64,000 bases of DNA from Solibacillus sp. FSL H8-0538. Lineage in GTDB: Bacteria > Bacillota > Bacilli > Bacillales_A > Planococcaceae. Numbering within the stretch: position 1 is the stretch's first letter; each line of letters begins with the position of its first letter. Location: the NCBI RefSeq assembly GCF_038003525.1, contig NZ_JBBOPI010000001.1:2533001-2597000 (forward strand), in the 5' to 3' direction. The position numbers and the translations under genes are program-made. Shown piece after piece: positions 1 to 64,000 of this stretch. Under the pieces are notes generated by a model. It did no database searches, was not told the DNA's origin, and saw nothing but the letters and a program-made list of their open reading frames with translations.

Positions 1-245
1 AGTAAATCTTCACAAACTTCCTTTGCCTTTTGAAAGGATTTTGCTTCATATAGAGAATAAGCATATACACTCAATGACATCTCATCACCACTTATATATT
101 GAAAAGCTTCTTCAAATAATTTATTCGCTTCATCAAATTGATAATTTTCCGCCAACTTATGCGCCTCACCGAGTAGACGCTCCGTCGTGCCAGGAAACAA
201 CACAATATTTTCATGTTTTGTTAAATTCATTTTCTTCTTTTTCAT
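1..245 (-). CDS. TPR-repeat protein, N-terminal part (runs off window)
   Basis: The first 81 or so residues of a tetratricopeptide-type helical repeat protein are encoded; the rest lies left of the window. The protein begins MKKKKMNLTKHENIVLF and continues with paired amphipathic helices (LGEAHKLAENYQFDEANKLF, then a second helix pair around YAYSLYEAKSFQKAKEV) carrying the small/large/aromatic spacing of TPR units. The start at 245 is chosen because GGAGTGAG lies 6-7 bases upstream; an internal ATG at 230 has no comparable site. TPR proteins are scaffolds, so no specific partner can be named. Family call fairly sure, function unknown. Confidence 0.7.
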   Translation of the reverse strand, partial: MKKKKMNLTKHENIVLFPGTTERLLGEAHKLAENYQFDEANKLFEEAFQYISGDEMSLSVYAYSLYEAKSFQKAKEVCEDL

Positions 246-341
246 GTTACTCACTCCATACAAGATAGATAAACGACCGATTCGCTCTCCATCAATTTTT
301 CCTTTTTAACATATCAAGGCATATTCCAACAACAATAATAA

Positions 342-462
342 GAAAAGCGCATTCGCGCCCGTTTGCACGCGACAGATGCTTGCGAGCCCGAAGCGAAAGT
401 AAACGCTCCACCACTTTCGCCCGAGGGATCGAAGCGACCTCGAGCGTGCGGCGCGAATGCCT
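342..462. repeat. Dispersed structured repeat, copy 1 of 3
   Basis: About 120 bp folding into a closed outer stem (GCATTCGCGCC with GGCGCGAATGC, then GCACGC with GCGTGC) around two hairpins (GCGAAAGT with ACTTTCGC; CGAGG with CCTCG). Copies at about 8183-8297 and 22495-22618 share the loop and junction sequences but have different stem bases that still pair. It lies in the 246-723 gap between the TPR gene and the next gene; I see no gene in this gap. The GC content is clearly above its surroundings. Confidence 0.75.
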
Positions 463-473
463 AGACATTATCA

Positions 474-555
474 AAAAGTTATACTTTCTTATCTCTTTAG
501 ATAGGCCTATCTCCCCCCACATAGAGCGAGATTAGATGGTTAAGAACGTTATACT
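474..555. repeat. Repeat module with AAAGTTATACTTTC palindromes
   Basis: Directly after structured repeat copy 1 comes AAAAAGTTATACTTTCTTATC, then a small hairpin (ATCTC ... GAGAT) and a degenerate second palindrome (GGTTAAGAACGTTATACTTTGTTAACC). The same order of parts follows structured repeat copy 3 near 22629-22733, so the two elements appear to travel together. Confidence 0.55.
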
Positions 556-723
556 TTGTTAACCACAAAAAAATTTCTACTCAGTTATTTCGCTATTCAG
601 AAAAAATGTATATAATGTTAACTAATTACATTTTATATTTTAAACATCCGTGCATTACTATTTTTATAGTTCCCCCACATTGGTCAATTAAATCATATAA
701 ATGCAATTGGAGGAGAGAAAATC

Positions 724-1182
724 ATGGTTTCAGTCTCAGACAAAACATTACTTGAATTTAAATCTCGTTTTGAGCCACCTCTTCAACAGCTTCCTATAAA
801 TGTTGTTAGTAGAAGTACTGCAATTACAAAAGAAGATGAATACCCCGTACAATTCGAATTTATAACGGACACGTATGTAGATTTTAAAAAGCATCAAGTT
901 ACTACATACATTACAGAGATTCAAGGCACAATTCCAGGCTCCATTAAAATTAGTGGCTTTGAAATCATTCCCCAGCACTTACACATTAATTGTGAATATG
1001 AAATTTTAAGTATTACAAACAATGAATTACTTGCGCTCCTAAACGATGAAAATCCGATGCTCACTTATAGCGAGTGGCTGCTTGAAGCGATCGAAAATGA
1101 AATTCTTGTGTTAGAAGTAAAAGCGCAAAATAGTCAGCTCGTCGATTGGCCAGTTGGCATAAAGAATGCATATTTCTTATGA
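724..1182 (+). CDS. Hypothetical protein, 152 aa
   Basis: I do not recognise this protein. It starts at ATG 724 with GGAGGAGAG five bases upstream, so translation is well supported. There is no signal peptide, no membrane segment and no cysteine pair or nucleotide-binding motif. The middle (residues 40-100) alternates hydrophobic and charged residues in a beta-rich pattern, and residues 105-135 look helical and acidic. It stands alone between a repeat-rich gap upstream and a convergent gene downstream. Probably a soluble cytoplasmic protein of lineage-restricted distribution; function unknown. Confidence 0.6.
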   Translation: MVSVSDKTLLEFKSRFEPPLQQLPINVVSRSTAITKEDEYPVQFEFITDTYVDFKKHQVTTYITEIQGTIPGSIKISGFEIIPQHLHINCEYEILSITNNELLALLNDENPMLTYSEWLLEAIENEILVLEVKAQNSQLVDWPVGIKNAYFL

Positions 1183-1265
1183 TTGTCGCTCCATTAAAGC
1201 CGAGTTTTAATACTTAGAAAGACATATCTCACCCCAAAACAGGCCCAGTTGTTCTCCTTTATGAC

Positions 1266-1296
1266 GTGGATGAGAAAGTTATACTTTCTTATCCAC
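1266..1296. repeat. 31-bp palindromic repeat, copy A
   Basis: An imperfect palindrome beginning GTGGATGAGAAAG and ending CTTTCTTATCCAC, with TATA at the centre. Near-identical 31-bp copies occur at 22703-22733 and, inverted, at 27231-27261. A degenerate partner hairpin (GACATATCTCACC ...) precedes it, as at the 22.6-kb copy. Confidence 0.6.
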
Positions 1297-1323
1297 CAAA
1301 AAAAGCCCCCCATACTGAGAGCT
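1297..1323 (-). terminator. Intrinsic terminator of the SLH-hydrolase gene
   Basis: On the minus strand AGCTCTC and GGGGGCT form a GC-rich stem with G-U pairs, followed by a run of T. It sits 26 bp after the stop of the gene ending at 1349. Confidence 0.55.
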
Positions 1324-1348
1324 TCCAACTAATTCACATCGCTTAGCT

Positions 1349-2755
1349 TTATTGTAAGGAGTTCGCTTTCGCTTCGGCCTTATATTCAGTGCCTTTTACG
1401 CGATATGTTTTTCCATCTGTTGTCACAATAATCGTACCAGACTGTGCCGTTGTATAAATTTTGGAATGGACCGCTTTTAAATTACTTATAACCTTTGAAT
1501 GCGGGTAGCCATACTCATTGTCTTTCCCATAGCTTAAAACCGTAACGTTGGGTTTGACCTTTTGTAAAAAGGCTAGAGAATTACTTGTACTTGACCCATG
1601 TTGTCCGGCCTTCAGTACCGTCGCAGCCACATTATATTTAGCTGCAATGGCTTCTTCCACTTCCACACTAGCGTCACCCGTGAATAAAAACGACACATCG
1701 TTATATGTAACCTTCAGTACAATGGAGGCATCATTCGTACCATATGAATTTGGATTTACGTGGAGAACTTGTACATGTAAGGAAGAATCGAAATTTATTT
1801 TAGTTCCTACTTGAGCATTACTATAGCGTATTTTATTTTGAGCTACTTTATTTAATACTGCTTCATTTGTCGTTGTTAAATGCGCTTTCCCACTATTGAT
1901 AAAATGGTCCACTGGAAATTCGTCAAGTATTGTCAGGAATCCACCAATATGATTGGCATCAGGGTGACTTACAACGACCGTATCAATCCTTTTTATATGT
2001 AAAGCTTGTAAATAGCGCGCTATATCGCCCCCCACTTCTTGCGTACCCGCATCAATTAACATTGTTTTTCCGTTTGGCGATTGAATGACAATGGCATCCC
2101 CTTGCCCTACATCAATAAAATGCACATTCATTTCACCAGCTTGTGTTGTCGTACGTTCACTATATTGCATAGCACGTGCTAAAAAAGTAGCGAAATGGGC
2201 ACGCGTTAAATACGCATTTGGTTTAAATGTTCCATCGGTATAGCCTGTAGTAATATTAGTAGCAGCGAGTTGACTAACTGCCTTATAAGCAGTATGTCCT
2301 TTTCTAACATCTGAAAAAGTAGTCGTCCCTACTGGTAATTTAAATGCCCTTGCAATCAAAGCTGCCATATGTCCGCGTGTCACATTTGCGTTTAGCTGGT
2401 AAGTACCATCGTTGTAGCCGTGAATAATGCCTGCTTCCGCTGCTGATTGAATATAGCCACTATTTTTATGACCTGTATGAACGTCGCTAAATTTCGTACT
2501 ACGCTGAGTCCCGTTTAGCCCCGCTGCTTTCGCAATCCATACTGCCGCTTCCTCACGTGTAACAACCTCCTTCACCCCAAAATTTGTAGCCGCCTCAATA
2601 ACACCTTTTTCATATAAATACATTATTTCTTTATAATATGAATGCTTTTTAGAAACATCGTTAAACACCTGATCCGCAAACGTAAGGCAACTCGGTAGAA
2701 TGATTGATAAACAGAATACTAGTGTAATTATCCCAAAAATAAACTTTCCCACCAC
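1349..2755 (-). CDS. SLH-domain surface protein with ComEC/Rec2-like metallo-beta-lactamase domain
   Basis: A secreted, cell-wall-bound protein with three S-layer-homology repeats (about residues 30-195, each opening FNDV or FSDV and containing a GY-DGT type turn) followed by a metallo-beta-lactamase fold hydrolase (about 205-465). The hydrolase has the ComEC-type start (HFIDVGQGDAI), the metal motif SHPDANHIGG, FTGD, and GQHGS where ComEC usually has HHGS. SLH domains bind pyruvylated secondary wall polymer, so the enzyme is predicted to act outside the cell; the substrate may be nucleic acid or a phosphodiester, by inference. The first ATG possibilities abut the AGGAGG, so I place the start at GTG 2755 (six-base spacer; GTG 2752 is equally possible), giving a clean signal peptide. 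Monocistronic. Confidence 0.82.
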   Translation of the reverse strand: MVGKFIFGIITLVFCLSIILPSCLTFADQVFNDVSKKHSYYKEIMYLYEKGVIEAATNFGVKEVVTREEAAVWIAKAAGLNGTQRSTKFSDVHTGHKNSGYIQSAAEAGIIHGYNDGTYQLNANVTRGHMAALIARAFKLPVGTTTFSDVRKGHTAYKAVSQLAATNITTGYTDGTFKPNAYLTRAHFATFLARAMQYSERTTTQAGEMNVHFIDVGQGDAIVIQSPNGKTMLIDAGTQEVGGDIARYLQALHIKRIDTVVVSHPDANHIGGFLTILDEFPVDHFINSGKAHLTTTNEAVLNKVAQNKIRYSNAQVGTKINFDSSLHVQVLHVNPNSYGTNDASIVLKVTYNDVSFLFTGDASVEVEEAIAAKYNVAATVLKAGQHGSSTSNSLAFLQKVKPNVTVLSYGKDNEYGYPHSKVISNLKAVHSKIYTTAQSGTIIVTTDGKTYRVKGTEYKAEAKANSLQ

Positions 2756-2883
2756 ATTCATCCTCCTTTTTAACACTATAACAGAAGAAAAGCTTCCATA
2801 CATAAATCGTTCATTTAATATGTAAATATATGTTAAAATAAAATATAGCTATACTTTCAGCCAATAAAGCAAGGGAGCTCACC

Positions 2884-3348
2884 ATGGCAAACTATCGTCA
2901 ATTATTTTTTTATTCATGTATTCTAGCCTGTTTCTTTTTCAGTAGGCCCGCGTTCGCTACCTTCATCGAAAAAGGTGACGCAATGGGCTATCAATATACC
3001 ATCACAATACTAAACGACACGCGTCAGTGGCATGTCGAATATGAAAACAAAGAACATTTAATTGATGAAAATGCCGATAATATTTCAAATTTAGAGGCAT
3101 ATCGTACCCTCATTCGATGGATGGCACAGCAAACTTTAGAAATGACGCTACAAGCAATTTTCATTGTGCTATTTATTATTACTAGCGTCATTTTATGTCT
3201 ATACAACCCTGCTCTTTTAAAACATCCTTTCGTTTTAATTGTTAGCTTTACTTGTGTTTTTATTTTATATAGTTTATTTACTAACCTCGATTCGCTGCGT
3301 GAAAACAACGCTAATGTGCGCTACTATCATTTGTTATTGACGCAATAA
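2884..3348 (+). CDS. Hypothetical secreted/membrane protein, 154 aa
   Basis: Not recognised. The N-terminus is a typical signal peptide ending SRPAFA (about residue 25), then about 65 exported residues, then two closely spaced hydrophobic helices (roughly 88-108 and 117-135) with a short loop, and a short C-terminal tail. ATG at 2884 follows GGGAGCTCACC. The gene is 45 bp upstream of the diguanylate cyclase on the same strand with no terminator between, so the two are probably co-transcribed. It could be a membrane partner of that sensor, which is inference from position only. Confidence 0.6.
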   Translation: MANYRQLFFYSCILACFFFSRPAFATFIEKGDAMGYQYTITILNDTRQWHVEYENKEHLIDENADNISNLEAYRTLIRWMAQQTLEMTLQAIFIVLFIITSVILCLYNPALLKHPFVLIVSFTCVFILYSLFTNLDSLRENNANVRYYHLLLTQ

Positions 3349-3393
3349 TAGGTAAATCTAGTGATGAATTAGCTTATTTGTGGAGGTGAGAAA

Positions 3394-5049
3394 TTGAAAG
3401 TAATTAAATCTCTTTTTCAAACAGGAACTATTAGGCAACAATTACATACCGGGGTCATTCTTGTTACCATTGTTCTTAGCGCTATGATTTTATTACCTAC
3501 CATCCTAATAGAATATTATCAGTCGATGAAAAAACAAGCAGAGGATACTGCCTTTTTCTTAAATGGGCAGCATTACTTTTTTGAAAGTTGGTTAAATGAA
3601 CGGTCATCTGATATTCATTTACTCGCAAATATGGACTTTGTAAAAGCTTATAACTATGATAAAGCACAATCCTTCTTTATAGAATTCCGGGATCGCTCGG
3701 ATTTTGCTGATATTATTTTTGTTAATAAGGAAGGCTTTGTCCAATTCGATACGGTAAAGCGCGCAACAAATGAACCGTTAAATATCGATGTAAATGACAG
3801 GGAATATTTTCAAATTGCGAAGCAGCAAGTGCAAGGAAATATTACAGACGTGCTCATTAGCAAAGTAACAAATCAACCAATCCTTGCATTCGCGTCTCCA
3901 ATTACTGATGATTCCGGTAACTTTAATGGTGTCGTTTTTGGAACTGTGAATTTGCAAAAAATCGATGAATTAATGCAAGAATCTAGGGTTAGCTATGATG
4001 GAAATTCATATATCATCAATCAAAACGGCATCTTACTGTCAGAGTTTTTATCTAATTCAACTTCTCAAGGCTTAAATGTTGCCAATATGTTCCTTACAAA
4101 ATATACGGTTGATGAACATATTTTTGACATTGCAACGAATTCAGAAAAAAAACCACTTTCATTATATAAAGATAGTAAAGGCAAATGGGTGCTAGGAGCT
4201 AGTCAGGTCATCAATCGCAATAACTGGATACTTATTTCCGAAATACCTGTAAACAATGTCTTATTACCTCTACTTCATACTTTTTTTATTAGCATCATTT
4301 GTATTTTACTAAGCGGTTTTATTACAGTAAGGCTTATGCTCATGTATGCACGAAAAATCGAAGAGCCGATTCAGCATATGATCGACGGAGTGCGGATTAT
4401 AGAACAAGGAAACTATGATTATCAAATTACTGAGGAAAAAATTAATCCGTTTACAAAGGAGTTTCGTGAATTAACTGATGCGTTCAATCATATGACGAGT
4501 CAAGTAAAGGGCAATATTGAGTTGCTTGAGGATTTATCGGTGACTTGCCAGCTCACAAAGCTATATAATCGCCGCTATTTAATGATCAACGGAGAGCAGA
4601 TTTTCCAGGAATGCCAGGAGTCCGGAAGCTCGTTTAGCTGTATTGCCATTGATATTGATTATTTCAAAAAAATAAATGATACTTACGGACACTTAGTTGG
4701 CGATGAGGTGTTGAAACATTTAGCATCATTATTAATGATTAGTGTAAGAGAGCGTGATATTGTAACGCGTTACGGGGGCGAGGAGTTTATTATTTTATGT
4801 CCAAATTCTAGGTTATCTGAAACGGAACAGCTCGCAGATAGATTACTCTTGACCATTCACCAAAATCGTTACGAAAAAAATGATATTGTGATTCCTTTTA
4901 CAATCAGTCTGGGAGTTGCGGAGTACAAAGGAAACAAAGATACGCCTACCTTATCGCAAGTCATTGATCAAGCAGATAAAGCCCTTTATATAGCAAAGGA
5001 AAACGGGCGCAACCAAGTTTATATAGAAGGAAAAACGTTATTGCGCTGA
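3394..5049 (+). CDS. Membrane-bound diguanylate cyclase (dCache-HAMP-GGDEF)
   Basis: Makes the second messenger cyclic-di-GMP from two GTP in response to an extracellular signal. Order of domains: transmembrane helix (about 17-37), double-Cache type sensor (about 40-285), second transmembrane helix (295-315), HAMP linker (318-370), GGDEF domain (385-548). The active-site loop is RYGGEEF near residue 460, complete, and the product-inhibition I-site RERD lies five residues before it, so the enzyme should be active and feedback-inhibited. Start is TTG 3394, four bases after GGAGGTGAG. The stop codon lies inside the perfect terminator hairpin at 5031-5068. Confidence 0.93.
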   Translation: MKVIKSLFQTGTIRQQLHTGVILVTIVLSAMILLPTILIEYYQSMKKQAEDTAFFLNGQHYFFESWLNERSSDIHLLANMDFVKAYNYDKAQSFFIEFRDRSDFADIIFVNKEGFVQFDTVKRATNEPLNIDVNDREYFQIAKQQVQGNITDVLISKVTNQPILAFASPITDDSGNFNGVVFGTVNLQKIDELMQESRVSYDGNSYIINQNGILLSEFLSNSTSQGLNVANMFLTKYTVDEHIFDIATNSEKKPLSLYKDSKGKWVLGASQVINRNNWILISEIPVNNVLLPLLHTFFISIICILLSGFITVRLMLMYARKIEEPIQHMIDGVRIIEQGNYDYQITEEKINPFTKEFRELTDAFNHMTSQVKGNIELLEDLSVTCQLTKLYNRRYLMINGEQIFQECQESGSSFSCIAIDIDYFKKINDTYGHLVGDEVLKHLASLLMISVRERDIVTRYGGEEFIILCPNSRLSETEQLADRLLLTIHQNRYEKNDIVIPFTISLGVAEYKGNKDTPTLSQVIDQADKALYIAKENGRNQVYIEGKTLLR

Positions 5050-5068
5050 TCCGCGCAATAACGTTTTT
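5031..5068. terminator. Bidirectional intrinsic terminator with perfect 16-bp stem
   Basis: AAAAACGTTATTGCGC pairs perfectly with GCGCAATAACGTTTTT across the loop TGATCC. It is flanked by A and T tracts and sits between two convergent genes, overlapping the stop region of both. Confidence 0.9.
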
Positions 5069-5585
5069 ATGTGTTTTTTTTAAGTTTCCCAAGTAATATT
5101 ACATTAACTTTGAATTTTTTGCGTGATAATGCCCCCATATAAAATGCCAATAAATAAATAGTACAACCTAAACCTACCTCTTCAACAATTTCAATTTTAT
5201 AATTGACATACACTTCAAAAAAGCGATACGTTGCCTCGGGTACATTAGAAAATTGTGGATACATTGTTAAGCAAAATAAGCTAAACCATTGCATAATAAA
5301 AAATGCTATCAACAGACTAAGAACCGTAACTTTAATCGTGTAATTTTTCTTGCTCAATACTTTTATAACAAAATGAACCATTAACAAAACTGCAATACTA
5401 TTTATTAACACGCCCATTTGCAAAATTGCTAACAAATATGGCCCTACTACTTCCATAACGGGCTTCGCAAATAATTCTGGTATGCCAGGAAGATAGAGAA
5501 TTAAAATAGACGTAAAACATAGGAAAAACACCAATAATCCATATCGGTTAAACATAATTCGAAAAATGTTTACTAATCTTACCAT
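5067..5585 (-). CDS. Hypothetical four-helix membrane protein
   Basis: About 172 residues with four predicted membrane helices (near residues 12-34, 48-72, 88-108 and 138-155, counted from the chosen start) and a basic C-terminal tail. I do not recognise the family; the spacing recalls small DUF2975-type membrane proteins, but I cannot show this. The start is set at ATG 5585, because AAAGGA lies seven bases upstream; an ATG at 5609 has no site. Monocistronic, convergent with the cyclase gene and sharing its terminator. Confidence 0.6.
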   Translation of the reverse strand: MVRLVNIFRIMFNRYGLLVFFLCFTSILILYLPGIPELFAKPVMEVVGPYLLAILQMGVLINSIAVLLMVHFVIKVLSKKNYTIKVTVLSLLIAFFIMQWFSLFCLTMYPQFSNVPEATYRFFEVYVNYKIEIVEEVGLGCTIYLLAFYMGALSRKKFKVNVILLGKLKKNT

Positions 5586-5731
5586 CGCTAAATCCTTTCT
5601 CATAGACATAATACTCTATAAATACTATCACTTTTCATCATCATACAACGCGTAATTTTTAAATATCTCATTCCAATATTTCTCGATTACTATACCGTAA
5701 ATGGTTTACAAATTTCTTTTTAAAAAATGTG

Positions 5732-5760
5732 TTGATAGCAAATATACAATTCGGTATAAT
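5732..5760 (+). promoter_or_regulatory. Sigma-A promoter of the carboxynorspermidine operon
   Basis: TTGATA at 5732-5737 and a perfect TATAAT at 5755-5760 are separated by exactly 17 bp. The start codon of the next gene is 47 bp downstream. Confidence 0.8.
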
Positions 5761-5806
5761 CAATCTTGTTTTATAATTACGAATTAATAGGGAGCGTGAC
5801 AAAGAA

Positions 5807-7033
5807 TTGGGAAAAGCATTAATTATTGGGGCTGGCGGAGTTGCTAGCGTAGTAGTGCATAAGTGTTGTCAAAATTCAGATGTGTTTGAGGAGATTATGA
5901 TCGCTAGTCGAACAAAATCGAAATGTGACGCGTTAAAGGAAAAGTTAGATGGCGGAAAGACACTTATCAGTACCGCACAAGTTGATGCGGATAATACCGA
6001 TGAACTAATTGAGCTAATTAACGGTTTTGGTCCAGATGTAGTCATTAACGTAGCACTACCATACCAAGACTTAACGATCATGGACGCATGTTTAGCGACG
6101 GGTGTGCATTACGTAGATACAGCGAACTACGAACCACTTGATACAGCTAAATTCGAATATAAATGGCAATGGGAATACAAAGAAAAATTCGAAAAAGCAG
6201 GCTTAACTGCTTTATTAGGTAGCGGATTTGATCCAGGTGTAACAGGCGTATTCACTGCGCATGCACAAAAGCATCACTTCGACGAAATTCATTATATTGA
6301 TATCGTTGATGCAAATGCAGGCGATCACGGCTACCATTTCGCAACAAACTTCAATCCAGAAATCAACATTCGCGAAATTACTGCGAACGGCCGTTACTGG
6401 AAAGAAGGCAACTGGGTAGAAACAGCACCACTTGAGAAAAAAGCAGTTTATAACTTACCTGAAATCGGTCCAAAAGATATTTACCTTCTGTATCATGAAG
6501 AATTAGAATCTTTAGCGAAAAACATTAAAGGCTTAAAACAAATTCGCTTCTGGATGACGTTCTCAGAGAAATACTTAACACACTTAAAAGTATTAGAAAA
6601 CGTAGGTATGACATCAATCGAGCCAATCGAATATGAAGGCAAAATGATTCAACCGATTCATTTCTTATCTAAAGTACTGCCTGATCCAGCATCATTAGGG
6701 CCTCGTACTAAAGGTAAAACAAATATCGGCTGTATCGTGCGCGGACTAAAAGATGGCAAAGAAAAAACATACTATGTTTACAATGTATGTGACCACGAAG
6801 CATGCTATAAAGAAGTTGGCTCTCAAGCGATTTCATATACAACAGGTGTACCTGCTATGATCGGTGCAATGCTTGTTATGAACGGTGAATGGCAAAAACC
6901 AGGCGTGTGGAACGTAGAAGAATTCAATCCAGATCCGTACATGGAAGCACTAAATAAATGGGGTCTTCCATGGCAAGAAACATTAAACCCTGAACTTCTT
7001 GATCTTGACCTTACAGAAAATGTAGAGGCTTAA
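5807..7033 (+). CDS. Carboxynorspermidine synthase/dehydrogenase (saccharopine dehydrogenase family)
   Basis: NADPH-dependent enzyme that condenses an amino-aldehyde (aspartate semialdehyde) with a diamine such as putrescine or 1,3-diaminopropane to give the carboxylated polyamine. The N-terminal Rossmann motif GAGGVA (residues 8-13) and the saccharopine dehydrogenase body (LGSGFDPGVTGVF near residue 138) are visible; 408 residues is the usual length. TTG start at 5807 after AGGGAGCG. It is followed four bases later by the decarboxylase of the same pathway, which makes this reading much more likely than lysine-pathway saccharopine dehydrogenase. Driven by the promoter at 5732. Confidence 0.88.
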   Translation: MGKALIIGAGGVASVVVHKCCQNSDVFEEIMIASRTKSKCDALKEKLDGGKTLISTAQVDADNTDELIELINGFGPDVVINVALPYQDLTIMDACLATGVHYVDTANYEPLDTAKFEYKWQWEYKEKFEKAGLTALLGSGFDPGVTGVFTAHAQKHHFDEIHYIDIVDANAGDHGYHFATNFNPEINIREITANGRYWKEGNWVETAPLEKKAVYNLPEIGPKDIYLLYHEELESLAKNIKGLKQIRFWMTFSEKYLTHLKVLENVGMTSIEPIEYEGKMIQPIHFLSKVLPDPASLGPRTKGKTNIGCIVRGLKDGKEKTYYVYNVCDHEACYKEVGSQAISYTTGVPAMIGAMLVMNGEWQKPGVWNVEEFNPDPYMEALNKWGLPWQETLNPELLDLDLTENVEA

Positions 7034-7037
7034 TGGG

Positions 7038-8177
7038 ATGAAACAAATTGACTGGAAAACTGCTCCGTCTCCTAGTTTTGTTGTAGACGAGCGCTTACTT
7101 ACACGCAATCTTGAAATTTTAAAGTCTGTACAGGATCGTACAGGTTGCGACATTTTACTTGCATTAAAAGGTTTTTCAATGTGGTCTACCTTTCCAATGG
7201 CACGAAATTATTTAAAAGGCATTACTTCAAGTTCACTTTTTGAAGCACGCCTTGGCTTCGAGGAATTCGGGAAAGAGGTACATGCGTATGCACCAGCATA
7301 TGCAGAACACGAAATTGATGAATATTTACAGTATGTTGACCATATAGTATTCAACTCTTTCGACCAGTTGAATAAGTACAAAGAAAAAGTACAAAGTTTA
7401 ACTAAGCACGTGTCAATCGGACTACGCGTCAACCCAGGCTACTCTGAAGTTGAAACACCACTTTATGACCCATGCTACATGAATTCTCGTCTTGGGATTC
7501 CAGTCGAGTCTTTCCGTCCGGATGAGCTGGACGGCGTCGAAGGGATTCATTTCCATGCGATGTGCGAACAAGGTTCTGATGTGTTAGAACGTATTTTAGT
7601 TCACTTCGAAGAAAAATACGGTCAATACTTACATCAAATGAAATGGGTTAACTTTGGTGGTGGTCATCACATTACACGTGAAGATTATGACATTGAAAAA
7701 TTAGTTAGCATCATCACTTACATGAAGGAAAAATATGACCTGCAAGTTATTTTAGAGCCAGGTGAGGCAATTGCGCTAAACACAGGCTATTTAGTAACAA
7801 CCGTTCTTGATATCGTGAATAATGGTATGGACCTTGTCATTATTGATTCTTCTGCAACTTGCCATATGCCTGATACACTTGAAATGCCGTACCGTCCGAT
7901 GATTATCGGTTCTGGTATGCCAAACGAGAAAAAGTATACGTACCGTTTAGGTGGGATGACATGTCTAGCTGGTGACATCATTGGTGATTATTCATTCGAT
8001 GAGCCACTAAAGCCAGGCGACAACTTAGTCTTCACGGATATGGCTCACTACACAATGGTAAAAACGCATATGTTTAACGGTGTAAACTTGCCGAGCATTT
8101 GCACATATAACGAACAAGACGGCGTAAAAGTCATTCGTACATTTGGCTACGAAGACTACCGTAATCGTCTGTCATAG
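7038..8177 (+). CDS. nspC: Carboxynorspermidine/carboxyspermidine decarboxylase
   Basis: PLP-dependent fold-III (alanine racemase-like) decarboxylase that removes CO2 from carboxy(nor)spermidine to finish spermidine or norspermidine. The PLP lysine is in LLALKGFSMW (K44); the glycine-rich phosphate motif VNFGGGHH and the conserved LEPGEA and CHMPDTLEMPYRP segments are present. Length (379 aa) is normal. It starts four bases after the preceding stop, so the two genes are translationally coupled. Together they form the alternative polyamine route that does not use S-adenosylmethionine. A structured repeat follows immediately. Confidence 0.92.
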   Translation: MKQIDWKTAPSPSFVVDERLLTRNLEILKSVQDRTGCDILLALKGFSMWSTFPMARNYLKGITSSSLFEARLGFEEFGKEVHAYAPAYAEHEIDEYLQYVDHIVFNSFDQLNKYKEKVQSLTKHVSIGLRVNPGYSEVETPLYDPCYMNSRLGIPVESFRPDELDGVEGIHFHAMCEQGSDVLERILVHFEEKYGQYLHQMKWVNFGGGHHITREDYDIEKLVSIITYMKEKYDLQVILEPGEAIALNTGYLVTTVLDIVNNGMDLVIIDSSATCHMPDTLEMPYRPMIIGSGMPNEKKYTYRLGGMTCLAGDIIGDYSFDEPLKPGDNLVFTDMAHYTMVKTHMFNGVNLPSICTYNEQDGVKVIRTFGYEDYRNRLS

Positions 8178-8182
8178 GAACA

Positions 8183-8297
8183 AAAGGGCTAAAGCGCCTG
8201 TTTAGCCCCGACAGCTGCTTGCGAGTCCGAAGTGAAGGCGCTCTTTGCCTTCGCCCGAGGACAGACCGCGACCTCGAGGGGCTGGCGCTTTAGCCTA
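8183..8297. repeat. Dispersed structured repeat, copy 2 of 3
   Basis: Same fold as copies at 342 and 22495 but with a different outer stem: GGCTAAAGCGCC pairs with GGCGCTTTAGCC, and AGCCCC with GGGGCT. The first inner hairpin is GAAGGC with GCCTTC. Retained pairing despite changed bases indicates selection or copying of a folded form. It starts six bases after the nspC stop, so it is probably transcribed as its 3' UTR. Confidence 0.75.
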
Positions 8298-8360
8298 GAC
8301 GTTGCATTTACTTATTTGAATGGTATCAACATGGCGAAATTTTATATTTCCCATCCGCTA

Positions 8361-8402
8361 AAAAGGATTGGCCCGGTATTTCCGAGTCAATCCTTTTCTT
8401 TT
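8361..8402 (+). terminator. Intrinsic terminator of the polyamine operon
   Basis: AAAGGATTGGCCCGG pairs with CCGAGTCAATCCTTT (two non-canonical positions) and is followed by a T-rich tract. It lies beyond the structured repeat, so the transcript would include that repeat. Confidence 0.75.
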
Positions 8403-8548
8403 TGTCATAAAGCTAAATCGTAAATCGTATAGTTACAGCGACAAAAGTTGTATCAATTGTTTAGGATAATATAGATAAATACCCAAAATTAGCCACTAAA
8501 ATAAGGGCATTTAAAAGCACATACCTGTACTTTTAAACGTCCTTTCAT

Positions 8549-9067
8549 TCACCAATAATCTGGGTAATTTCGCTTTGGGTGGAAATTATTAATAACTAAT
8601 GAAGAGAGTAAAATAATAGCTAAACCAATTAATAACGGAGACAAAATAAATCCCCAACTTGCCTGACTCACCATAATAATGAGCGGATCACTACCGGCGG
8701 GTGGATGAAATGTTTTCGTCATAAGCATACAGAAAAGTGATAAGCAAATGGCTATACTAATCGCTAATGGTGAATTACCCATTAATTGAAAGATCAAAAT
8801 CCCCAAAAATGATGAGATGAGATGGCCTCCGATTACACTGCGGGGTTGACCAACTGGCGCGTTCCATGCCACAAACACGAGTATCGTACTTGCCCCAAAT
8901 GAACCAATCATCCATGGAAACTGCGTCATCTCCGTTAATTCTAGGAGTACAAAAATTGTTATAAAAGTCCCAACCACCGCAACGATCGAATCGCTTAAGT
9001 TAAAACTATTGGCTATTTTACCTCCACCTTTCATTTTATTAAAATAACTAATTATATATGTTCCCAC
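8549..9067 (-). CDS. HPP-family integral membrane protein
   Basis: A 172-residue membrane protein with four to five helices and the family signature FHPPAGSDPL (HPP at 121-123) plus the upstream GSFGAS and RSVIGGH motifs. HPP proteins are membrane proteins; some plant and cyanobacterial members transport nitrite, but the function of Firmicute members is not established. GTG start at 9067 preceded by GGAGGTG with a seven-base spacer. Monocistronic; no partner gene nearby suggests a substrate. Confidence 0.82.
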   Translation of the reverse strand: MGTYIISYFNKMKGGGKIANSFNLSDSIVAVVGTFITIFVLLELTEMTQFPWMIGSFGASTILVFVAWNAPVGQPRSVIGGHLISSFLGILIFQLMGNSPLAISIAICLSLFCMLMTKTFHPPAGSDPLIIMVSQASWGFILSPLLIGLAIILLSSLVINNFHPKRNYPDYW

Positions 9068-9200
9068 TGCAACACACCTCCAATATGACTATGTAAACAC
9101 TTTTTTAATAATAGTAAACCTAAGTTATAATAATAGTAAATACAAGAATTGCGCTTTTTTGAAAAATAGTTTCACTAACAAAGATTTAGGAGGAAATTAG

Positions 9201-9412
9201 TTGTTTAATAAAAAAAAACGTTATTATTACAGGCGCAGCACATGGGATTGGAAAAGGGATTGCAAAAGCGTATGCAGAGGCAGATGCACATGTTGTACTA
9301 GCAGATGTACAAGAAAACAAAGGAAAAATACTCGTAAATGAACTCCTAACTGTAGGCTACTCCGCATTCTTTATCAAAACAGATGTAAGAATAGAAGAAT
9401 ATGACCTTGCCT
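9201..9412 (+). pseudogene. Short-chain dehydrogenase 5' fragment (frameshifted, truncated)
   Basis: From 9220 the reading frame gives VIITGAAHGIGKGIAKAY and then VVLADVQENKG, the NAD-binding start of an SDR enzyme (TGxxxGIG). About 70 codons remain of the usual 250; homology stops near 9412, beside the stop of the convergent gene. A good ribosome site (AGGAGGAAATTAG) and a TTG at 9201 remain, but a run of nine A at 9210-9218 puts the start out of frame by one base. Both defects mark it as dead. Confidence 0.75.
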
Positions 9413-9418
9413 TCTTCC

Positions 9419-10309
9419 TTAACGATATACTGACCCTCCGCCCCAAATAAAACGGCCACCTGTATGAGCAGTTTGATCATGTACCTTCTCATCAACTAAT
9501 TGCAAAGTACCTGGCTGCTCATGATGATGCCATACGAAACCATTTGGCGTTTCATTTAAATATAAATCTGCTACTTGTCCTTCTGTTAATCCAATCTCCG
9601 CCGCTAAGCTTGGCTGCGCCGCGATAGCATCTGCTAGCTGCGCATTCGCAAAACGGAACTGCGCATCATCTGTCATTAAATACATACTTTCTGGTAGTTG
9701 CATTTTAAATGAGCTCTCGAATACCGGAAAAGCATCCGTAATCACTTGTCCATCATAATGCACTTCGTTTAGTTCAAAAGGAACACCTGTTACTGGATGC
9801 ACGTCACCTACTAGTGCTGCATTAATCGATTGAATTTCTCTTGCCTGTACCTCATCTGTCCCCTCGACTAAATCAACAATTGTAAAGGCAAATGCTGAAA
9901 CAAGACCGAGTTTAGCAACATTAACAGCACCTTTTTTCGCGCGGTCATAATCTTTAGTAGCAAGACCTGCACCTGTTTCATATACATTTGTTACGCCATT
10001 TTTAAGAAATGAGCCAACACTACGTACAACACGTCCTCCGGCATCCTTCAATTCATCGACGCCCTCTGAACGCTCAAAATCATCTTTTTGGATTTGCCCT
10101 TTGGCTGTTTTATAAATACCTTCCACCGCTTGGCCTGTCATGGCAATACTCCCACCTGAAGCTTTGCCAATCATGGACGTTGTATCTTCAATGAAATATG
10201 CTGCCTCATCAAAGCCCGCCTTTTTCACACCTTTACTAGCAAGCTCACCTACGCCTGAAATTGCCCCGTCTACTAATTGTCCTAAACCTTTTGAAATATT
10301 TTTTACCAT
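9419..10309 (-). CDS. WHH-type HNH/Endo VII nuclease, toxin-like
   Basis: 296 residues. Residues 1-150 form a glycine- and alanine-rich helical region recalling packaged or transfer regions of polymorphic toxins; residues 170-230 are a linker domain; the C-terminus (256-286) carries WHHHEQPG, a central LV, and H-x4-HTGG, the metal-binding pattern of the WHH family of HNH/Endo VII nucleases common at toxin C-termini. No signal peptide. ATG at 10309 follows GGGGAGATGGCATC. A terminator at 10363-10390 separates it from the small gene upstream. Predicted nuclease effector, perhaps released through a secretion system; target and cognate immunity protein unknown. WHH call good, biological role inferred. 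Confidence 0.78.
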   Translation of the reverse strand: MVKNISKGLGQLVDGAISGVGELASKGVKKAGFDEAAYFIEDTTSMIGKASGGSIAMTGQAVEGIYKTAKGQIQKDDFERSEGVDELKDAGGRVVRSVGSFLKNGVTNVYETGAGLATKDYDRAKKGAVNVAKLGLVSAFAFTIVDLVEGTDEVQAREIQSINAALVGDVHPVTGVPFELNEVHYDGQVITDAFPVFESSFKMQLPESMYLMTDDAQFRFANAQLADAIAAQPSLAAEIGLTEGQVADLYLNETPNGFVWHHHEQPGTLQLVDEKVHDQTAHTGGRFIWGGGSVYR

Positions 10310-10362
10310 GATGCCATCTCCCCTAGTAGTTTTTATATCTATTTTACAAAATTATACATAGG

Positions 10363-10390
10363 AAAAGCCACAACTTATTTGTTGTGGCCG
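10363..10390 (-). terminator. Intrinsic terminator between the 69-aa gene and the WHH gene
   Basis: GCCACAAC and GTTGTGGC form a perfect stem with loop TTATTT; on the minus strand TTTT follows. Confidence 0.75.
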
Positions 10391-10416
10391 TTTGATTTTT
10401 GAGATGTTTCAAAACG

Positions 10417-10626
10417 TTACTGCACCATCGTTTGTTCTTGAAGCTTTGCCGAAAAATACTTACGTGCATCCGCAGTAAGAATTTGCAAACGGATGACTTC
10501 ATTCTGGCGTTCAAAACCAACAAACATTCCGCTTAAATTTTCATAAACGTATTTGATTTTATAGCCAGTTTGTAAATAGTCATCTACTTTTTTCATTTCA
10601 TGTTCACTTTGTAAGTAATCTGACAT
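10417..10626 (-). CDS. Small hypothetical protein, 69 aa
   Basis: Not recognised. ATG at 10626 with GTGAGGTG upstream. The protein is charged and soluble, with a helix in the first 20 residues, a beta-like centre (YKIKYVYENLSGMFVGFER) and a helical C-terminus. It lies directly upstream of the WHH nuclease gene on the same strand but is separated from it by a terminator. Immunity genes usually follow their toxin, so an immunity role is only a weak possibility. Confidence 0.55.
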   Translation of the reverse strand: MSDYLQSEHEMKKVDDYLQTGYKIKYVYENLSGMFVGFERQNEVIRLQILTADARKYFSAKLQEQTMVQ

Positions 10627-10683
10627 ACAAACACCTCACTTTCAAAATTCCGATAATCATCCTACAGTTTGACTTTTACTGTT

Positions 10684-11946
10684 TTATCGAGTATAACTGC
10701 CGAGTATTGCTTGTCGTTCATTCCAAGTCATTGGTGGAATATTCGATTTTCTTTCGACCATCGAAATCGCACCATCTACAGGACAAACAATGGAGCATAA
10801 ATTACAGCCTACACAGTCTTCTTCACGAACTTTGAGCATCGGACGACCGCTTTCTGTGTACAAATCGATACATTGATGCGACGTATCTTCACAAGCGATA
10901 TGGCACTTATTACAGTTAATACATACATCGTTATTAATTTCAGCGACAATTTTGTAATTTAAGTCTAAGTCGCCCCAATCGGAATAACGTTGCACTGAGC
11001 GACCAACTAAATCCATTACTGATGCAAGTCCTTTATCATCTAAATAGTTATTAAGTCCATCAATCATATCTTCCACGATACTAAATCCGTGATGCATCGC
11101 TGCTGTACATACTTGTACACCCGTTGCACCCATCAACAAATATTCCGCAGCATCTTGCCAATTTGAAATGCCACCGATGCCTGAAATGGGCACATTTATT
11201 TTAGGATTGCGTGCACAATCTGCAACCATATTTAGTGCGATTGGCTTTACAGCTGGTCCGCAATAGCCACCATGTGCGCCTTTACCTGCAACATGAGGTA
11301 TCGTATTCCATGAATCTAAATCGACACCGGCTAAACTGTTAATCGTATTAATCATACTGATTGCATCTGCTCCGCCTTGGACGGCAGCCTCTGCTGTGAC
11401 CGTAATATCTGTTATGTTCGGCGTTAACTTGACGATGACTGGCGTACGTGCTACTTCTTTGACCCAATATGTTTGCTTTTCAACCAATTCCGGCACTTGA
11501 CCAGAGGCAGAGCCCATCCCTCGTTCTGCCATCCCATGTGGACAACCAAAATTCAGTTCAAGTCCATCTACCCCTACCTCTTCTACTCGTTTAACAATTT
11601 CATGCCACTTCTCTTGCTTCGGCTCGACCATCAAGGAAGCAATAATGGCATGATTCGGAAATCTTTTTTTCGTTTCATAAATCTCTTGTAAATTCACCTC
11701 TAACGGACGATCTGTAATTAGCTCAATATTGTTAAAGCCCGCTACCCTTTGTCCGTTATAGCTAACTGCCGCAAATCGCGATGAAACATTTAAAATCGGT
11801 TCACCTAACGTTTTCCATACCGCTCCACCCCAACCAGCTTCAAATGCGCGCTGCACTTGATAACCTGAGTTTGTCGGTGGTGCAGATGCTAGCCAAAATG
11901 GATTTGGCGATTTAATCCCTGCTAAATCTATTCGTAAGTCTGCCAT
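10684..11946 (-). CDS. preA: NAD-dependent dihydropyrimidine dehydrogenase, subunit PreA
   Basis: Catalytic subunit that reduces uracil and thymine to dihydropyrimidines, the first step of reductive pyrimidine breakdown. The N-terminal 310 residues form an FMN-binding TIM barrel like dihydroorotate dehydrogenase (LEVNFGCPHGM with the likely active-site cysteine region, and GIGGISNWQDAAEYLLMGA for phosphate binding). The C-terminus has two ferredoxin clusters, CINCNKCHIAC and CVGCNLCSIVCP. Full length. It lies 15 bp after preT in one minus-strand operon with the next two pathway genes. Confidence 0.93.
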   Translation of the reverse strand: MADLRIDLAGIKSPNPFWLASAPPTNSGYQVQRAFEAGWGGAVWKTLGEPILNVSSRFAAVSYNGQRVAGFNNIELITDRPLEVNLQEIYETKKRFPNHAIIASLMVEPKQEKWHEIVKRVEEVGVDGLELNFGCPHGMAERGMGSASGQVPELVEKQTYWVKEVARTPVIVKLTPNITDITVTAEAAVQGGADAISMINTINSLAGVDLDSWNTIPHVAGKGAHGGYCGPAVKPIALNMVADCARNPKINVPISGIGGISNWQDAAEYLLMGATGVQVCTAAMHHGFSIVEDMIDGLNNYLDDKGLASVMDLVGRSVQRYSDWGDLDLNYKIVAEINNDVCINCNKCHIACEDTSHQCIDLYTESGRPMLKVREEDCVGCNLCSIVCPVDGAISMVERKSNIPPMTWNERQAILGSYTR

Positions 11947-11961
11947 TTCACATTCCCCCCT

Positions 11962-13329
11962 TTATGCTATCTCGCTTGGTTCTTTTAAATACTCATGTAT
12001 GACATATGCTGCGTCTTTACCTTGCTGCGCAGCTGTCACAACCATTGCTTCACCTTGACCGTTTCCGAATACGACATCTCCACATGCAAACACTTTCTTG
12101 TTCGAAGTTTGCATTGTCGCCTCGTCAATATCTACTACACCATACGTATGCTTTAAACCAAAATCTTCAATTAGAGATACGTAGCGTGTTTGACCAATCG
12201 CTTTAATAACAGCGTCCACTTCTAAGACAAAATTTGAGCCTTCAATGACTTCAGGTTTTTGTCTACCGTCTGCACCAGGCTCCCCCAGCTTCATCTTGAC
12301 GCATTCTATGGCAACTACTTGTCCTGCCTCATTCCCGATAATTTTGTTCGGAGCAGTCAGCCACTCAAATTGAACACCATCTTGCTTTGCAAACTCGTAT
12401 TCAAATTTATACGCAGTCATCTCTTTTTCAGTTCTTCTGTATAGCATTTTCACATTTTCAGCACCTAATCGAACGGCACATGTGGCACCATCGATTGCCG
12501 TATTACCAGCACCGATGACAGCCACGCGCTTACCGACCAAGTTATCTGGCAGTGGTCCAATTTTTGTTTGCTTTACAAATTCGATTGCATCATGAACGCC
12601 GGCTAGTTCCTCACCTTCAATCCCTAGTTTAGGCACAGCCCCCATACCAATCGCTAAAATGACGCTATCGTATTGATTTAGGATTTCTTCAGCAGAAATA
12701 TCCACACCTACTGTCGTATTCGTTTTAATGTCCACACCGAGTTTGACAATTTGCTCTACTTCCCACTCCACTACTTCATTCGGTAGACGGAATGACACGA
12801 TGCCATAAGCGCCTAAACCACCCGCTTTAGATTCAGCTTCATAAATTGTGACGCTATAGCCAAAACGAGCGAGCTCACGCGCTGCAGATAAACCAGCAGG
12901 ACCCGAGCCGATAATTGCAACTTTTTGCCCGTTGCTTTGTCCTTTTTGGAATAACTCGACATTCGATTTCATCGCCCAATCTGTTGCATAGCGCTGTAAG
13001 TTACCGATTTTGATTGGCTTAGTTGAAGAGTTTAATACACATGCACCTTCACATAACTCTTCAGTCGGACAAACTCTTGCGCAGCTTGCACCAATCGGAT
13101 TCGCATCTAATATTGTCATGGCTGAACCTTTTAAATTACCCGAAGCAATTTTTTTAATGAAATTTGGGACTTGAATACTTGTCGGACAAGCTGTAATACA
13201 TGGTGCGTCATAGCAATACAGGCACCGATTCGCCTCTTCTATCGCTTCATTTTTGGACATTCCGCTAATCATCTCAACAAAATTTCGTTTTAATCGTGCA
13301 GTCATTGCATTTTCTTGAATTGGAACCAT
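11962..13329 (-). CDS. preT: NAD-dependent dihydropyrimidine dehydrogenase, subunit PreT
   Basis: Electron-transfer partner of PreA: takes electrons from NAD(P)H through FAD and iron-sulfur clusters. The N-terminus has the cysteine-rich GltD-type cluster motif (CLYCYDAPCITACP, then CARVCPTEELCEGAC). Two dinucleotide folds follow: GSGPAGLSAARE (FAD, near residue 141) and GAGNTAIDGA (NAD, near 271). ATG at 13329 follows GGGGGGATGAGGTAA. 30 bp separate it from the upstream hydantoinase gene. Order of transcription: hyuC-like, hydA, preT, preA. Confidence 0.92.
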   Translation of the reverse strand: MVPIQENAMTARLKRNFVEMISGMSKNEAIEEANRCLYCYDAPCITACPTSIQVPNFIKKIASGNLKGSAMTILDANPIGASCARVCPTEELCEGACVLNSSTKPIKIGNLQRYATDWAMKSNVELFQKGQSNGQKVAIIGSGPAGLSAARELARFGYSVTIYEAESKAGGLGAYGIVSFRLPNEVVEWEVEQIVKLGVDIKTNTTVGVDISAEEILNQYDSVILAIGMGAVPKLGIEGEELAGVHDAIEFVKQTKIGPLPDNLVGKRVAVIGAGNTAIDGATCAVRLGAENVKMLYRRTEKEMTAYKFEYEFAKQDGVQFEWLTAPNKIIGNEAGQVVAIECVKMKLGEPGADGRQKPEVIEGSNFVLEVDAVIKAIGQTRYVSLIEDFGLKHTYGVVDIDEATMQTSNKKVFACGDVVFGNGQGEAMVVTAAQQGKDAAYVIHEYLKEPSEIA

Positions 13330-13359
13330 TTACCTCATCCCCCCCTCGTGAATTTCGGT

Positions 13360-14766
13360 TTAGCTTGACGTTACACTTGTTTTTGCAGTTGGCTGTAGTG
13401 ATCGTTTTATATATTGTCCACTACCTAATACCCCTACGAACTCTTTATTCTTAATAACGTATTCCCCGCGCACGAATACACTGACTGGCTCGCCTATTAC
13501 TTCCCATCCCTCATACGGGTTATAGTCTACATTCATATGATGTGTATTCGCTGAAATTTCACGTTTTACAGTTGGATCAAAAAGTACGATATCTGCGTCC
13601 GAACCGATTGCAATCGTCCCTTTTTGTGGATATAGACCGAAAATTTTTGCTGCGCTTGTCGAGATCATATCGACAAACTCATTAATTGAAATTCTCCCTT
13701 TCGCCACACCTTCAGAAAATAAAATGCTAAAGCGATCTTCGATAAATGGACCGCCATTTGGAATTTTCGAGAAATCATTTAACCCTAATTGCTTTTTCCC
13801 ATTAAAGCTAAATGAACATTGGTCTGAACCAATTGTTTGAAGTTGCTTCGCTTTTAATGCATTCCATAAATGCTCTTGGTGATGTTTCGGACGAAGAGGT
13901 GGTGACCAGACATATTTTGCACCTTCAAAACCTGGCTGAGCTAACGCGGACTGATCTAGCGTTAAATACGGCGGACATGTTTCTCCATACACGTCATACC
14001 CTTTTTCACGCGCTTTAATAATTTCATCTAGTGCCTCTTTACAAGTAACATGTACGACGTAAAGCTTGGCACCTGCAATATGCGCCAGTTCGATTGCTCG
14101 TTTTGTCGCTTCCCCCTCCACTTCTGCTGGACGAGTAAGTGCATGATATATCGGTTCTGTATGACCTGCACGTTTCGCTTCTTCAACTAGTTCATCAATT
14201 ACAGAGCCGTTTTCACAATGTACCATGACGACAGCACCCAGTTCCTTTGCGATTTTGAATGCTTTGAAAAGCGTGCGGTCTGTCGCTTGGAATTCTTTCG
14301 CGTAGGCCATGAAAACCTTCACGGACGTTATTCCTTCCTGCTCTAGTACGAGCGGTAATTCCTCCTCTGTCTCAGGCGTTAAATCACCGATCATTAAGTG
14401 GAACCCGTAGTCAATTGCCGATTTTCCATGTGCTTTTGCATGCCACTTTTGCACAGCCGCCCCAAGCTTTTCTTCACCAGCAGATAAGCAAAAGTCTAAA
14501 ATTGTCGTAGTACCTCCAAATGCAGCTGCGATCGTACCAGACTTCCAATCATCGTCTGTCACCGTATTGTTAAACGGCATATCTAAATGCGTATGTGGAT
14601 CAATCCCACCTGGCATAACGTATTTGCCTGTTGCATCAATAATCTCTGCTCCTGGCGCCGATAAATCTCTGCCAATTTGAACGATTTTCCCATCTTCTAT
14701 TAATAAATCAGCCTCATATACATCTGAAGCTGTTGCAATTAATCCACCTGTAATGATTCTTTTCAT
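13360..14766 (-). CDS. hydA: Dihydropyrimidinase (D-hydantoinase)
   Basis: Zinc amidohydrolase opening dihydrouracil to N-carbamoyl-beta-alanine, second step of the pathway. The metal ligands are visible as DPHTHLDM near residue 56, a carboxylated lysine in SVKVFMAY near 149, VHCENG, VVHVTC, and the aspartate in TIGSDQCSF. Full length. I set the start at ATG 14766 because GTGAGGGA lies close upstream; a GTG at 14778 falls within that site. It is 23 bp from the hydrolase gene before it and belongs to the same operon. Confidence 0.94.
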   Translation of the reverse strand: MKRIITGGLIATASDVYEADLLIEDGKIVQIGRDLSAPGAEIIDATGKYVMPGGIDPHTHLDMPFNNTVTDDDWKSGTIAAAFGGTTTILDFCLSAGEEKLGAAVQKWHAKAHGKSAIDYGFHLMIGDLTPETEEELPLVLEQEGITSVKVFMAYAKEFQATDRTLFKAFKIAKELGAVVMVHCENGSVIDELVEEAKRAGHTEPIYHALTRPAEVEGEATKRAIELAHIAGAKLYVVHVTCKEALDEIIKAREKGYDVYGETCPPYLTLDQSALAQPGFEGAKYVWSPPLRPKHHQEHLWNALKAKQLQTIGSDQCSFSFNGKKQLGLNDFSKIPNGGPFIEDRFSILFSEGVAKGRISINEFVDMISTSAAKIFGLYPQKGTIAIGSDADIVLFDPTVKREISANTHHMNVDYNPYEGWEVIGEPVSVFVRGEYVIKNKEFVGVLGSGQYIKRSLQPTAKTSVTSS

Positions 14767-14789
14767 TGAATCCCTCACCCTTCAACTGA

Positions 14790-16037
14790 TTAATTTGAAA
14801 TAAATGATGTTTTTCCGATGCTAAACTTTGTTTGTAGCGTCAATACCGTTTCAAGTAACACATCTGCACCTTTTGCACAGTCTTCAAATGTTGTCTCTTC
14901 CTCCTCGCAATGACTTTTTCCGTTAATACTCGGTACGAAAATCATCGCTGAGGGGATAATGCTAGCGATATATTGCGCATCATGTCCTGCCCCGCTAAAC
15001 ATTCTATTGAAGGAATAGCCAAAGCCGTGACATGATTTTTCTACTTCATCACAAATGGCTGAATCAAAAAATACGGTATCTCGTCCCCATAGCTTTACTG
15101 GAACGACGTAGCAGCCCTGTTCCTGTGAAGGTAATCCTTGTAGTATTTCTTCTACTTTTCGCATCACTTCTGGATCTTGATGTCGCGAATCAATAGTAAA
15201 TGCTACTTTATTTGGAATAACTGTATGAATATTAGGTGTAACATTCATCCGGCCAAATGTGTACACTAATTGTTCGTCGATACTCCCAAGCTGCTCATGT
15301 AAATTCGCAATGATTTTGGACGCGACAATCATCGGGTCTTTACGCATCGACATCGGTGTTGTTCCCGCATGATTGGATTCACCTGTAATGTTAACTTCAT
15401 AACAAACCATGCCTAAAACGCCTTCGACAACACCAATTTCTAATTGCTTTGCTTCTAATACCGGACCTTGTTCAATATGGAGTTCAATATAGGCGAGCGC
15501 TTCTTTTAAACGATTCTCCTCTTTCCCTTTATATCCACTCGCTTGTAGTGCCGCTTTAAATGTGATGTCGTTTTTATCGACAGACTGTAACATCTTATCT
15601 TTCTCAAATTTCCCAGAAATGACGCCGGAGCTCATCATTGCAGGGTCAAAACGAGCACCTTCCTCATTCGTAAAGTTCACAATCATTAGTGGAATATCTA
15701 GTTCGATATCATTTTCCTTTAACGTTCGAATAGCTTCTATAGCAGTTAACACACCTAAGACACCATCAAACTTGCCTCCCTTTTCTACCGAATCTAAATG
15801 TGACCCCATCACAATTGGTGGGACATCATTTTTTCCTGGTAGAATTGCATAAATATTCGCCATATCGTCTACTTTAATCTCCATACCTAGCTCTTTGCAG
15901 CACTCACAAAAATAGTCCCTCGCTAAAATATCTTCTTTCGAAAGAGACAAACGAGTTACTCCGCTATTTGTAGTAGCTCCGAACTTACTAAATCTTTCAA
16001 TCGACTCTTGCAATCGGCTACTATTACATTTATACAT
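14790..16037 (-). CDS. M20-family Zn hydrolase: beta-ureidopropionase / N-carbamoyl amino acid amidohydrolase
   Basis: Third step: hydrolyses N-carbamoyl-beta-alanine to beta-alanine, CO2 and ammonia. 415 residues of the M20/HyuC family, with GSHLDSVEKGGKFDGVLGV (metal and catalytic residues near 79-97), NEEGARF near 128 and HIEQGPVLE near 190, followed by a dimerisation lid domain and GAGHDAQYIA near the end. It is the promoter-proximal gene of the four-gene minus-strand operon and diverges from the PucR gene over 154 bp. Allantoate or L-carbamoylase activity cannot be excluded, but the context fixes the likely substrate. Confidence 0.9.
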   Translation of the reverse strand: MYKCNSSRLQESIERFSKFGATTNSGVTRLSLSKEDILARDYFCECCKELGMEIKVDDMANIYAILPGKNDVPPIVMGSHLDSVEKGGKFDGVLGVLTAIEAIRTLKENDIELDIPLMIVNFTNEEGARFDPAMMSSGVISGKFEKDKMLQSVDKNDITFKAALQASGYKGKEENRLKEALAYIELHIEQGPVLEAKQLEIGVVEGVLGMVCYEVNITGESNHAGTTPMSMRKDPMIVASKIIANLHEQLGSIDEQLVYTFGRMNVTPNIHTVIPNKVAFTIDSRHQDPEVMRKVEEILQGLPSQEQGCYVVPVKLWGRDTVFFDSAICDEVEKSCHGFGYSFNRMFSGAGHDAQYIASIIPSAMIFVPSINGKSHCEEEETTFEDCAKGADVLLETVLTLQTKFSIGKTSFISN

Positions 16038-16137
16038 ATTCTATTCCCCCCTCTTCTCATTCATTAAAAAAACAATTGTTATTTAAATTTTAAAATAGAG
16101 TAAATTTGGAAGATATGGATATTAAACTAAAAAAAAT

Positions 16138-16151
16138 TGTGCAACTGCACA
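16138..16151. promoter_or_regulatory. Palindrome TGTGCA-N2-TGCACA in the divergent control region
   Basis: A perfect 6+6 bp inverted repeat with two-base spacer, 41 bp before the PucR start and 101 bp before the oppositely oriented hydrolase start. It is a candidate operator for one of the two PucR regulators. I do not see the same motif before the other plus-strand genes of the cluster. Confidence 0.4.
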
Positions 16152-16191
16152 TTATATATGGTATGTTATTTTCATAATAAGGGGGGTTGTT

Positions 16192-17361
16192 ATGGGGACA
16201 ATTCACAAGATTGTGGAGGGAGCTCAATTCCCTATGCTTACATTAGTAGCTGGATATAATGGTATGTATCGAAAAGTTACAGGTATAAATGTAGTAGAAA
16301 GCATTGATTTAATCATGTTTTGCCGACCAAATGAATTAGTCGTTACAACAGGTATTAACTTTCCGCACCAAGATGCTTCCTTAGAACAACTAGTTAAATT
16401 AGCGTACAGTAAAAAAGTAGCCGGTTTTATTATTAATACGGGTCCTTACATCCCTGAAATTCCTAAATCGGTCATTACTTTTGCCAACGAACATGAATTC
16501 CCAGTTTTCCAAATGCAGTGGAATCGTCGTGTAGCGGATCTTTTAAAAACGACATTTCAATTTATCGCCACTCACCACCAAGAACAATCGAACGAAGAAA
16601 AAACCTTATCGAACTTACTTTTCCACTACAAATACCACAGTGATTTCATAGAACAAAATTTAGCTCAACTCGGCTTCTTGCAAGGTACAGAGCTCGCCAT
16701 CATTACTTGTACTACAATCGGTGCACAAAGCAGTATTGAACGTTACGAGGTCATGATTCAGTTCGCTTTCCAAAATAGATATCAACGCTTTTTAAAACTA
16801 AAGTATAAAAACCACCTCATCTTTTTAATCGGCCGAACACAAATGAAAACACCAAATATCCCCTTTTCAAAAACAGTTGAAGATATTTACGACAAAGTCA
16901 CTAAGAAAAATGGGAGCTTAGATATTATCATTGGCAAAGGTAATTTTCATAAGGAGCTTGAAAATGTCTGTAAAAGCTACGATGAATCACTAACTGTCAT
17001 CAAATTAGCACAACTGCATAACAACCGATTCTTATACAAATATAAAGACATTGGTACTTATAAACTTATTATGGATGTGCAAAATCGAGCATTGATCGAA
17101 TCATTCAACCAAGATATTCTGGGACAACTTTATCATTATGACGAGTTACACAAAACGGATTACGTATCGTTTTTACGTATTTTCCTCGAAGAAAACGGCA
17201 GTACAAGTAAAATTAGTGAACGACAATTTATACACCGCAACACGGTCCTTTATAAAATCAAAAAAATAGAAATGCTATTAGATATGGATTTAAGTAATCC
17301 ATTTACAAAAACGAATCTTTATATCGCCTTTTTGATAGAAGATGTTTTGATGCATAAATAA
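16192..17361 (+). CDS. PucR-family transcriptional regulator (first)
   Basis: 389 residues. The N-terminal PucR ligand-sensing domain (about 8-125, including GINVVESID and NELVVTTGI) is followed by a central degenerate GGDEF-like domain and a C-terminal PucR helix-turn-helix (residues 330-385, with RQFIHRNTVLYKIKKIE). PucR regulators control purine and pyrimidine catabolism in Bacillales. ATG at 16192 follows GGGGGG with a six-base spacer. It is transcribed divergently from the pathway operon and is the natural candidate for its activator. Confidence 0.88.
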   Translation: MGTIHKIVEGAQFPMLTLVAGYNGMYRKVTGINVVESIDLIMFCRPNELVVTTGINFPHQDASLEQLVKLAYSKKVAGFIINTGPYIPEIPKSVITFANEHEFPVFQMQWNRRVADLLKTTFQFIATHHQEQSNEEKTLSNLLFHYKYHSDFIEQNLAQLGFLQGTELAIITCTTIGAQSSIERYEVMIQFAFQNRYQRFLKLKYKNHLIFLIGRTQMKTPNIPFSKTVEDIYDKVTKKNGSLDIIIGKGNFHKELENVCKSYDESLTVIKLAQLHNNRFLYKYKDIGTYKLIMDVQNRALIESFNQDILGQLYHYDELHKTDYVSFLRIFLEENGSTSKISERQFIHRNTVLYKIKKIEMLLDMDLSNPFTKTNLYIAFLIEDVLMHK

Positions 17362-17509
17362 TCCAAATTTATATATTTTCACAACGATAATTTTCGGAAT
17401 ATTTCTTTAAATGAGACACCTTTTGAAAATTATCAGGTAGTCTTATGAACAAGCAGTCTAGCTAATAATTGAATAAAACTGCTGCTTAATTTAGAAGGGG
17501 GAGGACATT

Positions 17510-19084
17510 ATGAATGGTTTTTCACTTACTGTAGCAGATGTCATGACGAAAAGTTTATTCAGTAGCGCTAAACTAATCGCAGGCGATAAAGGACAGCTAA
17601 ATACCATTAAATGGGTACATATTGTTGAAAATATGGATGCTACAAAGTTATTAAAGGGAAATGAATTAATTTTGACGACTGGCATTCATTTAAAAGACAA
17701 TAATGATGGGTTTATTCAGTTTATTCAGCAATTAATTGAAACAAAAGCTGCTGGGCTATGCATTGAGTTAGGTAGTTCCGTACAAAAAATACCTGACTCG
17801 GTACAGCAAATGGCCACGGACTATCAATTCCCTCTTATCGCTTTTCATGAGGAAGTAGCTTTTGTTGAAATAACACAAGAAATACACAGCATTTTAATTA
17901 ACCAACAATATGGAATCGTTAAAAACCTCGAAGACTACGCACAACAAATTAATAAATACACACTAACTGCCAACAACTATGAGCAGATTTTAATGCATTT
18001 ATATAAACACTTAGGTTTGCAGGTCGTCTTTACTTTCAACGGGCAAAAACCTATTTTTATCCCCAATATTCATCAAGACAAGTATGAAATGATCCAGCAA
18101 AAATCCAATCCAGATAAATCAGCAAACCATTTTATTCGCTGTGAAGTTAATATTTTGAGTCAATACTACGGTGAGGTTTGTTTATTATCTCCACAGCGTG
18201 TCATTAATGAATACGATGCACTTATTCTGGATCGAACTGTTATTGCACTATCACAATATTTATTGCGGGATTTATATATTGAAGAGAAAAAAGGAATGGA
18301 AGATCGTGAAATTTTGGAAGGTTGGCTGAATGGGGTATCCAATGCCGAAGAGTTATCGCATTTTATTCAAGACCATCATATACGTGCCTCTACTAGTCAT
18401 TGGATTGTCATGATCCATCATATCAAAAAAAGCAAAAATAACGATTTAACGTACTATAAGCTGTTTACGCGAAATGTGTTTGAGAAGCTTGGTTTTTATC
18501 CGTTACTATTAGAAAAAAAACAGCAACTTATTTTTATTTTAGCGAACTTACGTGAGCAAGAAACATATAAACAACGTATAACGCAAGCGATCGAACAAAT
18601 AAACGACAATAATAAGAAATACAAATATACCAATTTAAATATTATGTTTGCAGTTGGAAAATACGTCACCCATTTACAAGATGTAAAAAATAGCTTTCAT
18701 ACAGCGAAGGACACCTTGCAAATTCGATGGAAATCACAAGAATTTTCGTATTTCTATGAAGATTTGCATCTCCATCACTTAATTTTACAATTACAAAAAA
18801 ATCCATCCATTATGGATATGGTGGCAGATTATTTACACCCACTCATTGAATATGACCTTCAGCATAACAGCAAATTAGTCGAAACGTTAAAAGTATACTT
18901 GCAAACAAATGGTCTAAAAAAAGAAACTTCTGAGCGCCTTTTTATCGTTAGGCAAACACTGTATCATCGATTGGAGAAAATCGAGCAGTTACTTGGCAAT
19001 GATTTTATGAAGCCTGAAAAGCGGTTAGCGTTAGAATTGATGCTATTTGCTGCTGAGTGGAACTTCACTGAAAAAACGATATGA
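17510..19084 (+). CDS. PucR-family transcriptional regulator (second)
   Basis: 524 residues with the same plan as the preceding regulator but longer in the middle: PucR domain (5-125), an extra central sensory region (140-290), GGDEF-like domain and C-terminal HTH (about 465-515, with SERLFIVRQTLYHRLEKIEQ). ATG at 17510 after GAAGGGGGAGG. It is 148 bp after the first PucR gene and 119 bp before the transaminase, so it may control the plus-strand half (beta-alanine disposal). Two different PucR proteins suggest two different inducers. Confidence 0.87.
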   Translation: MNGFSLTVADVMTKSLFSSAKLIAGDKGQLNTIKWVHIVENMDATKLLKGNELILTTGIHLKDNNDGFIQFIQQLIETKAAGLCIELGSSVQKIPDSVQQMATDYQFPLIAFHEEVAFVEITQEIHSILINQQYGIVKNLEDYAQQINKYTLTANNYEQILMHLYKHLGLQVVFTFNGQKPIFIPNIHQDKYEMIQQKSNPDKSANHFIRCEVNILSQYYGEVCLLSPQRVINEYDALILDRTVIALSQYLLRDLYIEEKKGMEDREILEGWLNGVSNAEELSHFIQDHHIRASTSHWIVMIHHIKKSKNNDLTYYKLFTRNVFEKLGFYPLLLEKKQQLIFILANLREQETYKQRITQAIEQINDNNKKYKYTNLNIMFAVGKYVTHLQDVKNSFHTAKDTLQIRWKSQEFSYFYEDLHLHHLILQLQKNPSIMDMVADYLHPLIEYDLQHNSKLVETLKVYLQTNGLKKETSERLFIVRQTLYHRLEKIEQLLGNDFMKPEKRLALELMLFAAEWNFTEKTI

Positions 19085-19203
19085 TTTGTCTTTTGTGAAA
19101 AGGTACAACTCAACTATTTTACATTTTGTCTAGTGCTTAATTGTTTGAAAAATTGAATAATAAAATTATAACATGACCAATATCAAAGGAGTGGTGATCC
19201 ACA

Positions 19204-20556
19204 GTGGCAAATATAACAAGTCAAAGTTGGCAAGTAAAAGATGAACAGCATGTATGGCATTCCATGAAGCCATACAATCCTCATGCAACGATGATCATTC
19301 AAAAATCTGAAGGAGCTTGGATTACAGACATCGATGGAAAGCGTTACTTAGATGCGATGTCAGGTTTATGGTGTGTCAACGTTGGTTACGGCCGAGAAGA
19401 GATTGCTAAAGCAGCTTACGAACAATTGCTTGAAAATTCCTATACACCACTATCAGTTGGCCACATCCCTGCCATTGAATTGAGCGAAAAAATTAGCGAA
19501 TTACTTGGTGAGGAGTACGTTGTGTTTTACTCCAATAGCGGTTCTGAAGCGAACGAAGCAGCATTTAAAATCGCACGCCAATATCATCAGCAAAAAGGAC
19601 ACGCAAATCGTTATAAATTTATCTCTCGTTATCGTGCTTACCACGGTAGCTCAATGGGGGCATTAGCTGCAACAGGTCAAGCGCAACGTAAAATAAAATA
19701 TGAACCGTTAGCACCTGGCTTTCTTCATGTCCCACCACCCGATTCTTACCGAGCTAATGAAGACCATATTAAAGATCCAACATCGCTCCCTTCTGTTCAG
19801 GCCATCGATAATGTGATGACTTGGGAATTATCAGATACAATCGCAGCGGTGATTATGGAGCCAATTATTACTGGTGGCGGTGTGATTATGCCACATGAAG
19901 ATTATTTACGTGGCGTAAAATCTGTTTGCGAAAAACACGGTGCCCTTCTCATTGTTGACGAAGTAATTTGTGGCTTCGGACGTACTGGCAAACCATTTGG
20001 GTTCCAAAACTATGGCATTCAGCCGGACATTGTGACAATGGCAAAAGGTTTAACGAGTGCTTACATGCCACTATCGGCAACAGCTGTTCGACGTGAAATT
20101 TATGAAGCGTTTAAAGGTAGCGATGAGTACGAATTTTTCCGCCACGTGAATACATTTGGTGGCTCTCCCGCTGCTTGTGCTGTTGCTCTAAAAAATATTG
20201 AAATTATGGAAAACGAAAATCTATTTGCACGCTCTGAAGAAATGGGCGCCATTTTACTTGCTGAGCTGCAAGAACGACTGAAAGACCATCCGTATGTAGG
20301 AAATATTCGTGGTAAAGGCTTGCTCATCGGCATTGAGCTTGTGAGCGATCAAAAAACAAAAGAACCAATCGACGTAACCTCAGTCAACAAAGTGATCGGT
20401 TTATGTAAAGAACAAGGACTAATCATCGGCAAAAACGGTGTAACAGTTGCAGGTTTTAACAATGTGTTAACACTATCTCCCCCACTAATAATCACATTGG
20501 AAGAAAAAGATTTCATCGTAGAAAAATTCACGAACGCCTTAAACGCGCTTCAATAA
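19204..20556 (+). CDS. Class III omega-aminotransferase, beta-alanine:pyruvate type
   Basis: PLP enzyme that moves the amino group of beta-alanine to a keto acid, yielding malonate semialdehyde, the fourth step of the pathway. Class III features: YSNSGSEANEAAFK for phosphate binding, YHGSSMGA, VDEVICGFGRTG, and the PLP lysine K281 in MAKGLTSAYMPLSA. 450 residues is standard. GTG start at 19204, with GGAGTGGTG upstream. Placement between PucR and the semialdehyde dehydrogenase supports beta-alanine over GABA or putrescine as substrate. Confidence 0.88.
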   Translation: MANITSQSWQVKDEQHVWHSMKPYNPHATMIIQKSEGAWITDIDGKRYLDAMSGLWCVNVGYGREEIAKAAYEQLLENSYTPLSVGHIPAIELSEKISELLGEEYVVFYSNSGSEANEAAFKIARQYHQQKGHANRYKFISRYRAYHGSSMGALAATGQAQRKIKYEPLAPGFLHVPPPDSYRANEDHIKDPTSLPSVQAIDNVMTWELSDTIAAVIMEPIITGGGVIMPHEDYLRGVKSVCEKHGALLIVDEVICGFGRTGKPFGFQNYGIQPDIVTMAKGLTSAYMPLSATAVRREIYEAFKGSDEYEFFRHVNTFGGSPAACAVALKNIEIMENENLFARSEEMGAILLAELQERLKDHPYVGNIRGKGLLIGIELVSDQKTKEPIDVTSVNKVIGLCKEQGLIIGKNGVTVAGFNNVLTLSPPLIITLEEKDFIVEKFTNALNALQ

Positions 20557-20676
20557 AAACCTCTAATCCGTAATTTATAAATCGGAATATGAAGCGAAAA
20601 GCGAGGCCATTTTCGCGATTATTAGCAGTAAGCTTTAACAAAGCCTAAAAACTTAAACTTAGGAGGAAATAAATAC

Positions 20677-22197
20677 ATGGTAGTTAATACAGAAATAAAA
20701 GAACTTGGTCATTTTATTAATGGAGAAGTAGTTTTAGGGAAAAGTGGTAAATTCTCAGATGTATTCAACCCAAGTTCAGGTGAAGTCATTGCACATGTTC
20801 CCCTTGCATCCAAAGAAGAAGTGCACGATGCAATTGCAAAAGCAAAAGCAGCATTTCCAGCATGGCGTGCACTATCTGTCGGGAAGCGCGCTGAAATTGT
20901 TATGAAGTTCCGTCACTTGATGACAGATCGCATTGATGAGCTAATAAAGATTATCTGTACGGAAAGTGGCAAAACGATTGAGGATGCAAAGGGTGAAATT
21001 ACACGCGGCTTAGAGTCTGTTGATTTAGCGATAAACGCACCACACTTATTAAAGGGTGAGTATTCAGTAAATGTCGGCGGTAATATTAACGCTTACTCTA
21101 CAAAAGCTCCACTCGGTGTCGTTGCAGCAATTTCACCATTCAACTTCCCTGTGATGGTACCACTTGCAATTACAAGTATGGCTGTTGCAGTCGGAAATGC
21201 AGTCATTTTAAAACCATCTGAACGTGTCCCTTGCTCAGCACTATTTTTATCAGAGCTTTGGAAAGAAGCTGGTTTGCCAGATGGCGTATGGACGGTGATT
21301 AATGGCGACAAAGAGGCGGTAAACGAGTTATTAAGTAACCCGACAATTGAAGCAATTTCATTTGTAGGTTCAACTCAAATTGCAGACTATATTTACACAA
21401 CCGGTGCCAAGCATGGTAAACGCGTTACGGCATTAGGTGGTGGTAAAAACAATATGGTTGTTATGCCCGACGCTGATTTAGAACAAGTAGCAAATGCATT
21501 TTTAGGGGCTGCGTACGGAGCTGCTTCCCAACGTTGTATGGCGATTTCAACTATCGTTCCTGTTGGCGAAGAAACAGCGAACAACCTTGTAAAAATACTC
21601 GCTGATAAAATTTCAAAACTAAAAGTTGGACCTTATACAGACTCAGAAGTTGATTTTGGTCCTGTTATTACCAAACAATCTAAAGATGCCATCGTTGGTT
21701 TTATCGACCGTAGCTTAGAAGAAGGCGCTACTTTAGTATGCGATGGTCGCAACCCGAAAATTTCTGAAACATCAGATGGGTTCTATTTAGGACCTACACT
21801 ATTAGATAACGTCAAGCCTGGTATGGAAATTTATGAACAAGAAGTCTTTGGCCCTGCACGTAATGTCGTTCGCGTGGCTACATTAGAAGAAGCCATTGAT
21901 TTAATCAATGAACATGAACTAGGAAACGGCGTAACCATCTTCACAAATAACGGGGCTGCCGCTCGAAAATTCACATCCGAAATCGAAGTTGGGATGGTTG
22001 GTGTGAATGTGCCAATTCCAATTCCGGTCGGTTATCATAACTTTGCTGGTTGGAAACGCTCTAGATTCGGTGAAGGTCATATGTTTGGTCCCGACCAAGT
22101 ACGTTTCTTCACAAAAACAAAAACAATTTCAGAAAAATGGTTTGAAGAAAATAGCGAATCTGTATCAACATTTGCTTTCCCGAGTAACAACGACTAA
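20677..22197 (+). CDS. mmsA: (Methyl)malonate-semialdehyde dehydrogenase (acylating)
   Basis: Oxidises malonate semialdehyde with NAD and CoA to acetyl-CoA and CO2, the last step. Aldehyde dehydrogenase family, 506 residues, with the coenzyme motif FVGSTQIADYIY, and the nucleophile C287 in AASQRCMAIST, whose QRCMA context is typical of the MmsA/IolA acylating group. GFNVP-like C-terminal contacts are replaced by VGVNVPIPIPVGYHNFAGWK as usual in this group. ATG at 20677 after AGGAGGAAATAAAT. 120 bp after the transaminase without terminator, so probably one transcript. Confidence 0.92.
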   Translation: MVVNTEIKELGHFINGEVVLGKSGKFSDVFNPSSGEVIAHVPLASKEEVHDAIAKAKAAFPAWRALSVGKRAEIVMKFRHLMTDRIDELIKIICTESGKTIEDAKGEITRGLESVDLAINAPHLLKGEYSVNVGGNINAYSTKAPLGVVAAISPFNFPVMVPLAITSMAVAVGNAVILKPSERVPCSALFLSELWKEAGLPDGVWTVINGDKEAVNELLSNPTIEAISFVGSTQIADYIYTTGAKHGKRVTALGGGKNNMVVMPDADLEQVANAFLGAAYGAASQRCMAISTIVPVGEETANNLVKILADKISKLKVGPYTDSEVDFGPVITKQSKDAIVGFIDRSLEEGATLVCDGRNPKISETSDGFYLGPTLLDNVKPGMEIYEQEVFGPARNVVRVATLEEAIDLINEHELGNGVTIFTNNGAAARKFTSEIEVGMVGVNVPIPIPVGYHNFAGWKRSRFGEGHMFGPDQVRFFTKTKTISEKWFEENSESVSTFAFPSNND

Positions 22198-22209
22198 AAC
22201 TAAAAATCC

Positions 22210-22254
22210 AAAAGCGCTACAAACCCTGAACTGATAAGGGTTTGTAGCGTTTTT
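22210..22254 (+). terminator. Intrinsic terminator of the pyrimidine catabolism plus-strand operon
   Basis: AAAAGCGCTACAAACCCT pairs perfectly with AGGGTTTGTAGCGTTTTT around a nine-base loop. Confidence 0.92.
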
Positions 22255-22494
22255 CATATAGTAAACTTTAGTTGCATTCAAACTCACCTCGGTAATACTT
22301 TAATTCAGCATCACGGATACATTTGTAACATCATCTATATACACGGTAATATTACGAATACAATCTTTCATACCATATATGAATGACACTTTTAAGATTC
22401 TATAAGTTGTGAACATAGATTAGAAATAGGTTTGATGATATTGGATAACATTTTGCTTCTTAATATTGTTCCCTCAACATATCATTCATGTTAA

Positions 22495-22618
22495 GAAAAG
22501 CGCATTCGCGCCCGTTTGCACGCGGGCAAGCTACTTGCGAGCCCGAAGCGAAAGTAAACGCCCCACCACTTTCGCTAGAGGACAGACCGCGACCTCGAGC
22601 GTGCGGCGCGAATGCCTA
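22495..22618. repeat. Dispersed structured repeat, copy 3 of 3
   Basis: Very close to copy 1 (342-462): same outer stem (GCATTCGCGCC with GGCGCGAATGC) and first inner hairpin (GCGAAAGT with ACTTTCGC), with a small insertion after GCACGCG. Of the 22255-22791 gap, the part before this repeat shows only short unsupported reading frames. Confidence 0.75.
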
Positions 22619-22628
22619 GACATTATCA

Positions 22629-22733
22629 AAAAGTTATACTTTCTTATCAGTTTAGAAAGACACACCTCGTCCGAAAAAGGGCGAGGTGATGTCCTTACTT
22701 ATGTGGATGGGAAAGTTATACTTTCTTACCCAC
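22629..22733. repeat. AAAGTTATACTTTC module ending in 31-bp palindrome copy B
   Basis: Starts AAAAAGTTATACTTTCTTATC, has a hairpin CACCTCG ... CGAGGTG, and ends with the 31-bp palindrome at 22703-22733 (GTGGATGGGAAAG ... CTTTCTTACCCAC). Same order of parts as at 474-555. It lies just before the DegV gene. Confidence 0.6.
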
Positions 22734-22791
22734 TGAAAAAGGTTTTTTTCTAATTCCAATTCCCATTATATGAAAGTAGGTGCGAATTTGT

Positions 22792-23643
22792 ATGCAAGAA
22801 AAAATTGCTTGGGTAACGGATACTTCAGCTTTTTTAGATGATGCATTTGTTGAAAAATTAAACATCCATGTACTCCCCGTAAATGTGATTTTTGAAGATG
22901 GAGCTTATAGAGAAAAAGTGGATTTGACGCTTGCTGAGTTTTATAAAAAGATGCGAAATGCAAAAGTTCTCCCGACAACATCGCAACCTATCTTTGGTGA
23001 AATGTTGTATCTATACAAACAATTAAAAGCGGAGGGTTATGCATGTGCCATTGCAGTCCATCCATCAAGTGTATTATCCAGTACTTATGCAAGCTCTATG
23101 GCGGCAGCAAAACAAGCGAATTTCCCTCTATATGCGATTGATTCAAAAATTATCTCCTATCCTATGAGTAAAATGCTCGAAACCGGGCATACACTTGCAT
23201 CAGAGGGCGCTACAGTTGAAGAAACCGTGAGTGTGCTTGAAGAAATGGTAAATCATGTTGAACTATCAGGTATTCCGGCAAGCTTAACGCAACTATATAA
23301 AAGTGGACGTGTACCAGGAATTGTAGCATTAATAGGAAATTTATTAAAATTAAAGTTAATTGTATCATTTCAAAATGGCCATGTTGTGTTAAGGGATAAG
23401 GTACGAACATATAAACGAGCAAAACATTATGTAACAGACATGCTGCGTAAAGAATTAAAACAATCTATCTTTTCCGAGGTGGCCATTGTTCATAGTAATA
23501 ACAATGAAGATGCCGAGCTTTGGAAAGAAGAACTCCAAGCAGAATTCCCTTTCATTCATTTTATAATACTTCCTTTAAGCTCGAGCATTAGTGTCCATAC
23601 GGGCGAAGGAACGACTGGCCTTAGCTGGGTTCGCAATTTTTAG
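22792..23643 (+). CDS. DegV-family fatty-acid-binding protein
   Basis: 283 residues of the DegV family, which bind a single fatty acid and, as FakB proteins, present it to fatty acid kinase FakA for phosphorylation. The N-terminal WVTDTSAFLDD, the TTSQP motif near residue 64, the SSVLSSTYASS loop that binds the carboxylate, and the C-terminal VHTGEGTTGLSW are present. I use ATG 22792 because the GTG at 22780 overlaps the AGTAGGTG site. No fakA nearby, as is usual for dispersed fakB genes. Monocistronic. Confidence 0.85.
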   Translation: MQEKIAWVTDTSAFLDDAFVEKLNIHVLPVNVIFEDGAYREKVDLTLAEFYKKMRNAKVLPTTSQPIFGEMLYLYKQLKAEGYACAIAVHPSSVLSSTYASSMAAAKQANFPLYAIDSKIISYPMSKMLETGHTLASEGATVEETVSVLEEMVNHVELSGIPASLTQLYKSGRVPGIVALIGNLLKLKLIVSFQNGHVVLRDKVRTYKRAKHYVTDMLRKELKQSIFSEVAIVHSNNNEDAELWKEELQAEFPFIHFIILPLSSSISVHTGEGTTGLSWVRNF

Positions 23644-24193
23644 GACTGTTAATGGTTTTATTCTGTACAGTAATGAAAGGTATCGGAAAAATTAAAAAGC
23701 ACAAAATCATTTAAACTGACCTAACTTGTTGAGACAAACTTAATACACCGCCTCTATGTTTTAGACAAAAAGATTTTACCGATGAATTCACATTGTTAGT
23801 ACGAGAAGAAATTATTTTTCATTTTTTAAGCACTACATTTTCAAACACAGAAATTGAATTTGGTGGATTTGACATACGACATAACCACAAATATGTGTCA
23901 AAGGAAGGTTTTGGCGCTTAATTTAGAATAAGTCGTATGAAAAAATCGACAAATCAAACAATTTCTATTTGGACAAATGAACATTAAAATTTAAGCGCAA
24001 AAAAAATGGCCGCTACAATAAATCATGGACATTAACTTATTAGTAGCACTTTACGGTATAAAATACATTTCCTAATACATCCGCCGTTTCATCGTTAATA
24101 CATGCAATAAAATGCACGGAATTACAAGACATTTCTTACCCAGCAACATAAAGAATTACATCGTATGAAATTAATCGTGTTTTCTAAACGTAT
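23644..24193. other. 550-bp gap with decayed coding traces
   Basis: No intact gene. On the plus strand about 53 codons without a start (23765-23923) read DFTDEFTLLVREEIIFHF and end FGA-stop; on the minus strand about 24 codons near 24050-24125 read HFIACINDETADVLGNVFY. These look like remnants of two unrelated lost genes of unknown function. Confidence 0.4.
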
Positions 24194-24229
24194 AAAAAGA
24201 GGCTTCCCCATAATTATAGGGAAAGCCTC
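24194..24229 (-). terminator. Intrinsic terminator of tiny gene copy 1
   Basis: On the minus strand GAGGCTTTCCC and GGGGAAGCCTC form a stem followed by TTTTTAT. It ends 18 bp after the stop of the 20-codon gene. The paralogous gene at 27072 has the same hairpin at the same place. Confidence 0.85.
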
Positions 24230-24247
24230 ACGATAACACTTAAAACC

Positions 24248-24310
24248 TCACGAATTGTAACGTGGTGGACCATCCTCTGATTTTGAACTTTCTTCATCGG
24301 ATCTACTCAT
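24248..24310 (-). CDS. Tiny forespore gene, copy 1 (20 aa, minor spore protein-like)
   Basis: A 20-codon reading frame beginning MSRSDEESSKSEDG and ending PPRYNS. It has AGGAGGG eight bases before ATG, a perfect sigma-G promoter 48 bp upstream (24358-24387) and its own terminator. A paralogue at 27072-27134 shares 15 of 20 residues; all five differences lie in the charged middle, while MSRS and PPRYNS are constant. That complete gene layout, duplicated, makes translation very likely. The sigma-G promoter predicts expression only in the forespore, so I infer a minor spore-core peptide; it is not one of the Ssp families I know. Confidence 0.72.
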   Translation of the reverse strand: MSRSDEESSKSEDGPPRYNS

Positions 24311-24357
24311 CGTAGTAACCCTCCTGTTCAATGTTCGATTAGAAGTGGAATCTCAAA

Positions 24358-24387
24358 TAGTATGGTTCACAAGTTATTTATTATTCA
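24358..24387 (-). promoter_or_regulatory. Sigma-G promoter of tiny gene copy 1
   Basis: On the minus strand TGAATA, exactly 17 bp, then CATACTA, matching the Bacillus sigma-G consensus at every position. Confidence 0.8.
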
Positions 24388-24469
24388 TTATTTTTGGATG
24401 TAATATAGATGCATGGACATACCTCGCCTAACTCACTAAAATAGAGGTAACGAGAGGACGTGTCCGAAC

Positions 24470-24730
24470 ATGAGTCAAAAAAAATATAATCAAGAGTTCA
24501 AACAAACAGTAGTCGAGCTTTATCGCTCGGGTACAACGGTCAGCCAACTATCAAGCGAATATGGTGTATCAGAAGTAACCATCTATAAATGGATTAAACT
24601 ACATTCCCCAATTGAAGGGGCTGGCGAGTTAACTGCAGCGGAAGTCGTTGCGATCCAAAAAGAAAACCTTCGCTTGAAACAAGAGGTAGAAATCCTAAAA
24701 AAGGCTATGACCATATTCGCGCAAAAATAG
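24470..24730 (+). CDS. IS3-family transposase OrfA
   Basis: 86 residues: an N-terminal helix-turn-helix (KYNQEFKQTVVELYRSG ... SEVTIYKWIK) and a C-terminal leucine-zipper helix (ENLRLKQEVEILKKAM) used for multimerisation. It binds the IS ends. The canonical IS3 slippery heptamer A AAA AAG lies at 24697-24703, so ribosomes shifting -1 there continue into orfB and make the OrfAB transposase. Confidence 0.92.
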   Translation: MSQKKYNQEFKQTVVELYRSGTTVSQLSSEYGVSEVTIYKWIKLHSPIEGAGELTAAEVVAIQKENLRLKQEVEILKKAMTIFAQK

Positions 24731-24786
24731 AAGACCAAGAGCTGATCGACCATATTACCAAAGAGAGCGAACATCAACCTGTTCAG

Positions 24787-25605
24787 TTGATGTGTCGTGT
24801 ATTAAAGATGCCAAAAAGTACGTATTATCAATCGTTTCAGAAGAAGCCCAATAGCTACCATGTTGCCAATGAAAAACTGCTGGCACGTATTCGAATTATT
24901 CACAAAGAAAGTGATGAGCGATACGGCGCACCAAAGATTTTTGAAATCCTGAAACGAGAAGGATATACAGGCAGTATTGATCGCATACAGCGCATTATGA
25001 AACGAGCAGGCATTCGTTCGAACATTACAAAAAAGTACAAACCGGCGTCATCGAAAACACCAGTGGAGGCGCGTGAAAACGTGCTGGAACAAGACTTCAC
25101 AACCGAAGCCATCAATCAAAAATGGGTGGCAGATATTACGTATATTCACACACTGCGTGACGGTTGGTGTTATTTGGCGTCGGTTTTAGACCTACATACA
25201 AAGAAAATTGTCGGCTATAAATTTGGCCGTAGAATGACGGTAGATCTAGTTTTAAACGCACTTGACAACGCTGTGGCAGACCAAAAGCCTGCACCTGGTC
25301 TTATTATCCACACAGATTTAGGGTCGCAATATACAAGTGAAAATTTTCAAAAACGCTTAAAGAAGTATGAGATGATCCCATCATTTAGCCGAAAAGGTTG
25401 CCCTTATGACAATGCGTGTATCGAATCATTCCACGCTACGCTAAAAAAAGAAGAAGTATATAGAAAGCGATATGATGGCTTTGAAACAGCACGTATTGCC
25501 TTATTTAAGTATATTGAGGGCTGGTATAACCGCAAACGTATTCACGGTAGCATTGGTTATTTCACACCTGATGCCTATGAAAAAATGTGCCGAGCAGCAG
25601 CATAA
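24787..25605 (+). CDS. IS3-family transposase OrfB (DDE catalytic part)
   Basis: DDE integrase-fold transposase. Catalytic residues are visible in order: WVADITYI (first D), HTDLGSQYTS (second D) and NACIESFHATLKKE (E). The N-terminal region has the HTH_21 segment (RIRIIHKESDERYGAPKI). The frame is -1 to orfA and is open upstream to the slippery site near 24703, so the functional product is a fusion; TTG 24787 is only the first possible independent start. No disrupting mutation seen. Confidence 0.92.
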   Translation: MMCRVLKMPKSTYYQSFQKKPNSYHVANEKLLARIRIIHKESDERYGAPKIFEILKREGYTGSIDRIQRIMKRAGIRSNITKKYKPASSKTPVEARENVLEQDFTTEAINQKWVADITYIHTLRDGWCYLASVLDLHTKKIVGYKFGRRMTVDLVLNALDNAVADQKPAPGLIIHTDLGSQYTSENFQKRLKKYEMIPSFSRKGCPYDNACIESFHATLKKEEVYRKRYDGFETARIALFKYIEGWYNRKRIHGSIGYFTPDAYEKMCRAAA

Positions 25606-25952
25606 TAAACGAGGGTAAAACCACACATTCCCCACCACATTTTTCGGGCGCAACTTCCTATCATTTCCGCTCTACATCCCTAGTAGGCGGTCAAAGGCTC
25701 TTTTCACTTTGACGGGCTACTCGGGATGTGGAACACTAAAAAATGGATGTTGCGCAACAAAAAAGTTAAGCAAAGTGTGTCTAAAATCTTGACGTAGATC
25801 CAAATTAAATTACCTATCGCTAGAATTTTATCTTTTTAATACATATCGCTTACACCCAAAAATTATTATGACTTTATGTAAAATACATGAAAATATTGTG
25901 CGGGATATGGTATGGTAAATTATCTACAACTAATCATTAGAAGGTGAAGACC

Positions 25953-26957
25953 ATGTTAGAAGTAAGTGAAAGTAAATTAGCACAATATGTCGTACATTAT
26001 GTGAGTGATACGCTTGTTTTGGGCGAAGAGGCTTTCGTGCGTCCAGAGGTCATGCTTGAAGCAGCCTTTACACAATTAGCGTTCAACAAAATCGATTGGG
26101 AGCAGCAATACGAGTTTTTTCACGAATCGGATATAGGATTAAATGAAGTGTACACATATACGAAATCTATTTTCGAGGATGAGAGTAGTTTCCTCGAACA
26201 ATCGAAGCATATCGCAACACACTTAAATAGTGCATCCCAGCACCCAAATATTAAAAGTGGTGAATTATTTATTGGCTTATTCGAAAATTGTTTTATGTCT
26301 TCTGATGCCAAAAAGGTCATTGCCATTGTAAAAATTGATGAAAAAGAAATGTTTTTAGATGTGAAAAACGAGCAAAATAAAATGGTTGTGCATGGCATTG
26401 ATGGTATCAATGTTAAGAAAATTAATAATATGGCGGTAATTGTGGAAATGGGGACCGACGAAGCTCCTGCTGTCTTTATGAAAACCAAAAAGAAAGAAGA
26501 TGTTGTCTACTGGCAAGAGCGCTTTTTAAAGATTAAGGTAGCGGATGAACATTATCATAAAACGAACTTAGCGTTAACTGAATGTAAAAAATATATTTTA
26601 AAAGAAGAGCGTTTTACGAATACCGAGAAGTTAGGCTTTTTAAACAAAACGCTCGATTATTTTAGGCATGAAGAAGAATTCCAGGTAAATGACTATATTA
26701 AAACGGTATTTGATAACACCGAACCAGTACAAAAAGAGGTCATCGTCAATTCCGTAAAACCTTATGAAACAGTCATTTCAGAAAGTGCGATTGCAAAGGC
26801 AGAAAAAACATTTAAGCGCAAAATCAAACTCGACTCCAATATTGAAATTCAGGTGAATGTGCGTAATATCGAACAAGTAGATGGATTGATTGAAGTCGGC
26901 TATGATGAAGCAACTAATCGCAAATTTTATAAAATCTATTTTCAAGAAGAAGAATAA
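25953..26957 (+). CDS. 37-kDa nucleoid-associated protein (NA37/YejK-like)
   Basis: 334 residues resembling the NdpA/YejK nucleoid-associated family, which binds DNA and is found across bacteria; in Firmicutes it is often near mobile elements. Recognisable points are the N-terminal YVVHYVSDTLVLGEEA, the central FIGLFENCFMSSDAKKV beta segment, INNMAVIVEMGTDEAPAVF, and a basic C-terminal region (FKRKIKLDSNIEIQV) ending YKIYFQEEE. ATG at 25953 is chosen because AAGGTGA lies six bases upstream; GTG 25944 is inside that site. Monocistronic with its own terminator. It sits between the two tiny sigma-G genes. Confidence 0.75.
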   Translation: MLEVSESKLAQYVVHYVSDTLVLGEEAFVRPEVMLEAAFTQLAFNKIDWEQQYEFFHESDIGLNEVYTYTKSIFEDESSFLEQSKHIATHLNSASQHPNIKSGELFIGLFENCFMSSDAKKVIAIVKIDEKEMFLDVKNEQNKMVVHGIDGINVKKINNMAVIVEMGTDEAPAVFMKTKKKEDVVYWQERFLKIKVADEHYHKTNLALTECKKYILKEERFTNTEKLGFLNKTLDYFRHEEEFQVNDYIKTVFDNTEPVQKEVIVNSVKPYETVISESAIAKAEKTFKRKIKLDSNIEIQVNVRNIEQVDGLIEVGYDEATNRKFYKIYFQEEE

Positions 26958-26969
26958 TCAAAACGAATG

Positions 26970-27003
26970 AATCCCACAACTCGTAATAGAGGTGTGGGAT
27001 TTT
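26970..27003 (+). terminator. Intrinsic terminator of the NA37 gene
   Basis: AATCCCACAACTC pairs with GAGGTGTGGGATT (one mismatch), followed by TTT. Confidence 0.85.
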
Positions 27004-27018
27004 GATTATAAATAAGCT

Positions 27019-27054
27019 AAAAGAGGCTTCCCCATATTTTTAGGGAAAGCCTCT
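27019..27054 (-). terminator. Intrinsic terminator of tiny gene copy 2
   Basis: On the minus strand GAGGCTTTCCC, loop, GGGGAAGCCTC and TTTT. Stem identical to that of copy 1; only the loop differs. Confidence 0.85.
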
Positions 27055-27071
27055 CGATTACACTTAGTCCT

Positions 27072-27134
27072 TCACGAATTGTAACGTGGCGGATCGTCCT
27101 CTGATTTTGAATCTTTTTTACCGGATCTACTCAT
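27072..27134 (-). CDS. Tiny forespore gene, copy 2 (20 aa, minor spore protein-like)
   Basis: Paralogue of the gene at 24248: begins MSRSGKKDSKSEDD and ends PPRYNS, 20 residues. AGGAGGG lies eight bases before ATG, the sigma-G promoter is at 27180-27209 with the same 17-bp spacer, and the same terminator hairpin follows. The differences from copy 1 change acidic to basic residues in the middle (DEE to GKK), while the ends are fixed, suggesting the ends carry the function. Same inferred role: forespore-specific peptide of unknown function. Confidence 0.72.
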   Translation of the reverse strand: MSRSGKKDSKSEDDPPRYNS

Positions 27135-27179
27135 CGTAGTAACCCTCCTGTTTCGTTCGATTGGAAGTGGAATCTGTAT

Positions 27180-27209
27180 TAGTATGGTTTGCTTTTTATT
27201 TTCTATTCA
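27180..27209 (-). promoter_or_regulatory. Sigma-G promoter of tiny gene copy 2
   Basis: TGAATA, 17 bp, CATACTA on the minus strand; the hexamer and heptamer are identical to copy 1 while the spacer sequence has diverged. Confidence 0.8.
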
Positions 27210-27230
27210 TTAGTGTTGAACAAATTATTA

Positions 27231-27261
27231 GTGGAGAAGAAAATATAACTTTCCCATCCAC
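27231..27261. repeat. 31-bp palindromic repeat, copy C (inverted)
   Basis: Reverse complement of copies A and B: GTGGAGAAGAAAATATAACT then TTCCCATCCAC. Similarity to copy B extends a further ten bases on one side (TTACTTAT). Confidence 0.55.
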
Positions 27262-27392
27262 ATAAGTAAAGAACTCGCATTACCTACTAATTAGCTAAAC
27301 GGTTTAATATATTCCAAAGAAGTAAATTGTTTATTTATTTTCATTCGAGGTAATAATTATGAATACAGTCTTATAAAAGGAAGGATGGCATT

Positions 27393-27679
27393 TTGAAATT
27401 TTTTTTATTATATCGAGCATAGCTTTTCCTATCATTATGTTTTTCCTACAGAATCATATAGGGATATTCCGAATGATTTTTAATATATTCGCTGTTATAG
27501 CAACCCTTGCTTTTGGAATTTTAGTCTCAACTTCTATTTACCAAATTATTATTGACAATGCTGTATTTATGACAACAATTCACCGAATTTTTCTTAATCC
27601 TTACTTTTTAATAACTGGAGCGTATATGGGGGTATTTACTATTTACAGATTAATAATTCTTACATTGGACGAGAGGTAG
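27393..27679 (+). pseudogene. Small two-helix membrane protein with homopolymer frameshift near its start
   Basis: An 80-residue frame starting at ATG 27437 encodes membrane helices (near 7-30 and 50-75) and ends LDER. A better start, TTG 27393 after GGAAGGATGGCAT, is out of frame by one base because of a run of eight T at 27399-27406; nine T would give a 95-residue protein with a full first membrane helix. It may be a recent frameshift, a phase-variable tract or a sequencing error, with the ATG form as a fallback product. Family not recognised. Confidence 0.5.
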
Positions 27680-28287
27680 TACCCTTATTTTTTCACATTA
27701 ACATTGACTACCGTATCAATAATTTGTTAAATCATTCATCTTACGTAAAAACCTTACCTTACAAATGTCTCTACTTCAAGACAGCCTGTGCCTATTATTA
27801 ATCCCAAGAATCTCCAATATTCGTTTGAATATACAGCTCATTATTGATAATTTTCTCTAGAGTTAAAAAGAGGGATATTGCACAAGAGTCCAACTCCCAT
27901 TCAATACCCCTCCTTCTTATAATTATTGAGATGACTGCGCCTACATGTACTAAAAATACGATGCAGTGGCAAATTTTCTTTCTAAAAATCAATTAATACG
28001 GTTCACCGTAACTTTTAATAGGGTAAAAGAAATTAATTTAGGAAAACAAAATCAGCAGGACATTTTTTATTTCATAGGATTATTTTTTTCTATATAGTCT
28101 ATTTCAAGATCAGTTAATTTTATTTTAATTGCCTACCGACTTGTTCCATTGATTCAGCCCAATTGATAGGGTTATTGTTTGCGAAATCTTATAATGAAAC
28201 AAATCTAGTGGTATTACGAATACCCTATTGACTATTTTTACCTAATCCGAATAAAAAATGAACAAACTTGATTTTCTTAAATTATTA
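27680..28287. other. About 600-bp gap without a supported gene
   Basis: AT-rich. On the minus strand a 64-codon frame (27798-27992) has a TTG start and no ribosome site, and near 28130-28185 an 18-codon end fragment reads NPINWAESMEQVGRQLK-stop. Neither is convincing as a gene; the second may be the tail of a lost gene. Confidence 0.4.
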
Positions 28288-29553
28288 TTATTTCCATAAA
28301 CCAGCTTTTTCTAATTTCTTTTTACCTTTAAACGCCAAGATCACTAATACTGCATTGATAATCAACATAGCTGCAAGTGCATACAGAACAATTGTATAGC
28401 TACCAGTAAATTCATAAATAAAGCCGTATCCAGGTAATGCAACAATACCAGCTACTGCTAAACCGATCGCAGCAGTAGAATAAATTTGACTGTAATCTTT
28501 ATTGCCAAATAGCGCTGTCGTTAATAGTGGACCTAATGTTCCAAGTGATGCAACAACGAAACCAAAAATACCAATAGCTACAGTAAATAGCGTTGGGTTT
28601 TCAGGGACAGTTATAAAAATGCCTACTGGAATTAAACCTAATAACATCGCGAAGACCGCTGTGTTTTTTGCACCAATTTTATCGCTTAATATACCAAAAG
28701 ATAGGGCACCAATTAATACGCCAATTTGCATTGCACCTAGTACACTACCAGCAAATTTGATATCATAACCAATTCCCATTGCGAATGGTGCGATATGTTG
28801 ACTAAAGCTTGCAATCGATGTGATGATGAAGAAGAATGACAATAATGCGAAAAATGCGCTAGATTTTTTTGCTACTGTAGCTGAAACACCTTTTGCTGTA
28901 TCTTGTTCAGCAGAAGCATTTTCACTTGAATTAGCTTCATCCATACCTAATGGTTGTAAGCCTTTTTGTTGAGGAGACATTCGAATCACGAATAAAACAA
29001 TTGGAATGATAATAGCGGTTACACCTATACCTAATGCAATATACGTAAATCTCCAGCCTTGGGTATCAATTAAATTACCTACAGTTGGTTGAATGATTGC
29101 ACCTAAAATACCACCGATTGCAACCATGATTCCGATTGCTAAACCATTATGTTTTTTAAACCACTGATTGATTAAAACAGGACCTGCCATTTGTGTGATA
29201 AAAATTGAACCAATTGCCATTGGGATACTGAATAAGTACCAGCCCCAAACTGAACTCATTAATCCAAACATTGCGAATGAACCAGCCATTAAAATGATGG
29301 CAGTTATCAAAATCAATCTAATATCGTATTTAGCCATTAATTTACCTGCAATAGGTAAGAAAATCATTGTAACAATGGAGGCAATACTAAAGTATAAAGT
29401 TAAGCTACCCATTCCAATACCTAAGTCTTGAGTAACAGGTGTTAAGAATAATCCACCTGCAGTTGAAATACCATTTTTACCTACACCGACCATAATAGAT
29501 AAACCTATTAATAACCACCAAGCATAGTGGATTTTTTTCTTTTGTTGTTTCAT
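28288..29553 (-). CDS. MFS transporter, oxalate/formate antiporter-like (OFA) family
   Basis: 421 residues with twelve predicted membrane helices in two halves and a long charged central loop (about 190-225, ending SSENASAEQDTAKG). Typical MFS loop motifs follow helices 2 and 8 (AGKLMAKYDIR; GILSDKIGAKN). Resemblance is to the OFA/monocarboxylate branch, so an organic acid substrate is likely. ATG 29553 is chosen because TGAGGA lies upstream; the ORF is open for 15 more codons. It is downstream of two SDR dehydrogenase genes on the same strand, suggesting uptake of a compound that they oxidise. Confidence 0.8.
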   Translation of the reverse strand: MKQQKKKIHYAWWLLIGLSIMVGVGKNGISTAGGLFLTPVTQDLGIGMGSLTLYFSIASIVTMIFLPIAGKLMAKYDIRLILITAIILMAGSFAMFGLMSSVWGWYLFSIPMAIGSIFITQMAGPVLINQWFKKHNGLAIGIMVAIGGILGAIIQPTVGNLIDTQGWRFTYIALGIGVTAIIIPIVLFVIRMSPQQKGLQPLGMDEANSSENASAEQDTAKGVSATVAKKSSAFFALLSFFFIITSIASFSQHIAPFAMGIGYDIKFAGSVLGAMQIGVLIGALSFGILSDKIGAKNTAVFAMLLGLIPVGIFITVPENPTLFTVAIGIFGFVVASLGTLGPLLTTALFGNKDYSQIYSTAAIGLAVAGIVALPGYGFIYEFTGSYTIVLYALAAMLIINAVLVILAFKGKKKLEKAGLWK

Positions 29554-29718
29554 GGTGAAATCCTCATTCCAAAATTTATTTAAGGCCGTTTCGTTCACAC
29601 AAAACGGCCTTATTTTAGTGATTAAAAAGCACGATTAATTTCTTATAGAAAAGATACCAATATATAATTTGAATGCCCTTTGACTACATGCCATTCATCT
29701 ACATTAAAATAATCGTTA

Positions 29719-30474
29719 TTAGCGTAATTTAATTGATCCGCCATCTACCATGATTGTTTGACCAGTAATATAAGAAGAATCTTCGCTCGCTAAAAATACC
29801 GCAACACGTCCGATATCGTCCTCAATTTCACCAAGTCTTCTTAGAGGGATTTTTGCAAGCATTCCTTGATAATATTCTGGGTTTTCTTCTGCCCATTGAA
29901 GCATACCAGGTGATTTAGCAATTGGCGCAATGATATTTACGTTGATACCAAATGGACCAAATTCATTCGCTGCAACACGAGTAATTCCACGAATCGCTTC
30001 TTTTGCAACTGCATAAGAAGCTTGATTAACATCTCCATTAATTCCAGCTCCAGAAGCAAAGTTGATGATATTTCCTTGTGTTTCTTTTAAATAAGGCAGT
30101 GCAGCTTGCATTAAGTAGAATGTTGGGTAGAATCCAGTATTAAATGATAAATCGAAATCTGCTTGAGTCGTTTCTTCAATCGAATTCATTCTAGATGCAT
30201 GTGCATTATTTACTAAGATATCGATTTTCCCATATTTATCTGCAACTTCTTTAACGATAGCGCCCAATTTGGCATGCTCTGTAAGATTTGCTTGAATAAA
30301 CATTGAGGCTGGTTGATATTCTTGTAATTCCTTTATTGTTTGGTTTCCGACTTCAGCATTTAAGTCAATAATAACAACCGTTGCTCCTTCTTTCACGAAT
30401 GCAGTTGCCATTCCCTTACCAATGCCTCCTGCTCCACCAGAAATGATTGCTATTTTCCCATCAAGTTTTTTCAT
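29719..30474 (-). CDS. Short-chain dehydrogenase/reductase (first)
   Basis: 251 residues of classical SDR: NAD(P)-binding SGGAGGIGKG (residues 11-20), the NAH (usually NAG) motif at DILVNNAHAS, catalytic serine in NFASGAG, and YxxxK as YAVAKEA. Acidic D at the end of strand 2 (VVIIDLNAE) indicates NAD preference. Start ATG 30474 follows AAAGGAGCAATCATC. The gene is 165 bp upstream of the MFS gene; a hairpin at 29583-29612 (AAGGCCGTTT with AAACGGCCTT) may attenuate between them. Substrate unknown. Confidence 0.88.
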   Translation of the reverse strand: MKKLDGKIAIISGGAGGIGKGMATAFVKEGATVVIIDLNAEVGNQTIKELQEYQPASMFIQANLTEHAKLGAIVKEVADKYGKIDILVNNAHASRMNSIEETTQADFDLSFNTGFYPTFYLMQAALPYLKETQGNIINFASGAGINGDVNQASYAVAKEAIRGITRVAANEFGPFGINVNIIAPIAKSPGMLQWAEENPEYYQGMLAKIPLRRLGEIEDDIGRVAVFLASEDSSYITGQTIMVDGGSIKLR

Positions 30475-31155
30475 GATGATTGCTCCTTTATAAAAAATTA
30501 TTTGATATGCGCTCAACAACTATATTGAGTTTTAGAATTACTTCTTATTCATCTAACTTTCACCTTGATTTGAATAACTATCCATTAAAGTTCAAATATT
30601 ACTCTTATGCATTGCCTGCTAAAGGAAATTACTTTCGACTGCCATTCGACCCTATCAAACTCTAGAGGTAATTTTAAAGACATACGTTACTTCAATGAGC
30701 AATAATAACGTGACCATGAGATTGTGTCAATAATATGAACTAATATAATATATTAGCTTATAATTGCAAGAATTTTATAATAAAACAAAATAAACAGTTA
30801 CTTTTAGTTTAATAATCAATTCGAAATAAAATATCCGTTTTTATAAGGCGACGTTAGGATTGCTTGAAATGCACCACGGATAAGGGTTATGTAATAAAAT
30901 TGAGGTAGCCATTAAATGTTACAGAAAAAAAGTTTTGTATAGCAAAAAGTTATAATGAAGTCAACATTTTGATTCTCGAATGAAGGAAAGGAGTGCTAAC
31001 GGTGCGGATGAACGAACTCGAGAATTATGGACTAAAACGTGGTTGGAAATTGTAAAATTAACTACTATACTTTCACTGGATAAATCACGATTGTATATAT
31101 AGAAGTAAGCAAAAGATAACGCCCACCAATTTACAGGTAAGCGCTTGTATGATGC
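30475..31155. other. 680-bp gap with one truncated gene start
   Basis: A strong ribosome site (GGAAAGGAG) precedes a 17-codon frame on the plus strand (31002-31055, begins VRMNELENYGLKRGWKL), which looks like the stump of a deleted gene. Otherwise AT-rich with no supported gene. Confidence 0.35.
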
Positions 31156-31962
31156 TTATTTTTGTTGGGCTGCGATCCAAATATTTGTATCTGCAATTGT
31201 TGGGTTTGCAAGGTAATGGCCACCTTCAATTTGAAGTGTTTGACCTGTCATGAACTTAGATTCATCAGAGGCTAAGAATACAACGGCATGGCCGATATCA
31301 TCTGCTTCACCGTGGTATGGTAGAGCATTGAATTTAGAATAAATATCTAGCATTCCTTGTGGAATATTAGCCTTGGCAGCAGGTGTTAAAATAAGGCCTG
31401 GTGCGATTGCATTACAACGGATTTTATCTTTCCCGTATTGAGTAGCAATACTTTTAGTCATATTTGCAACGCCCGCTTTTGTTGCACCATACGCTGTACG
31501 TGTTTGGTCACTTGCAAAAGCAGCCATTGAAGCCGTGTTAATAATCGAACCTCCACCAGCTTTTTGCATGTGAGGGATAGCAAAACGGCTACCAAGTAAT
31601 ACTGATTTTAAGTTCATGTTCACAAGACGGTCCCACTCATCTAAATCGATGTTTAAAACATCTAAATCTTTACGTAAATTAGTTCCACCAACGTTATTAA
31701 ATAGAACTGTTAGAGTACCAAATTGCTCAACAGTAAATGCAACTGCTTTTTCGATAGATTTTGCATCACCTGCATCAAGGTATACTGCTGCTGCTTCATA
31801 GCCTTCTTTTACTAAAGACTCTGCGACTTCTTTTGCACCTTCAATATTAAAGTCCGCAATAACAACTTTTGCGCCTTCTTTTGCTAATAATGTTGCAGCT
31901 GATAAACCAATTCCAGATGCGCCACCCGTAATTAGTGCTACTTTATTTTCTACACGTTTCAT
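31156..31962 (-). CDS. Short-chain dehydrogenase/reductase (second)
   Basis: 268 residues of classical SDR with TGGASGIG (12-19), the D at the end of strand 2 (VVIADFN, so NAD-linked), NNVGG, catalytic serine in INTASMAAF, YxxxK as YGATKAG, and the late TGQTLQIEGG. About 35% like its neighbour by eye, so they are not a recent duplication. ATG 31962 follows GTAGGAGGAAATTCTTT. Separated from the next SDR by a long gap, so it probably has its own transcript. Substrate unknown. Confidence 0.87.
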   Translation of the reverse strand: MKRVENKVALITGGASGIGLSAATLLAKEGAKVVIADFNIEGAKEVAESLVKEGYEAAAVYLDAGDAKSIEKAVAFTVEQFGTLTVLFNNVGGTNLRKDLDVLNIDLDEWDRLVNMNLKSVLLGSRFAIPHMQKAGGGSIINTASMAAFASDQTRTAYGATKAGVANMTKSIATQYGKDKIRCNAIAPGLILTPAAKANIPQGMLDIYSKFNALPYHGEADDIGHAVVFLASDESKFMTGQTLQIEGGHYLANPTIADTNIWIAAQQK

Positions 31963-32108
31963 AAAGAATTTCCTCCTACAATAACAGATAAAAGAATATG
32001 TACTAATAAATGTACATCTTACCCGTTTTCATCGTTTTCGTCACATTGGATAGTTTAGCATTAAATCATTATTTGTAAAATTAATACGCTTCGGTAACTT
32101 ATGTTTCG

Positions 32109-32207
32109 CTAGTAAGCTTTCACATATTCAAAGCCTACTGAGAAGAAAACGTTACGTTCATTCACCTTCAAATTTAGTTCTACCGGATAACTCACTCTTA
32201 TTTCCAT
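32109..32207 (-). CDS. Possible small protein, 32 aa
   Basis: ATG 32207 has GGAGGTG nine bases upstream and opens a 32-codon frame (begins MEIRVSYPVELNLKVNERNV). After the stop the next frame continues with protein-like codons, so this may instead be the 5' end of a frameshifted gene. It is the only candidate in the 31963-32325 gap. Confidence 0.35.
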   Translation of the reverse strand: MEIRVSYPVELNLKVNERNVFFSVGFEYVKAY

Positions 32208-32325
32208 AAGAAAAAACACCTCCACGTTAGTTTTTAAAGGTAGGATACCTATTTTTCAACGAAAGGTGTATTTATTAGTTTTATTTTTTTAGGTACGTCA
32301 GATTTTCATCCTTCATTTAGACTCC

Positions 32326-33588
32326 CTATTTTGTTATTCCTAATCGTCTTGCTTCTTTCAGCCATTGAGGGAACTCATTAAACAGCCGATTATAAAGGTC
32401 TTCATCACTAATTTGATCTAAGTCATCTAGGGCAAAGAAGTTAGCATTATCAACCACACGCCCTGGTAAGTTATCAAGATTTTGCAATACGCCATATTTT
32501 GCATTTCCGATACCAACAAACTGCCAAAAAAAATTTTCCTTCGAGCTGTCAATTAAGAGCTTGGAAATTTTCTTTTCTTCATAAATTCCGCCATCACTAA
32601 AAAAGATCACATATGTAGGCAGATCTTTATTCGGCTCTTCATTGGTAAATTTGTGAATCACATCAGCCATCACACGTGGCTCATTATTGCCAGATCCTAA
32701 TCCGCCAAACAAGCGCGGTTGTGGATAGGTTCTTTTTACATAATCCTCGTAGTCTCTTTCTGTCACACTTGGTGCCCGCATAAATTTATTTCCAAAAAAC
32801 CATACATCTAAAACACTATCATCATCCATACACGCAGCGATTGCTAGCACTCTTTCAAAAGCACGCTGGACGGTCCCTTTACTATACAGATTGGCCATCG
32901 ATCCTGAAGCGTCAAACACAACGGCAACACGGGCTTTTTCTGTAGTGAGTTTGTTCTTCTCTAGCGAGATGGTTACTTTTATCTTTAATAAATCAATTTT
33001 TGTCAAATTTACAGGTGAAGACGGTGCTGATTGGAAGTTTACAGGTGGTACTTCTTCAGGAGCTTCATCCTCTACAACAACCCCATGTGCTTCCGCTAAA
33101 GGTTTAAGTCCCCCATTAAATCCTTTGCCAATCCCTCTAAACTTGAACCAATCCTTATAACGGTAGACTTCAGCTAAAACGAGAGAGGTTTCTTCACTTA
33201 GTTGATCAATGCCAAAAAGGATTTCACCACTTAAGGATTTAACAGAGATTTTTAAGTTTTGTACCTCTTTTAAAGTCCCCCGACCATCTAGTGTCACCGC
33301 AAAGACACCCTTTTGAATGCTTGATTGTTGTAGCGAATGTAGAGAAAGTGAGAATATTTTAGTCGTTGGTGCAGTATCTTGCAATTTTATCAGGTTTGCA
33401 GGATCTGACGGCTGATTGTAAAAAATCATATAGTCATCGGAAGGAACTTTCCCATCCGCATTGACTAAAAAACAACTTACATCTAGGGGAGCTGGTGAGT
33501 AGCTCCACTCTACTACTATCTCGAGAATTGAATCCCTGGCAATGGGTGTATTGGCCCCTCTTACTAAGGCAACGATATTTCTTGTCAT
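32326..33588 (-). CDS. TerD-family domain fused to von Willebrand A domain (TerF-like)
   Basis: 420 residues. Residues 1-170 form a TerD-type calcium-binding beta-sandwich (LVRGANTPI, DVSCFLVNADGKVPSDDYMIFYN, ALVLAEVYRYKDWFKFRGIG-like end); residues 205-410 are a VWA domain with intact MIDAS residues (VVFDASGSM, later a threonine region and FFSDGG). TerD/VWA proteins belong to the tellurite/chemical stress complex that is thought to sense metals at the membrane and is often linked to phage resistance. ATG 33588 follows AAGGAGG. No terABC-like partner gene in the window; two terminators separate it from the dynamin operon upstream. Confidence 0.85.
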   Translation of the reverse strand: MTRNIVALVRGANTPIARDSILEIVVEWSYSPAPLDVSCFLVNADGKVPSDDYMIFYNQPSDPANLIKLQDTAPTTKIFSLSLHSLQQSSIQKGVFAVTLDGRGTLKEVQNLKISVKSLSGEILFGIDQLSEETSLVLAEVYRYKDWFKFRGIGKGFNGGLKPLAEAHGVVVEDEAPEEVPPVNFQSAPSSPVNLTKIDLLKIKVTISLEKNKLTTEKARVAVVFDASGSMANLYSKGTVQRAFERVLAIAACMDDDSVLDVWFFGNKFMRAPSVTERDYEDYVKRTYPQPRLFGGLGSGNNEPRVMADVIHKFTNEEPNKDLPTYVIFFSDGGIYEEKKISKLLIDSSKENFFWQFVGIGNAKYGVLQNLDNLPGRVVDNANFFALDDLDQISDEDLYNRLFNEFPQWLKEARRLGITK

Positions 33589-33934
33589 CAAAAAACCTCC
33601 TTGTCAATCATCATAGTTATAGTCTACTTGACCTTTCAATAATTCACAAAATATTACATTAAAAATCCCATCTATTCTTCTACAAATGGTTAGGGAAATC
33701 AGTGAGTGACAAGGTAGATTGAGATAGTAAAAGGTTTTATGAAAACACTTTTTAACTAAACGTATTTGTTTCAACAATACGCGGGGAATCTAGAAAAAAT
33801 ATGCAGCTTATAATCGAAGAAAGTGTTCAAAAAACATAATCATGCTTATTGAGCAAATGGGTGAGATATTTGTAGATTCGAGTCCCGATACAATTTAGCA
33901 TTTTTATAAAATTGAATACTATTAAAAGGTAGAG

Positions 33935-33981
33935 CCCACGCATTTTGAATGGATTTAATTCAAAATACGTGGGTTGCTTTT
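33935..33981. terminator. Intrinsic terminator (long stem)
   Basis: CCCACGCATTTTGAAT pairs with ATTCAAAATACGTGGG (one mismatch), followed by TTGCTTTT. It lies downstream of the dynamin operon and works best in plus orientation, though the minus side is also T-rich. Confidence 0.7.
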
Positions 33982-34023
33982 GTCATAAAATCAGCATTGC
34001 CACTGAAATATTAATTAAAAAGG

Positions 34024-34068
34024 AAAAGCGCCTCAAACCCTTTATACTAAAGGATTTGAAGCGCTTTT
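34024..34068. terminator. Intrinsic terminator at the end of the dynamin operon
   Basis: AAAAGCGCCTCAAACCCTTT pairs with AAAGGATTTGAAGCGCTTTT with small mismatches; on the minus strand the stem is followed by TTTTCC. It is about 160 bp after the last operon gene. The rest of the 33589-34229 gap shows no gene. Confidence 0.75.
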
Positions 34069-34229
34069 CAGTTGGTTCGAACTTATTTTATCTGAACCTT
34101 GATACGTCTCAGGAGTACTTTTAAGTATGCACTGTGACGTTGGGGTTATTGGGTTTGTGGAGTGGCGGGTGTAAAGGATGTGTAAGGAGAATACATTTTA
34201 TTTTTCACAATTTTGTACATCCCAACTTC

Positions 34230-34502
34230 TTATTTCACTTGTATAATATTCCCCATTAAAACATCTAATGAAACAAGCAGCTTTAATGCCCTCTTCATTT
34301 GACCTGTTGCGATATTTTCACGAACCATAGGTATAAGTGCTTCAATATATTCAAGCTGTTTTTTTAGCTTTGAATTTTTCGCTGCATACGCATGAAAAAT
34401 TGCAACATCATATTCTGGATTATTGAAAAATTGCTCAATCTTTTTTTCAAGTAACAATTCGATTGATAAAGCTTGGTATGCTTCACGTTCCACTGTATTC
34501 AT
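34230..34502 (-). CDS. Small helical protein, last gene of the dynamin operon
   Basis: 90 residues, almost entirely amphipathic helix, without membrane segment or known motif (begins MNTVEREAYQALSIELLLEK). It ends in a predicted four-helix arrangement. It starts 4 bp after the stop of the coiled-coil gene, hence translationally coupled. Not recognised; a small adaptor for the proteins of the operon is the simplest inference. Confidence 0.65.
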   Translation of the reverse strand: MNTVEREAYQALSIELLLEKKIEQFFNNPEYDVAIFHAYAAKNSKLKKQLEYIEALIPMVRENIATGQMKRALKLLVSLDVLMGNIIQVK

Positions 34503-34506
34503 AAGA

Positions 34507-35922
34507 TTACCTCATTAAGCGCTGTAAAATGTCCATATCTTTGTTGTTTAATGTAGACATTTCTTTAAGGCCATTTTCTAATAACTTCGCAGTTGCTTTT
34601 GTTTCCTCTGTTTGAACATTTAATGCACGTAATACTTGATTATTTTCATCAATAATCGATTTTGAGCCATCTAGTACATCCTTCATCGCCTGACTGTTCG
34701 CTTCTGTAGTACGGGATAATTGCTTAACTAAATCATTCAATTGATCTGATGAGTCCTCTAGTAATCTCGACACTTCTGTTTTCAACGTTTCATTCAATGT
34801 TTTCGATTGCTTTTCTTGATTGTCCACTGAATCTAGGAAGTCCGCTAAGAAATTCTCAAAGTCTCCTTTTGCTACCGCACGTTGATCCCCTAATTCCTTA
34901 ATACCTTCAGATAGTGTTTGCTCTGCATTTGTTAACACATCACGGTGCTGCGTCATCGTATCATTTAATGTAGAGGTAATGCTATCCTTAATCACATTTT
35001 GCGTTTCGATTAATTGTGTATGATGCTGTGCTAATGTGTCCTCATGCGTTGCTAACTGACTTGTATAGTCTTTAATTTGCTCATACGTATCTGTATAGAA
35101 TTTTTCTGCCGTATTAAATGTATCACGCTGATTTTCTAACGTTTGTCGCATCTCTTCATTCGCTTTTTCGACTGATTGTAAAAGTTGTGTCGCATGCTCT
35201 TTTTCAAGCTGACGTAGTGCTGTAAGTGATTCACGTGTTACATCCCAGCCTGAGACGATTTTTTCATTAAGCTCAGCAGCATTTTCTTCAACTAATTTTG
35301 ACACGACTGCTTGTGTTTCTTTTAGATGCTCACGCTCTTCTTTACGAATTTCAATTTGTTCTTGATGATGTGAGTTCCAAAGCTGCTCAATTTTTTCGTT
35401 TGATTGCTGCACTTTAGTTAAAAGCTCACTATGTGCGTCCTTAACTTGTGTGAATGTTTGCTCAGATACATTTTTTTGCTCTGTTAACCAGTTATGTAGT
35501 TTTTGGCTAACGTCATTTGCTAGCTCACCTTGTTGCTTTTGTAGCTGTTCTAACTGCTGAAGTAGTTCTGCTGATTTTGCTTGTGTTTTTTTTGATTCAG
35601 TAGTTAATTCGTTTTGTGTAGATGACCAAACAGCCATTAATTGCTCATTTGTAGCTGTTGCTAATTCTGATATTTGCTGCTTTAATTGCTGCTGATAACT
35701 CGAAAAATTTCCAGCTAATTTTTCTGACGATGTTTGTATTGCTTGTTCAAACTGATACTTTTGCTGTGCTTGCTTTTGGTGACCTAACGCAACAAAAACA
35801 GCGACAAGTACGCCTGCCACAATCGATACAATATTTCCTGTATTTCCTTCATAAAGTGGAAATACAAGTGCAGCTACTGCGACAAAGGCTGCAAATGATG
35901 GAAATAAATTCACGTAAACCAT
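34507..35922 (-). CDS. Membrane-anchored coiled-coil protein of the dynamin operon
   Basis: 471 residues. Two membrane helices at the N-terminus (about 8-25 and 30-48) are followed by more than 400 residues of nearly continuous coiled coil rich in Q, E, K, T and S, recalling the signalling stalk of methyl-accepting proteins or apolipoprotein-type helices; there is no HAMP or conserved MCP hairpin tip that I can see. It should reach far into the cytoplasm from the membrane. ATG 35922 directly abuts AAAGGA, so GTG 35913 (nine-base spacer) may be the true start. 11 bp separate it from the upstream gene. Likely scaffold or tether for the dynamins (inference). Confidence 0.7.
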   Translation of the reverse strand: MVYVNLFPSFAAFVAVAALVFPLYEGNTGNIVSIVAGVLVAVFVALGHQKQAQQKYQFEQAIQTSSEKLAGNFSSYQQQLKQQISELATATNEQLMAVWSSTQNELTTESKKTQAKSAELLQQLEQLQKQQGELANDVSQKLHNWLTEQKNVSEQTFTQVKDAHSELLTKVQQSNEKIEQLWNSHHQEQIEIRKEEREHLKETQAVVSKLVEENAAELNEKIVSGWDVTRESLTALRQLEKEHATQLLQSVEKANEEMRQTLENQRDTFNTAEKFYTDTYEQIKDYTSQLATHEDTLAQHHTQLIETQNVIKDSITSTLNDTMTQHRDVLTNAEQTLSEGIKELGDQRAVAKGDFENFLADFLDSVDNQEKQSKTLNETLKTEVSRLLEDSSDQLNDLVKQLSRTTEANSQAMKDVLDGSKSIIDENNQVLRALNVQTEETKATAKLLENGLKEMSTLNNKDMDILQRLMR

Positions 35923-35933
35923 TCCTTTTCTCT

Positions 35934-37106
35934 TTAGACTAATTCAACATACTTTTTACAAATACTTTCTAAATAGCGATGTATTTCTTTCGGTAACCGA
36001 TTTTGCATTGTGTAGTTAATAATCTCATACCATGTTGATTTCATTTTCATTGTCGAAAGCTCATAATCTAGTTGACTAGTATAGCTTTTACAAAGTGTGT
36101 GCTCTCGACGATCTAACGACAATTTTTTTTCTAGCTCTTTCCATAATACCTCTATTATTTGACGGAGTTCCTTTACTGTCCAATTCGCCTGTTGAATTTT
36201 TTCTAATTGATAGCTATGGAAAAGCTCTTGCTCCAATGCTTGTATAACAGTTTGTTCAAAAAGCTGTTTTAATTGCTTAATCCAAATGGATGCTATCGTT
36301 TTACTTTGCTTCACATGTACGTAGCTAAAGCAATTTTCAAGTTTTACAATCCATTCTACTTCTTCTAATGCAAAGCGAATATCATCATCTACGAACATTA
36401 AACTGCTCTGTAGATTTTCTAAAAATTCTTGCTTTTGCTCGACAATTTGAGTGATATAGTCTACATCATGACGCAATGCTTCTAAAAGCAGTGTTCGTTG
36501 TATCGGAATCATCGCGTATTGCTGTAAAACACGATATTGTTTATCTATAAAATACATTTTGGCGTTTTCAATACCCTGCTGAATATTCCCAATATCTGTA
36601 ATGACAAAATTTCTTTCCATTTGAGTAATCGCAATCGACAACTGTTGTTGTGAAATACCTAAATCCTGTAAGTAACGTAACTGTTGTACTGTATCTGCCT
36701 TCCCATATGGAAAGCCTTCAAACCAAATAAAAGCGCTTGAATGTTTTAAAAGCGCATGATTATCATAATATGCTTTAAAATCCTCTTCATTTAAAAAATA
36801 CGGTGTAAATACAAGCTTCGTATTTACAGGCAATTGCCCTGGTAAAACAGAAATATAATACGTTTCCCCAGGGACAATTTTTTTAGGCGGTTGTAAGCCT
36901 TGCTCAGTTTGTTTATAAATAAGTGGTTGGTCTGCTGAAAATAATACCCATGTACATTGCTTGAATACCGAATCTTCGGGATGCCAATACCGTTCTAAAT
37001 TGGCATTAGTTGAAGCATAAGTGCGAAACAATGAATAACGCTCTGAACCAACATCGCCTAATATAAATAGCGAACGCTGAAATGGCAACATCGCTTTTAT
37101 TTCCAT
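35934..37106 (-). CDS. Uncharacterised 390-aa protein of the dynamin operon
   Basis: Not recognised. Residues 1-120 look like a beta-rich domain (FQRSLFILGDVGSERYSLFR; later KIVPGETYYISVLPGQLP), and 150-390 are helical with many Q and E. No signal peptide, membrane helix or nucleotide motif; GDVGSERYSLFR is not a P-loop. ATG 37106 follows GGAGCATTTGAT. It begins 11 bp after the third dynamin gene's stop, and the next gene begins 11 bp after it. The fixed, tight spacing argues that it is a dedicated partner of the dynamins. Confidence 0.65.
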   Translation of the reverse strand: MEIKAMLPFQRSLFILGDVGSERYSLFRTYASTNANLERYWHPEDSVFKQCTWVLFSADQPLIYKQTEQGLQPPKKIVPGETYYISVLPGQLPVNTKLVFTPYFLNEEDFKAYYDNHALLKHSSAFIWFEGFPYGKADTVQQLRYLQDLGISQQQLSIAITQMERNFVITDIGNIQQGIENAKMYFIDKQYRVLQQYAMIPIQRTLLLEALRHDVDYITQIVEQKQEFLENLQSSLMFVDDDIRFALEEVEWIVKLENCFSYVHVKQSKTIASIWIKQLKQLFEQTVIQALEQELFHSYQLEKIQQANWTVKELRQIIEVLWKELEKKLSLDRREHTLCKSYTSQLDYELSTMKMKSTWYEIINYTMQNRLPKEIHRYLESICKKYVELV

Positions 37107-37117
37107 ATCAAATGCTC

Positions 37118-39502
37118 CTAACTGCGTAATGTGTGTATATGACTAAACAATTGCTGTTCATATACTAATTGCTGTTCTTGATTTTGCTGACGCGTTTCGA
37201 TAAGCTCTTCTAGTTGCGTTTTTTGCGTATGCAGTTGCTTTTGTAAATTTAATGAAATAACAGCAGGCATATGCTGAATAAAGCGTTCTAAATACGTTGC
37301 AACGTTTGAACGATAGCTTGAGAAAAGCTGCTTCATTTGTAATTCAAAGCTGGCGATTAATTGTTGGCGGTACTGCGTTACTTGTTGCTCTTTCATTTTT
37401 TGCTCATGCTTACGTTCTACTTCATATAATTGCTGCTTCATTTGTTGCTCGTACTTTTCTTGAAGTAGCATTTGCTCACGAAGTTTTTCCTCACGTGTGT
37501 TTAACATATCTAACTGCTGCAGACGCATTAATTCAAGCTGCTTCGTATGCTCGACCTTTGCTTGTATCGCTTCTTTTTCCCGTAAATAAGCTTGACGATA
37601 TTGCTCGTCCTCTACAAGCTGCGGTGGGCCATCTATCGCTTTTCCAACTTGTCCGAACCAATATTCTAATGACAGCATATTTAATAGATTGACATTTTCA
37701 TTTGGCATTGTTGGATTTCTTACAATGCTTTTTTGTGAAGCATCAAACGTCTTTACTAAATCTTTATATTTATCTACCTTTGATAAAACCTCTCCCGTTT
37801 TTTGAATGCCTGCTGCTACTTTTGCGGCTTGTTGTACATACTTTGTTCCTTGCGCTACTTTTGTCACAGTACCTGCTAATTTCACTGCGCCTGTTGAAAG
37901 TGCTTTCCCCGGAACAAATACTAAGGCCCAGTCCACAAGATTCCCTAATTTTTTCATTGTTTCCTGATTATTATCATTTTTCTTTTCAATATATTTTGCC
38001 TCGTAGTTTCCTAGGCTTTGCATTTCTACTTGTGTAAGCTGCATTTGCTCACCAATCGATTCAGCTTGTCCTTCAAATTCCAGTCGCTTTTGTTCAATTT
38101 CCTGTAATTTTTCGGCATATAATACTTGAGAATCGATCTTTTCTTGAATAAATTCTCCTTGTACAAAAACATCCGAAATTGTTGGCACTTCAACTTGCAA
38201 ATGAACATTCGGCATATCACCTAATGAGAACTGCTCGACTTCATTATGAAGCGCTTCATTTGTTTCGCTCGCTGCCCGTTGTAAAAATGCATTTAACATT
38301 TGATTTGTATCAACTTTTAATGTATCAGTTGCTGCAGTAATATGCTTTTCCGCTACAACTTCAGCTGCCTTCTGTAAGGCTTCAATCGTTGTATATTCAC
38401 CTAACGATTGACGATATTGCTGCACAACAATATATTGCTGTGCTTCATAATTACCTAAAATTGCTTCTTTTGTCGCTTCGAAAGATAAATGGAAGTTTTT
38501 TTCTTTACTTTTTACACGCGAATCAACATATTCAATTTCTTGTTGCAGGCTCTTAATTTTTTGCTGAATGTCTTGATCTGAGACACTACGACTAACTTCT
38601 AATTGCTTTTTACGCTCATCTAAATTTGTTAAAAAACTCATTTTTACTTGCTCTAAACGGCGCGCAATACTCGATTGACGCTGCTTTTCAATATTTTGCA
38701 CAAATTGCTGTTCAAAATACTGCTCAATTATGTCCATTAATGTACGCCAATGTGGGAACTCTAGTAGCTCTTCCTCGTTTGTCACACCAAAATACGTTGC
38801 ACTTCGACCGATGGATTGCTCTAACTGTTCTTTATCCTCGAACATTATTTTCGCAGGTGTGTCATTTTCATCGCGGCGTAATTGGTCGATTTTAGTACGA
38901 ATAAATACTAAATCAATACCCATTTGATCAATTGAGGAAATCAATCGAACATCCGCTGCAGTTAATGCTTTCCCTAGCACATACAAAATAGCATGTGCTT
39001 TTGGTAAAATGTCCATCGTACGGTTTTCATGCGTCGATATAACTGTATTTAATCCCGGTGTATCGACAAATACGATACCCGTTTTTAACATTGGATGATT
39101 TAAATACACATTAATGCATAAAATATCAGAATTTAATACGCGCGGTACATTCAAAATTTCACTAACGGACGTCTCTGTTTGTAGGTTTCGCTGGCTAAGC
39201 TCCATTAGATTTTGAATAGGAAATTGATAGGACACCATATTTGTTACAATTTCTGCATATTCCGATTCTCCATACGAAATAAACGTCGTATATGCTGTCG
39301 TTTCACTTAACATCGTCGGTAAAATTCGACGCCCCATTAAATTGTTAATTAAGCTCGATTTTCCAGATGAAAACTGACCGATAATCGGAATGTAAAACTG
39401 TTGCTCATTTAATTTTTCATTTAATGTTGCGATTTTGTCTAACGCAACACCGTCTTGTAGAAATTCTGCAATTTCTATAAATTGATTAATTTTTTGCTGC
39501 AT
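37118..39502 (-). CDS. Dynamin-like GTPase 3 (divergent)
   Basis: 794 residues. GTPase motifs, counted from the chosen start: P-loop GQFSSGKSS (42-50), switch threonines in LSETTAYTTF, G3 DTPGLN (147-152), G4 RTKID (202-206). After residue 290 comes long coiled coil with a hydrophobic stretch near 540-575 (VDWALVFVPGKALSTGAVK), a candidate membrane-inserting paddle. Bacterial dynamin-like proteins bind and fuse or stabilise membranes using GTP. ATG 39502 is chosen because ATAGGAG lies eight bases upstream; ATG 39520 would overlap the previous stop and has no site. The least similar of the three dynamins. Confidence 0.9.
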   Translation of the reverse strand: MQQKINQFIEIAEFLQDGVALDKIATLNEKLNEQQFYIPIIGQFSSGKSSLINNLMGRRILPTMLSETTAYTTFISYGESEYAEIVTNMVSYQFPIQNLMELSQRNLQTETSVSEILNVPRVLNSDILCINVYLNHPMLKTGIVFVDTPGLNTVISTHENRTMDILPKAHAILYVLGKALTAADVRLISSIDQMGIDLVFIRTKIDQLRRDENDTPAKIMFEDKEQLEQSIGRSATYFGVTNEEELLEFPHWRTLMDIIEQYFEQQFVQNIEKQRQSSIARRLEQVKMSFLTNLDERKKQLEVSRSVSDQDIQQKIKSLQQEIEYVDSRVKSKEKNFHLSFEATKEAILGNYEAQQYIVVQQYRQSLGEYTTIEALQKAAEVVAEKHITAATDTLKVDTNQMLNAFLQRAASETNEALHNEVEQFSLGDMPNVHLQVEVPTISDVFVQGEFIQEKIDSQVLYAEKLQEIEQKRLEFEGQAESIGEQMQLTQVEMQSLGNYEAKYIEKKNDNNQETMKKLGNLVDWALVFVPGKALSTGAVKLAGTVTKVAQGTKYVQQAAKVAAGIQKTGEVLSKVDKYKDLVKTFDASQKSIVRNPTMPNENVNLLNMLSLEYWFGQVGKAIDGPPQLVEDEQYRQAYLREKEAIQAKVEHTKQLELMRLQQLDMLNTREEKLREQMLLQEKYEQQMKQQLYEVERKHEQKMKEQQVTQYRQQLIASFELQMKQLFSSYRSNVATYLERFIQHMPAVISLNLQKQLHTQKTQLEELIETRQQNQEQQLVYEQQLFSHIHTLRS

Positions 39503-39516
39503 TATATTTTCTCCTA

Positions 39517-41874
39517 TCATATAAAAGTTGTTTGTTTTGCCGCTTGCTCGATAACGTTTACTTGAATCGACTGAATTTCAGAAATGAATTGATTTACATC
39601 TTTTGCAATTTCTTTTAATTGATTTTGCTCTTCTTTTAGTTCTTCACGCTTCGCAGCTCGCTCTGTTTCTCCAGATTGTAAAATGTCGATCAGCTGTTGA
39701 AGCTCTGATTTTTTTTCCTGTGACTGCTTTTCAAACTGCTCTTCTAGTGTAGACACGATAACATTCGTAATCGTATCCTCTTTTTCTTTAATATTGGCAC
39801 GCACTGTTTTTAAAATTTCTTTACCTACGCTTGAAATGTAATCTTCAAACTCATAGCGAATATTCGTTAATACTGTTTGTTGTTCCTTTTGAATTTTGTC
39901 ACTATATTCCTCAATATAGCGTTCACGCTCTTTTTGAATGCGTTCTTCTAGCTGTCGAATTTGCTGCATCTCAAGATCAAATACATCTTGATCAGTATGA
40001 TTTTTACTCCTTAATGCTTTCTTCACATCATCTACTCGGTTTTGACGCTTCTGAATATCTTCACGTAAGCTTACTCGCTCTTTGTCATACTGAACTTGTG
40101 CTGTATCATCATATTCTGTAAACTCATATACTTCTGTATTCGCACCGAATAAAAAATTACCAATGCCGCCAAACACACCGCCACGTTTTTTTTCGCGGTA
40201 ATCTTTTTTTTCGTAGCGCTCAACGGTTGGACGAGCGCCAAGCATTTGCATTTTCACCATTTCTTCATTTTGAATTTTCAATAATTCTTCATCTAAAGTT
40301 TCCATTTCCTTTTGAATTTTACGTGCTTCTAAACGTTTTAATTCGACCCCTTCAGATTTTTGACGCAAACTACTAATTTTTTCCTCTAGCTTTTTCTTTT
40401 CTTTTTCATATTGATCCATATCAACGTTCATATCGGTATTTACTTCAAATACGAGATTACGGACTGAATTGGCTTGAACGCCCGTTTGTTCAAATTTGTC
40501 ATTTGCAACAATTGCAATTTCTTTATATTTCGATTTAATTTTTTTACGAATTGAGGTCGTAAAATCTTCGTCTAATTCTGATACTAATTCCTCGCACTCA
40601 CGGTTAACCTGCTTATTTATACGCTCAATTTGTACTTGTAAATGATCTAAATCATTAAACGTATTAATTTTTGAGCCAAGCTTTATACGCAATGCCTCGA
40701 TACGTGCTTTCACATCATTTTCTAAATCCGCTACAAGCTCTTTTACTTCTAAACGAATCGTTCCTTTTTGTTGTTCCAGTTGCTGACGAATCGCGTCTAT
40801 ATCACCTTCCACACTTTGAATACGCTCATTAATTTCCTCAGCATCCTGCGCGTCTTCAAGTTTTTGTATTGTTTCTTTAATAAAAGCGCTACGTTTAGCT
40901 AATTCATGATGCATCATTTCAGCAGGTGCTAAAAGCTCCTGAATCGTCTTTTCTCCATCTGTGATGAATTTCCATAATCGCGATTCAAGCGTTTCAATGC
41001 GAGAAAGCTGTAAAAATTTCGCACGTGCTTCTGAATCATGATCCTTTTGCATCGAGTTGTCAGGGTACTCTAACTGTTCCTTCGTACGTGCTACTAATGC
41101 TGGATATGCTGCGATTGGATAAATTTCTGGCATTTTGTGATCTGGGAAGAACGATAAATAGTTTTCACGTAAACGCTCAACAACCGATTCCACTGTTTCT
41201 TCAGATTTTTTAATTTTGTCAATTTGGTTTAATACTAGGAAAATATTATCGAAACGTTCAGACAGTTTCGCAAGGGTTTCAAAATCCGATTTAGAACCTG
41301 GCTGTGAGGCAGCGAACATATAAACACAAGCATGTGAACGCTCAATTTGGCGCTCTGTTACTTCTGCATGTCCTTTTGCAATTCCGTTTAAACCTGGGCT
41401 ATCAACAAGTGTAATGCCTTGCTTTAATAATGGGGAATCCAAGTATAATGTAACCGATTCGATATCTTGTACGACTTGCTCACCGCCTAATGTCGATACA
41501 TTTTGTGCTATTTCTTGCTTTGTTGCCTCACCATATTTTGTCGGTGTTGTTGGATTTTTATAATCAATTTGCAGCGTGTGACCATTTGGTGATTTTGTCG
41601 GATGTTTTATATAGTTAATTGTCGCTGTCGTTTCACTTGTAAATGAGGGTAAATAACGATCACCCATCACTGCGTTTAAAAATGTAGATTTACCTGCACT
41701 AAATTCACCTACAATTACAATAGAGAAATCGCCATTTGTTAAATCCGTCACAAACTGATTTAAGCTTGAAACTTTTCCATCCTCACCGATTGCATGAAAA
41801 TATTCCTTCGAACGATTTAATAATGAAATTAATGCATCCTTACGTTGCTGATGCTGTTGTAAATGCTGATTCAT
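39517..41874 (-). CDS. Dynamin-like GTPase 2
   Basis: 785 residues. P-loop GEFSAGKST near 56-64, switch I SETTATINYI, G3 DSPGLNG near 158-164, G4 LNQID near 215-219. The rest is helical bundle and coiled coil, with a short glycine- and phenylalanine-rich tip (GGVFGGIGNFLFG near residue 580) resembling a membrane-contacting paddle. ATG 41874 with GGGGGAATCATTG upstream. 12 bp after the first dynamin gene. Motif spelling (EFSAGKSTFLNA) is nearly identical to dynamin 1, suggesting those two arose by duplication and may heterodimerise, as paired bacterial dynamins do. Confidence 0.92.
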   Translation of the reverse strand: MNQHLQQHQQRKDALISLLNRSKEYFHAIGEDGKVSSLNQFVTDLTNGDFSIVIVGEFSAGKSTFLNAVMGDRYLPSFTSETTATINYIKHPTKSPNGHTLQIDYKNPTTPTKYGEATKQEIAQNVSTLGGEQVVQDIESVTLYLDSPLLKQGITLVDSPGLNGIAKGHAEVTERQIERSHACVYMFAASQPGSKSDFETLAKLSERFDNIFLVLNQIDKIKKSEETVESVVERLRENYLSFFPDHKMPEIYPIAAYPALVARTKEQLEYPDNSMQKDHDSEARAKFLQLSRIETLESRLWKFITDGEKTIQELLAPAEMMHHELAKRSAFIKETIQKLEDAQDAEEINERIQSVEGDIDAIRQQLEQQKGTIRLEVKELVADLENDVKARIEALRIKLGSKINTFNDLDHLQVQIERINKQVNRECEELVSELDEDFTTSIRKKIKSKYKEIAIVANDKFEQTGVQANSVRNLVFEVNTDMNVDMDQYEKEKKKLEEKISSLRQKSEGVELKRLEARKIQKEMETLDEELLKIQNEEMVKMQMLGARPTVERYEKKDYREKKRGGVFGGIGNFLFGANTEVYEFTEYDDTAQVQYDKERVSLREDIQKRQNRVDDVKKALRSKNHTDQDVFDLEMQQIRQLEERIQKERERYIEEYSDKIQKEQQTVLTNIRYEFEDYISSVGKEILKTVRANIKEKEDTITNVIVSTLEEQFEKQSQEKKSELQQLIDILQSGETERAAKREELKEEQNQLKEIAKDVNQFISEIQSIQVNVIEQAAKQTTFI

Positions 41875-41886
41875 CAATGATTCCCC

Positions 41887-44175
41887 CTACGCTAATGCTT
41901 TCTTTACAATTGCTAATTCTTTTTCTGCCTGTTCACGTTCCTGTGGCACAGCCTCTTTCATAACCTGTTGCTTTAGCTTTGTTAGTTTCTTTGTATATTC
42001 ATTGTACGACTGCTCGTAATGCTTACCGATTGCCTGATCAATTTGCTGTAATTCTTGCAATAAAATACCGTCAATTTCCTTACGATAGAAGCTCGTTAAG
42101 TCTCCCGCTAAATAATCCGCCACCGCATCAAGCAAATCTTTACGTTGTTTTTCGTAATACAGGCGCTTGTTTTTATCATAAATTGCCTGCTTTTCCTTTT
42201 GTAAAATCTCTAAATCTCGCATAAGGGATTTCACTTTTTGCTCATAAGATTCAACACGGCTCTCGTTTTGTAGCACTGTGGATTGCGACCTTTTTAATCG
42301 CTCCTGTACAGCATTTAAACTCGCTGTAATAGATTTTTCTTGATTGCTAAAGTCTCGCTTAATACGTGCTTCTTGCGTATCCCAGCGCTCACGGGCAGAA
42401 GTGTCAGTTACAGTACGAGTACGTGTTTCATAGGAAGGACTTCCTCCGAAAAAGCTCTTAACAGAACTCCATAATCCTGATTTTTCCACCGTATAGGATT
42501 CTGTTTTTTGCACAGGCGTTGGACGATTCCCTAAGCTTTTTAGCTGGCGCTGCTGGGCGGACATTACTTGCTGTTTTTGTCCCTGCAAAGAATCGACATG
42601 ATCTTTGTCATCCCTCAAATGCCTTTGAGATTCCTTGTACATCTTCATCGCCTGCTCCTGCTCTTTTGAAGCTTGTGTCACTTGATGGTTTTTTTCTGTA
42701 ATTTTTTGTACTAGGCTTAAGTCTTCTAAATTCGCCTTCCCTAATTTGACTGAAAAATTGATTCCTTGCTTTGATATGGCGATTTTCGGATAATGCTTTT
42801 CAATACGAAGCACCGCACTTTCGTATAAATCTGACAACAGCTGAATTAAAGAATCACCATAGCCTTTTGTAAGATCCTGCTCCTTAAGCCTCATAAAATG
42901 TGTCACCTGATTTTGTAATCCCTTTAACAAAATTTCAGGATCTTCATTTGAGCGCATAAGTTTTGTAATTTCAGTTGTTACAATGTCCTCTACTATTACC
43001 TGCGTTTTTTGTAAATCCTGCTTCACTTGACCGATTAGCATTGATCGAATATCGGATTTTTTGGCAGTGGTAAAATTCTGTAAGCTTTTTAAATTATCTT
43101 CTTTGGACTGCTGAGCTTGATTTAAGCGCAAATTAATTTCACTTAGCTGCTTGTCGTCGATTGTTACCTGATGGATCGTTACTTGCTCTTCAAATTCAAC
43201 GATAATTTCCTTTACTAAGCTTTCAAATTTCTTTTCAATGTTTTCATGCTTTAGCTTCTCTTTGTCGCTAGTCGCTAGACGGTGCCAAATTTCGTTCTCT
43301 ATTTGCGAGAAATTTGAACGCTGTAACAACTGCTCCCTGCGCTCAGCAGTTAATGGCTCTATGTCTCCTTCGAACAGCTGCTGAATAGCTTCATCTTTTG
43401 CTGTTAATGCAAGTAGCGCAGAAACACCCATAATTGTAGGATTATTTTCTACACCAATTGTGGCAAGTTGCTCTTTTAACTCCTTTACCTTAAGCTCGAT
43501 TGTTTCGCCTTCTGACTGCTTTAACGTATCGATCGCATTAATAACAAATACAAATGAGGACTGATATTGCTTTAATAGCTCGTACATTGCGACATTTGAT
43601 TGCGATAACCCCCGCGTATGTAATAAATATATACTTGTATGCGCACGTTGAATTTCATAACGTGTACGCTCATAATGACCCTTTGCAACACCGTTTAATC
43701 CTGGTGTATCAACAAATACGATTGGTTCATCCGTATATGGAAAATTGACATGAATTGTAACGGACGCAACTTCCTCCACAACATTTATGTCCTTTGCCAT
43801 CGTTGTCACATATTCTGTTAAGCCATTTGCATCCTTTGGTAACTCTGTTATTATCGGCATCTTATTTCCGAAAAACTCGATTTTCACTTTGTTGCAAAGC
43901 GAATCTGTCGCTCGTACATTTTTAATATAAGTAACCGTCGCTGTCGTTTCATTGACCGAGTGAGGTAATATATCTTTTCCAATTAATGCGTTTAAAAACG
44001 TTGATTTACCCGCACTAAATTCCCCTACAACTGTAATTCGAAATTCCTTTTCATTTAACTGATTTAATAAATCCTTAGCACGTTGTGTGAAGTTAGCATA
44101 ATTCGCCAGTTGTAATAATGGCAAATGAATAATATTTTCAAGTTTTGTTTCTATTTTCTCTTTCGAAATAAGCAA
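41887..44175 (-). CDS. Dynamin-like GTPase 1 (first gene of operon)
   Basis: 762 residues. P-loop GEFSAGKST (51-59), switch I NETTATVTYI, G3 DTPGLNG (156-162), G4 INAID (212-216). Helical stalk regions flank a tip with GLWSSVKSFFGG (near 560) that could touch membrane, matching the equivalent point of dynamin 2. TTG start at 44175 after AAAGGGGCG. As first gene of the six-gene operon it should be preceded by the promoter, within the AT-rich 350 bp that follow it on the map. Cytoplasmic, membrane-associating by family knowledge. Confidence 0.92.
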   Translation of the reverse strand: MLISKEKIETKLENIIHLPLLQLANYANFTQRAKDLLNQLNEKEFRITVVGEFSAGKSTFLNALIGKDILPHSVNETTATVTYIKNVRATDSLCNKVKIEFFGNKMPIITELPKDANGLTEYVTTMAKDINVVEEVASVTIHVNFPYTDEPIVFVDTPGLNGVAKGHYERTRYEIQRAHTSIYLLHTRGLSQSNVAMYELLKQYQSSFVFVINAIDTLKQSEGETIELKVKELKEQLATIGVENNPTIMGVSALLALTAKDEAIQQLFEGDIEPLTAERREQLLQRSNFSQIENEIWHRLATSDKEKLKHENIEKKFESLVKEIIVEFEEQVTIHQVTIDDKQLSEINLRLNQAQQSKEDNLKSLQNFTTAKKSDIRSMLIGQVKQDLQKTQVIVEDIVTTEITKLMRSNEDPEILLKGLQNQVTHFMRLKEQDLTKGYGDSLIQLLSDLYESAVLRIEKHYPKIAISKQGINFSVKLGKANLEDLSLVQKITEKNHQVTQASKEQEQAMKMYKESQRHLRDDKDHVDSLQGQKQQVMSAQQRQLKSLGNRPTPVQKTESYTVEKSGLWSSVKSFFGGSPSYETRTRTVTDTSARERWDTQEARIKRDFSNQEKSITASLNAVQERLKRSQSTVLQNESRVESYEQKVKSLMRDLEILQKEKQAIYDKNKRLYYEKQRKDLLDAVADYLAGDLTSFYRKEIDGILLQELQQIDQAIGKHYEQSYNEYTKKLTKLKQQVMKEAVPQEREQAEKELAIVKKALA

Positions 44176-44525
44176 AATTTGACGCCCCTTTCGTATTACA
44201 GTTCATATCAATAAATTTACAATAATCCCATATAAAATGTATCATATATCCCTCGCCACTAAAGTCTTTTCACACAAATAAAAACGAATATTTATGCCTA
44301 AAGTCTTAATTAATTTAATAATTACTGAAAATTAATGTTCAATTATCTAGACTAAAATAATCTTTATCTTACAAATCTGCTTGGACATATAATGTCTATT
44401 ATCGTTATAAAAACTCGATAAATTGAAATAATTCATTTTTATTGTGCATTTAATTTTTTACTATTTCCCTTCACTAAATGCCCATTTTATTGAACTTTAG
44501 TTGTTGAGAAATAATTGTCATTCAG
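44176..44525. other. 350-bp AT-rich control region before the dynamin operon
   Basis: No gene. Very AT-rich, with several TTGACT/TATAAT-like pieces on the minus strand but none I can single out. It must hold the operon promoter if the operon is not transcribed from the WYL gene. Confidence 0.4.
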
Positions 44526-44741
44526 CTAATACCTCTGCTCCCAGTTCGTACATGAAGTCCATGCAGCACGAACAAAATGATATTTATAGCACGTTTGCCT
44601 TTCGTTCGGATCAAAGTTAAAAAAGTTTGGTGAATTGACGCGCGGCTTTACATGTAAACCACCAACTGGACCATTCCAATGACGACACATCACACAAATT
44701 TTTGTACGTGGATTTGTTAGTTTGGTAGTCATATATTTCAT
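44526..44741 (-). CDS. Small cysteine-containing protein, 71 aa
   Basis: Not recognised. Contains CVMCRHWNGP, a later single C in RQTCYKYH, and C in WTSCTNW, with several tryptophans and histidines, so a small zinc-binding domain is plausible. ATG 44741 (or ATG 44732) with only weak GAG-type sites. It lies 21 bp after the GIY-YIG gene on the same strand and is therefore probably co-transcribed with it and the WYL regulator. Confidence 0.55.
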   Translation of the reverse strand: MKYMTTKLTNPRTKICVMCRHWNGPVGGLHVKPRVNSPNFFNFDPNERQTCYKYHFVRAAWTSCTNWEQRY

Positions 44742-44762
44742 CTCATTATTTAAATTACTACC

Positions 44763-45317
44763 TCAATTCCTTTGCACATTCCAAATTTCAGAAACATTGC
44801 CATAACGCTGAATCATCGTTTTTTCTAATTCCTTTACCGTTTCCACTTGTGCTACAGAATTACCTACAATTAATATCGAAATCACAAGATTCTCTGCATT
44901 GGAATTCATTCTTTGACCAGATTGATGTTTTCTTCCACTATCGCTTGGTCTTACATAATCTCGTAAACGCTTTCGAAAACCGCCGTTATTATATTCAATC
45001 GCGCGGCCGATATACTTAACCGTTCCATTCTCCGTTGCCTTATATAATCCGATTGATTTGTTGTATGGTTTTAAATTTTCAATCGTTAAATCTTCTAAAT
45101 TCCCAAGTCGAATCCAACGTTTATCCCACTGATCTAATGTAAATCCACCATACTTTTTCTCTCCCTGCATTTGATCAAAGCTATTTGAAATAGAGGGTGA
45201 ACGCTTTTTCATTTCAGCTTGCCTCTTCGCTGCCTCTGCTGCAGCTTTAGCCATTAAATTCGGCGCTTCCGCTATCGCTTTTTTTGCGAGTTTTCCTAAC
45301 ATATCCATTAATGACAT
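44763..45317 (-). CDS. GIY-YIG nuclease-like protein
   Basis: 184 residues. An N-terminal helical, alanine- and lysine-rich leader (5-40) precedes a domain with GLY in SIGLYKATENG and YIG in VKYIGRAIEY spaced as in GIY-YIG nucleases, then a conserved-looking arginine segment (GGFRKRLRDYVR) and an acidic residue in VKELEKTMIQRYG for metal binding. It would cut DNA or be a decayed regulatory relative. I place the start at ATG 45317, because GAGTGGA lies upstream; GTG 45332 is possible. 28 bp after the WYL gene, so one unit. Confidence 0.72.
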   Translation of the reverse strand: MSLMDMLGKLAKKAIAEAPNLMAKAAAEAAKRQAEMKKRSPSISNSFDQMQGEKKYGGFTLDQWDKRWIRLGNLEDLTIENLKPYNKSIGLYKATENGTVKYIGRAIEYNNGGFRKRLRDYVRPSDSGRKHQSGQRMNSNAENLVISILIVGNSVAQVETVKELEKTMIQRYGNVSEIWNVQRN

Positions 45318-45345
45318 ACTGTTTCCACTCACTTTCTCATGATTA

Positions 45346-46332
45346 TTACTTGTTGAAAGCTCTAGAATAAGCCTCTAGTATTCTCTCAACACTCCCAACA
45401 ATCTCATCCCTAAATCCAACCGGCTCCAACACCTCAACATGCTCCCCTTGACTCAACAGCCACATCTTAATCCCCTTACCAAACACCTCAGCCTCAAAAA
45501 TCACACCATCATCTGCCTTCTTAATAACCTTTGCAGTTGGTAAACGATCTAGCACTGCCTGTGGTGAAGGACCAGTAAAGCGGAACTTAATCGTCATTAA
45601 CTCGCCCGTATACATAAACTGCACGCGCTTGCGGAATTCACCTTCTTGGAAGCGTTCATGATACGGCACGGTAAACGAGACAGATGTTTGCTCGAAATGT
45701 TGGATACGGTCTATGCGATAAATCGTCGGAAAATCAAAGTCCGTTTTCAGAGGATAAGCAATCAAATAAAAATAATATTCCGAAAAAATAATTCCCACTG
45801 GCTTAACCATGCGTTCATTTGACTGCTTATCAAATTCACGTAAATAATGCATCCTAATAACCTTTTTCGATTGGATTGCCAATGAAAGTTGCCATAGTAC
45901 ATCTAGCAAATCCTTTTTATGATTTAACTCGACATACAATTGCCTTTCATTCGACATCATCTGCTTGATGACAGTGCGGTCCTCTTTATAAGCTAGATGT
46001 GTCAATTTCTTAATAATTGAATCCATTTCATGCTTTGGAAATGCACGTGATTCAATCAGCACCTTTAATACAGCGAAAATCTCTTCATTTTTCAACCAAG
46101 ATGGCTGCTCCGTTTGTAATACGTAAGCCTTTTTTACTCTGTTATAATCCAAATATTCATTTTGCTTTTCCTTTTCAATGTAATCACGAATATTTTCAAG
46201 ATCTCGCTGAATGGACTTTTCACTAATTTGAAATCGATCGGCCTCTTCCCTTTTTACAAGGCTCTCTCCATTTTTCAAGCGATCATACATCGAAAGAATG
46301 CGTCTAATCTGATTCTGTTTCTCCTGACTCAT
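45346..46332 (-). CDS. WYL-domain transcriptional regulator
   Basis: 328 residues. N-terminal winged helix-turn-helix of DeoR/HTH_11 type (6-65, with RFQISEKSIQRDLENIRDYIE) and a WYL domain (about 140-240; here LIAYP in place of the usual WYL core) followed by the WCX C-terminal extension (250-325). WYL proteins sense nucleic acid or nucleotide ligands and often repress phage-defence and DNA-damage genes. ATG 46332 follows GAGGTGATGCA. It heads the unit with the GIY-YIG and CxxC genes and stands upstream of the dynamin operon on the same strand. Confidence 0.9.
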   Translation of the reverse strand: MSQEKQNQIRRILSMYDRLKNGESLVKREEADRFQISEKSIQRDLENIRDYIEKEKQNEYLDYNRVKKAYVLQTEQPSWLKNEEIFAVLKVLIESRAFPKHEMDSIIKKLTHLAYKEDRTVIKQMMSNERQLYVELNHKKDLLDVLWQLSLAIQSKKVIRMHYLREFDKQSNERMVKPVGIIFSEYYFYLIAYPLKTDFDFPTIYRIDRIQHFEQTSVSFTVPYHERFQEGEFRKRVQFMYTGELMTIKFRFTGPSPQAVLDRLPTAKVIKKADDGVIFEAEVFGKGIKMWLLSQGEHVEVLEPVGFRDEIVGSVERILEAYSRAFNK

Positions 46333-46514
46333 TGCATCACCTCGATATGACTAATACTACCGTTTCGATTGGACGTATTATGACCAATCGAATACGTAAT
46401 ATAAAAATAAATGACTACCTTAAATCATTAAATACAATTCCAATTGTACCACTATTTGTATTTTAAATAGATGGTAGTTAGTTATTATTACACACATAAA
46501 AAGGAGAGAGAATA

Positions 46515-46697
46515 ATGCCAATATCTCAAATTCGTTTAGTATTATGCGATGCTTGTGGGAAATTAATTAAAATGGAGAAGTTTGGGGATGCATTAACGCC
46601 GGTGGACTGGGAGCGAATGCAAAATACTCAAAAGAAACACCTTTGCGGAAAATGTAAGGTGAAAAAGCAGGTAAATAAGTTCTTTATTGACAAATAG
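46515..46697 (+). CDS. Small zinc-ribbon protein, 60 aa
   Basis: Two CxxC pairs (CDACGK near residue 11 and CGKCK near 44) separated by about 30 residues form a zinc-ribbon. Basic C-terminus. ATG 46515 follows AAGGAGAGAGAATA. Divergent from the WYL gene. Could bind nucleic acid or a protein partner; no specific family recognised. Confidence 0.68.
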   Translation: MPISQIRLVLCDACGKLIKMEKFGDALTPVDWERMQNTQKKHLCGKCKVKKQVNKFFIDK

Positions 46698-46973
46698 TGT
46701 TTTATGAACTTAATAAATTTCATTACCTATCTTAAAATCTGGGTTTTTCGAGTATAAAATGTTTAAAACCTCAGGAGGTAGTGTAAAGATAAACACCGTA
46801 AAATACGCAATTCTAGCATCAATTTAATCAAACTATATTACAAATTATCACTCATTATTATGACCAATCTTTTTTACATGTCTACATATATCAGCGAGAG
46901 TATAATATATTCCTCAAATTGGTTCTAGAACAAAATTAAAGAGCATCATTCTTATATATGAATGATACTCCTC

Positions 46974-47003
46974 TAAAAACCGTACTTACTTATGATACGG
47001 TTC
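46974..47003 (-). terminator. Intrinsic terminator downstream of the two-component operon
   Basis: On the minus strand AACCGTA and TACGGTT form a stem followed by TTTT. A second hairpin without T-run is at 46941-46970. The rest of 46698-47087 shows no gene. Confidence 0.6.
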
Positions 47004-47087
47004 ACCTTTATTTGTCTAAGTGCGGTTTTTTATGAAAACAAAAGTACCTTGTCCATTTCACAACAATAATGTACCTTTGAAATTTGA

Positions 47088-47284
47088 TTATAATTTTCGA
47101 TTTGTGCGTCGATAATTACATTCAGTATTTTTTTCTAAATATCCACAATCCTCTAATTCTCTAGCATAAGCATGTTTTTCTAAACCTGAAGAACATTGAA
47201 ATTTTCCAACAACATCTCTATCACTTTTATTAGCTACACCTATACAAAGAAAAAGAATAGGACACTCATATATCCTATTCCTTT
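47088..47284 (-). pseudogene. Cysteine-rich exported protein remnant
   Basis: An open stretch of about 65 codons without a start codon reads ILFLCIGVANKSDRDVVGKF, then CSSGLEKHAYARELEDCGYL and CNYRRTNRKL-stop. The hydrophobic beginning suggests a lost signal peptide. The stop of the histidine kinase gene lies directly upstream. Family not recognised. Confidence 0.35.
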
Positions 47285-47290
47285 GCTACA

Positions 47291-49366
47291 TTATTCATTT
47301 GGAAATTTCGGTAGATAAATCATCGCCTTAAATAAATCGCCATCTACTTGAACTATGAACTTTCCGTACTGGATGTGAATAAGGCTTTCCGCAATCGACA
47401 AGCCTAATCCGCTTCCTTGACTTGATCTCGATTCATCTCCTCGTTTAAAGCGTTCCATTAGCTCTTCTGCCGAAATATTTAATTCGTATGCTGAAATATT
47501 TTTAAATGTCACGAGTATTTCATTCCCTAAATCTTCAACATCAATATACACCCTTGATGCAGGCTGTGCGTATTTAAAAATATTCGAGAATAAGTTTTCG
47601 ACGGAGCGCCATAGTAGTTTACCATCAGCTTTCACATACACTTTTTCTGATGGGTAGGCTAACTTAAAATCTAATGCCGACGCTTCAATTTTTTCATCCA
47701 TTTCTCCTATTCCTTGCGTTAGCAATGATACGATGTCAATCCGTTCTATCTGAACAGGTATACTTCCACTTGCCGCTTTAGCCGCTTCAAATAAATCATC
47801 CGTTAAGTGCTTGAGTCTTTTCGATTTTTGATCTAACACGTCTACATATTCAGCAATTTTTTCTGGGTCGTTTTCTATTTTTAATAAATCAACATACGTA
47901 ATAATTGACGTTAATGGCGTTCTAATATCATGCGAAACATTCGTAATGAGCTCTGTTTTTAAACGCTCGCTCTTAATCTCACTATCCACCGACTTTTTTA
48001 ACCCAACTGTAATACTATTAATATTCGCTGTAAGTCGGCTAATCTCCCCTTTTCCATCTACTTCAATTCGATGATGAAGGTCTCCATTCTTAATTTGCTC
48101 TACGCCCTCTTTAATGCGGTTAAACGACTTCACCTTTTTTAGCGCAAACCAGGCTGCTAGACCAATGGTAATCGGAAATATGAAAAACGTTGCCGCAACT
48201 ATTACTGGATAGCCAATGACAAGTAGCACGGTTTTCACACCGATACTGCCACTATCAAAGACATTTTTCACCGCAAGAAAAACCTTCTTAAATAGTTGAT
48301 AGATAAGTGTATGCTGAAGTAATGTTCTATTTTTGAAATGCTTTACGAGCGATAAAATCATCAGTAAGCCAATGCTTAAAACAGGTACCGTGAGAAGCAA
48401 GTACATATCATGCAACACTTCAATAATCACTGCTATCCACATCGCTGTTAAACAAACGACTATCACAATATTGAGATCATTATATAGTTTGTCAATGACA
48501 TGAAAATGCGTTTCTTTATCTTTAAATGACGTTCTTCCAATAACCATGATTAAATAAACAAAAGATAAAATAAATCCTGCTAGAAATACAATGAATTCAT
48601 TAAGAAAACTTTTAGCAATCGCTTTGTCTTTTTCCCATTCCTGTATTTTTTGTTGTAAGAAAGATTCTTTATATGCCACATAAATGGCGTCTGTTTGAGG
48701 ATTCAACTTTTCAACTTCGTGCATAAAGTAATTCAAGTATTGACTCTCTTTCACTTCATTTGGGTAAAGTTTTTGCTGATAGTCCTTAAATAGCATATAT
48801 GCACCAAATGATTCAAATTGCTCTTTCTTATTTAGTTCACTATTGGAGAATACATGTTCACCGTCACTCGCATAAAACACGATTCCTTCATATGCTTCTA
48901 GTGTGCCGAGTAACCGATAAAATTCCCTTACTTGCTCTTTCATGCTTTCGTCTTTTTTACGATTTATGTCATCTGCATATTTTTCTTGAAATATACGATT
49001 ATTTTCTACTTCACTCAAATTTGGATTATATCTGTATGAATAACGGAAATCATTAAATAAATTTTCTTCGATTACTCTAAAATCTTCTTCAGTTAGTGTC
49101 TTACCGCTTAAAATATGTTCTTCACTTTTGTATTTTCCGGTTAATTGCGCTAAGGAGGCAATAAGGCTGTAACTTTCATCAGCGAATGCTCGGCTTTCAA
49201 AATAATTATCTTGATTTATACTACTAAGATGAACTTCATTTACTTCCATGTCGATAATTGCCTTCACTGTACCAGTTAAACAAACGATGGCAATCAGAAA
49301 CACAACCACTTTCGTAATGAGTGCATGACTAATATTTCTCAACCTTATACCCAACTCCCCATACAA
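47291..49366 (-). CDS. Sensor histidine kinase, multi-pass
   Basis: 691 residues. One N-terminal membrane helix (about 16-36), an extracytoplasmic sensor domain (38-245), several further helices (250-400), a HAMP domain (about 405-455), the phosphoacceptor H in NVSHDIRTPLTS (near 477), and the ATPase domain with the G box GSGLGLS (near 650). It autophosphorylates and passes phosphate to the regulator encoded just before it, whose 3' end it overlaps. The start shown is TTG 49366; TTG 49342 (protein then begins MRNISHALITK) is equally plausible and would reduce the overlap. The signal is unknown. Confidence 0.9.
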   Translation of the reverse strand: MYGELGIRLRNISHALITKVVVFLIAIVCLTGTVKAIIDMEVNEVHLSSINQDNYFESRAFADESYSLIASLAQLTGKYKSEEHILSGKTLTEEDFRVIEENLFNDFRYSYRYNPNLSEVENNRIFQEKYADDINRKKDESMKEQVREFYRLLGTLEAYEGIVFYASDGEHVFSNSELNKKEQFESFGAYMLFKDYQQKLYPNEVKESQYLNYFMHEVEKLNPQTDAIYVAYKESFLQQKIQEWEKDKAIAKSFLNEFIVFLAGFILSFVYLIMVIGRTSFKDKETHFHVIDKLYNDLNIVIVVCLTAMWIAVIIEVLHDMYLLLTVPVLSIGLLMILSLVKHFKNRTLLQHTLIYQLFKKVFLAVKNVFDSGSIGVKTVLLVIGYPVIVAATFFIFPITIGLAAWFALKKVKSFNRIKEGVEQIKNGDLHHRIEVDGKGEISRLTANINSITVGLKKSVDSEIKSERLKTELITNVSHDIRTPLTSIITYVDLLKIENDPEKIAEYVDVLDQKSKRLKHLTDDLFEAAKAASGSIPVQIERIDIVSLLTQGIGEMDEKIEASALDFKLAYPSEKVYVKADGKLLWRSVENLFSNIFKYAQPASRVYIDVEDLGNEILVTFKNISAYELNISAEELMERFKRGDESRSSQGSGLGLSIAESLIHIQYGKFIVQVDGDLFKAMIYLPKFPNE

Positions 49367-50015
49367 CTTTTAAATACTTCGGCTCTTTCGGATTAATTTC
49401 AATTTTTTCTCGAATCTTTCGAATATGAACCGAAACCGTATTTTCTGGATTAATGGCCCTTTCATTCCATACCTTTTCATAAATCTCTTCAATTGTGAAT
49501 ACTCTCCCCGCATTTGCTGTGAGAAGCTTTAAAATTTTATACTGCACTGGTGTCAAATGAACCTCTTGTTTATCAACGGTAATGACTTTCTGTTCATCAT
49601 CAATCATAAGCCCGCCCGTTTGCAATACATAACTACTCACCTCAAGACTCCCAAATGTCGTATACCTTCTTAGCTGCGATTTCACTCTAGCCACAAGTTC
49701 TAATGGATTAAACGGCTTGGCCATATAATCATCTGCTCCGATATTTAATCCGAGTATTTTGTCATAATCCTCCGACTTAGCAGAAAGCATAATTAACGGA
49801 ATCATATTATTTTGCCGAATCTTCATCGTCGCCGTAATCCCATCCATTTTTGGCATCATAATATCCATAATAATTAGGTGAATAATGTGATCTCGAATAA
49901 GATCGATTGCCTCTATCCCATTGAAAGCTTTGAATACTTGATATCCCTCATTTTCTAAATAAATGCTAATCGCCCTTACAATTTCTTTATCATCATCACA
50001 AATCAAAATGTTCAA
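49329..50015 (-). CDS. OmpR/PhoB-family response regulator
   Basis: 228 residues: receiver domain (1-115) with acidic pocket CDDDK, phosphoacceptor D51 in IIMDIMMPKMDG, and K in YMAKPFNPLELVAR; then a winged-helix DNA-binding domain (130-228) with NTVSVHIRKIREKIE as recognition helix. The domain order resembles VanR-type regulators. ATG at 50015; the kinase gene follows with overlap, a normal two-component operon. The upstream 50016-50309 segment holds the promoter but no gene. Confidence 0.92.
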   Translation of the reverse strand: MNILICDDDKEIVRAISIYLENEGYQVFKAFNGIEAIDLIRDHIIHLIIMDIMMPKMDGITATMKIRQNNMIPLIMLSAKSEDYDKILGLNIGADDYMAKPFNPLELVARVKSQLRRYTTFGSLEVSSYVLQTGGLMIDDEQKVITVDKQEVHLTPVQYKILKLLTANAGRVFTIEEIYEKVWNERAINPENTVSVHIRKIREKIEINPKEPKYLKVVWGVGYKVEKY

Positions 50016-50309
50016 CTACATTCACTCCTCCATCTCTTTAGGTTCAATTGATCCCCCCTATAGGATTCGTATAAGGATATAATACTAATTAAATCTTAAC
50101 AAACGCACACACAAATTCTTAAGATTTTCTTAGTGTTTTCTATGTATATTAATTATGCTGAATAGACGATTCTGTTTTTCCTGATTCAATTACACAAGTT
50201 CTATATAAAATCCTAGAAAACATTGCAGTTAACCAGCCCGTAACACCCAGTGAAATTAATAACTGTATTCAACTGTCTATGCCAAATAAAGTCGTGAACT
50301 TAGAAAATT

Positions 50310-50830
50310 TTAGTAGGGACTGTCAATGTTTTTATGTAAATGACTTTTCAACCTTTTCAAGTGGATCGTCACTATTGTATTCAATTGAATTTGTTCGAAG
50401 GTTGGATTTGGTTGCCCTAACTTCGATTTCAAATTTCCAAACATTTCCCCGAGTGCTGCACGTGCTTTATTAAACCCAATATGACAACGTGTGACGAGTC
50501 GCTCGTTGTCATTTTCAAATTGCGTCACTAGAAAGCGTTCCAGTGATTCTTCGTTCGGAAATTGTTCTTTACGTTTCGTATATTTCTTGATTTGTTTATT
50601 AAAGGACTCGATTAAATTGGTCGAATAAATACTTCGCCAAATGTCTTTGGGAAAGTCATAAAACGTGAGTAGATAGTGTTTTTCTCGCCAGGATTTCACG
50701 ACTTTTCCCATTTTTCATAGAACGTATCAAGCGCTTTTTGACCTACTTCAGCGTCTGTTGCTTGATGGACTTTTTAATTCACACAAAATATTTTATACTC
50801 TCTTTCTCTAAAATGGTGTCTACAGCTCCA
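50310..50830 (-). pseudogene. IS256-family transposase, 3' part, frameshifted
   Basis: The C-terminal third of a mutator-type transposase is recognisable: IYSTNLIESFNKQIKKYTKR, then FPNEESLERFLVTQ. Upstream, in another frame, ATDAEVGQKALDTFYEKWEK joins after a small deletion near 50700. The 5' two thirds are missing. The outer IS end is near 50317 (GGGACTGTCAATG). A second, shorter copy of the same end is at 58354-58498 in the same orientation. Confidence 0.85.
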
Positions 50831-51233
50831 TGTGCAACCTGATTGTACATAATATAAGGATAAATACAAAAATAGTGTCTTGTTGGAATTTATTTTACTT
50901 ATAAATGAATTACTTATAAATTATAGGTGATATATTATTCTTATAGACCATTTTAAATGAAAGGTTAAAATTTTATAAAATGCACTACTTATTAATTTAT
51001 TTTGTAGAATAGTGGTCCTTTGATTTTTTTAAATGGATTATGAACAATAACTTTATCCTTCAATAGAGCTGTTAACCTGCCGAAGATCCAGGTAGCTCCT
51101 CTACGACTAAGAAGGAATTTTGTTAGGACCAACATATCGTGCTTTGTTGCCTGTATAGTCAACTACAACTCAGAAAGGTAAGTTTTATAAAAAAAATATT
51201 GTAGATGATATAAAAAATGAATGGGGTTATTAG
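50831..51233. other. 400-bp gap with a decayed coding trace
   Basis: On the minus strand 51004-51140 reads, without start, RRGATWIFGRLTALLKDKVI and HNPFKKIKGPLFYKIN-stop, while the frame upstream of it reads DYTGNKARYVGPNKIPS-stop. Probably a shifted remnant of one lost gene; family unknown. The GntR promoter must lie near 51100-51220. Confidence 0.3.
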
Positions 51234-51881
51234 ATGAACAATTTTTTATCGTTAAAAGACCATGTATATAATTATATTGTGGATCAAATCAACAACGGGA
51301 CTCTGATTGCTGGGAAGAAGATTAGTGAAAGAGACATCTGTGAAGGTTTGAAAGTTAGCAGAACACCAGTTAGAGAGGCACTTATACAGCTTTCATCGGA
51401 AGGGTTACTAGAAAATGTACCGAGAAAAGGATTTGTTATTAAAAAGCTAACAACAGACGAAGCGAAAGAAACGTATTTTATCATTGGTGCATTAGATGGT
51501 TTGGCTGCCTCACTTGCCACACCCTATTTAACGAACAAGCATATGCAAGAAATGGAGTTTTATATCCAAAGTATCGATTTAGCCATTCAAACAGGCAATT
51601 TTCAAATGTATGATAAAATGCAAGAAGCATTTCACGGTGTTTATTTATCCCTCTGTCCTAACAAAAGTCTTGTAAGCATGCTTTTACAACTGCAAAAAAA
51701 ATTCATGAAAACATTCGATCACCTCGGTGACCCAGAAGTTACTAAAACAAAGCTTACACAAACAAATAATGAGCATAGAAAAATGGTGGAACTATTTAAA
51801 AATGGCGAGACAGCTGAATTAGAAAGGTATATGAAAGACATTCATTGGAACACCGAAAAAGCTAGTCTCTTACCGCTATAA
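51234..51881 (+). CDS. GntR-family regulator, FadR/FCD subfamily
   Basis: 215 residues: N-terminal winged HTH (1-70, with ERDICEGLKVSRTPVREALIQLSSEGLL) and a helical FCD ligand-binding domain (80-205). FCD regulators sense small carboxylates and control adjacent catabolic genes. ATG 51234 with a weak GGGGTTATT site. It is followed by its own terminator and then by the M20 peptidase/YfcC/M20 peptidase genes, its likely targets. Confidence 0.9.
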   Translation: MNNFLSLKDHVYNYIVDQINNGTLIAGKKISERDICEGLKVSRTPVREALIQLSSEGLLENVPRKGFVIKKLTTDEAKETYFIIGALDGLAASLATPYLTNKHMQEMEFYIQSIDLAIQTGNFQMYDKMQEAFHGVYLSLCPNKSLVSMLLQLQKKFMKTFDHLGDPEVTKTKLTQTNNEHRKMVELFKNGETAELERYMKDIHWNTEKASLLPL

Positions 51882-51903
51882 GTTCAAAAATGCTCCTTTA
51901 TGA

Positions 51904-51940
51904 AAAAATTCTGTTTTGCAAAAAAACAGAATTTTTTTAT
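51904..51940 (+). terminator. Intrinsic terminator of the GntR gene
   Basis: AAAATTCTGTTTT pairs with AAAACAGAATTTT, followed by T. The AATTCTGTTTT string recurs near 51985-52000 before the next gene (ACAGATAATTCTGTTTT), possibly an operator half. Confidence 0.75.
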
Positions 51941-52047
51941 TGTAATTAGAAAAATACAATATATAATATACAATATACAAAAAAACAGATAATTCTGTTT
52001 TAAAAAAAAATTGAAATACTAAAAGAATTTTAGGGAGCTGTTAGAAA

Positions 52048-53163
52048 TTGAAGTTTGAAAATTTTGACTTAGCAAAAAAATTACGTCATGAACTGCATCA
52101 ACATCCTGAACTTTCTAATGAAGAAGTATGGACAAAGCAACATTTAATCATTTTCTTGAAAACGCATACAAATCTCGAAATTATTGATAAAGGGAATTGG
52201 TTTTATGCAATTTATCGTGCAGGCATAGATAAACCAAATATTGCTTTCCGTGCAGATTTCGATGCGTTGCCAATGGATGAAGTGATAGATCTTCCATGGG
52301 CTTCTCAATTCCCTGGAAAAGCACACAAATGTGGCCATGATGGTCATTCGGCAACATTAGCAGGATTTGCGCTTGAAATCGATCAATTGGGGGCAGACAA
52401 TAACATCTTTTTCCTCTTCCAACCAGCTGAAGAAACTGGCGATGGCGCTATTCAATGTGTTGATTTCATTAAGGAGCACAATATTGATGAAATATTCGCC
52501 TACCATAACATGAGTAGTATTCCTTACAACGCTATAGGGATTATTGATGGGACAGCATTATGTGCATCAAAAGGAATGACCATCCATATGGAAGGTTCTC
52601 CGGCTCATGCCAGTCAACCAGAAACTGGGATCAACCCATCTTTAGCAATTGCTAATATCGTTAAAGCGATCCCTGACTTTCTATCTCCAGAAAAAAATAA
52701 AGGTCTTGTCCTGTGTACGGTCGTACAAATCGATGTGGGTGAAAAAGCTTTTGGTATTGCTGCATCAATAGGTGATCTTCGTATGACAATACGCGCCCTT
52801 TACGAAGCAGAGTTGGACCGACTTCAAGAAAACCTTGAAAAATTAGCGAAAGAACAAGCAAAAGAATTTGGATTAGAAGTAAGTTTTTCTTATAACGATG
52901 AATTCCCGGAAACGGTAAATCATAAAGAAAGTGCAGATAAAATTCGAACAGTTGCAAAATCAAGGGGAATGCAACTAGTTGAACTAAAAGAAGCATTTCG
53001 TGGTTCTGAAGACTTTGGACACTTTACAAAGTTAACGAAGGGTGCTTATTGCTTCATTGGAAATGGTGAAGATTACCCACCTCTTCATACGTATGAGTAT
53101 GACTTCCGTGATGAAATGATTGAATCCGGAGTGGAACTATTTAAAGCATTAGTTGAATTATAA
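52048..53163 (+). CDS. M20-family amidohydrolase/peptidase (first)
   Basis: 371 residues of the M20D group, which remove an acyl group from N-acyl amino acids. Metal ligands: RADFDALPMDE, HKCGHDGHSA (C and H near residues 92-98), PAEETGDGA, YHNMSSIP (H), and the final HTYEYDFRDE replacing the usual H-x3-F. Shorter than its partner downstream and lacks the usual N-terminal extension. TTG start at 52048 after GGGAGCTGTTAGAAA. First gene of a three-gene operon with a carboxylate-type transporter. Confidence 0.85.
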   Translation: MKFENFDLAKKLRHELHQHPELSNEEVWTKQHLIIFLKTHTNLEIIDKGNWFYAIYRAGIDKPNIAFRADFDALPMDEVIDLPWASQFPGKAHKCGHDGHSATLAGFALEIDQLGADNNIFFLFQPAEETGDGAIQCVDFIKEHNIDEIFAYHNMSSIPYNAIGIIDGTALCASKGMTIHMEGSPAHASQPETGINPSLAIANIVKAIPDFLSPEKNKGLVLCTVVQIDVGEKAFGIAASIGDLRMTIRALYEAELDRLQENLEKLAKEQAKEFGLEVSFSYNDEFPETVNHKESADKIRTVAKSRGMQLVELKEAFRGSEDFGHFTKLTKGAYCFIGNGEDYPPLHTYEYDFRDEMIESGVELFKALVEL

Positions 53164-53199
53164 TTTTACAAAAAGCAAGAGGGATTTGGAGGAGTTCAC

Positions 53200-54612
53200 A
53201 TGACATCAAAGAAAAAACAAAAAGGTATTAACTTCCCACATGTTTATATCATGTTCATGCTCGTAATGTTACTAGTAGTGGTACTATCATGGATCGTACC
53301 AAGTGGGGAGTATGAACGAGTAGTTAATCCAGAAACAGGCATTACAGAACTAAATACAGAAAAATTTGCGTATGTGGATCAAGCAGAGCCTATTGGATTC
53401 ATGGATTTCTTCACAGCATTGCACAACGGTGTTGTACAATCAGCTGATATCATTGTCATGTTGCTATTTGCTAGTGGCGCGCTGTTTATTCTTGAAAAGT
53501 CTGGCGCGATTGCTGCAGGGATTCATAAGTTACTTAGCATTGCTGCAGGGAAAGAAAAACTGATTATCATCTCTTTACTCACATTATTTTCCGTATTAGG
53601 AACAATTGGTTTCGGAGAAGGCGGAATCCCATTTATTCCACTTGCAATGGCTGTCATTATGGGATTGGGGTATGACCGAATTACAGCTTTCGCGGTCCCT
53701 ACTGTTGGTTTAGCGATTGGTTTCTCAGCAGGTGTTGTCAACTTTTATACGACCGGTGTTAGTCAAACAATTGTTGGGTTACCAATTTATTCGGGACTAG
53801 TTTTCCGTATTGTTGCTTTAGTTGTCTTTATTATTATCTCTATTCTCTATATTCTTCGATATGCGAATATAACAAAAGCCGATCCAAGCAAAAGTATTGT
53901 TGCTGAAGATTATTTGGAAGAACTAGAAAATACAAAAACAGCAGAGTATGAAGTAGAAGAATTTACAATGACAAGAAAGCTTGCCTTATTAGGCTTAGTT
54001 GTTGTTTTAGTTGGAAGTGCATTTGGGGCCATTAAACTTGGTTGGGGTATGCCTCAATTATCTGGTATCTATGCTATTTATGCAGTATTTTTAGTTATCA
54101 TTTTAAGACTTAACCCTAGTGAAGCTGCTGAGACATTTGGTATTGGTGCCGCAAGACTTCTGCCAACAGGACTAGCGATCGGTTTTGCTCGTTCAGTTAT
54201 GATTTTAATGACGCAAGCTCAAATTATTGATACTGCTGTTCACTCATTATCTAACCTATTAAACAATACTGGATCCATTATTACTTTACTAGTACTATTC
54301 ATTGTTGTTATCTTCTTCAACTTCTTTGTTGTTTCGGGAAGTGGTAAAGCGATGATTTTAATGCCAATTATGGGACCATTAGCGAAAATATTAGGCATTA
54401 ATCAACAAGTAATGGTTTTAGTGTATCAATTTGGTGATGGATTCACGAACTATTTATGGCCAACTTCTGGAGGGCTAATGGCTGCTCTGGGCATGTCAAA
54501 TGTGAGTTATGCCGCTTGGGTAAAATTTTCAGCGAAGTTATTCATTTTACTACATTTCGCGGCATTTATCTTAATATTAGTCGCTCATTATATGAGATTA
54601 GGACCATTCTAA
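53200..54612 (+). CDS. YfcC-family transporter (C4-dicarboxylate/basic amino acid type)
   Basis: 470 residues, about twelve membrane helices, starting with the typical FPHVYIMFMLVMLLVVVLSW and SGEYER segment of the YfcC/DcuC-related family. The conserved GTIGFGEGGIPFIPLA and VVSGSGKAMILMPIMGPLA re-entrant motifs are present. Members move amino acids, peptides or dicarboxylates. ATG 53200 follows TTGGAGGAGTTCAC. Between two M20 amidohydrolases, so its substrate is probably an N-acylated amino acid or aminoacyl compound that the enzymes then cleave. Confidence 0.88.
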   Translation: MTSKKKQKGINFPHVYIMFMLVMLLVVVLSWIVPSGEYERVVNPETGITELNTEKFAYVDQAEPIGFMDFFTALHNGVVQSADIIVMLLFASGALFILEKSGAIAAGIHKLLSIAAGKEKLIIISLLTLFSVLGTIGFGEGGIPFIPLAMAVIMGLGYDRITAFAVPTVGLAIGFSAGVVNFYTTGVSQTIVGLPIYSGLVFRIVALVVFIIISILYILRYANITKADPSKSIVAEDYLEELENTKTAEYEVEEFTMTRKLALLGLVVVLVGSAFGAIKLGWGMPQLSGIYAIYAVFLVIILRLNPSEAAETFGIGAARLLPTGLAIGFARSVMILMTQAQIIDTAVHSLSNLLNNTGSIITLLVLFIVVIFFNFFVVSGSGKAMILMPIMGPLAKILGINQQVMVLVYQFGDGFTNYLWPTSGGLMAALGMSNVSYAAWVKFSAKLFILLHFAAFILILVAHYMRLGPF

Positions 54613-54711
54613 CGGTCTAGTAATTGACACTCTTTTCAATAGAGAGCCAACTAGGTTTCAATTAATCATCTAGTAGGTTTATCTAATTATGATAACAAAG
54701 GGGATATCTAT

Positions 54712-55941
54712 ATGATTAATGTTTTTGAAGACTCTAAAAAATACGAAGAACAAATTATTAAAGACCGTCGCTATTTACATCAAAATCCGGAAATCGGGTT
54801 TGACCTTCCCAACACACAAAAATACATTCAACTACGCCTTGATGAAATGGGCATTGAACATAAACAATGTGGCGTAGTACCACCTGAGGTTACCGAAAAA
54901 TACGCAATCGCGGGATTCGGTAAACAGGAACATTGTACAGGCGTTGTTGCTACAATCGGTCAGGGTGCACCTTGTATTCTTCTTCGTGCAGATATGGATG
55001 CACTACCAATTCAAGAAGAAGTGGAATCAGAATTTAAATCCCAAAAACCTGGTTTGATGCATGCTTGTGGCCATGACTCACATGTTGCGATGCTTTTAGG
55101 CGCTGCGCAACTTTTGAAGGATCGTGAGGCCGATTTAAAAGGAACGGTTAAGTTACTGTTCCAACCTGGAGAAGAATGGGGATACGGCTCAAAGCTAATG
55201 ATCGATGATGGTTTACTTCAAAACCCTAAAGTAGATGCTGCTTTTGGGATTCATATTATGCCAGACCAAGAAGTTGGAACATTATCTGTCCATAAAGGTA
55301 CCGTATCACAAGCCATGGATACGTATATTGTCAACATTCAAGGAAGCGGCGGCCATAGCTCGCAACCACATAAAACAATTGACGCCAACATGATCATGAC
55401 TCAACTTTATACAAGTCTAAATCTATTAATGACACGTGAAGCAGATCCAGGTCAGAGTGTCACATTTTCTGTAGGTGCCATGAGTGGCGGTATTGTGACA
55501 AATGTTATTCCAGACAAAGCGGTTTTACAAGGAAACATGCGAAGCTACCACCAACAAACGCGGGACCATTTATGTAAACGCATCCCAGAGATGATTGACC
55601 ATACCGTAAAAGCATGGCGCGGAGAATATAAAACAATCGAATTCCATACACCAACAACATTTAATAATCCTGAATTCATCGATGAGATTACACCTTTCCT
55701 AGAAGAAGTAATGGGCGCGGAAAATGTTGTGGATAACGGCTTATTGGGTGGTTCAGAAGATTTTTCTTACATTTCTCAAGAAGTCCCTTCTGCCTTTGTT
55801 GTTTTAGGTACTGGAAAAGAAGGAGAAGCACCGGTGCATAACCCTCGTATGCATCAAAATGAGGACATCTTTAAGTATGGTGCTGCTTTACATGCTAACA
55901 TAGCAATTGGATGGTTAGAACAACAGCATAAAAAAGATTAA
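54712..55941 (+). CDS. M20-family amidohydrolase (second; N-acyl amino acid/hippurate hydrolase-like)
   Basis: 409 residues with full M20D architecture: RRYLHQNPEIGFD near the start, RADMDALPIQEE, HACGHDSHVAML (metal C and H near 120), PGEEWGYGSK, FGIHIMPDQE, the dimerisation lid (about 200-310, GGHSSQPH) and the final VHNPRMHQNED. Hydrolyses an amide bond of N-acyl amino acids. ATG 54712 with AAAGGGGATATCT upstream; 99 bp after the transporter. It shares only moderate similarity with the first M20 enzyme, so the two probably take different substrates. Confidence 0.88.
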   Translation: MINVFEDSKKYEEQIIKDRRYLHQNPEIGFDLPNTQKYIQLRLDEMGIEHKQCGVVPPEVTEKYAIAGFGKQEHCTGVVATIGQGAPCILLRADMDALPIQEEVESEFKSQKPGLMHACGHDSHVAMLLGAAQLLKDREADLKGTVKLLFQPGEEWGYGSKLMIDDGLLQNPKVDAAFGIHIMPDQEVGTLSVHKGTVSQAMDTYIVNIQGSGGHSSQPHKTIDANMIMTQLYTSLNLLMTREADPGQSVTFSVGAMSGGIVTNVIPDKAVLQGNMRSYHQQTRDHLCKRIPEMIDHTVKAWRGEYKTIEFHTPTTFNNPEFIDEITPFLEEVMGAENVVDNGLLGGSEDFSYISQEVPSAFVVLGTGKEGEAPVHNPRMHQNEDIFKYGAALHANIAIGWLEQQHKKD

Positions 55942-56006
55942 CTTACAATCTTTCATACGAAGCATTTCATGTGAAGGGTGACATAAAAGAACGTTGCGCA
56001 GACGAC

Positions 56007-56450
56007 TGAACTGCGCCCCATTTTACGGACAGTTTAATAAAAAGCAATTGTGCAGTCTAAGCTGCTTTAAGATGGTTCCGGTATTCTGCTGGAGCCATCT
56101 TTTTACGCCAGCGCGATAATGAAGATTGTGCTTTCGTTAACCCAATGAAATCTAAATCAAATCCCTTTTCACGAAAGATTTGTGCAGGGCCTTTCCCGAC
56201 TATATTTTCTTCGACTGCTTTGATTTTAAATTCTGCTGTATATTGAATGGCACGATCAAATACTGATGCCATGTTTGGATTTAACTCTAGTTGTTGAATC
56301 TGTTGTTCGTTAAAGATAATTTTACTCATGAGTATTCCCCGTTCCAAATTCTTAAATGAAAGCATAACGGGATTTTGCCTTTTAAAAAAACACAAAAACC
56401 CCGTGTAGGCCCACTTTTTTTAAAGTGGCCACTATTCAGGGTTCAGTTCA
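56007..56450 (-). mobile_element. Internally deleted IS3-type element (444 bp)
   Basis: Bounded by inverted ends TGAACTGCGCCCC (left) and its match in GGGTTCAGTTCA (right), with similarity continuing inward for about 35 bp. It keeps the beginning of orfA and the last codons of orfB and has lost everything between. The longer parent-type element is at 62839-64000, whose sequences match both sides of the deletion. No clear target duplication. Confidence 0.78.
56057..56329 (-). CDS. OrfA-OrfB deletion fusion, 90 aa
   Basis: The frame begins MSKIIFNEQQIQQLELNPNM with the OrfA helix-turn-helix (residues 20-70) through SRWRK and then jumps directly to KMAPAEYRNHLKAA, the C-terminal end of OrfB. 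The junction lies in a short TAAAA shared by both parts, so a simple deletion joined them in frame. ATG 56329 follows GGGGAATACTC. The product keeps DNA-binding but no catalytic residues, so it could at most bind and repress related IS ends. Confidence 0.7.
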   Translation of the reverse strand: MSKIIFNEQQIQQLELNPNMASVFDRAIQYTAEFKIKAVEENIVGKGPAQIFREKGFDLDFIGLTKAQSSLSRWRKKMAPAEYRNHLKAA

Positions 56451-56573
56451 CCTTCTTGTGTATCCTTGTTTTCTCGAATCCACGCTGTAAATGGCGGAAT
56501 GTTTCCACTTTTGGGCGAATTTCCCCTTCGAAATCGCCGACAGCATACTCTTGTTATAAAGAATCTGAGATTA

Positions 56574-57425
56574 CTAAAGCAGCATACGCAAAAATTGTTC
56601 AAAATTCACGCCTGCCTCACGCGGAAGTTGCTCTTTCGACGTAGCTTCAATCGCAGCGGCTAAAAACGCCTCTGCAAGCTTCATCGACTCTACTAAATCC
56701 TGTCCGCGCATCATGCCTCCCATAATGACCGATGCAAACAAATCACCTGTGCCTGAATAGCTCTCGCCGTTATAGTCACGGATACTATAAAATGAACGAT
56801 CTGCATCGATATACATATTGCCTACATAACGCGTGTTCGCATCTGCTGGCGGCGGATTCAAACCGGTAATAATGACGTTCGCCCCAGTTGCCTGCTGTAA
56901 CTGATGGCCCGCTTCATCTAGCGCCTGAAAATAATCCGAATCGTCTTGATAGCTCTGTAGCTTCTCATACGACAAACCTGTAAGCATGCAGCACTCTGTA
57001 ATATTTGGTGTAATTATGTCTGCACGCTTCACTAGCTCCTTCATACGATCAAGCAACTCGCCTGAAAACATTTTATACACCTCTCCCAAATCGCCCATCA
57101 CTGGATCGACAAGCAGCGTTGTTTCACTCGAGTGAAACACACTTAAAAACTGAAAGATGTTATCGATTTGCTCTTTTCCGGTCACAAAGCCTGTGTGAAT
57201 GCCATCAAAGGTTGCACCAAGCTTGCTCCACTCATCCACAAAGATATCCATCTTTGACGTTAAATCGTTACAATAAAAGCTCGGATATCCTGTTTGTGCT
57301 GTTAAAATCGCAGTTGGCAACGGCACGGCCTGAACACCCATCACTGACAGCACAGGTATCGCTGCCGTTAACGAGCACTTCCCAAAGGATGAAATATCCT
57401 GAATTACAGCAACTTTTTTCATCAT
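56574..57425 (-). CDS. pdxY: Pyridoxal/pyridoxamine kinase
   Basis: Ribokinase-fold enzyme phosphorylating vitamin B6 vitamers with ATP. Seen: the opening AVIQDISSFGKCSLTAAIPVL, DPVMGDLGEVY (Mg and phosphate), TPNITECCMLTG, and the anion-hole motif NGESYSGTGDLFAS with the catalytic D. About 283 residues, usual length. Start ATG 57425 after AGGTGGAGAGT (ATG 57422 also possible). Divergent from an ECF transporter S component over 220 bp, a pairing that suggests B6 uptake and trapping. Confidence 0.9.
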   Translation of the reverse strand: MMKKVAVIQDISSFGKCSLTAAIPVLSVMGVQAVPLPTAILTAQTGYPSFYCNDLTSKMDIFVDEWSKLGATFDGIHTGFVTGKEQIDNIFQFLSVFHSSETTLLVDPVMGDLGEVYKMFSGELLDRMKELVKRADIITPNITECCMLTGLSYEKLQSYQDDSDYFQALDEAGHQLQQATGANVIITGLNPPPADANTRYVGNMYIDADRSFYSIRDYNGESYSGTGDLFASVIMGGMMRGQDLVESMKLAEAFLAAAIEATSKEQLPREAGVNFEQFLRMLL

Positions 57426-57644
57426 ACTCTCCACCTAACTAATCCCACTTATACTCTCTTCATCGTACCATAATTAGAAAGATGCGAAAATACTCACAAC
57501 TTATATTCTAAAGGTTAAAAATAATTTTACATAGATAAACAATCTGACCTTTAATATTTTTATAAAATTGACACTTTTACAATAGTCAGTTCTTTGCTAA
57601 AGTTGAAATTATCAAAAAAAATCAACGTAGTGAGGAAGATGCAA

Positions 57645-58196
57645 ATGCAAAATATACAAGTTCAAACCTATACAAAACCACGCACGAAAACATTTGATTT
57701 AGTGATTACTTCAATTTTAGCAGCACTTGTATTCGTGGCAACAATGTTCATCAATATCAAACTCCCATTCGGTCAAGGAGGCCTCATCCATTTAGGCACG
57801 TCAATGCTTTTCATCGCAGCAATTTTATTTGGCCCTAAAAAAGGTGGTCTTGTAGGAGCAATCGGGATGGGCTTATTTGATATCGTGGGCGGTTGGTTAA
57901 TTTGGGCACCAACAACAATAATCGCGCGCGCATTACAAGGTGTCATCGTTGGGAAAATCGCTTGGTCTAAGGGACATAGAGGCGACAGCATTGGATTAAA
58001 CATTTTAGGAGTAGTCGTTTCAATGCCTGTGATGATTGCCGTATACTACACCGGGCAGGCAATCATGTTCAAAAGTTGGATTGCACCTATGGCATCAATT
58101 CCAGGGGACATAATCCAAAACGTTATCGGTTTACTAATCGCGATTCCAGTATGTATCGTGCTGAAAAAAACACCGTACTTTAAAGAAAATTTTTAG
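57645..58196 (+). CDS. ECF transporter S component, probably for vitamin B6
   Basis: 183 residues with about six membrane helices and S-component hallmarks: FDLVITSILAALVFVATMF with the small-residue pattern that contacts EcfT in helix 1, GGLIHLGTSMLFIAAILFGP, GLFDIVGGW and ARALQGVIVG. It binds the vitamin and works with a shared EcfAAT module encoded elsewhere. ATG 57645 has GTGAGG nine bases upstream; ATG 57639 is too close to it. Its position next to the pyridoxal kinase suggests a PdxU-type B6 carrier, by inference; hydroxymethylpyrimidine is the main alternative. Confidence 0.85.
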   Translation: MQNIQVQTYTKPRTKTFDLVITSILAALVFVATMFINIKLPFGQGGLIHLGTSMLFIAAILFGPKKGGLVGAIGMGLFDIVGGWLIWAPTTIIARALQGVIVGKIAWSKGHRGDSIGLNILGVVVSMPVMIAVYYTGQAIMFKSWIAPMASIPGDIIQNVIGLLIAIPVCIVLKKTPYFKENF

Positions 58197-58210
58197 TACA
58201 CACAAAACAA

Positions 58211-58258
58211 ATACGCCATCTTGCTGTTTTGCTTGCAGCATTGATGGCGTGTTTTTGT
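58211..58258 (+). terminator. Intrinsic terminator of the ECF S component gene
   Basis: ACGCCATC and GATGGCGT, with inner TTGCTG and CAGCA pairs, followed by GTTTTT. Confidence 0.85.
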
Positions 58259-58353
58259 CAATCTTTGGGAAAATCCTCATATCAAGAATAATAAGGAATG
58301 CTACAATAATACTAACTAAAACAAAAGCAATAATTCCAGCTTTAGAAAGGTGG

Positions 58354-58498
58354 GACTGTCAATATTTTTGTGTAAATGACTTTTCAACCTTTTCAAGTGG
58401 ATCGTCACTATTGTATTCAATTGAACTTGTTCGAAGGTTGGATTTGGATGTCCTTACTTCGATTTCAGGTTTTCAAACATTTCCTCAAGTGCTGCTTG
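58354..58498 (-). mobile_element. IS256-family 3' end fragment, second copy
   Basis: About 145 bp closely matching the outer end at 50317-50460 (GACTGTCAATATTTTTGTG, then the codons for the last 40 residues of the transposase). Same orientation as the first copy, about 8 kb away. Similarity stops near 58498. Confidence 0.75.
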
Positions 58499-58666
58499 AG
58501 GGCGAAGAGTCAACTTTTCCTTTTCCTGAAGTTGAAAGTAGTAGCTAATAACAACAAAGTCGAATTCCTGTATGTTACGGAATCGACTTTTCTTATTGAA
58601 TCTTGTTGAACTAAAGCACCCCGTTAATTGAAGAAGAAGGCAGCTAATGGTCTTTTACTGAAGAAG

Positions 58667-59224
58667 TTAGTCAATTGAATTAGCTATTCGGATTAATATA
58701 TCAGGTGTTTCTGTATTGGATACTTTTTTATTAATTCCGAGTAGATATTGCAAATTATTTTTTTCGAAGACAAAAAAGTTAAATAGCTGACCTTCAAAAT
58801 AAATGGCTTTGCTACCATCTTGAAGTGTATACTCCTTACCATTTAAGTTCAGTTTATCATTGAAGTTCAATTTATTTTTTAAAGGACGAATGTCAATTTT
58901 AAAGATATTTTCTCTTATATCTTTATTAACAAACCTAATTTCTAAGGAATCATTCACATTATAGTTCTTATCTTCAAAAAACCTTCCAAATTGATGTGTG
59001 AAAGAAATAGGAGGCAGCATTTCGGGCAGCTTTACATCACATTTAAAATGATTTTCAAATTCCTTTACTGCTGCTTTTACAGATTTATATCCAACTTCTT
59101 TAACCCCTTCCTCAAAAGAAGGTGGAGTGTCGTTCGGATTTGCATTTACTGTTCCATAATATAACCCACAAATTAATATACTAAATAAAACCAATAGAAG
59201 AAGCCTTTTATCCAATTTCATCAC
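58667..59224 (-). CDS. Hypothetical exported protein, 185 aa
   Basis: Signal peptide or anchor in the first 28 residues (LLLLVLFSILICGLYYG), then an exported mixed alpha/beta domain with segments VKEVGYKSVKAAVKEFEN, LPEMLPPISFTHQFGRFF and YTLQDGSKAIYFEGQLF, recalling DUF4367-type or anti-sigma-like sensor domains. Not firmly recognised. GTG 59224 or ATG 59221, both close to TTTAGGG. Flanked by IS remnants on both sides, so it is isolated from its original neighbours. Confidence 0.6.
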   Translation of the reverse strand: MMKLDKRLLLLVLFSILICGLYYGTVNANPNDTPPSFEEGVKEVGYKSVKAAVKEFENHFKCDVKLPEMLPPISFTHQFGRFFEDKNYNVNDSLEIRFVNKDIRENIFKIDIRPLKNKLNFNDKLNLNGKEYTLQDGSKAIYFEGQLFNFFVFEKNNLQYLLGINKKVSNTETPDILIRIANSID

Positions 59225-59398
59225 CCTAAATTATATTTAGGTTTAGTGTCTCCTGTTCAGTTACATTAATTCTCTCTTTCACTATCGGTGTTTGTCAATA
59301 TAGTTGTCGCATCAAGCTACTTTACTTCGTTACTCAATTTAAATTCAATTCAACTACATCCCCAATTCAATCGAAGCTATCGCGCTGCGCTTGATGGC

Positions 59399-59462
59399 CT
59401 GTTGATCGACAATGGAAGAAACAGCTTCTTCCATTGTCGATCAACAGGGAAATGGTTTTTTT
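59399..59462 (+). terminator. Perfect 22-bp hairpin with T8 at the edge of an IS remnant
   Basis: Two perfectly complementary 22-base arms (59399-59420 and 59426-59447) around loop ACAGC, followed after eight bases by TTTTTTTT. Oriented as a plus-strand terminator pointing into the transposase remnant, so it would block incoming antisense transcription. Confidence 0.75.
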
Positions 59463-60965
59463 TATTCCTGAACGATTTCTTTCATCGGATTCAGCGCCAC
59501 TTGCTCCTGTGCTGACCAATTACGGATTCCACGTTTCCAGCGCTCTGGATGCTTCTGTTTTGCCTCCTCATGCACATCTTTTCGCTTCGCTAAAATTCCG
59601 ATATGTTCGCCTGTATGACACTGCACCGGCGTCACAAATCTTAAGGCACTATGTAAATGAATCTCATTGTACCAGTGGATAACCTTTGCTGCTCAAATCC
59701 GAACTGCTTCTATTGTCTCAAAGCCTTTATTCGGAAAATCAAGACTGACACGTGGCCTTGAATAATAGCTTTGAATGCCCATTTTCTCCAGAAAACCTTG
59801 AATTATCGCTGCTTTCATTGGACTCCCATTTCAGAGTGGAGTACTAATGGCGCCCCTTGAATCTTTTCATTCAGCACAGCTTTTTGTACCACTTGCTCGG
59901 CGTATTTTGCTTCTTCCGTTTCCCATACTTCCCAGCCGACAACCTTGCGACAGAATAGATCGATAATCAAATATAGGCGGTAAAACATGCCTTTAACTGG
60001 TCCGGCTAACCACGTAATATCCCATGTCCATACTTGATTCGGTGACACAGCGAGATGGCTTTCTGGAATTCTTTTCGTCGGTTTTTGACTGAAGCCTCGG
60101 TGATTTTGCATCTTTTCTTCACGTAACACACGATAAAATGTTGATTCTGAAGCGATATATGTTCCTTGATCTGCTAGCTTTGGGACAATTTGTGTTGGCG
60201 GTAAATCAGCGTATTCATCTTGTTTGACAACAGTTAAAATTTCAGTGCGTTCTTCTTCAGATAATTTGTTTTTGGGCACTGGACGCTTGGCTGTCGGGCG
60301 TTGATCTGACTGGATTTCTCCACCTTTTACCCAGCGCTCATACGTTCGTACACTAATATGCAATTCCTCACACGCTTTCGCCAATCGCGCCCCATTTCGA
60401 ATCGCTTCTTGAATCAATTCGACAGCTAGTTTGCGATTTGACGGGTCAATCATTCTTCCTCTTCGTCCTCCAAAATCGCTTGGGCCTTTTTTCGCAGTAA
60501 TAATAAGGCAGCTGCTTCTGCTAAAGCCTTTTCTTTCTTCTGTAAATCCTTTTCCAGTGATTTTGTGCGTTGTTGTTCTTCTTTTAATTGGCTGTTCAAC
60601 TGATTCGATTGATCGAACACTTGACCATTCGCCTGAAGACAAACTTCCTTCCATGTTTCAATCTGTTCCCGATATAACCCTTTACGGCGACAATATTCCG
60701 CTAGCTCTGCTTCGTTCATCGCAAATGTTTCCATTACAACTAAAAACTTATCCTGGCTGCTCCATTTGTCGCTCGTTTGCCCATTGCCTGGTGTCGCACT
60801 ACCGGCTGCACGTGCTTCTTTGCGCCATTTATACTGGGTCACATCTGTAACGCCCGTTTCTTCACTTAATTTCGCTACCGGTTCATTTTGTGGTGGCATC
60901 ATACGTACGACAATCGCTTGCTTTTGTTCAGCGGTGTAGCGTACGCGTTCTCTTTTCATATTCAT
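59462..60965 (-). pseudogene. IS3-family transposase genes orfA and orfB, orfB inactivated
   Basis: OrfA (60450-60965, ATG after GGAGGTCGAGACGA) is intact: 171 residues, HTH near 10-50, long coiled coil at the end. OrfB begins with the overlapping ATGA at 60452 and reads through the integrase core (WTWDITWLAG, first D), but at about 59820 one base is missing in the codon of the second catalytic D (expected HSDNGSPMKA), shifting the frame to a stop. A further in-frame stop is near 59690. The tail to 59462 (SALRFVTPVQCH ... EIVQE) is still readable. OrfA may still be made; the transposase is dead. Confidence 0.85.
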
Positions 60966-61021
60966 TCGTCTCGACCTCCGTGTATTTTACTTAATCATAT
61001 AACGTTTGCTCGGTACGACTT

Positions 61022-61174
61022 CTATCCTAACAGAGGGGGAATGTTAAACTGTTCATCCATGTAGTCTTTCCAACGGTTTAAACGGTACTTACAAAGTGCA
61101 ATATATTCCTTCTTCCGTTCTTGAACTTGTTGATTTAATTCGAAATCATCTATCAGTTCAGTGATTTTAACCAA
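61022..61174 (-). pseudogene. Integrase-like 5' fragment, copy 1
   Basis: 50 codons from TTG 61174 read VKITELIDDFELNQQVQERK, then KEYIALCKYRLNRWKDYMDE and end IPPLLG-stop. This looks like the N-terminal arm of a tyrosine recombinase that recognises att sites; the catalytic part is absent. The same start occurs in a second copy near 61990-62080, with about 90 bp of similar upstream sequence. Recombinase identity is inference from pattern and context. Confidence 0.45.
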
Positions 61175-61340
61175 TAAAAAAAAAACCCCTTCTACTTAGC
61201 TTGTTGAAACTAAATAAAAGAGAGTTTAAATTAACATATAAATAGTTGCACGTTAGCAATGATTTCACTAATTAAGGACACACGCTAAACGTTGGTATAT
61301 CAATATTTACAGCGTATAAATAACCTTATATTTCACAAGG

Positions 61341-61400
61341 TCATTCCCACTCAATCGTTGCTGGTGGCTTAGAAGTAATATCATACAGTACGCCCACGAG
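61341..61400 (-). pseudogene. guaA: 3' end of guaA (GMP synthase), 20-codon fragment
   Basis: The minus strand reads VGVLYDITSKPPATIEWE-stop, matching the invariant C-terminal end of GMP synthase (YDxTSKPPATIEWE). Upstream of it there is a stop and no further guaA sequence. It is oriented so that the integrase fragment at 61174 lies just downstream of its stop, the arrangement of islands inserted at the guaA 3' end. So this is most likely an attachment-site duplicate. Confidence 0.8.
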
Positions 61401-61463
61401 CTATTGATTCACAAGGGTTTTACGCTATTTATCAAAACAGGATATTTCGTTCAATTCATGTAA

Positions 61464-61607
61464 TTCTTGTCCTCAATTGTAGCTGGTGAACCCCTATTTA
61501 ACAACGATATTATTTTGAATAATGGCTATGTGGTTTCAATGTCAAAATCAATTTGTGAGGAATGGATATCTGATGACGAGTTTTTTGTCACCGAATCTGA
61601 AATTTAG
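61464..61607 (+). pseudogene. Unrecognised 47-codon 3' gene fragment
   Basis: An open stretch without start codon or ribosome site ends GYVVSMSKSICEEWISDDEF, then FVTESEI-stop. Codon use looks protein-coding. No family recognised; a remnant of island cargo is plausible. Confidence 0.35.
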
Positions 61608-61702
61608 GAGAATAATAAACTCTATCATCAATTGAAAAAAAGAACTTCGAATAAGAAAAACATAGGGAGATTTTTGTCTTCCTATGTTTTCATTCATATT
61701 AT

Positions 61703-61849
61703 TTATCTGTTTGTTTTTGCTTTTTTTTTTAAATACTCCGCACGTATTTTCTCAAGTTGCTGCTTTTTATCAAATTTGGCAGGCTTGTGTTTTTCATGAT
61801 ACTTTGCCACAGCCACCTGACCTTTGGTATCCAATTGATATTTCCCCAC
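61703..61849 (-). CDS. Small basic protein, 48 aa
   Basis: GTG 61849 with AGTAGGTGAACAAA upstream opens a 48-codon frame: begins VGKYQLDTKGQVAVAKYHEK, then KPAKFDKKQQLEKIRAEYLK and a lysine-rich end. Very basic and helical, without cysteine or membrane segment; possibly nucleic-acid-binding. A run of ten T in the plus strand encodes its KKK. It stands alone among island remnants. Family not recognised. Confidence 0.5.
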   Translation of the reverse strand: MGKYQLDTKGQVAVAKYHEKHKPAKFDKKQQLEKIRAEYLKKKAKTNR

Positions 61850-61989
61850 TTTGTTCACCTACTTTTCTTGTCTTTAAAGAGAATCTATTCAACAAATATA
61901 ATATACCTTATTTTACTAAAGTAAACCTTTTTACTTTATTAGTGTACTGTATAACCTTGCATATATCAGTAAAAACTTAGTAAAATAAT

Positions 61990-62080
61990 TCATAGCCAAA
62001 TGGTATTCATTATACTTATCTTTACGACCTTAAATTTGCTGATTCATTTTAAAGTCATCAATCAAGTCGCTAATTTTAAC
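61990..62080 (-). pseudogene. Integrase-like 5' fragment, copy 2
   Basis: Reads VKISDLIDDFKMNQQI, stop, GRKDKYNEY: the same N-terminal segment as copy 1 with an in-frame stop. The upstream 90 bp (TAAAAGAGAGTTTAA, ATATAAATAGTTG) are also shared with copy 1. So the integrase start region was present twice. Confidence 0.45.
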
Positions 62081-62214
62081 GAAAACAAAAAACATCTTCC
62101 AGTTATTTGTTATAAATAACTAAAAGAGAGTTTAATTTTTGAAATATAAATAGTTGTACGTTTATCATTGATTTAGTTCTTAACTGGAATGTCAACACTA
62201 AACTGGACAACTTT

Positions 62215-62838
62215 TATAAGGACTGCTGCTTAAACTCAACTGGCGTTAGATAGCCCAGTGTTTGATGAATTCGAATGTTATTGAACCAGTTCACATAATC
62301 CCAAAGTTCAAGATCCAGCTGTTCAAGGGAAAGGAAAGTGCGTTGGTACACAAATTGGATTTTAAAACTCTTAAATGTGGCTTCTGCTCATGTCTATCAT
62401 TGGGACATCCTTTTGCACTTAGTGAACGTTGAATGCCGAATGTCTCGGTTACTTCTGCCATTAATTGATTATCAAATTCGGAACCACGGTCTGTGTGAAA
62501 TAATTGTACGTTGGTTAAGTTGCCTTTAATACTGCTCAATGCTCTATAAACAAGCGCTGCGTCTTTGTTTGGCCCCGAACTTGCTCCAACTAGTTCTCGG
62601 TTGAAAAGATCCGTAAATAAGCATACATAGTGCCATTTTTTTCCGACACGGACGTATGTTAAATCACTAACTAAAACAGATAATTCTTTTTCTTGGTGAA
62701 ATTCACGGTTTAAAACATTGGCGACAATGGCTTCATTACTACTTTTTTTCTGAGGTTTGTAATAGGCCACTGTGTAATTAGATGAAATACTTAGTTGTTT
62801 CATCATGCGACTGATACGACGTCTTGAAATGAATTTTT
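62215..62838 (-). pseudogene. IS3-family orfB remnant interrupted by another IS
   Basis: Reads SRRRISRMMKQLSISSNYTV, VSDLTYVRVGKKWHYVCLF (first D), LFHTDRGSEFDNQ (second D), then near 62390 a frameshift, after which the other frame gives ATFKSFKIQFVYQRTFLSLE and NNIRIHQTLGYLTPVEFKQQ-stop. The 5' end is cut off at 62838, exactly where the terminal TGAACTGCGCCCC of the next IS begins. The IS end is near 62190. Confidence 0.82.
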
Positions 62839-64000
62839 TGAACTGCGCCCCATTCAACGGACAGTTTAATAAAAAGCGATTTGGCAGTCTAAGCTGCAAT
62901 GAGGTGGTTCCGGTATTCTGCTGGAGCCATCTTTTTTAGATTCCATTGCTTGCGTGAAGTATTGTAATACTCCATTAATGATCCACCATTTGATTAATTC
63001 GAATAAGTTATTCACCGACTTCAAATCGAGTTCATCTTAAAAATACCCAAAGAATGATTCCTTTGGGGCGTTATCAATACAATTGCCTCAGCGTGACATC
63101 GACTGTAGTATGCCGATTTTCTTTACGCGTTGTTGAAATTCAGGGTGTGTGTAATGCACTCTTTGATCTGAATTAATCATTGCTTCTGGATGGATATTGC
63201 CATCTAATGCTTCTTCGAGCTTTTCTAATGTACGGTAAACGATACGCATTTTTAAACTTGTTGGGAGTTCATACGCAACGATTTCGTGTGTTGCCACATC
63301 TTTAATACATGATAAATAGTTCGGGACTGTGAGATGTTCTTGCGTTGCTTTCGCTATTTTCTTATACGGATTGGCACTTCGGATTTTCGCAAAGAAATTG
63401 TACTTATGCATTAAACTAAGAATTTTCTTATGATTCATTGGGACCACCATTAATTCTGCCAACTTCATATAGAGCTGACGGTAACCTAGTTTCCCTTTAA
63501 ACGAATCATAAACACAACGTACAAATAAATAATCCTCGTAATCACGTTCATCACGAATCGCGTGCTTTTCTGTATTTTTAACCCACGAATAATAGCCACT
63601 TCGGCTTACGCCCGTTAATTCACAAAGGTAACGCGTCATATTTTTTAACTAGTATTTTCGAATGACCTCATTAATTACTTGGTACTTTTCATACGGTGCT
63701 AGAACCGTTTCTTCGCCTGCCTTTTGAGTTCCTCCAACTTTTTTAACAGCTCTAATTCGGCCTCTAAATATTTAATACGGGCTTCTGCTTTTTCGAGCTT
63801 TTTATCAGCTGAAGGCTGTTTAGAAGAGGGACGTCCTGTACTACCTTTTCCTCGACGTTCCTCCAAAAATCCTTGTTAACCATAAATTTTATACGTTTTA
63901 CGCCAGCGCGATAATGAAGATTGCGCTTTCGTTAACCCAATGAAATCTAAATCAAATCCGTTTTCACGAAAGATTTGTGCAGGGCCTTTCCCAGCTATAT
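62839..64000 (-). pseudogene. IS3-family element inserted in the previous IS; decayed, runs off window
   Basis: Starts with the same terminal TGAACTGCGCCCC as the element at 56007. OrfA (63699 to beyond 64000) contains SSLSRWRKTYKIYG then a premature stop at 63876, then the coiled coil KLEKAEARIKYLEAELELLK. OrfB (63088-63639 in one frame) has LCELTGVSRSGYYSWVKNTE and KGKLGYRQLYMKLAEL, shifts near 63090 at QSMSRRGN, and ends EYYNTSRKQWNLKKMAPAEY near 62900. Several stops make it inactive. It contains both sequences that are fused in the deleted element at 56007. Confidence 0.82.

Follow-up and report, generated by a model that had tools for sequence, protein, structure and literature searches.

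What is made by a bacterial operon that encodes three complete dynamins one behind the other, and do its remaining genes belong to the same machinery? Bacterial dynamins have so far been known chiefly as pairs. The stretch of 64,000 nucleotides from Solibacillus sp. FSL H8-0538 that was analysed here (the window) contains, according to its ORF listing, a six-gene operon on the minus strand (34230–44175). It begins with the dynamin genes dyn1 (41887–44175, 762 aa), dyn2 (39517–41877, 786 aa) and dyn3 (37118–39520, 800 aa), followed by genes for proteins of 390 aa (35934–37106), 471 aa (34507–35922) and 90 aa (34230–34502). The gaps reported in a preliminary description of the locus, 12–14 bp between the dynamins and 4–11 bp thereafter, are correct if dyn2 and dyn3 use the next in-frame ATG, as suggested by their sister genes; with the first listed start, dyn3 and dyn2 overlap by 4 bp. 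A terminator-like hairpin of 20 pairs (34023–34069, minus strand) is located 3′ of the last gene. Over the whole region, 13 terminator-like sites were observed vs 9.7 by chance, and a promoter scan remained at chance level (49 sites vs 52.4 expected).

All three dynamins are complete, as described before: they exceed the Pfam cut-off for Dynamin_N (27 bits) with 83.6, 96.1 and 78.2 bits for dyn1, dyn2 and dyn3, respectively, and their G1–G4 residues (GxFSxGKS, N, T, DxPG, D) are intact and invariant among 15 dynamins from five cassettes. Structures were compared for dyn3, for which a predicted model of low-to-medium confidence (pLDDT 60, pTM 0.40) places long helices past the GTPase head. This model was closest to BDLP, IniA, the mitofusins and the Cj-DLP pair; the best Foldseek match was BDLP (2j69, E = 2.7e-13), but with a TM-score of 0.25 over the whole query. 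A search against PHROGs returned a single weak SbcC-like match, for dyn2.

In the 471-aa partner protein, a pair of hydrophobic segments near the N-terminus predicts a membrane hairpin, and the long tail after it looks like coiled coil by sequence, in agreement with the protein's earlier designation as a membrane-anchored coiled-coil protein. It is akin to the coiled-coil protein of type A2 operons (see below; hhalign 3.4e-5 vs 0.0034 for the reversed control). Its match to PADLOC ZorA (7e-7) was read as mere coiled-coil similarity. The 390-aa protein is a cassette-specific orphan according to Pfam and homologue searches, and its structure model was useless (pLDDT 36). The possibility that it is a degenerate dynamin GTPase was rejected, as it was for the ~260-aa protein occupying the equivalent slot in type A2, with profile comparisons no better than reversed controls in both cases. 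The 90-aa protein appears helical from a reading of its sequence.

The identical gene set occurs in the same order in Planococcus sp. ISL-109 and on the Lysinibacillus capsici plasmid pFN9A, with identities of 49–67%. The expected co-occurrence of the 390-, 471- and 90-aa genes with three dynamins was thus borne out in all three copies found. The 390-aa gene is present in 2 of 261 genomes of the order (the window's included), in 1 of 398 genomes of the class, namely the window's own, and on 1 of 72,556 plasmids. Given this rarity among order genomes and plasmids, the cassette is, as judged by sequence comparison, accessory and horizontally mobile, not core. A phage or viral origin was rejected: a search of 50,697 phage records found no relative, and viral contigs, searched with two peptide patterns, gave none either.

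Upstream of the operon, a 328-aa transcription regulator is encoded (45346–46332, minus strand), whose WYL (44 bits) and WCX (39 bits) matches pass the Pfam cut-offs. That it belongs to the cassette is supported by the Planococcus copy, in which a 73% identical WYL gene lies immediately 5′ of the cassette, by a palindrome 5′ of the WYL gene and by matrix-predicted sites 5′ of dyn1. The palindrome, putative operator O1 (46370–46386, no strand assigned), is the 17-bp sequence TGGACGTATTATGACCA, located 37 bp 5′ of the WYL gene within a longer inverted repeat, with a chance expectation of 0.02 per 64 kb. No other site in the 3.93-Mb genome fits the 11-position pattern exactly; the reversed control pattern also has one match there. 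A weight matrix trained on WYL-upstream sites alone identified the putative operator O2 (44379–44401, no strand assigned; 15.6 bits) 203 bp 5′ of dyn1, as well as sites 5′ of dyn1 in the distant relative G024 and on pFN9A; none of 300 shuffles matched any of the three, and the background was 3 sites of at least 12 bits per 168 kb of control. The matrix scan detected no site as strong in the other 15 of 18 first-gene upstream regions, and in four of these 15 a WYL gene or remnant sits between. Such a site was likewise absent 5′ of 2 of the 6 other intact WYL genes examined (G034, G050), and the longer repeat with 8-bp arms is conspicuous in only two of seven WYL genes, those of the window and Planococcus. 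Order-wide, the strict motif had two matches outside the training set (reversed control pattern: 1 match). One belongs to a WYL gene 72% identical to the window's with dynamins downstream (G114), the other falls within a coding gene (G194). At the sequence level, palindromic sites are present at both the WYL gene's own promoter and the effector promoter, and the operon is apparently under WYL control via these candidate operators. Comparable WYL regulators are known from antiviral defence loci: those of the BrxR type, in the passages cited here, act as homodimers with wHTH, WYL and WCX domains and have a DNA site 5′ of their own transcription start (PMC9122589); the window's regulator differs in its apparent target, a dynamin operon, and in the second site before the effector genes.

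Two further minus-strand genes lie between the regulator and dyn1, encoding a GIY-YIG-like protein of 189 aa (44763–45332) and a 71-aa ORF without family (44526–44741). The former assignment to GIY-YIG stood only as a likeness, its Pfam match being below the cut-off (14.8 vs 22.6 bits). Neither gene is found in the two sister cassettes (Planococcus, pFN9A). Despite this absence, they may constitute an optional head module, as relatives of both exist at locus G035:C155: a GIY-YIG-like one, in pieces, between a WYL remnant and the dynamins, and a 71-aa one, 81% identical, immediately 5′ of a dynamin. The TerD and vWA-TerF matches of the neighbouring TerD-vWA gene pass the Pfam cut-offs, but its inclusion in the operon had to be abandoned: relatives at E 1e-3 are absent from four sister stretches and 17 loci of the class, and a TerD-vWA/tellurite stress unit was rejected for lack of conservation with the cassette. 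A further neighbour in the window reads, from the translations, as a two-component pair.

Ten further operons with at least three dynamins were found. In the tree, each dynamin position of types A1, A2 and B forms a separate clade (support 0.93–1.0); the three dynamins of the window fall into A1 clades (support 1.0 each), with dyn3 also grouping with type A2 (0.85). A1 dyn1 and dyn2 are sisters (0.79), and no joint clades of A1 and A2 were obtained for dyn1 or dyn2. One dynamin per triple is D1-like, with a grouping support of merely 0.77–0.82. Operons of the class reside on plasmids and on large chromosomal contigs (among others in G339, G030 and the window's genome), and WYL remnants adjoin dynamin operons in G018 and G035. 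It is conceivable, if somewhat doubtful, that they represent a broad undescribed class of mobile immune machines consisting of three obligate dynamins, one of them DynA-D1-like. Type A would include a membrane-hairpin coiled coil, and part of the class would share one WYL regulator and 17-bp operator, elsewhere also controlling a PLD-nuclease/helicase or dynamin-HerA operon.

Since the six genes are kept together in three bacteria and are accompanied by WYL-type sites, the operon may encode a membrane-guarding defence machine. Tentatively, we favour a WYL-controlled, mobile hetero-oligomeric dynamin complex that would protect the cytoplasmic membrane, with phage lysis as the probable threat. 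The WYL protein would hold expression low until a signal arrives; the three dynamins, drawn to the cytosolic side of the cytoplasmic membrane by the coiled coil of the anchored 471-aa protein, would form a GTP-driven hetero-oligomer there, with the 390-aa and 90-aa proteins serving as adaptors. Phage-induced lysis is the most likely occasion on which the complex would bridge or patch the damaged membrane; phage release would then be delayed or limited, in the manner of DynA in B. subtilis. Cj-DLP1/2 of Campylobacter are similar in being heterotypic dynamins from adjacent genes that tether membranes, but they are two, and the cited passages mention neither a WYL gene nor a coiled-coil membrane anchor (PMC6104087). 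If our reading is true, operons of three diverged dynamins on plasmids and islands would show that bacteria possess higher-order hetero-oligomeric dynamin machines; if these guard against phage lysis, they would provide a transferable second layer besides DynA and a bacterial counterpart of animal dynamin-family antiviral proteins. The putative operator would be a handle to find further systems and to turn on the one in the window.

General repair of envelope stress or antibiotic damage, similar to DynA surveillance and without a phage-specific role, is the most serious competitor, though we consider it unlikely. DynA (YpbR) of Bacillus also combines dynamins in a heterotypic set linked to membrane integrity and phage, and in the cited passages it both delays phage lysis and acts against antibiotics (PMC8844932). 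Repair would further suit the window neighbours, i.e., the TerD-vWA gene and the apparent two-component pair, and the fused DynA already present elsewhere in the host (two Dynamin_N matches within one 1229-aa frame). DynA itself is one fused chain, whereas the operon has three separate dynamin genes plus three partner genes, and a DynA-type long Dynamin_N frame (993–1282 aa) exists in 37 of 37 family genomes, whereas the cassette is patchy and has WYL operator-like sites. Plasmid location and patchy distribution would better suit mobile-element conflict than housekeeping, and the TerD-vWA gene does not travel with the cassette.

Dedicated defence genes (DISARM, type I RM, GmrSD, AbiE or PDC-S26) lie near 5 of 17 loci of the class, against a weak control of 14 regions that also gave PADLOC matches (PD-T4-6, C3a189, SspH, mad3, mad6, mad8, PDC-M16). 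These relatives may fit the defence island proposed earlier; beside the window's operon itself, no known defence gene was recognised (eight ORFs by Pfam; other flanks scanned pooled). From these comparisons, a defence role is plausible; in the passages cited on a different island, its two paired dynamins showed no activity against the phages tested (PMC12595487). Such neighbours and the double operator (O1 and O2, both putative) would also fit an abortive-infection effector, in which dynamins freed from WYL repression would kill the infected cell by disrupting its membrane. This is distinctly improbable, as the known bacterial dynamins in the cited papers fuse, tether or stabilise membranes. 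Moreover, the WYL remnants beside the dynamin operons in G018 and G035 fit it badly, unless those dynamins are dead too.

As a relative of Planococcus, the host is presumably Gram-positive and has no outer membrane, which, together with the lack of any visible cargo gene, makes a LeoABC-like system for vesicle release or secretion very improbable. LeoABC/Eleos is likewise an island-borne dynamin operon and has PADLOC defence profiles; it is described as promoting vesicle-linked release (PMC4159319), and Eleos has been named as a dynamins-like defence system in the passage cited (PMC11811056). The LeoA/LeoBC profiles match the window's dynamins (dyn2: 1.1e-25), but identity with Eleos was rejected because the housekeeping DynA of Bacillus scores equally well (1.9e-30). 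Furthermore, LeoABC is described as a pair whose second dynamin is split over two genes (PMC4159319), in contrast to the three complete GTPases, membrane coiled coil and 390-aa protein of the window. Hardly tenable is a CrfC-like role in maintaining plasmids or chromosomes: plasmid-borne copies exist and the CrfC profile matches dyn1 (1.3e-4) and dyn2 (0.0023), both far under the family cut-off, but this is generic GTPase similarity, and the operons also occur on large chromosomal contigs.

In the WYL-HerA relatives, a protein of 328/352 aa gives a match to the G domain of dynamins (E = 3.4e-4, probability 38%, vs 0.14 for the reversed control). Outside the window, pseudo-GTPases may therefore exist in the class.

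Six head-to-tail ORFs on the minus strand, running from 44175 to 34230, make up the operon proposed in the preliminary description, and three of them are dynamins by Pfam, as it had claimed. The G1-G4 residues are invariant across 15 dynamins from five cassettes, and a terminator-like hairpin lies downstream of the last operon gene, where a terminator had been placed. For the 390-aa, 471-aa coiled-coil and 90-aa proteins encoded behind the dynamins, no match exceeded a curated threshold in either Pfam or NCBIfam, and PHROGs gave none; weak PADLOC matches to ZorA were seen for the coiled-coil protein (best 7e-7). Elsewhere in the genome, a long frame carries two Dynamin_N matches, as in DynA, the fused two-dynamin chain of Bacillus. 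By Pfam, the flanks contain metabolic genes along with an MFS transporter, a short-chain dehydrogenase and part of a transposase, a Mutator-family fragment at 50310-50711 close to the cassette; reading of the translations adds a two-component pair and another dehydrogenase.

The cassette proper consists of these six genes. All of them, in conserved order, are found on the Lysinibacillus capsici plasmid pFN9A, adjoining an IS4 transposase, and the same six are present in Planococcus sp. ISL-109, directly downstream of a WYL gene 73% identical to that of the window. Identities to the window (Planococcus and pFN9A, respectively) are 55% and 53% for dyn1, 67% and 66% for dyn2, 62% and 60% for dyn3, 53% and 54% for the 390-aa protein, 52% and 50% for the coiled-coil protein, and 49% each for the 90-aa protein. 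Among the flanking genes highlighted previously, the WYL gene recurs with the cassette in Planococcus; for the TerD-vWA and GIY-YIG-like genes, and for the 71-aa ORF, no relatives were found in 33 kb of pFN9A or 39 kb of Planococcus. All that pFN9A offers is a remote YafY regulator (23% identity) ~5 kb past the cassette. Because the WYL gene and cassette of Planococcus are flanked by direct repeats of 575 bp with 94% identity (L014:208-779 and 14192-14765), which include a segment of a gene that reads as a HAD phosphatase, integration via homologous recombination or duplication is suggested. L. capsici FN9 has a second triple, of the type B defined below, on pFN9B (L015) beside the type A1 triple on pFN9A (L011), and each plasmid carries predicted resistance genes (tet(L), fexA).

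Two of the 261 order genomes carry the 390-aa gene (window counted; its genus is represented by one genome). So do one of 398 sampled class genomes, the window's own, one of 72,556 plasmids and, by two peptide patterns, a single contig from the GTDB collection. It was absent from the phage records searched and, by the same patterns, from viral contigs. Since the gene is sporadic among genomes and plasmids, the cassette is accessory.

Dynamin searches yielded 13 loci with at least three neighbouring dynamin frames, the window's included: type A1 (window, Planococcus, pFN9A); type A2 (genomes G024, G339 and G325), with a ~260-aa protein, a ~100-aa protein and a membrane coiled-coil protein of ~300 aa downstream of the dynamins; type B (pFN9B, G033, G030 with four dynamins, G125, G232); and further operons on Paenibacillus pART37 and in G018. 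Shorter or cut loci occur in G035, G058, G114 and again in G033. At least 6 of 37 genomes of the window's family, the window's included, have clusters of at least two dynamin frames besides the DynA-like one. The third dynamin of A2 matched that of A1 along almost its whole length (3.6e-23), the second of A2 matched that of A1 across the first 450 positions (3.2e-34), and the coiled coils are related (3.4e-5 vs 0.0034 for the reversed control); no relation to A2 counterparts was found for the 390-aa and 90-aa proteins. A tree built from 35 G-domain sequences, with type B represented by four of five loci, resolved every position inside A1, A2 and B as its own clade (0.93-1.0), which argues that the triples were kept together within each type. 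The dyn3 clades of A1 and A2 join (0.85), dyn1 and dyn2 show no such cross-type joining, and A1 dyn1 and dyn2 are sisters (0.79). Type-A third and type-B first dynamins tentatively group with the first half of DynA (support 0.77). An additional domain, SH3_3 or TcaA_5th, sits at the C-terminus of the first type B dynamin (L015:8875-11874, L065:10336-13251); a hydrophobic segment near residue 585 comes before it in L015, as though the domain reached outside the cell.

Upstream of wyl, TGGACGTATTATGACCA is the genome's sole exact match to a pattern of 11 positions; the reversed control was likewise matched once. Four of the six further intact WYL genes examined (Planococcus, G058, G009, G033) have a comparable site in front, as do the decayed WYL copies in G018 and G035; G034 and G050 lack one. 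A weight matrix trained on five sites at intact WYL genes was positive in 3 of 18 first-gene upstream regions: before dyn1 of the window (15.6 bits, 203 bp), pFN9A (17.8 bits, 250 bp) and G024 (13.7 bits, 62 bp), each matched by 0 of 300 shuffles. Control DNA (168 kb) contained three sites of at least 12 bits, and the 64-kb window contains two unrelated ones. In four other regions (Planococcus, G058, G018, G035), the site stands ahead of an intact or decayed WYL gene, which separates it from the dynamins. When 261 genomes were searched with a strict 16-position pattern, four were matched (reversed control, one): the window and G058, both training members, G194, within a coding gene, and G114, where a WYL gene (72% identical), dynamins, a degenerate-GTPase-like protein and a 1039-aa protein resembling the HerA-type protein of G033 (by reading) follow. 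Dynamins adjoin four of the eight WYL places examined, out of 15. In G009 (L043:12906-15695), another strong site stands ahead of an ORF pair whose second member is a PLD/ResIII/NgoFVII-like nuclease-helicase. A strong operator-like site and a decayed WYL gene precede the dynamin operon of G018 (L031:3691-4702).

Contig G035:C155 (L032:105-1740) presents, in order, the site, the WYL remnant, GIY-YIG-like pieces (77% identical over 88 residues; shortest piece up to 82%), a 71-aa gene (81% identical) and dynamins; this is the window's entire head ahead of a different dynamin operon. Related operons (L042:1581-9804, L084:10094-19529, L035:156-10955) combine an operator, dynamins and a HerA-type ATPase 1027-1047 aa long, which was recognised through Pfam in L042 and L035 and by reading in L084. 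A WYL gene was seen in L042 and L084 but not in L035; L084 and L035 also encode a 328/352-aa degenerate GTPase-like protein.

Among 86 flanking ORFs of at least 200 aa within 8 kb of 17 dynamin loci, dedicated defence proteins lay near five: DrmA and DrmB (G035:C25), a type I R subunit and PDC-S02, with a specificity subunit in the pooled scan (G325), PDC-S26 (G339), GmrSD/HEC-06 and PDC-S31 (G232), and AbiE (pFN9B). The pooled scan also matched WYL, mad3 and DinG among the 25 of 72 families listed. Control ORFs (103 in 14 regions, three sharing a smaller contig with a dynamin locus of G325, G232 or G033) matched PD-T4-6, C3a189, mad3, mad6, SspH and PDC-M16 among 25 of 45 families listed; after removal of a kinase and an SMC-like protein, the full list of 15 families contained mad3, mad8, SspH and PDC-M16. 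These matches were given by family. The association of dynamin loci with defence genes is suggestive only.

The structures closest to a low- to medium-confidence dyn3 model are BDLP, IniA, mitofusins and the Cj-DLP pair. Bacterial dynamins are mostly paired, and Cj-DLPs form hetero-tetramers tethering membranes (PMC6104087); PMC8844932 describes a delay of phage lysis by DynA. From this we infer that the three dynamins form a hetero-oligomer, which the anchored coiled coil would place at the membrane; the WYL regulator could be the route by which the complex is switched on. We found no description of three complete dynamins in one operon in the open-access literature. The closest three-gene precedent is LeoABC, but this is a dynamin pair with one member split (PMC4159319).
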